Assembly: GCA_003135135.1 (NCBI GenBank)
Contig: PLDK01000045.1
Location: 44,968-78,948 of the forward strand
Source: Deltaproteobacteria bacterium
GTDB taxonomy: Bacteria; Desulfobacterota; Binatia; Binatales; Binataceae
Reading direction: 5' to 3'
Length of the DNA stretch: 33,981 nucleotides
The notes beneath the pieces are model-generated. The model worked only from the letters and a program-made list of their open reading frames with translations, did not search any database and was not told the DNA's origin. Made by a program: the position numbers and the translations under genes. This document shows, one piece after another, positions 1 through 33,981 of the stretch (its first letter is position 1; every line of letters starts with the position of its first letter).

Positions 1-16
1 CCGCCAACGGCGGGCG

Positions 17-48
17 GCCTTAACACTGGGTGCAGGGCTCAGCCCTGC
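17..48. repeat. 32-bp repeat with palindromic core, copy 1
   Basis: This stretch matches 1182-1213 with two mismatches in 32. It ends in a 17-base palindrome, GCAGGGCTCAGCCCTGC, that can fold as a hairpin. The two copies lie on either side of hemB in the same orientation. The second copy holds the stop codon of the convergent cobA-hemD gene. It is probably a dispersed intergenic hairpin element or a bidirectional terminator. Confidence 0.7.
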
Positions 49-79
49 TCACCCCTGCCAAACCCTGCGCGCATCACTA

Positions 80-85
80 TATAAT
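80..85 (+). promoter_or_regulatory. -10 box of the hemB promoter
   Basis: A perfect TATAAT lies 17 bases before the hemB start codon. No convincing -35 box is found at 16-18 bases. A start site near position 92 would give a leader of about 10 bases that still includes the GGGGA ribosome binding site. Confidence 0.45.
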
Positions 86-102
86 CCACCCGGGGAACAA
101 CT

Positions 103-1077
103 ATGGCATTTCCAATCAATCGCCCGCGGCGGCTGCGACGCACTGAAACAATTCGACGGATGGTTCGCGAGACGCGGTTGTCGACTGACGACCTCATTTT
201 GCCGATGTTCGTGTGCCCCGGACGCGGCGTGAAGAAGGCGGTCGAAGCGATGCCCGGCGTCGCGCAAATGTCGGTCGACAACATCGTCGCGGAGGCGCGC
301 GAGACGTGGGCCGCCGGCGTGCCCGCGGTCATCCTGTTTGGAATCCCTGAGCGCAAGGATCCGCAAGGCAGCGAGGCCTGGAACGACAACGGCGAGGTGC
401 AGCGCGCGATACGCGAGATCAAGGAACGCGTGCCCGGGATGGCGGTGATTACCGATGTGTGCATGTGCGAGTACACCGACCACGGGCATTGCGGCGCGCT
501 CGCCGGTAACGACGTCGATAACGACGCGACGCTCGAGCTGCTGGCGCGCTCGGCGCTGTCGCACGCGCGCGCGGGCGCGGATATCGTCGCGCCATCCGAC
601 ATGATGGATGGACGGGTCGGCGCGATTCGCGCCGCGCTCGACAGCAACGGATTCAGTCAGGTCGCGATCATGGCGTACTCGGCCAAGTTCGCGTCCGCGT
701 TTTACGGCCCGTTTCGCGAGGCGGCGGAGTCGGCGCCGAAATTCGGCGATCGGCGCTCGTACCAGATGGACCCGCCCAACGGCGACGAGGCGATGCGCGA
801 GGTCGCGCTCGATTTGGAGGAGGGCGCGGATATCGTGATGGTCAAGCCGGCGCTGCCGTACCTCGATCTAATCTGGCGCGTGAAGAATGAATTCAACGCG
901 CCGGTCGCGGCGTACAACGTTTCGGGTGAGTACTCGATGATCCGCGCGGCGGGCATCAACGGATGGATCGACGAGGAGCGCGCCACGCTCGAAGTGCTGA
1001 CTGCAATCAAGCGGGCCGGCGCCGATTTGATCCTGACCTACTTCGCCAAAGACGTCGCCCGCAAACTCCGCGCCTGA
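103..1077 (+). CDS. hemB: Porphobilinogen synthase (delta-aminolevulinate dehydratase)
   Basis: This cytosolic enzyme condenses two 5-aminolevulinate molecules into porphobilinogen, the second common step of tetrapyrrole synthesis. The 324-residue length is normal for the family. The cysteine-rich metal site [14 protein letters not shown] points to a zinc-type enzyme. The two active-site lysines fall in [13 protein letters not shown] and in [10 protein letters not shown], the Schiff-base lysine. The ATG at 103 is preceded by GGGGA at a good spacing. The gene has its own -10 box and points towards the minus-strand heme operon, so it is transcribed separately from hemA and hemC although it works in the same pathway. 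Both flanks carry a 32-bp palindromic repeat. Confidence 0.97.
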
Positions 1078-1181
1078 GCACGGCTGACCAGTATTAAGAA
1101 AGGAAAACACGGCGCGCTCGCGGCAATGGCCGCGCCTCTCCCCCTTACCCCCTTCTAACAGGGACGAAGTCCCGCATCTTT

Positions 1182-1213
1182 GCCTTAATACCGGGTGCAG
1201 GGCTCAGCCCTGC
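1182..1213. repeat. 32-bp repeat with palindromic core, copy 2
   Basis: Second copy of the element at 17-48. Its GCAGGGCTCAGCCCTGC core spans 1197-1213. The TCA at 1204-1206 is the stop codon of the minus-strand cobA-hemD gene, so the element supplies the last codons of that gene. It sits in the convergent space between hemB and cobA-hemD and may end transcription from both sides. A smaller GGGAC-GAA-GTCCC hairpin lies just before it, near 1160-1173. Confidence 0.65.
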
Positions 1214-2775
1214 CGCGGCGCGAAATACTCGGCAATCGCCTCGGTCAGAGCCGCAATCGTGTATTTGTCTGGCCTGACGACCACCTCGAATCCCCGCTGG
1301 GTCGCAGTCGATGCCGTGATCGGGCCGATCGCCGCGGCTTTGAGGAGGCTCGCCGGCGCGCCGATCAGGTCGCAGAAATTTGTGACCGTACTGGAACTGG
1401 TGAACGTCACGAGATCGATCGACTCCGACGCGATCAGCTCGCGCATCCGCTCGATTTGCGCGCCCTTGGGCTTGATGGTGCGATAGGCGGCCGCGACTTC
1501 GACTTCTTTGGCGCCTTTTTGACGCAAAAGTTCGGGCAACGCCTCGCGCGCAACTTCGGCCCGCGGAATCAGGAAGCGCTTGCCGCGAATCCGCTTGATT
1601 CCAATCGCGGGAATAATCTGCTCCGCGCGATACTCGTCGGGAACCGCCGCGGCGCGTAGCGCATAATCGGCGAGCCGCGCCGCGGTTGCCGGTCCGATCG
1701 CCGCAATCGACGCACGCCCGAGCTCGCGAATATCGCGGCCGCGCGACTTCAGCCGTTCGACAAAACTCTCGACTCCCATCGCACTCGTGAAGATTATCCA
1801 GTCGAAGGAATCGCGCGCCGATGAAGACAGCCGCGCGATCGCCCGGTCCAGCGCCGCGTAGCTCCTGGGCGCCACGGTTTCGATCGTCGGAAACTCCACC
1901 ACCTCCGCGCCCAGCCGCCGCAGTGCCGTGGCGAACTGCGACGCAGTCTCACGCGATCGGGTCACCACCACGGTGCGGCCGAACAGCGGCGTGCGCTCGA
2001 CCCACTTGAGATTCGCGCGCAGGCCCGCGCATTGTCCGACCACGATTACAGCCGGCGCGCCGATTCCGGCACGCGCGGATTCGTCCGCGAGCGTGGCGAG
2101 CGTCGCGCTGACGGTCTTCTGCGCGGCGGTCGTCGCCCATTGGACCGCAGCCGCCGGAGTTTCCGCCGCAAGTCCGGCCGCGCGGATTCGATCCAGCGTC
2201 GCGCGCATCCGCGCCGTCGCCATCAGAATAACGATCGTGCCGCCGCTCCGGGCCGCCGCGGCCAGTTCGTCCCACGGAACCGTCGTGTGCGCGCCTTTGC
2301 TCTCGTCCTCATGGCCGGTGACGAACGCGACGAACGAACCGTGCTCGCGATGCGTCAGCGGAATACCGGCGAAGGCCGGCCCCGCAATCGCGGACGTGAC
2401 CCCCGGGATCACCTCGAACCGCACGTTGGCGCGCGCCAGCGCCTCGGCCTCCTCGCCGCCGCGTCCAAAAATAAATGGATCGCCGCCCTTGAGCCGGATC
2501 ACGACGCGTCCTTTGCGCGCGCGCTCGATCAGCATCGCGTTCAATTCGGATTGCTCGATACTTTTTCCCGCGCCGCCTTTTTTGCCGGCGTAAATCAACT
2601 CGGCTTTGGGCGGCGCGAGCCGGATCAGTTCCGGACTCACCAGGTGGTCGTAAATCACGACGTCGGCGCGGCTCAAAGCGTCAGCGCCGCGAATCGTGAT
2701 CAGATCGAAGGCGCCGGGACCCGCGCCGACCAGGAAAACTTTGCCCCGATTCTGATGCTTGGCGCGTGCGCTCAT
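1204..2775 (-). CDS. cobA-hemD: Fused uroporphyrinogen-III C-methyltransferase / uroporphyrinogen-III synthase
   Basis: This is a two-domain enzyme of 523 residues. The N-terminal 250 or so residues are an SAM-dependent uroporphyrinogen-III methyltransferase: the start GKVFLVGAGPGAFDLITIRG, the DVVIYDHLVSPEL segment and the late VIVVGQCAGLR segment are typical. From about residue 262 (LFGRTVVVTRSRETASQFA) to the end it is uroporphyrinogen-III synthase, which closes hydroxymethylbilane into the asymmetric macrocycle. The fusion lets one protein make uroporphyrinogen III and send it on to precorrin-2. Such fusions are known in Desulfobacterota and clostridia. The start codon abuts the hemC stop, so it is co-transcribed as the last gene of the operon. 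The final residues come from a dispersed repeat. Confidence 0.95.
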   Translation of the reverse strand: MSARAKHQNRGKVFLVGAGPGAFDLITIRGADALSRADVVIYDHLVSPELIRLAPPKAELIYAGKKGGAGKSIEQSELNAMLIERARKGRVVIRLKGGDPFIFGRGGEEAEALARANVRFEVIPGVTSAIAGPAFAGIPLTHREHGSFVAFVTGHEDESKGAHTTVPWDELAAAARSGGTIVILMATARMRATLDRIRAAGLAAETPAAAVQWATTAAQKTVSATLATLADESARAGIGAPAVIVVGQCAGLRANLKWVERTPLFGRTVVVTRSRETASQFATALRRLGAEVVEFPTIETVAPRSYAALDRAIARLSSSARDSFDWIIFTSAMGVESFVERLKSRGRDIRELGRASIAAIGPATAARLADYALRAAAVPDEYRAEQIIPAIGIKRIRGKRFLIPRAEVAREALPELLRQKGAKEVEVAAAYRTIKPKGAQIERMRELIASESIDLVTFTSSSTVTNFCDLIGAPASLLKAAAIGPITASTATQRGFEVVVRPDKYTIAALTEAIAEYFAPRQG

Positions 2776-3771
2776 TCAAGACCGAAGAATCGCGGCAGCG
2801 TCCCGCGCGAGCATTTTTCCCGCGAGCCGCTTGCCGGAATTTTCGGCCGCCGACGGCGCAAGGCCGGGCGCGAGCGGCTCTTCCATCGACTCCGACAGCT
2901 CGCGCGCACCGTCGGGACTGAACAGGATCGCCGCGAGCGCGAGCGTGTCGCCCACGATACTTGCCCGTACGCCGACCGGCGTCGTGCATGACGCATCGAT
3001 CGCGGCCAGGAACGATCGTTCGGCCGCGGTTTCGTAGAAAGCGCGCGGGTCGTTGATCCCACTGAGCGCGCGATCGAGTTCATTTGAAACGCGGTCGTCG
3101 CGGCCGGCCAGCATTTCGATGGCAAGCGCGCCCTGCCCTCCGGCCGGGATGAAATCGCGGCCGTCGAGCTCGACGAACTTCACCTCGCGCAACCACCCCA
3201 GCCGCTTCACCCCAGCCATCGCGATTATGATCGCGTCGAAGCTGCCGTCGGCGACGCGCTTCAAACGCGTATCGACGTTGCCGCGCAACGGCAGAACCTC
3301 AAGCCCCCGATTCATCCTGAGCGCCTGGAAATGCCGGCGCGACGACGAGGTGCCAAGCCGCGCGCCCGCCGGCAGCGCCAACAATGCCGAGCCGTCGCGC
3401 GTCACCAGGATATCGGCGGTATTTTCGCGCGCGGGCACCGCAGCCAGGCGAAACTGCGCCGGCAGGACTGCGGGAAGATCTTTCATCGAATGGACGGCGG
3501 CATCGATCCTGCGATCGGCGAGCGCCTGCTCGAGTTCCTTGATAAAGAGTCCCTTGCCGCCCACTTGCGCGAGCGACGCCGACGTCAGCTTGTCGCCGCT
3601 GGTGCGTATCTCGACGATTTCAATTTCGGGATCGACATCGGAAATCTGCGCCGCGACCCGCGCCCGCATCATCGACGCCTGGACCAGCGCCAGTTGGCTG
3701 GGCCGCGAACCGATTCTGATCTTGAGCTTGGGCTTGAGCGACATAGGGGGTTCAGCGCGCCGCGCGGTCAC
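2776..3771 (-). CDS. hemC: Hydroxymethylbilane synthase (porphobilinogen deaminase)
   Basis: The enzyme polymerises four porphobilinogens into hydroxymethylbilane in the cytosol. The N-terminus KIRIGSRPSQLALVQA, the central LGTSSSRRHFQALRMNRGL and the RGNVDTRLKR segment are family hallmarks. The cysteine that would carry the dipyrromethane cofactor is in DASCTTPVGV near residue 260, where many homologues have GGCQVP. The length of 331 residues is slightly long because of an N-terminal extension (MTARRAEPPMSLKPKLK). The M at residue 10, position 3744, is another possible start. The longer start overlaps hemA by four bases (ATGA), which suggests translational coupling. It lies between hemA and cobA-hemD, in pathway order. 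Confidence 0.96.
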   Translation of the reverse strand: MTARRAEPPMSLKPKLKIRIGSRPSQLALVQASMMRARVAAQISDVDPEIEIVEIRTSGDKLTSASLAQVGGKGLFIKELEQALADRRIDAAVHSMKDLPAVLPAQFRLAAVPARENTADILVTRDGSALLALPAGARLGTSSSRRHFQALRMNRGLEVLPLRGNVDTRLKRVADGSFDAIIIAMAGVKRLGWLREVKFVELDGRDFIPAGGQGALAIEMLAGRDDRVSNELDRALSGINDPRAFYETAAERSFLAAIDASCTTPVGVRASIVGDTLALAAILFSPDGARELSESMEEPLAPGLAPSAAENSGKRLAGKMLARDAAAILRS

Positions 3772-5102
3772 TCAATGCCCGTGTCGTCATCGTCGTCCGC
3801 GTCGTCGAGATCGTGGACGTGCGCGTCCAATTCAGCACCCAGCAGGCGACGAGCGACCTCGGCGGCAAACGCCGCATCGAGCGTTTTGTTGTCGCGATGT
3901 TTGAGGCCGGACAGAATGCGATGAAGTAGTTTGTTGGTCAGTCCATGAGTAAGCAATTCGACTCGGTCGCGCACCGCGGGTTCGAGTTGCGCCAGCCAGC
4001 CGCGATGCCGTCCCATCTCGACGTCGCGCAGCCGTTCGACACTGTAGCGGATGTCCTTGATAGTTGGGGTCAGGTCGAGACCCGCGAGCCATCTGAGGAA
4101 CGATTCGAGTTCGAGCTCGACGATCTGTTCGGCCTTTCCCGCTTCGCGTTCGCGATCGCCCAGCGATCGTTTAACCAGCGCGCCGAGATCGTCGATGTCA
4201 TACAAATAGACGTTTTGCAGGGCGTTGAGCCGCTCGTCGAAATTGCGCGGCACGCCCATGTCGATCAGAAACATCGGCCGGTAGCGGCGCTCGCGAATCA
4301 CGGACTCGAATTCCTCGGGGCCCAGCACCGGTTTGGTGGATGCGAACGAACCGATAAGCACGTCCACCATCTTGAGGTACGGCTTGTAGTTGTCGTACGG
4401 CACCGCGGTGCCGCCAAGTTCGCGCGCGAGCGCGACTGCGTGATCGAACGTGCGCGACGTGATCAGCAGCGACTCGATTCCGAGCGCGTTCAACTGGCGG
4501 GCGGTCAACTCCGCCATCTTGCCCGCACCCATCAGCATCACGGTCTTGTCTTTCAACGTGTCGAAAATCTGGCCCGCAAGCGCGACTGCCACGGAACTGA
4601 CGGAGACCGCTCCATGACCGATAAGCGTGCCCTTGCGCACGTGTTTGGCGACGCTGAACGCCTTGTGGAAGGCGCGATGCAGAATCGGGCCGACGGTGCC
4701 CGCCTCGGCCGCCTGCGCGTAGGCAGTCTTGAGCTGGCCCAATATCTGCGGTTCGCCAACGACCATCGAATCGAGACTCGCACCGACGCGGAACAGATGA
4801 CGGGCGGCATCGCGCCCGGCGGAACTATAAATCACATCGGCGAACGCGGTATGCGCGACCTTTCGATCCGCGGCCAGAAACGTGAGCGTCTCATCGGCCG
4901 CGCGCACCGTATCGGAGGCAACGCCCACCACCTCGACCCGATTGCAGGTCGAAATCAGCGCCGCTTCCAGGACCGCGGGCGACGAATCCCGCAGCCGGCC
5001 CAGCGCAGCAGCGATCTCGTCTTCGGCAAACGCCAGGCGTTCACGCAACCCAACGGCAGCGCTGCGATGGTTTATGCCAACGATAAATAAAGTCTGATCC
5101 AT
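3768..5102 (-). CDS. hemA: Glutamyl-tRNA reductase
   Basis: The NADPH-dependent enzyme turns glutamyl-tRNA(Glu) into glutamate-1-semialdehyde, the first committed step of the C5 pathway. The N-terminal FIVGINHRSAAVGLRERLAF and the catalytic cysteine in ALISTCNRVEVVG are clear. The NADPH fold follows with VMLMGAGKMAELTARQL, and the C-terminal half is the helical dimerisation domain. The 444-residue length fits, although the last 12 residues or so form an acidic Asp-rich tail (DDADDDDDTGIE). The start codon lies two bases past the stop of the CcsA/HemX-like gene and the 3' end overlaps hemC. No glutamate-semialdehyde aminotransferase (hemL) is in the window, so it must be encoded elsewhere. Confidence 0.96.
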   Translation of the reverse strand: MDQTLFIVGINHRSAAVGLRERLAFAEDEIAAALGRLRDSSPAVLEAALISTCNRVEVVGVASDTVRAADETLTFLAADRKVAHTAFADVIYSSAGRDAARHLFRVGASLDSMVVGEPQILGQLKTAYAQAAEAGTVGPILHRAFHKAFSVAKHVRKGTLIGHGAVSVSSVAVALAGQIFDTLKDKTVMLMGAGKMAELTARQLNALGIESLLITSRTFDHAVALARELGGTAVPYDNYKPYLKMVDVLIGSFASTKPVLGPEEFESVIRERRYRPMFLIDMGVPRNFDERLNALQNVYLYDIDDLGALVKRSLGDREREAGKAEQIVELELESFLRWLAGLDLTPTIKDIRYSVERLRDVEMGRHRGWLAQLEPAVRDRVELLTHGLTNKLLHRILSGLKHRDNKTLDAAFAAEVARRLLGAELDAHVHDLDDADDDDDTGIE

Positions 5103-5104
5103 TC

Positions 5105-5938
5105 TCAGCCGAAACTGCCGCCGTGTTTGCCCGGGAAAATCAGGTTAACGCCCACGATCGAACCGACCAACAAGCTGAACACCACTAAAGTGAGCGCCGC
5201 AGCGCGCCGCCCGCGCCATCCTATCGTAAGGCGGGATTCGAGCAGACCCGCGTAGAGCACCCAAATCGCCAGCGACCAGGATTCAATGGGCTCCCATGAC
5301 CAGAAATGCCCCCACCTCGCGTCGGCCCAAATCGCGCCGCTCACGATCGCCAGGCTGAGCATTACGAAGCCCCATCCCAGCAGGCGATAGTTGATTCGGT
5401 CGAGCTTTTCCAGACTCGGGCCGCCTTCGTTGGCCGGACCGATCGCGCGTTTGGACTTGAGGCGCGACTCGTAGGCCAGGTAGGCGATACTCACGCTCGC
5501 CGCCAGCACGAACATCGAGTAGCCCAGGATGGCGAGGGTGACGTGAATCGGCAGCCATACGCTGCGCAGGGTAGCCGGCAAAACCACGCGCCCACTGCTC
5601 ATCGTGAGCGAAGCGGCTCCCAGAGCCAGAGTCACCGCCGGCGCCACGAATGCGCCGATCACCGCCAGTCTCAAGCGCACGATCATCACCAGCCCCGCCA
5701 GCGCGGTAAGCCACGCAAGAAACGACAGCGCCTGCGCAAAATTGGCCACCGGGATATTGCCGGCCTGCAGACCGCGCGCCGCCAAATCGCAAGCGTGACA
5801 GACCACGCCCGCGCCAAGTATCGCAACTGCGTAGCCGGTCGCTTGCGTACGGCCCGACAAACGATCGAACACAAACAACGCGGCAGAGAGCGCGTAACAA
5901 GCAAGCGCGGGCAATAGCCATAGCGTGTCCATCGGCAT
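5105..5938 (-). CDS. CcsA/HemX-type cytochrome c assembly membrane protein
   Basis: This is an integral membrane protein of 277 residues from the chosen start, with about eight hydrophobic helices. It carries the tryptophan-rich heme-handling segment WGHFWSWEPIESW near the C-terminus. The usual family form is WG-x-YW-x-WDPKE-x-W, so Asp is Glu here and KET is IES. Relatives either deliver heme for cytochrome c maturation (CcsA/ResC) or, as HemX, modulate HemA levels. Its place between siroheme synthase and hemA fits both. The open frame runs up to 6031, but that would overlap the upstream gene by 88 bases. The ATG at 5938, right after that gene's stop, is preferred. A second ATG at 5932 is possible. 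Confidence 0.85.
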   Translation of the reverse strand: MPMDTLWLLPALACYALSAALFVFDRLSGRTQATGYAVAILGAGVVCHACDLAARGLQAGNIPVANFAQALSFLAWLTALAGLVMIVRLRLAVIGAFVAPAVTLALGAASLTMSSGRVVLPATLRSVWLPIHVTLAILGYSMFVLAASVSIAYLAYESRLKSKRAIGPANEGGPSLEKLDRINYRLLGWGFVMLSLAIVSGAIWADARWGHFWSWEPIESWSLAIWVLYAGLLESRLTIGWRGRRAAALTLVVFSLLVGSIVGVNLIFPGKHGGSFG

Positions 5939-5943
5939 GCGAT

Positions 5944-6645
5944 TCACTCCGGAACTTCCGTTGCGCGCGTGAGGTCGAGCGCGGCCGAGTCGATTCCGAG
6001 CCGGGCCAGACCAACACCGGCACCCAAGCAAGTAGCGAGTATCCGCTCGATCGCGGCCAGGTCGCCGATGGCAATCGCCTCGGGCAGCGCGGAGTTGGCG
6101 AGATCCTTCAGCCGGCGCATGCGATCGGCGGGATCGATTTCATCGGCGTGCAACCGCCGGCGAGCGGCGCGCAGCACTTCGAGCGTGACCGCGTACTCGG
6201 TCCCGAACTGTTGCTCGAGTGCGCTTTTCAGCCGGGACGCAAAGGCGGGCGACGCACCCGCGGTCGAGATTGCGATTTGGAGCGCGCCGCGCTTGACAAC
6301 CGCGGGCGCGATGAACGTGCACAACTCGGGGACGTCGACGACGTTTATCGGGATTCCGAGCGCGCGCGCCTCGGCGGCAAGCTCGTGATGGAGTTTCGGA
6401 TCGTCGGTCGCCGCATGGACCAGCACGCATCCGCGCATATCGCCGCGCGCATAATCACGAGCGATGTGAGTCACGAGCCCTCGCGCAACGATTGCCTCCA
6501 ATGACGGCGACAGGCGCGGACTCACGACCGTCACGCGAGCGCCGGCCTCCAACAGCGACTCGACCTTGCCGGCAGCGACCTCGCCGCCACCGACTACGGC
6601 ACATTCGCGGCCGGTCACGTCGAAAAATATCGCAAGGTATCCCAT
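5944..6645 (-). CDS. Precorrin-2 dehydrogenase / sirohydrochlorin ferrochelatase (Met8p/CysG N-terminal type)
   Basis: The protein should oxidise precorrin-2 with NAD+ and insert iron to give siroheme, the cofactor of sulfite and nitrite reductases. The start GYLAIFFDVTGRECAVVGGGEVAAGK is the NAD-binding fold with its GGGxVAxxK loop. It is followed by VTVVSPRLSPSLE, AATDDPKLHHELA and the STAGASPAFASRLK segment typical of the ferrochelatase part. Its 233 residues match the free-standing enzyme; the methyltransferase of classical CysG is supplied by the cobA-hemD fusion in the same operon. It is the first gene of the operon. The promoter must lie in the 33 bases shared with the divergent DUF192 gene or overlap that gene. 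Confidence 0.93.
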   Translation of the reverse strand: MGYLAIFFDVTGRECAVVGGGEVAAGKVESLLEAGARVTVVSPRLSPSLEAIVARGLVTHIARDYARGDMRGCVLVHAATDDPKLHHELAAEARALGIPINVVDVPELCTFIAPAVVKRGALQIAISTAGASPAFASRLKSALEQQFGTEYAVTLEVLRAARRRLHADEIDPADRMRRLKDLANSALPEAIAIGDLAAIERILATCLGAGVGLARLGIDSAALDLTRATEVPE

Positions 6646-6678
6646 GAAACTTACGCGAGTTTATTACATGATGACGAA

Positions 6679-7098
6679 ATGAGACAGCCCCAACCACCCG
6701 ATGGGCCGCCGACGTCGACGCGGCAATCTCCGCTCCGAGCGATCAATCGATCCCGCGGGACCGTGCTCTGCGCGCGGCTCGAGAATGCCGGCGGTCGCAG
6801 CGGTCAGAGCCGCGGGCTGCTGGGTCGCGACGGCCTCGAGCCCGGAACGGGGATGCTGTTCGATAACGGGCGATTCACGCCGTTCATGTGGATGCACATG
6901 TTCTTCATGCGTTTCGCGATCGATATCGTTTTCCTGGGGCGCGGCAACACGGTCATCAAGATCAATCGGCGCCTGAGGCCGTGGCACGTCTCCTCGATCG
7001 TAATTGGAGCACGAAAGGCACTCGAACTTCCGGCTGGCGCGGCGGACGAGAGTTCGACGCAGGTGGGCGATCAGATTGCGTTCGAACCTGTCAACTAA
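6679..7098 (+). CDS. DUF192 family protein
   Basis: A small protein of 139 residues. The GLLGRDGLEPGTGMLFDNG and PFMWMHMFFMRFAIDIVFLG segments are the DUF192 signature (usually GLM-x-R-x-x-L, GMLF and FWMKNT-x-x-PLDIIF). The molecular role of the family is unsettled. Many members are secreted, but this one has no signal peptide and starts with a 30-residue Pro/Arg-rich stretch. No good ribosome binding site precedes the ATG at 6679, so the true start may lie a little downstream. It diverges from the siroheme/heme operon across only 33 bases, so the two units must share or overlap promoter DNA. Confidence 0.75.
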   Translation: MRQPQPPDGPPTSTRQSPLRAINRSRGTVLCARLENAGGRSGQSRGLLGRDGLEPGTGMLFDNGRFTPFMWMHMFFMRFAIDIVFLGRGNTVIKINRRLRPWHVSSIVIGARKALELPAGAADESSTQVGDQIAFEPVN

Positions 7099-7590
7099 AG
7101 CCACAGAGCTGTCTTTGGCGTCCCCTGTAAAGCCGCCGAGTTGTCCCAATTCGGGTTGACATACATACTATTTGGTGATTAGAGTCGAAATTGACCACTA
7201 TTCATTGATTTTTATTGCTTAGATAATTTATGCCTAGCTGGAGCCTCTCCGACCGTTTTAAGTTTCTAATGACACGCCTTTTAGGCCTTAATTTGTTGCG
7301 GCTTCGCAACCGATAGTTGCACCACTGCGCGTATTAGCCTACGGTAGTCCCGCTTAAAACAAGAAAGTCGAAGAGATTGCTGAATAGATCAAGATGGCAC
7401 GAGAGATGCTCCCTTTAAGTCTCGCTCTGGCGCCAGCAAAAGTTGTCGCAATCGAAGATTTTCTTCCAATGGGAGAAGAAATCGAAGCAGGCTGGTGCCC
7501 TTGGACAGCGGCGCGAGGTTGAACGGGCTCGGATTAATTAATGGGGACAATGCCAATTTCGGCAAAAAAAAGGACAGGAGGACACGGAAA
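7099..7590 (+). other. AT-richer gene-free leader region upstream of the Flp pilin
   Basis: About 490 bases without a convincing gene, clearly richer in A and T than the flanking genes. It holds a TTGACA at 7156-7161 without a good -10 box at the right distance. It also holds a small GTTGCG-GCTT-CGCAAC hairpin at 7295-7310, a sigma54-like element at 7395-7410 and the ribosome binding site of the pilin gene near 7574-7583. The distance from the sigma54-like element to the pilin start leaves a possible leader of about 170 bases. I recognise no riboswitch in it. Confidence 0.5.
7395..7410 (+). promoter_or_regulatory. Sigma54-like (-24/-12) promoter for the pilin locus
   Basis: TGGCACGAGAGATGCT has GG and GC exactly ten bases apart. 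It matches the RpoN consensus TGGCAC-N5-TTGC except for A in place of the first T of the -12 element. It lies about 185 bases upstream of the Flp prepilin start and points towards it. RpoN control is well known for type IVa pilins. Here it is an inference from the motif alone. Confidence 0.45.
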
Positions 7591-7761
7591 ATGGATATGA
7601 TCAGGAAACTGTATGTGAAGGGCGATGAGTTCGCGCGCGGTCAGACGATGACGGAATACGCGTTGATCCTCGCCGCGGTCGCGGTGGTGGTGTTCCTCGG
7701 CTACCAGACGATGGGTACGACCATAGGGAACTTGCTGACCAACGTGGACACCAAGCTGTAG
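7591..7761 (+). CDS. flp: Flp/Tad prepilin
   Basis: A 56-residue Flp-family prepilin, the likely main subunit of the pilus built by the cpa/tad genes downstream. After a short polar leader (MDMIRKLYVKGDEFARG) comes the type IVb processing site G|QTMTEY, with glutamate at +5 and tyrosine at +6 of the mature protein. A hydrophobic helix (ALILAAVAVVVFLGY) and a short polar tail follow. The mature pilin would have about 39 residues. The ATG at 7591 has a strong GGACAGGAGGA ribosome binding site. The frame is open upstream to 7495, but without such support. A hairpin follows the gene, and two damaged copies of it lie before cpaB. Confidence 0.92.
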   Translation: MDMIRKLYVKGDEFARGQTMTEYALILAAVAVVVFLGYQTMGTTIGNLLTNVDTKL

Positions 7762-7782
7762 GCCAGAAAAAGTTGAAATCCC

Positions 7783-7812
7783 GGGGTGGCGGACTAACCC
7801 ATCCGCCACCCC
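7783..7812 (+). terminator. Stable hairpin after the pilin gene (possible attenuator)
   Basis: GGGGTGGCGGA at 7783-7793 and TCCGCCACCCC at 7802-7812 form a perfect 11-bp stem with an 8-base loop, 21 bases after the pilin stop. An A-rich stretch follows instead of a T-tract, so it is not a classical intrinsic terminator. It may protect the 3' end of a short, abundant pilin mRNA and reduce read-through into cpaB. Confidence 0.55.
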
Positions 7813-7832
7813 ACTTAAAAATAATCAGGCAG

Positions 7833-7957
7833 CTGATAGTGGCGGTGGTCGTTTTCGTGAGCTACCAGTCGTTTTCGTGAGCTACCAGACGACGGGGACG
7901 ACAATCGGTTTGCTGTTCGGGTTGGTTGACTCAAACATCCAGCTGTCGATGGCCTGA
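7833..7957 (+). pseudogene. Decayed Flp prepilin copy 1 (5'-truncated, 20-bp duplication)
   Basis: If one unit of a 20-bp tandem duplication (7849-7868 and 7869-7888) is removed, this region reads LIVAVVVFVSYQTTGTTIG and on to a stop at 7955. That parallels the intact pilin from LILAAVAVVVFLGYQTMGTTIG to its end. The duplication shifts the frame and brings a TGA at 7878-7880. The leader, the processing site and the ribosome binding site are gone. It is clearly homologous to the neighbouring flp gene and is not translatable as a pilin. Confidence 0.8.
7849..7888 (+). repeat. Perfect 20-bp tandem duplication inside pilin relic
   Basis: TCGTTTTCGTGAGCTACCAG occurs twice in direct succession. 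Because 20 is not a multiple of three, it breaks the reading frame of the pilin copy. The units are identical, so the event may be recent; an assembly artefact is also possible. Confidence 0.9.
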
Positions 7958-7983
7958 CGGTCGTCAGGAGCCGTGGTCTCCTG

Positions 7984-8007
7984 GCGGGGCTCCAACAGAG
8001 GCCCCGC
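7984..8007 (+). other. Hairpin between the two pilin relics
   Basis: GCGGGGC at 7984-7990 pairs with GCCCCGC at 8001-8007 across a 10-base loop. It holds the same position after relic 1 as the 7783-7812 hairpin holds after the intact gene. It may be the remnant of a 3' hairpin carried with each gene copy. Confidence 0.4.
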
Positions 8008-8055
8008 AAAGAGAGACGACTCCAGAAGTGACGACAACCCTGGGAGGGGAAGTCA

Positions 8056-8222
8056 ATGAGCCAGCAGAAGAGAGCTTACCGGACAATCGGTAAGTTCGCG
8101 CGGTCAGACTCATGACCGAGGCAATGATACTCGCAACGGTCGCCGCGGCATGTATTGCTCTAACTCAGAATGCGGGTAATATCGTCTCGGCGTTAGTCAA
8201 CCGCGTGGGTCCTCTCGTATAG
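8056..8222 (+). pseudogene. Decayed Flp prepilin copy 2 (two frameshifts)
   Basis: A strong GGGAGGGGAAG ribosome binding site precedes an ATG at 8056, from which MSQQKRAYRTIGKFARSDS is read to a TGA at 8113. The continuation lies in other frames: GQT-like codons in one, then MTEAMILATVAAACIALTQN and on to a stop at 8220. Compared with the intact pilin (FARGQTMTEYALILAAV), two small indels around 8101-8111 break the gene right at the prepilin processing site. The glutamate at +5 is kept and the following tyrosine is replaced by alanine. The ATG at 8112 overlaps the TGA at 8113, so coupled translation of a 36-residue peptide cannot be excluded. Confidence 0.75.
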
Positions 8223-8471
8223 TCAGCGACCCGCATGTTTGGGGGTACCTGTCGTGGCGGTAGGTTCAATTACACGCCGTAAGAGCATTCTTCTGCCCAT
8301 TTGCATCAAACCTGAGACTATTCCCGGCTCGCATCTACATTTATTAGTAGTTGGTTTCCTCGCCATTCTGACGAGCACTCAGTTGGCTTAAAACAATAAC
8401 AAAATGACTTGTATATTTAACTATCTGAAGCTTGCCGGTCAGGCACAAAGCGGCCGGAGGGGAGGGGCGAT

Positions 8472-9569
8472 ATGAGACGACCGATGGTATTCGTCTTACT
8501 GGCAGGGCTGGCGGCGATGGTGGCTTCGGTAATGGTGTACTCCGCCTTGAAGTCGAGAGAAGCCCAAGTACAGCAGGCGATGGCGCATAACGTACAGGTG
8601 GTGGTCGCGGCGTACGATCTTCCGCTCGGCACAAAAATTGACCTGGGCGAAGTAAAATTGACGCGCTGGTCGGCCGACAGTATCCCGGATGGCGCGTACA
8701 CCGATCCGAAACAGGTCATCGGCAGCTTCGTGAAGAACTCGTTGGTAGCCAACGAGCCGGTGGTGCGGTCCAAGTTATTCAGCGGGGACAAGACGGCGGG
8801 TGTGATGCCGATGTTGATTCCGTTCGGGATGCGCGCCGTGTCGGTTCAGGTGGATGAAGTCAGCGATGTTGCGGGCTTCGTGCTGCCGCATAGCCGGGTG
8901 GACGTGCTGGTGTCGACCCAGAGCGAAGGCACTGGAAAGGCGTTCGCGAAAGTAGTTCTGCAGAACGTCGAAGTGCTCGCCGTAGCGCAGGAAGTCGAGG
9001 AACAGAACGACAAGCCGACGGTGGTGAAGGTCGTCACGCTGCTGGTCACGCCGCAGGAGGCCGAGCGGCTGGCGCTGGCGAGTCGCTCGGGAACGCTGCG
9101 TCTGGCGATGCGCAATTACAATGATAACAAGATCGTTCTCACCAACGGCACCGACGTTGCTCAGATGCTGCGGGCCTACAGCCTGGCGCCCGATGTTCCG
9201 GTGATGGCTGCGAAGCCTGAGGAGCCTCATCACGAGATAGCGGCGCCTCGCCGGACCAAGCCGGTCGAGATCGAGATTCTTCGCAACGGCAAGTCGTCCG
9301 AGTCAGTCTCATTTGTGAATGAAGCGGCAGCGGGCGGCGATGGCACCAAGAACTCGCCGAGTCATTCACGCAAGGCGGCGGCACAATTTGATAACAACAA
9401 CGACGCCGGCGCCGCTGCGGCATCCCCACCGGCGGAGTCGAGAACTCCTGATTCCAATCATGCAGACCTCGTGGCGGCGCCCGTGAACAGCGATATCGCG
9501 CCGGCCAGGGCACCCATCAATGCGGCGGCGGATCACGTGCCGACGCCCAAAACAATCGACATACCATAA
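8472..9569 (+). CDS. cpaB: Flp pilus assembly protein CpaB/RcpC
   Basis: A 365-residue envelope protein of the Tad pilus. It starts with an inner-membrane anchor (MVFVLLAGLAAMVASVMVY). A SAF domain follows at about residues 38-100 (VVVAAYDLPLGTKIDLGEVKLTRW), then the RcpC/CpaB region (GMRAVSVQVDEVSDVAGFVLPHSRVDVLV). The last 120 residues are rich in Ala, Pro, Ser and charge and look disordered; relatives often lack such a long tail. CpaB is thought to assist the secretin in the periplasm. The ATG has a strong GGAGGGGAGGGG ribosome binding site. The 249 bases upstream hold no gene I can support. cpaC follows after 21 bases. Confidence 0.92.
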   Translation: MRRPMVFVLLAGLAAMVASVMVYSALKSREAQVQQAMAHNVQVVVAAYDLPLGTKIDLGEVKLTRWSADSIPDGAYTDPKQVIGSFVKNSLVANEPVVRSKLFSGDKTAGVMPMLIPFGMRAVSVQVDEVSDVAGFVLPHSRVDVLVSTQSEGTGKAFAKVVLQNVEVLAVAQEVEEQNDKPTVVKVVTLLVTPQEAERLALASRSGTLRLAMRNYNDNKIVLTNGTDVAQMLRAYSLAPDVPVMAAKPEEPHHEIAAPRRTKPVEIEILRNGKSSESVSFVNEAAAGGDGTKNSPSHSRKAAAQFDNNNDAGAAAASPPAESRTPDSNHADLVAAPVNSDIAPARAPINAAADHVPTPKTIDIP

Positions 9570-9590
9570 GCAAGCCACGAAGAAGGCAAG

Positions 9591-11540
9591 GTGAAGAAGA
9601 TGAAAGCTCGACGAGGATATGGACTGCTTTCGTGGCCGGTTGCAGCTATCAGCATACTCATGCTTCAGCCAGGCCTGCTGCTTGCCGCCGATAGCACCGG
9701 CGCGGGAATGTCTGTCGCGCTGAATGCCGGCGAGACCTACGTAATCAACAACGTCAGCCCCGGCGATGTTCCGGGAGTGAAGGTGATCACGAATCCACAC
9801 GCGCTGATCGTGCACAACGAGGAGCCGGGCAAGGTCGTCCTGCTGGGCGCGGAAGCAGGTGAATGGAACATTCGGGTCAAGACGGCGAATGGTGACCAAG
9901 TCAACTATGACGTGACGGTCAGATCAGTCGGCAGCGCCTTTAACATCAATCATCCCGGCAGCAGCCCGGGACCAATCTCGGGCTCCGGCAACTCCTCGGC
10001 CAGTGCGGCTGCTCCAGTAGTCGCGACGCTCGATGCGGGCGCAGGCCCGGTGAGTCCGGCTTCGTCAGCTTCCTCGTCTTCATCCTCATCGACAGGAACC
10101 GCCACGACTGTGGCCGGCTCCGGAACAGTTGCAGCCGCATCGCCGGCCGCAGCCGCGCCGGTGACCACGGCGCCAATGGCATCTGCGCCAATGGCACCTG
10201 CGCCGATGGTGACAGCGCCCGAGACAGGAACCGCGCTGGCTACTGTTAATACGTCGACGTTCAATTACGCTCCGTCGGTTCCGGCGGCTTCATATGCTCC
10301 GCCGCACTACAATCAGACGGCTGAAGCACTGTCGAGCGAGCGCTATCGCAGCGACCCGTCGATCAGCCTGAATGGCGGCGTATTGGAATCGGGTGCGATT
10401 TCAGGCGGACCCCATTATCTGCCCGACGATGGAGTGCAACTGCAGACGGGCGCGTCGAGAATTATCGACTTTAAGAACCGGCTACGCCGCGTGTCGATCG
10501 CTGACACTACCGTCGCCGATATCCAGGTGATCAATCCATTCCAGGTCAATCTGATAGGCCATAAGCCGGGCTTCACGACTTTGGCGGTCTGGAATCAACA
10601 AGGCCAGTACGTCGAACGCCCGGTGCGAATCGATCCCAATGGCAAGCAGCAGGTGTTGCTCCAGACGATGGTGGCGGAACTGGACCGCTCCGCCATCGAA
10701 AACCAGGGCACCGACCTGACGGTCGCGCTCACCCATGCGGGAGTATCGCTGGTCGGAATGCCAGGCCCTCCGGCGACGCCGTTTTCCGCGTCGACGAGCT
10801 TCACGGCCGCCAACGGAACCACTGGTTCATCCCCTAACAGTCTGCCGACAGGTGGATCGCTTATCGGGATGCTGCTGTCGTCGTCGCTGACTTATGGCTT
10901 GGCGGCGGGGAACAAAAACTACCAGTTGCAGGGACTGTTCCAGTACCTCGAGACCCACAACCTCGCGAAGCTTCTCGCGCAGCCGGAGCTGCTGGCTAAT
11001 TCCGGTGAAGAGGCAAAGTTCCTGTCGGGTGGCGAAATTCCAATCGTCATCGCCCAGGCACTGAACACCTCGATCGTCTTCAAGCAGTTCGGCACCATGG
11101 TCGAATTCGTTCCGACCGTCATCGGCCGCAATGATATCGAGCTGCTGGTGAAGCCTGAAGTATCGCAGCCCGATTACGCCGAAGGCGTGTCGATGTTCGG
11201 CTTCACCATACCGGCCTTCGTGACTCGGCGCGCGGAAACAATGGTACAGCTCAAGGACAATCAGACGCTGATCATCGCGGGCCTCATCCTGCACCAAAAG
11301 ACGACTCAAGTTCAAAAAGTCCCGTACCTCGGTGACATCCCGTATCTCGGCGGACTGTTCCGCGCCACCAGCTATAGCAACAACGAAACGGACCTGGTCA
11401 TAAGCGTAACCCCGCAAATCGTGCGTCCGCTGCCCGATGGCGCCTCGGTTTACAACCCGACTTCGGTGCCTGAGCTGACGCGTGAGCAGATCGAGACCCG
11501 TCGTTTGGCGCAGCCTGACGCGTCACGGCCGAGATTCTAG
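9591..11540 (+). CDS. cpaC: Tad pilus secretin CpaC/RcpA
   Basis: This 649-residue protein would form the outer-membrane channel for the pilus. A signal peptide occupies the first 33 residues or so. A pilus-formation N-terminal type domain lies at about 37-110 (NAGETYVINNVSPGDVPGV). A long low-complexity Ala/Ser/Pro linker (about 125-225) includes three 15-bp tandem repeats that give APM-type units. A second N-terminal type domain (QLQTGASRIIDFKNRLRRVS) is at about 283-350. The secretin core is at about 430-610, with GGEIPIVIAQ, VEFVPTVIGRNDIELLVKPEVS and VPYLGDIPYLGGLFR. The start is the GTG at 9591; an ATG at 9600 is an alternative. Confidence 0.93.
   Translation: MKKMKARRGYGLLSWPVAAISILMLQPGLLLAADSTGAGMSVALNAGETYVINNVSPGDVPGVKVITNPHALIVHNEEPGKVVLLGAEAGEWNIRVKTANGDQVNYDVTVRSVGSAFNINHPGSSPGPISGSGNSSASAAAPVVATLDAGAGPVSPASSASSSSSSSTGTATTVAGSGTVAAASPAAAAPVTTAPMASAPMAPAPMVTAPETGTALATVNTSTFNYAPSVPAASYAPPHYNQTAEALSSERYRSDPSISLNGGVLESGAISGGPHYLPDDGVQLQTGASRIIDFKNRLRRVSIADTTVADIQVINPFQVNLIGHKPGFTTLAVWNQQGQYVERPVRIDPNGKQQVLLQTMVAELDRSAIENQGTDLTVALTHAGVSLVGMPGPPATPFSASTSFTAANGTTGSSPNSLPTGGSLIGMLLSSSLTYGLAAGNKNYQLQGLFQYLETHNLAKLLAQPELLANSGEEAKFLSGGEIPIVIAQALNTSIVFKQFGTMVEFVPTVIGRNDIELLVKPEVSQPDYAEGVSMFGFTIPAFVTRRAETMVQLKDNQTLIIAGLILHQKTTQVQKVPYLGDIPYLGGLFRATSYSNNETDLVISVTPQIVRPLPDGASVYNPTSVPELTREQIETRRLAQPDASRPRF
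10170..10214 (+). repeat. Three 15-bp tandem repeats in the cpaC linker
   Basis: The unit GCGCCAATGGCATCT occurs three times with small changes and encodes Ala-Pro-Met-x-x units in the low-complexity linker of the secretin. The unit length keeps the frame, so copy number could vary without breaking the gene. Confidence 0.75.
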
Positions 11541-11624
11541 TTCGAGGTTGGACGGCGGACGAGACATAACCGGGTATTTAGTGCATGATAGGACACCACA
11601 TAGCTGAAGCAGGGAGAATGTAAA

Positions 11625-12857
11625 GTGTCAGCGCTCGGTAAAAAAAGTGACGTGCGTAATGGCGGGCTGACGGTCCAATTAGTTGGCGGAGACGGGGAGC
11701 ATCGCGCAGAAGTGAGGGATGCCCTCGCCGCCATGGGCGACCCGGTGCTGAACATCCTGGAACTCGAACCGGATCCGGAAGCCGCCGCCGACGCCTCCGT
11801 CGACGTCACGATGGTGGTGTTCAACGGCGACAACGAACTCTCTCTGAATTATCTGAGCGCGCAGGCGGGGCAGGAGCCCCGCCCGGCTCTTTTCGCGCTG
11901 CTGCATGATCGTTCTCCGGACCTGATGAAGCGGGTGCTGAGGGCCGGAGCCGATGAGCTTCTGTTCATGCCGCTGGATCCCGGAGACGCGACCCGGGCAC
12001 TGCTCAAGATAAGCGAGACCCGCCGGCGCGAAGAAGTTCACAACGTTCACAACGGCGGCGGCACGATCGTTTCGCTGGTGAGCCTGATAGGCGGCACCGG
12101 AGTGACGAGCCTGGCGGCGAACCTCGCCCTGGCACTGCGCTACACGTTCGAAAAGCGGGTTGCGGTAATAGATCTCGACCTGCAGACCGGCGGGTTGTCG
12201 GTGTTCCTGAATCTCGAACCCGAGCGCACGATCATGGCTCTGGCCGAGGGGACGCGAAAGCTGGATTCGATTCAACTCGAATCAGCGCTGAGCAAGCATT
12301 CGTCGGGAATCTACCTGCTCGCGGCGCCCAAGCGCATCGAGGACAGCGAGTTGGTCACTGACACGACGGTCGGTGCGATCCTCGACCTGACGCGTCAGCT
12401 GTTCGACTTCGTGATCGTGGATTGCGGCACGCATATCGACGCAAACACGGTCGCCGCCTGGGAGCGCTCGAAAAATCTGTTCTATGTACTGGACCAGTCG
12501 ATCGGCGCGGCACGATGCGCGTGGCGATTCGTCGATCTGGTGGGGCGGCTGGGGCTGCCGGGAATCGAACCGAGCTTCATTCTGAGCCGTTTCGTGCCGG
12601 GTCATCCGATCAGTGAGGACCAGCTCAGCCATACGCTGGCGCAGCCGATTTACACGCGGATTCCGCGCGATGAAAAAGTTCTCGAGCGCGTGCAGTTGAG
12701 CGCACAGGATTTGTGGCAGGTGGCGCCGAACTCGCCGCTGGCCAAGAGCGTCGAGGACCTGGCGCGCCGGCTCGAGGTGGGCAATGAAACCACCGACGGC
12801 AGTTCCGCAAATACATTGGTTTCGCGCCTGTTGAATGTTATCGGCGCGCGCACCTGA
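11625..12857 (+). CDS. cpaE: Tad pilus localisation ATPase-like protein CpaE/TadZ
   Basis: A 410-residue MinD/ParA-type protein that in Tad systems helps place the pilus machine at the cell pole. The N-terminal 130 residues resemble a receiver-like domain (TVQLVGGDGEHRAEVRDALA, then AGADELLFMPLDP). The P-loop region reads VSLIGGTGVTSLAANLALAL, where a ParA-type loop would have KGG-x-GKT. Both lysines are replaced, so ATP hydrolysis may be weak or absent, as in other atypical TadZ proteins. VAVIDLDLQTGGLS matches the next conserved strand. The GTG start follows AGGGAGAA. cpaF begins nine bases after the stop. Confidence 0.88.
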   Translation: MSALGKKSDVRNGGLTVQLVGGDGEHRAEVRDALAAMGDPVLNILELEPDPEAAADASVDVTMVVFNGDNELSLNYLSAQAGQEPRPALFALLHDRSPDLMKRVLRAGADELLFMPLDPGDATRALLKISETRRREEVHNVHNGGGTIVSLVSLIGGTGVTSLAANLALALRYTFEKRVAVIDLDLQTGGLSVFLNLEPERTIMALAEGTRKLDSIQLESALSKHSSGIYLLAAPKRIEDSELVTDTTVGAILDLTRQLFDFVIVDCGTHIDANTVAAWERSKNLFYVLDQSIGAARCAWRFVDLVGRLGLPGIEPSFILSRFVPGHPISEDQLSHTLAQPIYTRIPRDEKVLERVQLSAQDLWQVAPNSPLAKSVEDLARRLEVGNETTDGSSANTLVSRLLNVIGART

Positions 12858-12866
12858 GGTGCCCGA

Positions 12867-14237
12867 ATGAAACTGGTTGAGAGAATTTCCCAGCAGAACA
12901 ACGCCACACCGGTTCCGTTTCAGCGCTCGCTGATCGGCTCTAAAAAGAGCGCCGTCAAAGACGTGCAGGCCGAGGGTTTTCAGCAGCTCAAGCTTGCGGT
13001 GCACAACCGGCTGTTCGAGATGCTGGACGTTACGCGGCTTGAAAGCCTCGAGCCGGGCCTCGCGGCGCAGAAAGTCACCACGGCGATCTCCGCCATTCTG
13101 GACGATGAGGGGCGCCTGCTCACCGACGGCGACAAGGGGCACCTGATCGAGGAGATCAAGAACGAGCTGTTGGGACTCGGGCCGTTGGAGCCGCTTTTGT
13201 GGGATGATGAAATCACCGACATCCTGGTCAACGGGCACAGCCAGGTTTACGTCGAAAAAGGCGGCAAGCTTCACGCCACCGAGGTCAAGTTCCAGGACGA
13301 TCAGCATCTGATGCTGATCATCGATCGAATCGTGTCGCAGGTCGGACGCCGGGTTGACGAAGCGTCGCCGATGGTTGACGCGCGGTTGCCCGACGGTTCG
13401 CGTATCAACGCGATCATTCCGCCGCTGACGCTCGACGGCCCGGCGCTGTCGATTCGCCGATTCGGCCGCAGGCGCTACAACATCGATGATCTGGTCGCGA
13501 AGAAGACGCTGGTGCCTGAGATCGTCGAGTTTCTGCGCACCGTCGTGCGCGCGCGGCTCAACATCCTGGTATGCGGCGGCACCGGCTCGGGTAAAACGAC
13601 AATGCTTAACTGCATGTCACTATTCGTCCCGGCCGACGAGCGAATCGTGACGATTGAAGACTCGGCCGAATTGAGTCTCCAGCAGCCGCATGTGGTCAGG
13701 CTCGAAACGCGGCCGCCCAACGTCGAAGGCAAGGGTGAGATCACCCAGCGCGACCTGGTCAGGAACTGTTTGCGTATGCGGCCGGACCGCATAATCGTCG
13801 GCGAGGTCCGCGGCGACGAAGTGTTCGACATGTTACAAGCGATGTCGACCGGCCATGACGGCTCAATCGCCACCATCCACGCCAATACTCCGCGCGACAG
13901 CGTGGGCCGCCTCGAGATGATGATGCTGTTGTCGGGAGTGTCGATTCCGCAACGCGCGATGCGCCAGCAAATCGCGTCGGCGCTCAACATCATCGTCCAT
14001 GTATCGCGGCTACCCGACGGCTCGCGCAAAGTGATGCGCATTTCCGAGATCAGCGGGATGGAGGGTGAGATGGTGATGATGCAGGATTTGTTCGAATTCA
14101 AGCGCACAGGAATCGGGCCGGGTGGCGAAGTGCTCGGACAGTTTCTCGCCACCGGGATTCGGTCAACCTACTCGCCGCGGCTGGAGGCTGCGGGTTACAA
14201 ACTCGACGCCAAGGTTTTCCGCAGCACAATCGGATAA
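12867..14237 (+). CDS. cpaF: Tad pilus assembly ATPase CpaF/TadA
   Basis: A 456-residue hexameric secretion ATPase of the VirB11/PulE class that powers pilus assembly from the cytosolic side. The helical N-terminal domain (about 40-115) is followed by [20 protein letters not shown], typical of CpaF. Walker A is [12 protein letters not shown] near residue 235. The Asp box is [12 protein letters not shown], Walker B is [17 protein letters not shown] and the His box is [13 protein letters not shown]. All catalytic motifs look intact. A GAGGTG ribosome binding site overlaps the cpaE stop. tadB follows after five bases, so cpaE, cpaF, tadB and tadC form one tight unit. Confidence 0.96.
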
Positions 14238-14242
14238 ATACC

Positions 14243-15190
14243 ATGGATTTTTTGATGGCAAGCGGCATATTCGCGCTCGTCTTCGTGGGCGTGCTGATCT
14301 TCACCAGCCGTCGCGGCACCGAAGTCGAGCAACAGCGCGAGGTGGCACGACGCCTGACGCGCCCCGCCGACGATCTGGAGATCGATATCATGCGCAAGCG
14401 CCGGCCCGAGCAGGGACCGATGCTGGGCATGCTCTACAACCTGGACCTGATGCGCAGCCTCGAAGAGATGATGTGGCAGGCGGGCTTGTACATGAGGGTC
14501 GTCGACATCCTGCTGATCATGGTGCTGCTGTTCGGCGCGGGATTGTTCGGCGGCAATATCTTGTTCCACGGCATGTGGATCGCGCTGGGTAGCGGGCTGG
14601 TGATGGCCAGCCTGCCGCTCGCCTTCATACAATTCCGCAAGAAGCGGCGCCTCGCGGCCTTTGCGACCCAGTTGCCGTTCGCGCTTGACCTGATCAAATC
14701 GTCGCTCGAGGCGGGACATTCGCTACAGCGTGCGCTGCAAGTTCTGATCGGCGAGTTCGCCGATCCGCTGGGTGGCGAATTCCGCACCGTGCTCGAACAG
14801 AACCGGATCGGGCTGCCACTGCCGCGCGCGCTCGAAGACATGCTCAAGCGAGTTCCAGAGGACGACCTCCGGCTCCTGGTCATCGCAGTGCGCGTGCAAA
14901 CGGAGGTCGGCTCGAGCTTGGCTCAGATTGTCGGGCGGCTATCCGAAATCGTGCGAATCCGCCAGCGCTTGCGGTTGCAGATCAAAGCGCTGACTGCGCA
15001 ATCGCGTTTCGGCGGCCTCGTCGTCGGCTGCCTGCCAATCGCGGTGCTCTGTCTATTCAGCTTGATTCAGCCGGGTTACACCGATCAATTGTTCCATGAC
15101 CCAATGGGTCAGAAGATTTTGAAATTCGCGATCGGAGCGGACGTGCTCGCCATCTTGACCATCAGGCGACTACTACGGGTGCGCTACTAA
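14243..15190 (+). CDS. tadB: Tad pilus inner-membrane platform protein TadB
   Basis: A 315-residue member of the type II secretion F family, one half of the inner-membrane platform that couples the CpaF ATPase to pilin insertion. It has an N-terminal membrane helix, a helical pair at about residues 85-130, a cytosolic T2SSF domain at about 150-250 (QLPFALDLIKSSLEAGHSLQ and ARALEDMLKRVP-type segments) and two C-terminal helices. The FALDLI-SSLEAGHSLQRAL pattern is typical. It has no strong ribosome binding site and is probably translationally coupled to cpaF. The stop is one base from the tadC start. Confidence 0.92.
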   Translation: MDFLMASGIFALVFVGVLIFTSRRGTEVEQQREVARRLTRPADDLEIDIMRKRRPEQGPMLGMLYNLDLMRSLEEMMWQAGLYMRVVDILLIMVLLFGAGLFGGNILFHGMWIALGSGLVMASLPLAFIQFRKKRRLAAFATQLPFALDLIKSSLEAGHSLQRALQVLIGEFADPLGGEFRTVLEQNRIGLPLPRALEDMLKRVPEDDLRLLVIAVRVQTEVGSSLAQIVGRLSEIVRIRQRLRLQIKALTAQSRFGGLVVGCLPIAVLCLFSLIQPGYTDQLFHDPMGQKILKFAIGADVLAILTIRRLLRVRY

Positions 15191-15191
15191 T

Positions 15192-16136
15192 ATGAATCCA
15201 TTCATAGTTGGCTTAGCGGTCTTCTTCCTGGCTGGCGCGGCATGCGTGGCCTTGTACCTCGCCATTTCGCCGCAGAGCCGGGCGGTCGATGAGCGATTCG
15301 CGGATTTGACGGTCAGGATGCGAGCTTCGCAGGGCGCACTGGCGGGCGACCTTCAGGACGACAACCTGCTCCGCATGCTTTTCAGATGGGCCTCCAAGCG
15401 CGTCCCGCCGCCGAACCTGGATACTCCCACCGGGGAGAAGCTCCAGCAGACTCTGGCGCAGGCGGGATTTCTGAAGTCCAGCGCGCCGCAGACCTATCAG
15501 GTCATCCGCGTACTGCTGGCGATCGGATGCGGCGTATTGGGTCTGTTGGTCGGACTCGTTCTTCATATCTCGGCGGTTCAGCCGCTGCTGTTTGGACTGG
15601 TCGGCGTCGCGGTCGGAATTTTCGTGCCCTCCTACTACCTGGGACGGCGCGCGAGGACGCGCCAGGAGAACATCTCAAGGCAGCTCTCGGACGTGCTCGA
15701 TCTGCTGGTGGTATGCGTCGAAGCGGGCATGGGGCTGTTCGAGGCGATTCGAATCGTCGGCACGGAATGCGATCGTCATGGGCAGGAAATCGGCACCGAG
15801 TTGAATCTGGTCGCTACCGATATTTCCGCGGGCGCGTCGCTCGGGCAGGCGTTGCGCGGGCTGGCCGAGCGGACTGCGGTTGATGATATCAAACCGCTCG
15901 CCGCTACCTTGGTTCAGAGTGAACAACTTGGCGCGCAGATCGGACCGGCTTTGCGCGCCAGTTCGGACGCATTGCGACAACATCGCCGGATACGCGCCGA
16001 GGAAGACGCGCAGAAGGCGTCGATTAAGGTTCTGTTCCCGCTGGTCATCTTCGTATTGCCCTCGATGATCGCGCTAATCGTCGGACCGGCAATGATCACA
16101 GTCCTCCACACGCTCACCGCTAGTGGCGGAGGATGA
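15192..16136 (+). CDS. tadC: Tad pilus inner-membrane platform protein TadC
   Basis: A 314-residue T2SSF-family membrane protein, the partner of TadB. An N-terminal membrane helix is followed by two central helices (VLLAIGCGVLGLLVGLVL and LLFGLVGVAVGIFVPSYYL) and the T2SSF domain at about 155-270 (QLSDVLDLLVVCVEAGMGLF). The final helix includes the common VLFPLVIFVLPSM motif. It is the last gene of the Tad operon in the window. A strong intrinsic terminator 56 bases downstream closes the unit. TadD, TadE, TadF, TadG and the prepilin peptidase CpaA/TadV are not present here and must be elsewhere if the pilus works. Confidence 0.92.
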   Translation: MNPFIVGLAVFFLAGAACVALYLAISPQSRAVDERFADLTVRMRASQGALAGDLQDDNLLRMLFRWASKRVPPPNLDTPTGEKLQQTLAQAGFLKSSAPQTYQVIRVLLAIGCGVLGLLVGLVLHISAVQPLLFGLVGVAVGIFVPSYYLGRRARTRQENISRQLSDVLDLLVVCVEAGMGLFEAIRIVGTECDRHGQEIGTELNLVATDISAGASLGQALRGLAERTAVDDIKPLAATLVQSEQLGAQIGPALRASSDALRQHRRIRAEEDAQKASIKVLFPLVIFVLPSMIALIVGPAMITVLHTLTASGGG

Positions 16137-16191
16137 TTCCGGGCCGACTGATTTCTTCGATCAGAAGATAATCCAATAGCCTCTCCCAGGG

Positions 16192-16241
16192 GGCCTCGGA
16201 CCCGGCGCGCCTACGCGTCGGTCCGGGGCCTGTTTGTTTTT
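16192..16241 (+). terminator. Rho-independent terminator of the Tad operon
   Basis: GGCCTCGGACC at 16192-16202 pairs with GGTCCGGGGCC at 16220-16230 with a single mismatch. The T-rich run TGTTTGTTTTT follows at once. It sits 56 bases after the tadC stop and is the clearest intrinsic terminator in the window. Confidence 0.88.
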
Positions 16242-16325
16242 GTGCGGGAGTCCGACCTGAAGACTGGAGACGCTTCATCAGCGGATAACGCGGTCGGGCA
16301 GAGAGCAACGCGCCCGTTCTTTCAA

Positions 16326-16598
16326 CTAATTCGAGGAAGTATTCCGCGAGGTGAGAGGTACTGGCAGCAATCCCGGCGGCGACTGCAGGTATCCCAAGGC
16401 GGGCTCATTTTTGTAGTCCGCTGCGTCGCGTAGCTGGCGGGCATTATCGCGGGCTTCGCAGTCCTGCTGATTCTTTCCTTGGCATGAAGCGGCCACCGCA
16501 GCGTCTTGATCAGTCGTGGATGACGCGCACCCGTACAACCCGGCGGCTGCCGCCAGCACCGCGACGCCTAACAGTCGCTTAATTGCGCGATCGATCAT
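16326..16598 (-). CDS. Small lipoprotein of unknown function
   Basis: A 90-residue protein with a charged start (MIDRAIKRLL), a hydrophobic stretch and a lipobox, GLYGC, with the cysteine at residue 24. It would be lipidated and membrane-anchored. The mature part is polar with two more cysteines (SCQGKNQQDCEARD), perhaps a disulfide pair. I do not recognise a family. It stands alone on the minus strand between the Tad terminator and the receiver/hemerythrin-like gene. The clear lipobox supports a real gene despite its small size. Confidence 0.65.
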   Translation of the reverse strand: MIDRAIKRLLGVAVLAAAAGLYGCASSTTDQDAAVAASCQGKNQQDCEARDNARQLRDAADYKNEPALGYLQSPPGLLPVPLTSRNTSSN

Positions 16599-16731
16599 GG
16601 TTCCCGGATAACTTAGCAGATTATTTCATCGGGTCGATAACGATCCGCAGCTGTAGACGGACTGCGCGATGATGGCGCGCATCGGTGAGGCACCGGGATC
16701 GGGAGGTGCTTCCTTGAACTACAATTCGATT

Positions 16732-17685
16732 TCAACTGCGGCGGTCGATTCCGAAGAGCGCCTTCTGAATCGTTGGGAACAGCCTGCACTCTTCGTTGTC
16801 GATTGCCTCGTCCAAGTTGACCGCGAGGCCGCTTAACGCTTGTCCGGCGTCACGCGCCTGAGCTTCAGTAAGACGATCCGCGCCGGTGTCGACGATTGCG
16901 CCGATGAGGGTTCGCAGCAGGTCGTGGAATGCGCGGACCTTGCGCCCGGCTTCCGGCGAGAGACGGCCTTGCTGCACCAGCCACGGAAGTAACTGGCCGT
17001 CTTGGGCATCGAGGTGATGGGATAGGGTTGGCTGTATCGCCGCCCAAATCTGGGCAGCATCACGCCTGAGCTCGGGCGACTCTGGATTGCGCGCGAGGCG
17101 CAATCCCGCAAGCGCCGCATCGAGCAGGCGTGATCTTAGCTGGGAGCCTTCGCGATTGAGTTCCTCCGAGAGACAACGGATCCCCGTGTCGATGCGCATT
17201 GGGTTCTCGGCGCTCGATTCGCCCGCGTTGATCCCGGATTTGTCCACCGTTGAATGAGCGGATTGTCCTTCGGCTTGCTTCGCCTGCAAAAATGATTGCA
17301 GCACCTGTCTGAATCGTTCGACCGACAGTGGCTTCGAAACGTAGTAGTGGGCGCCTTTGCTGCGCGCCCGTTTCTCGTTGGCATCGCTTTGGCCGCCGGC
17401 GACGTAGAGCAAAGGAGGGCCGGAGAAGTGCTTACGAATCTGCTCGAGCAGCCAGCCGCGATCGTTTTCTTCGACGGCCTGATCGTCGAGTATAACGAGT
17501 CGCACATTTGGCTGAGCGAACAGCTCGCGACTCACGTATTTGTCGGCTGCATGGCGAACCAGCTTCCAAGGGCGCTTGACGATTCCGAGTACGAGCTTCG
17601 CCAACACCTCGTCATCAGAGAGGAGCAGCGCAGTGGGAGAGAGGCGAGTTTGCCCCGCAGTCTCCGTTTTCATCTTTTGCGGCAT
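16732..17685 (-). CDS. Receiver domain protein with degenerate hemerythrin-like C-terminal domain
   Basis: A protein of 317 residues with two parts. Residues 15-140 form a CheY-like receiver: paired acidic residues in LLLSDDE, a phospho-acceptor Asp in RLVILDDQ and the conserved lysine in YYVSKPLSVERF. After a polar linker comes a helical domain (about 160-310) that resembles a hemerythrin HHE bundle (TLSHHLDAQDGQLLPWL, RAFHDLLRTL, DNEECRLFPTI). Several expected iron ligands are missing, so oxygen or iron binding is doubtful. The ATG at 17685 has a good GGCGGAG ribosome binding site and is preferred to the GTG at 17715. No histidine kinase lies nearby. Confidence 0.72.
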   Translation of the reverse strand: MPQKMKTETAGQTRLSPTALLLSDDEVLAKLVLGIVKRPWKLVRHAADKYVSRELFAQPNVRLVILDDQAVEENDRGWLLEQIRKHFSGPPLLYVAGGQSDANEKRARSKGAHYYVSKPLSVERFRQVLQSFLQAKQAEGQSAHSTVDKSGINAGESSAENPMRIDTGIRCLSEELNREGSQLRSRLLDAALAGLRLARNPESPELRRDAAQIWAAIQPTLSHHLDAQDGQLLPWLVQQGRLSPEAGRKVRAFHDLLRTLIGAIVDTGADRLTEAQARDAGQALSGLAVNLDEAIDNEECRLFPTIQKALFGIDRRS

Positions 17686-18420
17686 GTTCTCCGCCTGGTG
17701 TCCATGAGGAAGCACTGTTCAGGGAGTTGCGCTCAGTGGTTGCAGCAAATATGCCAAAGATACCGCCCGCTTTAGACGATGCCCGGGGAACGAAAGGATA
17801 CAATTTTCCCCGGATGTCTCCTTCGGAACCAGCGCAAACGCATCATCAAGAGTACGCCAACCCTCAGCGATCCTGTTTGTTGCCCACCGGCCGCAGACAA
17901 AACAAAAAGTGTATGAGGCTGAGCTCCAGAGAGTGGACCACAACATTACCGCTCTCTCTGATCCCATCTGATCACATCCTGTGATCACATCTGATCGCAT
18001 CGCGCTCCACCTCAGCAAAAGAGCCCGTAGAAATTGCCGGGAGCCGGCGGAGCGCTCTTCGCAGAGTTCGGGATGGCTTCTAGCAGCAAGGTGCTTTACA
18101 GGCCCAAGCTCTGCTTTGAATCTCCCGCAAGGGTCTTACGAAGACTAAAAAGTATGGTCTATAGCGACGAGAGACTCTATTAAGCCATGGCATGGATTAT
18201 GCTCGCTATCGGGCGTTTACGTTCGGGAAGCGGTGACTTGCAATCAAAACAGATGTGCAGAATCGCTTGAAGACGCTGCCCCGCGTGATGCGCAAGCTTG
18301 GATCTCAGCGGCACGGTGGCGGCTGAGCGGGAGCGAGGAAGAGACGCTGAGGGTGGCACCGTTGCAAAGCCGAGCGTCACGGCAACATTGGGCCCGGGGG
18401 TCCGGGCGGGAGGAGTGAAG
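17686..18420. other. 735-nt divergent intergenic region
   Basis: The region separates the minus-strand receiver protein from the plus-strand propeller-like protein. Open frames across it are short and lack ribosome binding sites or family motifs. It includes a cluster of 10-bp repeats with a perfect dyad at 17959-18001. At the 3' end a strong GGGAGGAG ribosome binding site serves the next gene. I see no RNA gene that I can name. Confidence 0.5.
17959..18001. repeat. Four TGATCNCATC repeats containing a TGATCACA/TGTGATCA dyad
   Basis: The 10-mer TGATCNCATC occurs at 17959, 17969, 17982 and 17992, with a 3-base spacer between the second and third copies. The spacer creates the perfect inverted repeat TGATCACA-TCC-TGTGATCA (17969-17987). 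Regularly spaced repeats at one helical turn with an embedded dyad look like an operator or a replication/protein-binding cluster. The binding protein is unknown. Confidence 0.6.
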
Positions 18421-19383
18421 ATGAACCTCAATATTTTTCGCGGGCGCCGCATGGCCGCGGCCATCGCGCTTCTGATGCTGACTTGCGGCACGCCGTCGCA
18501 CGCATGTTGCGCGAACCTGTGGGTATCGGTCACCAGCGGCTCAGGCGGCGGCATCGAGTCATACACACCAGGACAACTCGCCAGGAGTGGGCCGGCAACG
18601 CCAATTCATCTGAGCACGTTTGACTCCGCGACAGGTGTTGCATTTGACGAGTCGCATAACCTTTGGGCTGTTGTCGGCGGCGACGAGGTGGTGCGATTCA
18701 CTCCTGAGCAACTCAAGAACCTGGCGCACGATCCGAACCCGACGCCCGGGGTGATCATCAAAAGTGCGTATATGTTCAGATCGCTCTATGGCTGCGGCTT
18801 CGACCCTGAGGGCAACCTGTGGGTAGTGGACGCCGAGCGGGGCTCGATCGATGAACTGTCAGCAGAACAGCTGGCTGCGGGCAGCGGAAATGTAGCGCCC
18901 ACTATAGTGATCACTTCGTCCGATATGAATGGTCCGCAATTTATAACGTTCGACAAAGCTGGGAATGCGTGGGTAGATAGCAAGAAGGGCGATCAGATTG
19001 TCGAATTCTCCGCCGGCGAACTGGCGAGCAGCGGTAACAAGTCGGCCGATATCTTGTTGTCCGACGACGGCGCCTGCACGAACCTCTGCAGCCCAGGAGA
19101 GATCGCGTTCGATCAAAAGGGCAACCTTTGGGTCCCCAACGAAGACGCGAACACGGTCGTGGAGTTTACGAAGGATCAACTGGCCGGCTCCGGCAAACCC
19201 TCTCCGGCGGTGACGTTAAACAGTGGCATCTTTGACGCGCCATGGGGAGCGGTATTCGACAACAGCGGCGATCTGGTGGTTATGAACTACTCCGACGGAA
19301 CGATCGCGAAGTTCGCGTCTTATCAGTTGAAGGCGAGCGGCGCACCGATTCCCGAGGTCGCAGTGACCGGATTGAGTATCTAG
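18421..19383 (+). CDS. Secreted six-repeat NHL/propeller-like protein
   Basis: A 320-residue exported protein. A basic start and hydrophobic core (RRMAAAIALLMLTCG) precede a likely cleavage site at SHA|CC; a lipoprotein reading at LMLTC is less likely. The mature protein is six repeats of about 45 residues. Each has a GNLWV-x-x-like strand, then a (V/I)(V/E)-x-F-(T/S)-x-x-QL-A-SG segment and a hydrophobic strand, for example GNLWVPNEDANTVVEF and DQLAGSGKPSPAVTL. This pattern suggests a six-bladed beta-propeller of the NHL/SMP-30 kind. The function is unknown. ATG 18421, with its GGGAGGAG site, is chosen over the upstream in-frame start at 18298. Confidence 0.72.
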   Translation: MNLNIFRGRRMAAAIALLMLTCGTPSHACCANLWVSVTSGSGGGIESYTPGQLARSGPATPIHLSTFDSATGVAFDESHNLWAVVGGDEVVRFTPEQLKNLAHDPNPTPGVIIKSAYMFRSLYGCGFDPEGNLWVVDAERGSIDELSAEQLAAGSGNVAPTIVITSSDMNGPQFITFDKAGNAWVDSKKGDQIVEFSAGELASSGNKSADILLSDDGACTNLCSPGEIAFDQKGNLWVPNEDANTVVEFTKDQLAGSGKPSPAVTLNSGIFDAPWGAVFDNSGDLVVMNYSDGTIAKFASYQLKASGAPIPEVAVTGLSI

Positions 19384-19481
19384 GGCTATCCCGATCATCT
19401 TCGGACCGGCTTCGTAGCGCCGTGGCGGTCACCGTCAGCGCACTGGGGTTGCGTTCAGCAGTCTCGGCGGCCCGGTGGAAA

Positions 19482-20801
19482 CTAAGCCGGCTTCTCGAAT
19501 GTTTCTTCCATCGCGGCGGCCTCGAGCGAGAGGCCGCGCGTTTCGGGCAGGAAGAGTGCGACGATGATCGCGTTGGGTATCGCGAGCAGGCTCAAGTATC
19601 CGACCACGATCGACAGACCGCCAAGCCGCGCGGCGAGAACCGCGATCAGGGTCTGCGCGGAGACCGCGGCGACCGCGCCGGCGAGCGCGAACCATCCCAT
19701 CATCGCGCCTCGGATCGCGGTGGGAAAAAGTTCGGTGGCCAGCGAATTGCCGCCCACCTGCCCCGCGCTCAGGCCAGCGGTGAAACAGCAATACGTGACC
19801 CCGATCCACAGCCAGCGAAGGCCCAAGTGCGCCGGTGGACCCCAATAGAAGGTGAACGCGCCGAGACTGCTCGCCAGGGCCGCAACGACGATGGTGGGGA
19901 TGCGGCCGTAACGCTCGCAGTTTCGCGCGGCGATCGGAAAGCCGAGCATCCCCACGCCGCCTCCGACCAGCATCAGGACGCTGGCGGCGCTCGGCGCCAA
20001 CCCGACGACCGAGACGAGGTGGAAGTACGCCCAACTGCTGGCCGCGATCCCCGCGATGTTGGCCAGCAACGAGCAGACCAGAATCGTGATCGCGCGGCGT
20101 CGATAGAGCTGTCCGAACACGTCGTAAAAGCTGCTGGCCGAAGTCGTGCCGGCCTCGGCGGCGCGTTGCCAGCGGCCGCTCTCCGGGATGACGCGGGCGG
20201 CCAGCCACAGCGCAGCGACTCCCATCGCCGACGCCAGCACCAGCATCCATCGCCACGAGTAATGAGTCGCCACCATCGGCATCACGATCAGGCACAGCCC
20301 GCTGCCCAGGCCAATCCCCAACCCGGCCCAGCTTTGCCCCCGCGCGCGCTGTTCGATCGCGAGTTCCTCGGCCAGGATCACGATACCGTCGGCGATCGTT
20401 GCGCCGATGAAGGCGTAGAGCGAGATCTCGCACAGCGCGAAGGCCGCGATGTTGGTCGAGAGCGCGGCGGCAAGCGCGCTAACGGAAGTGCCGGCCATGC
20501 ATACCAGCAGCATCCGGCGGCGCCCGACCCGATCGATCATCCGCGAGAGTCCCAGTGCGCCAATCGCCGAGAGCGAAATCCATGCGAACAGGCCCGCGAT
20601 ACCCGACTCGCCAAGGTGAAAGCTCTTCGCGATCCAGGGTGCGCCGATGCCGTTGATCGACATCGTGAAGCCTTCGAAGGCGAGCACGCGCGCGATCGAG
20701 TGGGTCAGCCGGCGATTTTTCAGCGCGATCTCCTCGTCACCGAGGCCGCGCGAAGCTCCAGCATCGTCGGCGGCCGCACTCGCGTCAGGCTGATTGCTCA
20801 T
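19482..20801 (-). CDS. Major facilitator superfamily transporter
   Basis: A 439-residue inner-membrane transporter with about twelve hydrophobic helices. The MFS loop signature appears as RMIDRVGRRRMLLVC after helix 2. The N-terminus carries a 40-residue cytosolic extension rich in Ala and Asp. The layout resembles the metabolite/proton symporter and sugar porter groups, but the substrate cannot be read from the sequence. The GGCGG before an A-run and the ATG at 20801 support the start. It stands alone between the propeller-like protein, which is convergent, and the stress cluster. Confidence 0.85.
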   Translation of the reverse strand: MSNQPDASAAADDAGASRGLGDEEIALKNRRLTHSIARVLAFEGFTMSINGIGAPWIAKSFHLGESGIAGLFAWISLSAIGALGLSRMIDRVGRRRMLLVCMAGTSVSALAAALSTNIAAFALCEISLYAFIGATIADGIVILAEELAIEQRARGQSWAGLGIGLGSGLCLIVMPMVATHYSWRWMLVLASAMGVAALWLAARVIPESGRWQRAAEAGTTSASSFYDVFGQLYRRRAITILVCSLLANIAGIAASSWAYFHLVSVVGLAPSAASVLMLVGGGVGMLGFPIAARNCERYGRIPTIVVAALASSLGAFTFYWGPPAHLGLRWLWIGVTYCCFTAGLSAGQVGGNSLATELFPTAIRGAMMGWFALAGAVAAVSAQTLIAVLAARLGGLSIVVGYLSLLAIPNAIIVALFLPETRGLSLEAAAMEETFEKPA

Positions 20802-20924
20802 TTTTTTTCCGCCACGCGACTGCGAGTGCCCGCCGAGGATGGCTGTCCCGGGCGGTCGAGGCTAAGCGCCGCGCCGGCGGTAATTCGCAATTCGTTTTTC
20901 GTTTCTCGTTGGTGCGCTGTGACC

Positions 20925-21347
20925 TTAAATGCCGCGGCGCGCGATGAGGGCGACGAAGTCTCCTTCGGTGAGGATGCCGACCAGGCGCCCATTTTCGACA
21001 ACCGGAAGGCATCCGATCTTCCGCTCGGTCAGAAGTCGTGCGGCCTCGATTAGAGGGGTATCCGGGCTGGTGGTGACTACCTCGCCGGCCATCACTTCTT
21101 TGACAGAGAGAGTTTCCAGAATCTTGCGCTGAGCGTGCCTGCCATAGCCAAGCGCCTGCGCGAGCGCATCGCGAAACAGATCGCGCTGGCTCACGATACC
21201 GACGAGGATCTGACCGTCGTCATCGACTACGGGCAAATGACGAATTCGTCCCAAGCGCATGATGTCGTCGGCCAGGGTAAGTTTGTCGTTGCGTTTAAGA
21301 GTGGTGGGATCCGATGACATCACGTCGCGGACTTTCAGTTCTTTCAT
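20925..21347 (-). CDS. Two-CBS-domain protein
   Basis: A 140-residue protein made of a CBS domain pair (a Bateman module) and little else. The first CBS covers about residues 7-60 (VRDVMSSDPTTLKRNDKLTLADDIM, HLPVVDDDGQILVGIVSQRDLF). The second covers about 82-135 (VKEVMAGEVVTTSPDTPLIEAARLL, CLPVVENGRLVGILTEGDFV). Such modules usually bind adenine nucleotides and sense energy charge. The GGAGAACTGAGC-ATG context supports the start. It belongs to a cluster with a DksA-like protein and three universal stress proteins, one of which carries a related CBS pair. That suggests a shared role in energy or redox stress. Confidence 0.88.
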   Translation of the reverse strand: MKELKVRDVMSSDPTTLKRNDKLTLADDIMRLGRIRHLPVVDDDGQILVGIVSQRDLFRDALAQALGYGRHAQRKILETLSVKEVMAGEVVTTSPDTPLIEAARLLTERKIGCLPVVENGRLVGILTEGDFVALIARRGI

Positions 21348-21523
21348 GCTCAGTTCTCCAGCATCCAGAGCTTCACAGGCAACCTAAAAGGAATGTAGCG
21401 CCTTCCGTGCTATCGCAAAACCCCAGCGTTGGATCGTCTGATTGGCGCTTTGCACCTTGTTGGCGGCATAATGGACCTCAGTGTTGTAGACGACGATTCA
21501 CGAGCAGCTCGCGGAGAACCTGT

Positions 21524-22000
21524 ATGAAATCGAAGACCGGCGGGGAAACCAAGACATCGCGGCAAAGCCAGGCCGACGCGCGACTGAAGGATCTGAGCAA
21601 GCTCCTTGCGCGGGCGCGCCAGGAAGTGCTCGCTCGAGTACGCGTGCTTCGCAAAGAGGAGCAAGACGACGCGGTGGAACTGCCCGCCGACGACTTGGAC
21701 GTGGCCCGCTCGCTGGAAGATATCGAGACCGACGCCGGCCTGATCGAGCGATACGAATTTCAGCTCAAGGCGATAGACGCCGCGCTTAGCCGGCTCGAAC
21801 GCGGTCGTTACGGAATCTGCGAGAAATGCAAGAAAGAGATCCCGCTCGAGCGGCTGAAGGCCGTGCCGTTCGCCGCGTATTGCATCGATTGCCAGAAGAC
21901 GCGCAACGAGCGCAGACGCCCCGGTGAAGGAGACATCGACGAGCCATCGCGTAATGTCTGGACGCCGCCCGAAGAACTGAAGGAGTCGGTGGAGAAGTAA
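21524..22000 (+). CDS. DksA/TraR-family zinc-finger protein
   Basis: A 158-residue protein with a helical N-terminal coiled-coil region and a C4 zinc finger in the DksA pattern, CEKC then 17 residues then CIDC (about residues 103-125). The typical segment RLERGRYGICEKCKKEIPLERL precedes it. DksA proteins bind the RNA polymerase secondary channel and tune transcription, often with ppGpp. The coiled-coil tip with DDLDVARSLEDIE is acidic, which suits that role. It could also be a YteA/TraR-type relative with its own targets. The ATG at 21524 has GCGGAG eight bases upstream; the frame is open further upstream without support. Confidence 0.82.
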   Translation: MKSKTGGETKTSRQSQADARLKDLSKLLARARQEVLARVRVLRKEEQDDAVELPADDLDVARSLEDIETDAGLIERYEFQLKAIDAALSRLERGRYGICEKCKKEIPLERLKAVPFAAYCIDCQKTRNERRRPGEGDIDEPSRNVWTPPEELKESVEK

Positions 22001-22039
22001 CCCGGTCTGACGCAGCGGCGCGAAACAGAGGAGGCAGCG

Positions 22040-22498
22040 ATGACTCAGCTATTTCGGAGGATCCTCTGTCCGATCGATCTTTCGGAGCACTCGTTGGCGG
22101 CTCTCGACGTCGCGCTAAAACTGGCGCAGCAGAACGACGCCAGGCTGTACTTGCTCAATGTCGCGCCGATGCAAGCCGGCGCGGCCGGCTTCCAGCCGGT
22201 GCCAATGGATCCTTACCCAATTGTTGAGAAGGACAAACGCGAGCAACTGGAAAAGCTCGCGCGGGAACGGATTCCCGCCGCGGTGCGCTGCGAAACGCAC
22301 GTGACAACCGGCGATCCGGCCGAGCAAGTGCTCGAGACCGCACGCGATCTCGATGCCGATTTGATCGTGATGGGCACGCACGGCCGCAAGGGATTGGGTC
22401 ACCTGGCGCTCGGCAGCGTCGCCGAGCGGGTCGTGCGGGAATCACCGATACCAGTTCTGACCGCGCATGCAACCGCGCGCGTTCGAAAGGCCGCTTGA
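22040..22498 (+). CDS. Universal stress protein (UspA family)
   Basis: A 152-residue single-domain universal stress protein. It starts with RRILCPIDLSEHSLAALDVAL and ends with the ATP-binding loop G-THG-RKGLGHLAL-GS, which fits the G-2x-G-9x-G(S/T) rule of nucleotide-binding members. A GAGGAGG site precedes the ATG. It lies 39 bases after the DksA-like gene on the same strand, so the two may be co-transcribed. Its role is probably stress survival or energy-status signalling; the sequence shows no specific partner. Confidence 0.92.
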   Translation: MTQLFRRILCPIDLSEHSLAALDVALKLAQQNDARLYLLNVAPMQAGAAGFQPVPMDPYPIVEKDKREQLEKLARERIPAAVRCETHVTTGDPAEQVLETARDLDADLIVMGTHGRKGLGHLALGSVAERVVRESPIPVLTAHATARVRKAA

Positions 22499-22553
22499 GA
22501 CAGGTGACGGCCGCGTGGCTGCGCGCTTGAGCCGTCAGCTTCGCAGCCTGGAC

Positions 22554-23360
22554 TCATCCCTCGCTGGTTGCCGCTGCGAGCGCATCGCTGGTCGTGATAA
22601 TTCCGACCAAGCGGTCGTCCTCGACGACAGGTAATCCATCGATTTTTCGCTCGCGCATAATACGCGCGGCTTCGCGAATGGGCGTCTGAGGTCCTACGGT
22701 CACAAGCGCCTGGGTGATCGCTCGCTTGGCGGGCGTGTCGTCGAAATGCCCCACAAACGAGCGGATGTCGCCTTCGGTAAGCATCGCGACGACGCGCCCG
22801 TCCTGAAGGACCGGGATGTTCCGGAATCCACCCTCGAGCATCTTTGCGTGAATCGTCGAGAGCTTCTCGTCGATTTGCGCGGTGACAGGACTAGCTGTCA
22901 TCCAGGCGCCGACAAGATGTTTCTGAGGCGCATGTTGATGGACAGTCATTACAGGGCATCGAGCTTCGCGCAGTACGAGTTCGGCTACGCTGCCGAGGAA
23001 GAAACGAGACACGCCGCGGCGACCATGGGTGGACATGACGAGCAGATCCGCACCGATCCCGCGCTCTGCCTTGAGAATCGACGCGGCGGGTTCGCCCATA
23101 TTAACCATGATCTCGTATTTGATTCCCGCCAGATGCTTGCGCGCGAGTTCCAGAAGGTTGCGGCGCGCCGTGTCCTCCTGCGCCTTGTAGAGATCCACGT
23201 ACACGGGCATCGAAGTAGGCGCTATGACCAACAGGATGGTGTGCAGGACATAAACGGTGGCGTCGAAATGTCGCGCGATTTCCGCCGCGGTCTCGAGCGC
23301 CGCGATCGAGTTTTCGTCGAAATCCACCGGACACAGAATTTTGCGATACGGCAGAGACAT
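22554..23360 (-). CDS. Universal stress protein fused to a CBS domain pair
   Basis: A 268-residue protein. Residues 1-145 or so form a Usp domain (RKILCPVDFDENSIAALETAAEIA to SVAELVLREARCPVMTVHQ). Residues 150-265 form a CBS pair (IDEKLSTIHAKMLEGGFRNIPVL and ITQALVTVGPQTPIREAARIM). The Usp nucleotide loop reads STHG-RRGVSRFFL-GS, so the first glycine is serine, which may alter ATP binding. The fusion joins two adenylate-sensing modules. An AAGGAG site supports the start. It follows the next Usp gene (23373-23819) by 12 bases on the same strand, so the two form an operon. Confidence 0.92.
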   Translation of the reverse strand: MSLPYRKILCPVDFDENSIAALETAAEIARHFDATVYVLHTILLVIAPTSMPVYVDLYKAQEDTARRNLLELARKHLAGIKYEIMVNMGEPAASILKAERGIGADLLVMSTHGRRGVSRFFLGSVAELVLREARCPVMTVHQHAPQKHLVGAWMTASPVTAQIDEKLSTIHAKMLEGGFRNIPVLQDGRVVAMLTEGDIRSFVGHFDDTPAKRAITQALVTVGPQTPIREAARIMRERKIDGLPVVEDDRLVGIITTSDALAAATSEG

Positions 23361-23372
23361 GGGAGAACTCCT

Positions 23373-23819
23373 TTACCCGGCGGCCTTGGGATGGATCGTC
23401 AAGACCGGAACCGGCGATTCGCGAACCACACGCTCCGCGACGCTGCCAAGCAGGAAGTGCTTCAAGCCAGTGCGGCCGTGCGTACCCATCACGATCAGGT
23501 CGATGCCTTGTGCAGCGGTGAGATTGAGAATCTCCGGCGCCGCGTTCCCGGTTGCGACGAAAATCTCATGTGAAGCTCCCGCCAGTTTTTCCCGCGCAAT
23601 CACTTCCAACCGGCGGATACATGCTGCTTCAAATTCAGGATTAGGGTTCAGCGCGACGGGCGGCAGTGCGGCGGCGGCAGGTGGCGGCGCGCCGATCACG
23701 GTTAGAAGGTAAACCGTAGCGGAGTTCTGCTTCGCCAGCTGGCAGGCGAGTCCGAGCGCATCCATCGAGTCATGCTCGAAGTCAATCGGACACAGTATTC
23801 TCGAAAAGATCGCGGCCAT
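23373..23819 (-). CDS. Universal stress protein (UspA family)
   Basis: A 148-residue single-domain Usp. It begins FSRILCPIDFEHDSMDALGLACQLA and carries the intact ATP-binding loop G-THG-RTGLKHFLL-GS near the C-terminus. A Pro/Ala-rich insertion (GAPPPAAAALPPVALNP) replaces the usual loop after beta strand 2. It is the first gene of a two-gene operon with the Usp-CBS fusion. Only a weak ribosome binding site is visible before the ATG. The 266 bases upstream, to the divergent methyltransferase-esterase gene, hold no gene I can support. Confidence 0.92.
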   Translation of the reverse strand: MAAIFSRILCPIDFEHDSMDALGLACQLAKQNSATVYLLTVIGAPPPAAAALPPVALNPNPEFEAACIRRLEVIAREKLAGASHEIFVATGNAAPEILNLTAAQGIDLIVMGTHGRTGLKHFLLGSVAERVVRESPVPVLTIHPKAAG

Positions 23820-24085
23820 CTCTGTTAATCCACCCTCAGCGCGTTGCCATGGTTACATCATACTCCGCAACCGGCTGGGAATCAGGGCAGTTTGACAGAC
23901 TTCATTGTGATGAAAGGAGCCAGCGAGCATCAGGCAAGTGGCTCCGAAGGGAGCATCGTAAAGCACTGGATAGATATCGATCACTGAAACCCGTGTGAAC
24001 AGGCGCTTCCGATTCGCTGCCAGCGGTGAAAAGGCGGCATCGCGATTGCTTGCTTCAATGGTAACGGTTCAAGGGAGCGACGCCG

Positions 24086-26071
24086 ATGCAGGATTTCTCG
24101 ATCAAGCGCCAGCGGATGGTAAACGCTCAGATCGCATCCCGCGGTGTCGCGGATGCGGCAGTGCTGCATGCGATGGGAGCGGTTCCTCGCGAGGCATTCC
24201 TTCCGAGCCGACTCGCCGAGTTTGCATACCAGGATACTCCATTGCCGATCGAGGCGGGTCAGACGATCTCGCAGCCGTACATCGTTGCGCTGATGATCGA
24301 ATGCGTCGCGGCAAAGCCGGGTGAAAAGGCGCTGGAAATCGGCACTGGGTCGGGCTACGCCGCAGCCGTACTTTCGCGGATCGTGGACAGCGTCTACACG
24401 ATAGAGCGTCATGAGGAACTCGCGACGATTGCGCGGCGGCGCCTGGCGGAACTGCACTACGACAACATCCATGTTCTCACCGGGGACGGCACCCTGGGAT
24501 GGCCGGAACATGCACCCTACGATGTCATCATCGTGACGGCGGGCGGTCCTCAGATTCCAAAACCGCTGCTCGAACAGCTCCGAGTTGGCGGGCGGCTGGT
24601 AATTCCGGTTGGGTCGTCGTCTTCTCGCGCTCAAGAACTGATACGAGTCACGCGGGTCACGGAGGACCACTGCGAGGAAGAAAATCTTGGTGACGTGCAG
24701 TTCGTTCCGCTGATTGGCGCGCAAGGATGGGCAGACGCATCGGGCCGGACTCCGGCGCGCGCGAGCCGGCCGCAGTCGGTGGCGAAACTCATACGCGAGG
24801 TTGCCGAGCCGATAGGGAACATCGGCGAAGTCGATCTCTCGCCAATCCTGGAGCGGATTGGCGATGCACGGGTTGTGCTTCTCGGCGAAGCGACGCACGG
24901 CACCTCGGAGTTCTACCAGATGCGCGCGCGGATCACTCGCGAGCTGATCTTACGGCGCGGATTCAGAATGGTGGCGGTCGAGGCCGATTGGCCCGACGCC
25001 GCGCGAATCAACCAATACGTGCATCACGCGCCCGCGCGACAGCAGCAATGGAACGCATTCACGCGCTTCCCGACCTGGATGTGGCGTAATCGCGAGACTC
25101 TGGAATTGGTCGAATGGTTGCGCGCCTACAATGCGGAGGTTCGCGAGCCCGAGCTGCGCGCGGGCTTCTATGGACTCGATCTGTACAGTCTGTTCACTTC
25201 GATTCACGCGGTCATCGAATATTTAGGCGGCGTCGATCCGGCGATGGCGGCGGTCGCGCGACAGCGTTACGGCTGCCTGACGCCATGGGAGAACGATCCC
25301 GCCGTGTACGGGCGCGTCGCACTGAGCGATCCGTATCGGATTTGCGAACAGCCGATAGTCGAGATGCTGGGCGATCTGCTGAAGCGCCGAATCGAGTATT
25401 CGGAGCGCGACGGCGATCGATTCTTCGACGCGGTGCAGAATGCGCGCCTGATTGCCGCCGCGGAACAATACTACCGCGTCATGTACTACGGCACCGTCGA
25501 GTCGTGGAACCTGCGCGACCAGCATATGTTCGACACGCTCGAGCGGCTGCTCGAATTTCGGGGCGTCGGCAGCAAAGCGATTGTATGGGCGCACAACTCC
25601 CATGTGGGCGATGCGTCCGCTACGGAGATGGGTACGCGCGGAGAGCATAATGTGGGGCAGCTATCCCGAACTCGGTTCGGCGGCGCAGCGTATCTGCTCG
25701 GATTCGGAACCGATCACGGGACCGTCGCGGCGGCATCGGATTGGGACGGCCCGATGGAGATAAAGCAGGTGCGGCCTGCTCACGAAAGAAGTTACGAACG
25801 GCTGTTTCACGAATCAGGCGTCGCGGCGTGCGCGGTTCATCTGCGCGCGCCCCGGCGCCAGGCGGTACGCGATGAGCTCGCGCCGACTCGCCTCGAACGA
25901 GCGATCGGGGTCATCTATCGGCCGCAATCGGAATTGGAGAGTCACTATTTCCAGGCGTCGCTGCCGCGGCAATTCGACGAGTACATCTGGTTCGATGAAA
26001 CCAAGGCCGTGTCACCGCTATCCGCAGTCGCAACGCGCGGAGTGCCGGAGACGTTCCCATTTGGAGTGTGA
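24086..26071 (+). CDS. Protein-L-isoaspartate methyltransferase fused to an erythromycin-esterase-like domain
   Basis: A 661-residue two-domain protein. Residues 1-215 are an SAM-dependent isoaspartate methyltransferase (Pcm): QDFSIKRQRMVNAQI, YQDTPLPIEAGQTISQPYIVA and the SAM loop ALEIGTGSGYAAAVLS are intact, and it should start repair of damaged Asp/Asn residues. From about residue 230 to the end it is an erythromycin-esterase-family domain with LLGEATHGTSEFYQMRA, MVAVEADWPDA and WAHNSHVGDA, which hold the expected catalytic His and Glu residues. Fusions of this kind are known. Macrolide resistance is not implied, since most such domains have unknown substrates. An AGGGAGCG site supports the start. 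The last 28 codons are duplicated at 27430-27516. Confidence 0.9.
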   Translation: MQDFSIKRQRMVNAQIASRGVADAAVLHAMGAVPREAFLPSRLAEFAYQDTPLPIEAGQTISQPYIVALMIECVAAKPGEKALEIGTGSGYAAAVLSRIVDSVYTIERHEELATIARRRLAELHYDNIHVLTGDGTLGWPEHAPYDVIIVTAGGPQIPKPLLEQLRVGGRLVIPVGSSSSRAQELIRVTRVTEDHCEEENLGDVQFVPLIGAQGWADASGRTPARASRPQSVAKLIREVAEPIGNIGEVDLSPILERIGDARVVLLGEATHGTSEFYQMRARITRELILRRGFRMVAVEADWPDAARINQYVHHAPARQQQWNAFTRFPTWMWRNRETLELVEWLRAYNAEVREPELRAGFYGLDLYSLFTSIHAVIEYLGGVDPAMAAVARQRYGCLTPWENDPAVYGRVALSDPYRICEQPIVEMLGDLLKRRIEYSERDGDRFFDAVQNARLIAAAEQYYRVMYYGTVESWNLRDQHMFDTLERLLEFRGVGSKAIVWAHNSHVGDASATEMGTRGEHNVGQLSRTRFGGAAYLLGFGTDHGTVAAASDWDGPMEIKQVRPAHERSYERLFHESGVAACAVHLRAPRRQAVRDELAPTRLERAIGVIYRPQSELESHYFQASLPRQFDEYIWFDETKAVSPLSAVATRGVPETFPFGV

Positions 26072-26073
26072 CA
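25987..26073 (+). repeat. 87-bp direct repeat, copy 1 (3' end of esterase gene)
   Basis: These 87 bases encode the C-terminal residues from WFDETKAVSPLSAVATRG to the stop codon. They match 27430-27516 at 82 of 87 positions with no gaps. Confidence 0.9.
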
Positions 26074-26274
26074 ATTGTCGCGCGCGGCGCGCGGCTCGGG
26101 GCTTTCGGTCATGGTAAGCGGCGGCGAACGCATTGTCCGTGCGCTGCGCGCCGAATCATCTAACAGACGCGCGGCCCAATTCCGCTCTTGGGATCGGTTG
26201 GGATCAAAGGGTGCGGGCCCGAAAATGCCAGCGCAACATGGCGGACTATCGAAAGCCAAGGCGATTGGTGGGAT

Positions 26275-27033
26275 TTACCGCGCGATTGGCGCTCCCGCCT
26301 TCGCGCAGTCGGATTGCGACAGATTGCCGCTGCGGAACTCCCCCACAGTCATGGTCAGGATGTAGGCGCTGCGCTCGGGGGATTGATTGCCGGCGAGTTT
26401 GAACAATTCAGCCGCATTGCGCGCCGCTTCGTTCGCATCGTGGTCGTTCTTCGGGAAGCCGTAGATCTGAAATACCTTGCACAGCGGTTCGATTCCGCCT
26501 TTGCGGTCGCCTTCGGTCATCGGAGCGTTCCAACTCTCTTCCGGCGAAGCGCCTTCGCTCGGTCCGCTCGTTGCGCCACCGAGGCCGCGCCATATTCCGC
26601 GAACGGGAAAAAGGGTCAGAAACAACACGAACACAGCAGCGATCCATACTCCTGCCTTCAGCTCGGGTGAGAGTTCGCTCCACTCGGAATAGCCACCGCT
26701 CGGCGGTATCGGTCCTGCGCGGACCACCGGCGTGAGGGTACTGCCGCAAAAGCGGCACTTCACCGCCCCAGTTAGGATGAGTTCCCTGCAGTTCGGGCAG
26801 ACCCTGTGTGTGCCAGAACGAATCGTTCGTTCCCGAAGCTCGGATTCGTCCTTCCCGCGCAACAGCAAAATAATTCCGCTGACCAACGGCGAGAGAAAAA
26901 ACGAGAGTAGAAAATAGTCGATGCCAGAGCGACCCCATTGCCTCGCCCAAACCGTGACGGCAACGCATAAGAAAATCCAGAAAAAGAACCCACTTAGCAA
27001 ATTCCAGAAAAGGAGACCGCTTGTCAAATCCAT
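26275..27033 (-). CDS. Zinc-ribbon membrane protein of unknown function
   Basis: A 252-residue protein with two N-terminal membrane helices (about 6-28 and 38-60). A cytosolic zinc ribbon follows with CPNC and CRFC spaced 12 residues apart (VCPNCRELILTGAVKCRFCG). A third helix lies near 128-148 (GVWIAAVFVLFLTLFPV), followed by a soluble C-terminal domain. I do not recognise the C-terminal part. The gene runs opposite to its neighbours and lies between two copies of an 87-bp direct repeat, so it may have been inserted or may be lost by recombination. The ATG is uncontested. Confidence 0.7.
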   Translation of the reverse strand: MDLTSGLLFWNLLSGFFFWIFLCVAVTVWARQWGRSGIDYFLLSFFLSPLVSGIILLLRGKDESELRERTIRSGTHRVCPNCRELILTGAVKCRFCGSTLTPVVRAGPIPPSGGYSEWSELSPELKAGVWIAAVFVLFLTLFPVRGIWRGLGGATSGPSEGASPEESWNAPMTEGDRKGGIEPLCKVFQIYGFPKNDHDANEAARNAAELFKLAGNQSPERSAYILTMTVGEFRSGNLSQSDCAKAGAPIAR

Positions 27034-27581
27034 GGTAGATGTAGCCCTAGAGAACGATATTTTCCGCGCGGGCCGGCGATCCGCGTCTCAAATCAAATTA
27101 GATCGCTAATCGAAATCGATAGCAACCCCCGCACGATCCCAATTCGATCCCAATTGACCCCGACCGACTCGGTGACCCGGCAAATAACGCCGCAATGGCG
27201 CGGGAAATGTCGCGCGCACCGGGACCGGCGCGAGCATTCTTGAGGCCATAGCCTGCTGGGAAGACAGATCGCCGACGCCGAGGCACGCCTGGAAACTGGC
27301 GGCCCGGTGATCACGCGCACGCGCGATGAACGCTGCACCCTCACCTACCTCGCTACGCTCGGCCGCCTCTCCCGTGAAAATAACGGGCGAGGTAAGAAGG
27401 GCGACGATTCAATCACGATCGGCTCGCGTCTGGTTCGACGAGACCAAGGCCGTGTCACCGCTATCCGCAGTCGCGAGGCGCGGAGTGCCGGAGACGTTTC
27501 CATTTGGAGTGTGACATGTAATTGTTGGCGGGATTTCCCGGCTGATAGCTCGTCGCCAAGGATCGCGCGCACGCCATCAGG
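27034..27581. other. 548-nt gene-poor region with hairpin and gene relic
   Basis: No convincing gene is present. The region holds an imperfect 10-bp hairpin at 27366-27392 (CCTCTCCCGT, 7-base loop, ACGGGCGAGG) in sequence that looks like a dispersed intergenic element. The esterase relic lies at 27430-27516. The K+ channel gene starts at 27582 with only a weak ribosome binding site. Confidence 0.55.
27430..27516 (+). pseudogene. Relic of the 3' end of an erythromycin-esterase-like gene (87-bp repeat, copy 2)
   Basis: This stretch repeats the last 28 codons and stop of the methyltransferase-esterase gene with five differences. Four are silent (GAT/GAC, GAA/GAG, GCA/GCG, TTC/TTT) and one changes Thr to Arg. 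A mostly silent pattern means the copy diverged while it still coded for protein, so it is the tail of a former paralogous gene and not a fresh duplication of DNA. No further homology is visible upstream of 27430. Confidence 0.8.
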
Positions 27582-28568
27582 ATGACCCCAACTCGCAGAT
27601 TCGCGCTCGCAGTCTCGCTGGTCGCGGTGATGACCGTAATCGGCGCCGCCGGTTACATCCTGATCGAGCACTGGTCGGTTCTCGACGCCTTCTACATGTC
27701 CGTCATCACCATCTCGACGGTCGGGTTCGGCGAGGTAAGGCCGCTCAGCCCGGCCGGTCGTCTTTTTACGATTGGACTGATAGTCACAGGCGTCGGCAGC
27801 GCGATTTACCTGTTTTCGGTGATTGGAGAACTTGTGGTCGAGGGACGGCTTAGAGAGTTTCTCGGGAAGAGCGCAATGAATCGCAAAATTCACGGTCTCC
27901 AGGGCCATGTCATCGTATGCGGCTTCGGGCGTTTCGGCCGCGCGGTAGTCGAAGAGCTAAATCGCACGGCGGTACCGATGGTGGTGATCGAGGCAGACGC
28001 CGCACGGCAAGCAGAGCTGGATGTTGCCGGCGTGATGCACGTCGTGGGATCGGCGCTGGAAGATTCGGTGCTCGACGATGCCGGGATTGGATCGGCCCGC
28101 GCGATAATCGTCGCAACCGGATCGGATGCGGACAACGTGTACATCACGCTTTCGGCGCGCGAGAAAAATCCGAAGATTCTCATCTACGCCCGCGGCGACT
28201 CGGACGCGGGACTGCGGCGGCTGCGGCTTGCGGGAGCGGACCAGGTGGTCGCGGCCTATCAATGGGCCGGGATGAGAATCGCGGCCAGTATCATCCGTCC
28301 GTCGGTGGTGGATTTTCTGCAACTCTCGGTGCCCGGCCGCGAGTCCGAGGTCGATCTCGAAGAGATCAGGATCTCGCGCGAAAGCCCGGCGGCCGGAAAG
28401 ACGATCGCGGCGGTGGAACGGGAGAATCCGCGGCTTCGGATCGTGGCGTTGAAGCGCAACGACAAAGAGCTCGAGATGATTCCCGGTTCCGAAACGCAGA
28501 TCGAAGCCAATGACTTGCTGGTGGTGATCGGCGAATCGGACAGCCTCAAACGCCTGGCGTCGCTTTAA
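27582..28568 (+). CDS. RCK-gated potassium channel (Kch/MthK-like)
   Basis: A 328-residue two-helix potassium channel subunit. Helix 1 is at about residues 7-28, the pore loop carries the selectivity filter TVGFGE (about 47-52) and helix 2 spans about 60-84. The cytosolic RCK domain begins near 107 with HVIVCGFGRFGRAVVEEL, the nucleotide-binding Rossmann motif, followed by VVIEAD. A TrkA-C domain ends the protein (about 245-328, VDLEEIRISRESPAAGKTIA). The tetramer should conduct K+ under control of a bound nucleotide or ion. It ends 66 bases before a ligand-gated channel homologue on the same strand. Confidence 0.93.
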   Translation: MTPTRRFALAVSLVAVMTVIGAAGYILIEHWSVLDAFYMSVITISTVGFGEVRPLSPAGRLFTIGLIVTGVGSAIYLFSVIGELVVEGRLREFLGKSAMNRKIHGLQGHVIVCGFGRFGRAVVEELNRTAVPMVVIEADAARQAELDVAGVMHVVGSALEDSVLDDAGIGSARAIIVATGSDADNVYITLSAREKNPKILIYARGDSDAGLRRLRLAGADQVVAAYQWAGMRIAASIIRPSVVDFLQLSVPGRESEVDLEEIRISRESPAAGKTIAAVERENPRLRIVALKRNDKELEMIPGSETQIEANDLLVVIGESDSLKRLASL

Positions 28569-28634
28569 GCGCCTGACGGCATTCAAACGAAATTGCCTCT
28601 TTTGAAATTCCGATTGGCATAAAATTATAGAGCG

Positions 28635-29714
28635 ATGAAGAAAGCACTTATTGCGGTCGTGATTGTGGTCCTCATGGGCGGGGCATGGGCGGCGGCCTCC
28701 TCGTCGGGGAACGCGCCGGCGCTGAGAGTGGTCGTTTACGTCGATCCGCCGTTCGTCGCCAGAACCTCGACCGGCTTTGGCGGCTTTACAATCGAGCTAT
28801 GGGAAACGATTGCGGCGGCGAAAGGCTGGAAGATCGAATACGTGGAAGCCAAGACGCTGACAGAACTAATAGACATGGTGAGCGGGGGTCAGGCGCAGGT
28901 CGGGGTGACTGACCTTTTCATCACCAGCAGCCGCCTCGAGAAAATAGATTTTTCCCAGCCCTACTTTGAATCCGGCCTTCAGGTGATGATCGCCTCCGAT
29001 CGGGGAGGCGGCCTGGTTGAACTTTTCAGGGGCCTATATGAATGGGGCCATATGCGAATCTTCGCCATCGCGTTCGGCGCCATGATTTTAGCGACAATTG
29101 TACTGACGATTTTCGATCGTAGGCTGGACCCCGAGTTCCCCCGTGACTGGCTGAGCGGATTGGCGGAATCATTCTATCATGTCATGTCGACGTCCGCGGC
29201 CGGCAGTTCATCTCACAAGCGTCTGGTACCCGGACCTATCGGCTACCTGGTGGCAGGGACCTCTCTGGCGTGCGGCGTGATCGCGATCGCTTACTTCACA
29301 TCGAGTATGACCAGTGTGATGACGATGGACGAAATCCGCGGTCGGATAGGCAGCTTTCAGGATTTGGCGGGAAAAAAGGTGGGCAGCATTGCGGGCAGCA
29401 CCGGCGAGGCCTACTGCCGATCCGCAGGGCTTGACACGCGGACTTTTGACGGCCTCCAGGGCGCAGTTGCGGCGCTTACGGAGCGCCGGGTTGATGCGAT
29501 CGTGTACGATTCGCCGATCCTGCGATACTACAACAGACAGCATCCCGAGCTGCGGCTCAACGAGGTTGGCGCTGTGTTCGAGCCCCAGCAATACGGATTT
29601 GCTCTGCCGTTGAACAGCCCGATTCGTACGGCGATCGATGAAGAGCTGCTCAAGCTACGCGAAGACGGGTACACGAACAGCCTCAATCGGAAGTATTTCG
29701 CTGATACCGAATAG
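28635..29714 (+). CDS. GluR0-like ligand-gated ion channel (bacterial ionotropic glutamate receptor homologue)
   Basis: A 359-residue protein with the architecture of prokaryotic ionotropic glutamate receptors. It has a signal peptide (1-20), the first lobe of a periplasmic solute-binding domain (about 29-122), a membrane helix (about 141-160), a pore loop (about 171-195), a second helix (about 200-225, then TSSMTSVMT) and the second binding lobe (about 238-355, GSFQDLAGKKVGSIAGSTGEAY). GluR0 has a TVGYGD potassium filter. Here the pore segment reads MSTSAAGSSSHK, so potassium selectivity is unlikely. An Arg in the first lobe (SSRLEKIDFSQPYF) and an Asp in the second (VDAIVYDSP) fit amino-acid ligand contacts. 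A TTGAAA-N17-TTATAG promoter just upstream would give an almost leaderless mRNA. Confidence 0.85.
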   Translation: MKKALIAVVIVVLMGGAWAAASSSGNAPALRVVVYVDPPFVARTSTGFGGFTIELWETIAAAKGWKIEYVEAKTLTELIDMVSGGQAQVGVTDLFITSSRLEKIDFSQPYFESGLQVMIASDRGGGLVELFRGLYEWGHMRIFAIAFGAMILATIVLTIFDRRLDPEFPRDWLSGLAESFYHVMSTSAAGSSSHKRLVPGPIGYLVAGTSLACGVIAIAYFTSSMTSVMTMDEIRGRIGSFQDLAGKKVGSIAGSTGEAYCRSAGLDTRTFDGLQGAVAALTERRVDAIVYDSPILRYYNRQHPELRLNEVGAVFEPQQYGFALPLNSPIRTAIDEELLKLREDGYTNSLNRKYFADTE

Positions 29715-29754
29715 ACTGGTCAAAGCGCCGCGCGCGCGGCTGGCGCAGTAGGGG

Positions 29755-31227
29755 TCAGAATTTAGGACAGGTGGCCGGCAGCTGTGCGGAGTCGATGCCT
29801 TCGCACAGCGTGTTGTTCACCGTCAAGTTGCCCTCGGCGTCAAGCGTCACCTTCCAGACGGTGTCGTAGTCGTCGGACGGCCAATCGGGAGCTTGTGGCG
29901 GGCGCGGGACGGCATGCGGGAAATAGGCCGAGATCAGCGCATTTACCGTCGGTTGGATGAATTGGTACGACCACGCCATCAGCACCTTCTGATTGGAGAA
30001 GGTGCCTTCGGTGAAGAAAAAATCACTGGTTGCCGGGACCGAGGTCGTATCGAAGCTGGCGGCCAGACCATAGGGCAAGTTGTTGGCGATTGCGTATGGT
30101 TCGGCGGTCAATGAAGGCGCAACACCCGACCACGAGAAGCCCTCGGTGCCTGGGCTAACCTGAGCGGGGTCGCTCGAATAGACCTGCTGGGGGCTGATTT
30201 TGCCGCGCAGTGCGTTGGGAAGATCCAGCGCGCGCCATTGCCCCGCACAGACATAGTTGCCGTCGCTCCAATATGCCAGCGGATGCGCGTCTGCGTGCCG
30301 AATGATGTAAATGGTTTCGTTGGTGTTGATATTCGCCGGAACTACGGCGCCACCGCTACCGCCAGTCACTTCGATGAGGAAAGGCGTCTGCATCGCGCAT
30401 GGAGTGCTGACCGGCCTCGGCGAAGGCAGCTTAGGGTAGGTGGAAGGCGGGTGCAGATTGCTGTCGAAGGTAACCAGGCTGGCGCTTCCCGACGGCGCGA
30501 TCGAGATCGCATAGATATAGTTGGGACCCGCATAGCCGGCCGGAAGAGTCAGGTTATAAGTTTCCAGCTTGTTGATATTTGCCATCAGGGCGCTGGTGAT
30601 CTCCCAGGGCGCCGAGAAGACATAAAAACCCGGGACGCTTGCCGCGATGATACCGGTTACCAGGGTTTCGTTGTCGCCTTTCTGGTCGCTGAAATCGAGA
30701 CCCTGGCAATTCGGGCAGAATGCTGTCGGCGTAGCAACTCCGGTGGGCAGGGGCACTGCTGACGCATAGGATGCATTGAGCGGGTAGCTGTTGCCGGTAT
30801 ATGGGAAATAATCGGGCGGGAGCGCGCTGGATAGAGTGATGTGGTTGAGCAGGGCGAACTGCTGAATGGTCTCGGGCGCCGCCATATCGGGGTAATTGCC
30901 GGTGGTTTGCAAATGGGTCATCGGTTCGAGCACATAGATGCCGGTTACATTCTTCTTCCCCAATACGTGCCGTCGCAGGAACGTGGCCATCCGGAGCGAC
31001 CGCTGTAAACCGCGATTGGTGAGGTTTGCCGTGCCCGGATTGATGTCCCCGGAAGCTCGGTAAGCCAAATCCTCGCTTACCACGAAGATCAGGTTGATGT
31101 TGTCGGCGCTCAGCGGAGCGGGAGTTGACGCCGCTATTGCATCGGGACCGGAAGAGCTGCCCCATCCTGCGAGCAGCGTCAAGGCAAGGACCAGGAACAG
31201 CGACCGTACAACGGTAGTTTTATTCAT
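29755..31227 (-). CDS. Exported protein with tandem histidine-phosphatase-like repeats
   Basis: About 490 residues from the chosen start. The N-terminus (MNKTTVVRSLFLVLALTLLAGWGSSSG) looks like a lipoprotein signal whose lipobox cysteine is a tryptophan (codon 31162-31164). Two regions resemble the start of histidine phosphatases. The first (INLIFVVSEDLAYR, then ANLTNRGLQRSLRMATFLRR) lacks the RHG motif. The second (ETIYIIRHADAHPLAYWSDG, near residue 310) has RHAD and is followed by WRALDLPNAL and VYSSDPA. A CPNC pair lies between them. Phosphatase activity is therefore uncertain. The frame is open to 31266. The ATG at 31227, close after GGATG, gives the most natural signal peptide. It is convergent with the channel gene and does not overlap the phosphorylase gene. 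Confidence 0.6.
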   Translation of the reverse strand: MNKTTVVRSLFLVLALTLLAGWGSSSGPDAIAASTPAPLSADNINLIFVVSEDLAYRASGDINPGTANLTNRGLQRSLRMATFLRRHVLGKKNVTGIYVLEPMTHLQTTGNYPDMAAPETIQQFALLNHITLSSALPPDYFPYTGNSYPLNASYASAVPLPTGVATPTAFCPNCQGLDFSDQKGDNETLVTGIIAASVPGFYVFSAPWEITSALMANINKLETYNLTLPAGYAGPNYIYAISIAPSGSASLVTFDSNLHPPSTYPKLPSPRPVSTPCAMQTPFLIEVTGGSGGAVVPANINTNETIYIIRHADAHPLAYWSDGNYVCAGQWRALDLPNALRGKISPQQVYSSDPAQVSPGTEGFSWSGVAPSLTAEPYAIANNLPYGLAASFDTTSVPATSDFFFTEGTFSNQKVLMAWSYQFIQPTVNALISAYFPHAVPRPPQAPDWPSDDYDTVWKVTLDAEGNLTVNNTLCEGIDSAQLPATCPKF

Positions 31228-31400
31228 AATCATCCAACGAACCGAGTGTTGACTGGGAGCGTACATGAGTCAATCACTGTGGCGCCTGGTGCGCGTCGAA
31301 GTGCACGACCGCCTTCCTCTCCAAGCTATCGAACGCGCTGCGCAATGAGCGAGCCTCGTCCGCGCAGAATGCGCCGACTCGATGCTGCCGGCATACTCCT

Positions 31401-32918
31401 TTAAGAATCTTCGGCGTAGCGGAGCAGGCGGCGCACGGAATTGGCGTATTCGAGCGCGGCCTGAAGCTGAGCATCGCTTTCGGCGTGAATCTCGAAAATC
31501 GGCTCGCCCCGCATCACAGTATCGCCGACGCTCTTGTAGAGCTTCACCCCCGCGGAAGCATTGGAAGGGGCGCCGGCGCGCTTTGCTATTCGCGATATTT
31601 GCCAGCAATCGATCTGCGCAATCATCCCGGCTTGTCCAGAGGCAAAGTTTCGCCGCCAAGGCGCCGGCGCAGGCATCTCGCGTCGTCCCTGTGCGTCCAC
31701 TATTCGGTCGAACCTTTTGAGCGCGGCGCCAGAATCGAGTGTCCGGCGCGCAGCCTCATAGCCGCGCGAGGCCGGCTCGACTCCGGTCATCTCGAGCAGA
31801 CGACCGGCGAGCATCAGCGACTTTTCGCGCAGATCGGCGGGTGCACCGGGTTCGCATCGGAGAACCGAAAGGACGTCCAGCGCCTCCAATCGCGGTCCGA
31901 TGCCGTAGCCGATCGGGCCGAGCGCCTGGGTCGTCGCAATCTCGAGCCGCAGGCCGATCCGCTCGCCCACGGCCATGAACAACCCGCTGAGATGCTCGGC
32001 AAATTCGGGAGTTTTCACCTTGGCCGAAGACCCGACGGGTATGTCGATCAGAACGTGGGTGGCGCCGGCGGTCTTCTTCTTGGCGAGAATCGAGGCGACC
32101 ATCCGCGCCTCGGTGTCGATCTCCATCGGGCGCTCGACGGTGATCAGGATGTCGTCAGCGGGCGCCAGCTCGAGCGCGCCGCCCCACGCGATGCATCCGC
32201 CAACTTCCTCGACGACCCGATACAGCCGATCCGGCGAGAGCGCGACATCGGCCAGCACCGCCATCGTGTCGCCCGTGCCGGCCGGGCTGGTGATAGCGCG
32301 CGAGGAAGTCTTGGGAACTTTGAGTCCGAGTTCCGCGAGAATCGGGACCAGGATCATGGTGGTTCGGTTGCCGGGAACACCGCCGATGCAGTGCTTGTCG
32401 GCGACGATCGGGCCGCCGAACGTGAGCTGCTCGCCGGTGGCGATCATCGCGAGCGTGAAGTCAGTCAGCTCCGACAAATCAAACTTCTGAAAGGCGCACC
32501 CCAGCACGAACATCGAAAGCTCGACGCGCGAATAGCGCCGTGCCGCGACGTCGGTCAGGATCGCGTCGAAATCCCGGCGTCCAAGGTGTCTTCCCCTGAG
32601 CTTGGCCCTGACCAAATCCACGCTCAGCGGCGCGACCGCGAGGCTTGCGCGGACTTCGGCGCCATCGGGCAAGCCGAGATCGTGAAATGCTTCGTCCGAT
32701 AGTCCGATCTCGTCGGCTTCGAGCAATCCATCGCTGCAGACGTTGAGGACGCCGGTGATTTCGCGCTGTACCCCGCTTTGGCGATCGATGCCGAAGACGC
32801 GTGCCCGGTCGAGCGGGTGCAAGCCCAGGTTTCCATGCCGGACGGCGCGCTCGTGAATGACGATGACGTGCTCGCGCAGCGTGTCGAGCGGTAAGTGTCT
32901 CAGCCGGAAGTGCGTCAC
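31401..32918 (-). CDS. Thymidine/AMP phosphorylase, archaeal type
   Basis: A 505-residue nucleoside or nucleotide phosphorylase. The N-terminal 85 residues form the extra domain of the archaeal-type subfamily. The glycosyltransferase-3 fold then follows with VADKHCIGGVPGNRTTMILVP and TSSRAITSPAGTGDTMAVLA, which carry the phosphate- and substrate-binding residues. The C-terminal pyrimidine-phosphorylase domain contains AGVKLYKSVGDTVMRGEPIF. The reaction is phosphorolysis of thymidine or of AMP/CMP; sequence alone does not separate the two. The start is a GTG seven bases after the stop of the damaged beta-CASP gene, so they form one unit. In several bacteria these two genes flank a PRPP synthetase gene, which is absent here. 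Confidence 0.88.
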   Translation of the reverse strand: MTHFRLRHLPLDTLREHVIVIHERAVRHGNLGLHPLDRARVFGIDRQSGVQREITGVLNVCSDGLLEADEIGLSDEAFHDLGLPDGAEVRASLAVAPLSVDLVRAKLRGRHLGRRDFDAILTDVAARRYSRVELSMFVLGCAFQKFDLSELTDFTLAMIATGEQLTFGGPIVADKHCIGGVPGNRTTMILVPILAELGLKVPKTSSRAITSPAGTGDTMAVLADVALSPDRLYRVVEEVGGCIAWGGALELAPADDILITVERPMEIDTEARMVASILAKKKTAGATHVLIDIPVGSSAKVKTPEFAEHLSGLFMAVGERIGLRLEIATTQALGPIGYGIGPRLEALDVLSVLRCEPGAPADLREKSLMLAGRLLEMTGVEPASRGYEAARRTLDSGAALKRFDRIVDAQGRREMPAPAPWRRNFASGQAGMIAQIDCWQISRIAKRAGAPSNASAGVKLYKSVGDTVMRGEPIFEIHAESDAQLQAALEYANSVRRLLRYAEDS

Positions 32919-32925
32919 AGCCCGG

Positions 32926-33691
32926 TCAGTCTATACGCACTTGCTCGAGATTGCGCGGCACCACGGCGTTCCATCCCAGCTCATGGGTTATGCTCGCGCG
33001 CAGAGCCTCGGATGCGGGCGGCTCACCGTGAACGATATAAACGATCTGCGGCCGAACCGTGGCGAGCTTGAGCCAGTTGATAATTTCCCGCTGATCGGCG
33101 TGCGAGGAGAAGCCGGGGACATCGACAATTTCCGCGGCGACCGGGACGTAGTCTCCCAGCATCTTCACCATCGCAGCGCCGTCGAGCAGCGACCTGCCGC
33201 GAGTTCCCGCGGCCTGAAAGCCGACGAGGATGACAGTGTTGCGGCGGTCGGGAAGCCGTCGTTTGAGATGATGGAGGACGCGGCCGCCAGAAGCCATTCC
33301 CGACGCGGAGATGATGATCATCGGCCCCGACATCGAGTTCAGCTCGATCGATGCCGCGACGGTTTTGATCTCGGTGAGATCCTGGTCATTGAAGAAATTT
33401 TTTGCATGCGCGATGTCGGCGCGGATTTCAGAGCTGCCTCGAGCGATGGCTTCTTCGTAAACCCTCAGCGCCGCCAGCGCCATCGGGCTGTCCACGAAGA
33501 TTGGCGCGCGCGTCGACCGACAACGGCTCCCAGTTCATCAAGCGGAGCTGCTTGAGCCCCTGGAACAGACCGCAATCGACAAGCACACGGCGATCGCCAG
33601 CCGTCAGCATAAACTTGCTGCCTGTGACCGTGCCGGCAGCGCCAAGGAATCGGAGAATCGGAGCTGGTGCATTCACGATGCGGTTCGGCAC
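32926..33691 (-). pseudogene. Beta-CASP metallo-beta-lactamase-fold RNase gene with internal deletion
   Basis: The 5' part (33691 down to about 33510) encodes the N-terminal strand set of an MBL-fold RNA-processing protein: [45 protein letters not shown]. The 3' part (about 33503 to 32926) encodes the end of the beta-CASP domain and the C-terminal motif in another frame: [61 protein letters not shown]. The section between them, which should hold the HxHxDH metal-binding motif and roughly 200 residues, is missing. The junction lies in a GCGCGCG run near 33504-33516. The product cannot be an active nuclease. The GTG at 33691 or one at 33676 would have been the start. Confidence 0.82.
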
Positions 33692-33981
33692 TGGTTCAGT
33701 TTGCCAACCTGAAGAGGTGCGCGCGATTCTGACTTGTCGAATAGAGCCGAAAATCGCAATTTATACCATTAGTTGTGGTTTTGAGGCGGCTGCCCTCTAT
33801 GGCTAGCTTTGTTCCGACAAAAGTCATATCGGCCAAGAGCAGGTGTCGCCCGATTTCGGGCGAGCCGGGCGAGTACGGGAAATCCTGGCGGTTGACCATT
33901 GCGTATGTGTAGCACGCCGAATCGAGCGGCGTCAGGCTGAACTAGGACATCCGCTTAACGAAGGAAGAATCACCTGCGCGG
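33692..33981. other. Terminal 290 nt without a supported gene
   Basis: Only short open frames without motifs or ribosome binding sites are present. The stretch should contain the promoter of the minus-strand beta-CASP/phosphorylase unit, but no clear -35/-10 pair stands out. Confidence 0.4.

Follow-up and report, generated by a model that had tools for sequence, protein, structure and literature searches.

The open reading frame at 28635-29714 of the window (the whole 33,981-nucleotide stretch of DNA that was analysed) encodes a receptor of the prokaryotic iGluR kind whose pore lacks the K+ signature. We propose, with moderate confidence, that it is an amino-acid-gated channel, that its pore would be weakly selective for monovalent ions, cations being likelier than anions, and that it is independent of the K+ channel gene lying next to it. 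Comparison with related proteins indicates that its pore loop marks a scattered bacterial subfamily and is not a decayed filter. The features of the gene are as follows.

28635-29714, + strand: receptor gene, 359 aa, prokaryotic iGluR kind (ORF, Pfam, solved-structure matches and tree)
28635-28709, + strand: hydrophobic N-terminus (residues 1-25), a presumed signal peptide (sequence and AlphaFold2 helix 2-20/21)
28722-29000, + strand: S1 half of the ligand domain, residues 30-122, containing R100 (28932-28934), the alpha-carboxylate Arg
29049-29126, + strand: M1 helix, residues 139-164 in model 2 and 139-160 in model 1
29148-29198, + strand: pore helix as predicted, at low confidence, residues 172-188 (174-188 in model 1)
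29187-29216, + strand: STSAAGSSSH loop, residues 185-194, including G190 (29202-29204), which is invariant
29199-29234, + strand: loop after the pore helix, residues 189-200, without an acidic residue and with K195 and R196
29235-29342, + strand: M3 helix, residues 201-236, in which a gate-like TSSMTSVMT replaces the iGluR SYTANLAAF motif
29346-29702, + strand: S2 half of the ligand domain, residues 238-356, containing D292 (29508-29510), the alpha-amino Asp

The original prediction placed STSAAGSSSH, where GluR0 has TVGYGD, in a protein with the full GluR0 layout. Both points hold: the ten residues are in frame in the ORF, and the Pfam domains, the matches to solved structures and a P segment without K+ signature agree with a GluR0 layout built around a non-K+ pore. 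Pfam and the AlphaFold2 secondary structure together give the order S1-M1-P-M3-S2, in which the two binding-protein halves flank M1-P-M3. SBP_bac_3 spans residues 30-356 around the membrane part (4.1e-19), Lig_chan-Glu_bd, the glutamate/glycine-binding half domain, matches at 1.8e-8, and Lig_chan (PF00060) matches at 3.1e-6 with 27.5 bits, below its curated cut-off of 30.8. Among the members of the receptor's clade (described below) that were scanned, L039 alone lies above this cut-off (39.7 bits), L037 and L099 reaching 25.5 and 22.2 bits. The best solved structures by sequence are the ligand cores of NpGluR0 (1.6e-34) and GluR0 (2e-25). R100 and D292 are invariant in 7/7 aligned proteins and both align with GluR0 residues; in such receptors an Arg in S1 and an Asp in S2 grip the two ends of the amino-acid ligand (PMC2950845). 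Relatives are publicly annotated as 'transporter substrate-binding domain-containing protein', and the window protein is not an ABC-transporter substrate-binding protein, as M1, P and M3 sit between S1 and S2. No Rfam family was found in 26000-31500, and neither a sigma-70-like promoter nor an intrinsic terminator in 28500-29800.

Two AlphaFold2 monomer models agree on M1, the pore helix, a non-helical loop at 189-200 and M3 at 201-236. The block pLDDT of residues 161-200 (the P segment) is 35-54 in these models, and re-entry of P is thus a prediction only. A Foldseek search with the first model returned AMPA receptors as the best matches (7oca, 4.7e-21, 373 columns), and the ligand domain superposed equally well on GluR0 (Z 27.1) and on an engineered glutamine-binding protein (Z 27.0).

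The pore loop and the clade that carries it

The whole P segment of the receptor differs from that of GluR0, and not just the TVGYGD stretch. The window's genome, that of a soil bacterium, is an assembly of 3.7 Mb in 51 contigs, and its closest named relative is Candidatus Binatus soli (Binatia, Binatota), with a receptor identity of 88%. Three other genomes of the genus carry receptor orthologues at 86-88%; three same-genus genomes listed (85-98% complete) lack one, and within the searched family genomes the orthologue was found in this genus only. As the ten loop residues recur in three other species of the genus (two identically, one with S187A), STSAAGSSSH is not a product of chance.

The compared set comprised 86 proteins: that of the window and 85 from genome contigs, the window's phylum/class, Pseudomonadota genomes and plasmids. 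Locus ORFs of at least 290 aa were kept; the window's own copies (L001, L069), L008, L009 and L010, near-identical copies and shorter ORFs were dropped, the last including binding proteins without a membrane part. One genome search matched 14/385 genomes, none of whose loci entering the tree fell in the clade of the window receptor, and another matched 25/398 genomes and placed six loci (L094-L099) in it. From plasmids, 13 were taken among the matches listed (30 of 111 records).

In a maximum-likelihood tree built without the filter columns, from which GluR0 itself is absent, the window receptor falls in a clade of 20 of the 86 proteins with support of 100/100. Its members come from four Binatus genomes, eight plasmids of Alphaproteobacteria, two Salmonella plasmids and six genomes of the phylum of G395, taken as Pseudomonadota since that genome holds the Amylibacter locus; L035 is marked 'other' by the label rule of the tree, yet lies inside the clade. 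The clade, the QAD-type receptors and a further non-K+ group share one half of the tree (96/86), and 22/23 K-type (TVGYGD) receptors lie in the other, L102 alone being in the window's half. The K-type rows are not one clade, as the tree holds five changes between K+ and non-K+ filters, at least three of them forced by starred branches. Read from this tree, the bacterial receptors in our sample are of several filter types on well-supported branches.

The two Salmonella members (L039, L043) are carried on conjugative Salmonella enterica plasmids and are annotated as transporter substrate-binding proteins. The DNA of the Salmonella copy had no relative in complete E. coli genomes, and 25 pattern matches in viral contigs included no true relative. 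Other non-K+ filter types, labelled SGxC, QAxG and TGP here, are found at L025-L029, L047, L110, L119, L020, L045 and L118. Receptor genes also occur in pairs, tail-to-tail in an actinobacterial MAG (L007) and in tandem in G323 (L027/L034), and four stand in a row in G533 (L056, L065, L067, L068).

The P segment of the clade follows the approximate consensus A-E-S-F-Y-x-V-M-S-[I/V]-x-T-[S/T/A]-G-[K/R]...[R/K]-K. Residues W172, G175, A177, F180, V183, G190, G200 and G203 are invariant in 20/20 rows; position 191 is K/R in 16/20 and S in the four Binatus proteins, and position 188 is T in 14/20 and A in six (the four Binatus and two others). The K+ signature is present in 0/20 rows, and Ion_trans_2 (E up to 0.01) matched none of four clade proteins (window, L037, L039, L099), against 7.6e-13 for the K-type receptor L013. 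An acid in columns 189-200 was found in 0/20 clade rows (mean K/R 2.6), 23/23 K-type rows (K/R 1.2), 12/13 QAD-type rows (0.9), 4/6 rows of a third group (0.8), 3/3 TGP-type rows (2.0), and 0/3 and 1/6 rows of two further small groups (0.7 and 0.8); these counts are alignment-dependent, with varying loop lengths, and refer to groups that we drew from the tree, 12 of the 86 rows being ungrouped. Because two other small groups are mostly without acid, its loss is not unique to the clade; as aligned here, it is the basic loop without any acid that is the clade's mark within the sample.

Conduction and ion selectivity

Mean pairwise identity by region was taken over 17 clade rows, one Binatus protein being kept. 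It is 61% in the pore helix plus loop and 61% in M3, compared with 48% in S1, 45% in S2 and 45% in M1. Columns 172-236 stand at 0.61 vs 0.46 for the ligand-domain columns, a difference that 7/20,000 column shuffles reached, and the stretch 185-200 alone is less conserved (55%). The K-type rows have a pore segment at 65% vs 35-43% in S1, S2 and M1, whereas the QAD-type rows lack the contrast (pore 50% vs 43-49% elsewhere, the ligand domain being at 47-49%). Among the four Binatus genes, dN/dS is 0.29 in the P loop and 0.39 over the whole gene, and about 1.0 in M3, where it rests on few changes (38 summed over six pairs). On balance, these patterns indicate a pore under constraint, which speaks for conduction. 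As a separate observation, the start of M3 (29235-29342) in the window is markedly unlike that of its three sisters.

A profile of the clade's membrane part matches solved channels weakly, finding plant GLR3.4 (7lzh) at 1.2e-4 and the end of the K+ channel Lmo2059 at 0.027; in the GLR3.4 match, SHREN faces the basic loop. The corresponding control profiles were stronger, that of the K-type receptors finding Kv3.1 at 5e-14 and GLR3.4 at 7e-14, and that of the QAD-type receptors finding AMPA receptors at 1.6e-12. On the strength of these profile matches, the membrane part of the clade is homologous to solved channels and is the most divergent of the three profile groups. A special kinship with plant GLR pores was considered and rejected, as the K-type control finds the same GLR3.4 chain more strongly.

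The data fit a channel in which the ligand domain would lie in the periplasm and four subunits would surround the pore. Binding of an amino acid would close the clamshell and so pull M3 open. The P segment would enter from the cytoplasmic side as a short helix and a loop, with its narrow point probably near A188-A189-G190, the equivalent of T-S/A/T-G in most relatives. Weak selectivity is expected of a pore without the T-V-G-Y-G cage and the acid after it, and divalent cations should pass less readily given the basic residues at the inner mouth. Our confidence in this best explanation is kept at a middling level because a review of plant GLRs deems the prediction of ions from such divergent loops futile (PMC11479355).

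The protein could instead be a non-conducting sensor, with a membrane part that anchors the ligand domain and dimerizes or tetramerizes it, or that signals to a partner protein. We regard this as unlikely, while giving it some weight: the membrane part matches solved channels poorly, M3 varies among the four Binatus genes and the P segment is modelled at low confidence. What weakens the sensor option is that conservation in the clade peaks in pore and gate (61% for pore helix plus loop and M3 vs 45-48% in S1, S2 and M1), as would be the case for a working pore, and no shared partner gene is apparent by eye in the annotated plasmid neighbourhoods.

Less probable again is a receptor that is permeable to anions or strongly excludes cations, in which chloride or organic anions would pass a four-subunit ring of basic residues. 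What invites this reading is the loop itself, with D/E in 0/20 clade rows at 189-200 and 2.6 K/R, where K-type (23/23) and QAD-type (12/13) receptors keep an acid. However, an acid is also lacking in two other small groups (0/3, 1/6), and its loss is not in itself a sign of anion permeation. The positive-inside rule would lead one to expect basic residues on the cytoplasmic face, and the Q/R-edited AMPA receptor, with an Arg in its filter, stays cation-conducting; both facts count against permeation by anions. Taken by themselves, the basic inner-mouth residues speak equally for anions and for weak cation selectivity. Plant receptors offer a possible analogy, as the review cited above finds an anionic path plausible and points to a conserved Arg in the filter (PMC11479355), but that argument is itself hypothetical. 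If true, such a pore would be an inverted pore remade around a basic, acid-free filter mouth, the reverse of GluR0's ion choice, and this branch would be carried on plasmids as well as genomes.

A ligand-gated K+ channel with an unorthodox filter is very improbable: kinship with the K-type receptors and a filter glycine kept in 20/20 rows would be in keeping with one, but a single Gly is left of T-V-G-Y-G-D and Ion_trans_2 matches none of the four clade proteins. The weakly selective, amino-acid-gated channel remains the reading that we prefer.

The neighbouring K+ channel and the genomic surroundings

The gene upstream of the receptor bears on a further proposal, in which receptor and K+ channel would form a conserved two-gene module that links amino-acid sensing to membrane potential. 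The relevant features are listed below.

27582-28568, + strand: 2-TM RCK K+ channel with ISTVGFGE (TVGFGE filter), assigned by Pfam; a neighbour and not a conserved partner
28570-29752, no strand: receptor stretch absent at the syntenic G243 site (C52)
28587-29746, + strand: stretch common to the receptor locus of L002/G149 (92%), with differing neighbours
28621-29724, + strand: core common to L003 (91%)

The neighbour is a true RCK K+ channel, as had been predicted, with matches to Ion_trans_2 (1.5e-18), TrkA_N (5.2e-29) and TrkA_C (4.4e-14) besides its TVGFGE, and the receptor starts 66 bp after it on the same strand. The earlier reading of the receptor thus stands for its GluR0 layout and non-K+ pore, but its functional pairing with the K+ channel does not. 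The K+ channel is present in 22/30 family genomes searched, the window's included, and the receptor orthologue in the genus only. In both other Binatus genomes tested, the K+ channel orthologue (94% in G243, 92% in G149) lies on another contig than the receptor. Contig C52 of G243 matches the window piecewise over 18502-33941 at 87-93%, and here a 503-aa gene comes next after the K+ channel, the aligned ends lying 58 bases apart with no receptor between. The receptor of G243 lies elsewhere, ahead of what looks by eye like a gene for a cytochrome bd oxidase subunit, and the locus in L003 has the same downstream side; G149 has its receptor near a relative of the 503-aa gene, in a different relative orientation. 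No K+ channel was found within about 4 kb either side of the receptor in L003 (= G826). From 28587 on, the 5' flank accompanies the receptor in L002 as well, and the receptor has three different surroundings in four Binatus genomes (28570-29752; L081 = G243:C52, L002, L003, L012). Inspection of the receptor junctions by eye revealed neither a mobile element nor clear end repeats.

A tblastn search with the K+ channel against 82 other receptor loci (flanks of 1.5-4 kb, often only 1.5) gave one match, L102's own K-type pore, and no K+ channel is listed in nine annotated clade plasmid neighbourhoods, for which the PLSDB gene table is incomplete, L046 being without annotation. The receptor and K+ channel as a conserved unit are refuted by the separate contigs, the empty G243 site and the other receptor loci, and despite the 66 bp spacing on one strand in the window's genome we give the module next to no credence. 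The pair is either local to the window's genome or lost in others, there may be a misassembly at the receptor site, and the position beside the K+ channel looks accidental.

Several further observations concern these surroundings. The receptor is preceded at 3.7 kb by a gene for a trimeric intracellular cation channel in L035, and at 1.1 kb by a CPA2 cation/proton antiporter in L040. Upstream in the window, one ORF (24086-26071) fuses a protein-L-isoaspartate methyltransferase with an erythromycin-esterase domain, and its 3' end recurs just before the K+ channel as an 88-bp direct repeat (94%; 25986-26073 and 27429-27516), both copies of which have matches close to the K+ channel of G243 and of G149. 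The interval 26073-27428 is a second long stretch without counterpart in G243 C52 and holds an ORF at 26275-27033 (- strand) with a weak zinc-ribbon match. The 503-aa ORF at 29755-31266 (- strand) has no Pfam/NCBIfam match, and its Binatus relatives are 73-81% identical.

Comparison with known receptors

GluR0 shaped the view of the first glutamate receptors as K+ channels fused to binding proteins. Like GluR0 (slr1257 of Synechocystis sp. PCC 6803), the window receptor has the order S1-M1-P-M3-S2, with no M4 and no N-terminal domain. Unlike GluR0, which carries a K+ filter, it has STSAAGSSSHKR, and its place in the tree is away from that of nearly all K-type receptors (GluR0 itself not being in the tree). 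GluR0 conducts K+, and a 2026 study reports that it transports K+, has its termini on the outside and plays a part under high KCl (PMC13099474).

Prokaryotic receptors with non-K+ pores have been known as a class since 2010, and the window receptor is, from its sequence, a variant of that class. Ger et al. (2010) described 22 prokaryotic proteins with receptor topology, 12 of which have a K+ filter (Group 1); the other 10, with P regions of no recognised selectivity, form Group 2, which they judged nearer to eukaryotic receptors (PMC2950845). The window receptor, with STSAAGSSSH at 185-194 and no Ion_trans_2 match, falls outside the K+-selective Group 1; with its receptor topology and a P region of no recognised selectivity, it belongs with Group 2, with which it also shares the ligand-site Arg and Asp. 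The basic acid-free loop of the clade is not described for Group 2 in the main text of that paper (PMC2950845). A search of the open-licence PMC literature turned up neither functional work on any non-K+ prokaryotic receptor nor an account of this clade or of such receptors in Binatota.

The QAD-type receptors, as we label them (L004, L044, L086-L089, L104, L115 and others), resemble the clade in their non-K+ pore and share its half of the tree, but their filter keeps an acid (12/13) and their membrane profile matches AMPA receptors. NpGluR0 is perhaps of this type, as we take its own pore to be. Plant GLR3.4 (7lzh) is the sole full-length receptor of solved structure that the clade's pore profile picks up, in a match that is weak and not specific, and plant GLRs additionally have an N-terminal domain and M4, according to their review (PMC11479355). 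Set beside these systems, the clade keeps a constrained pore without either the K+ filter or the acid after it. Its members are small proteins with which to ask which ions the non-K+ bacterial receptors pass, and how selectivity changed in the iGluR family.
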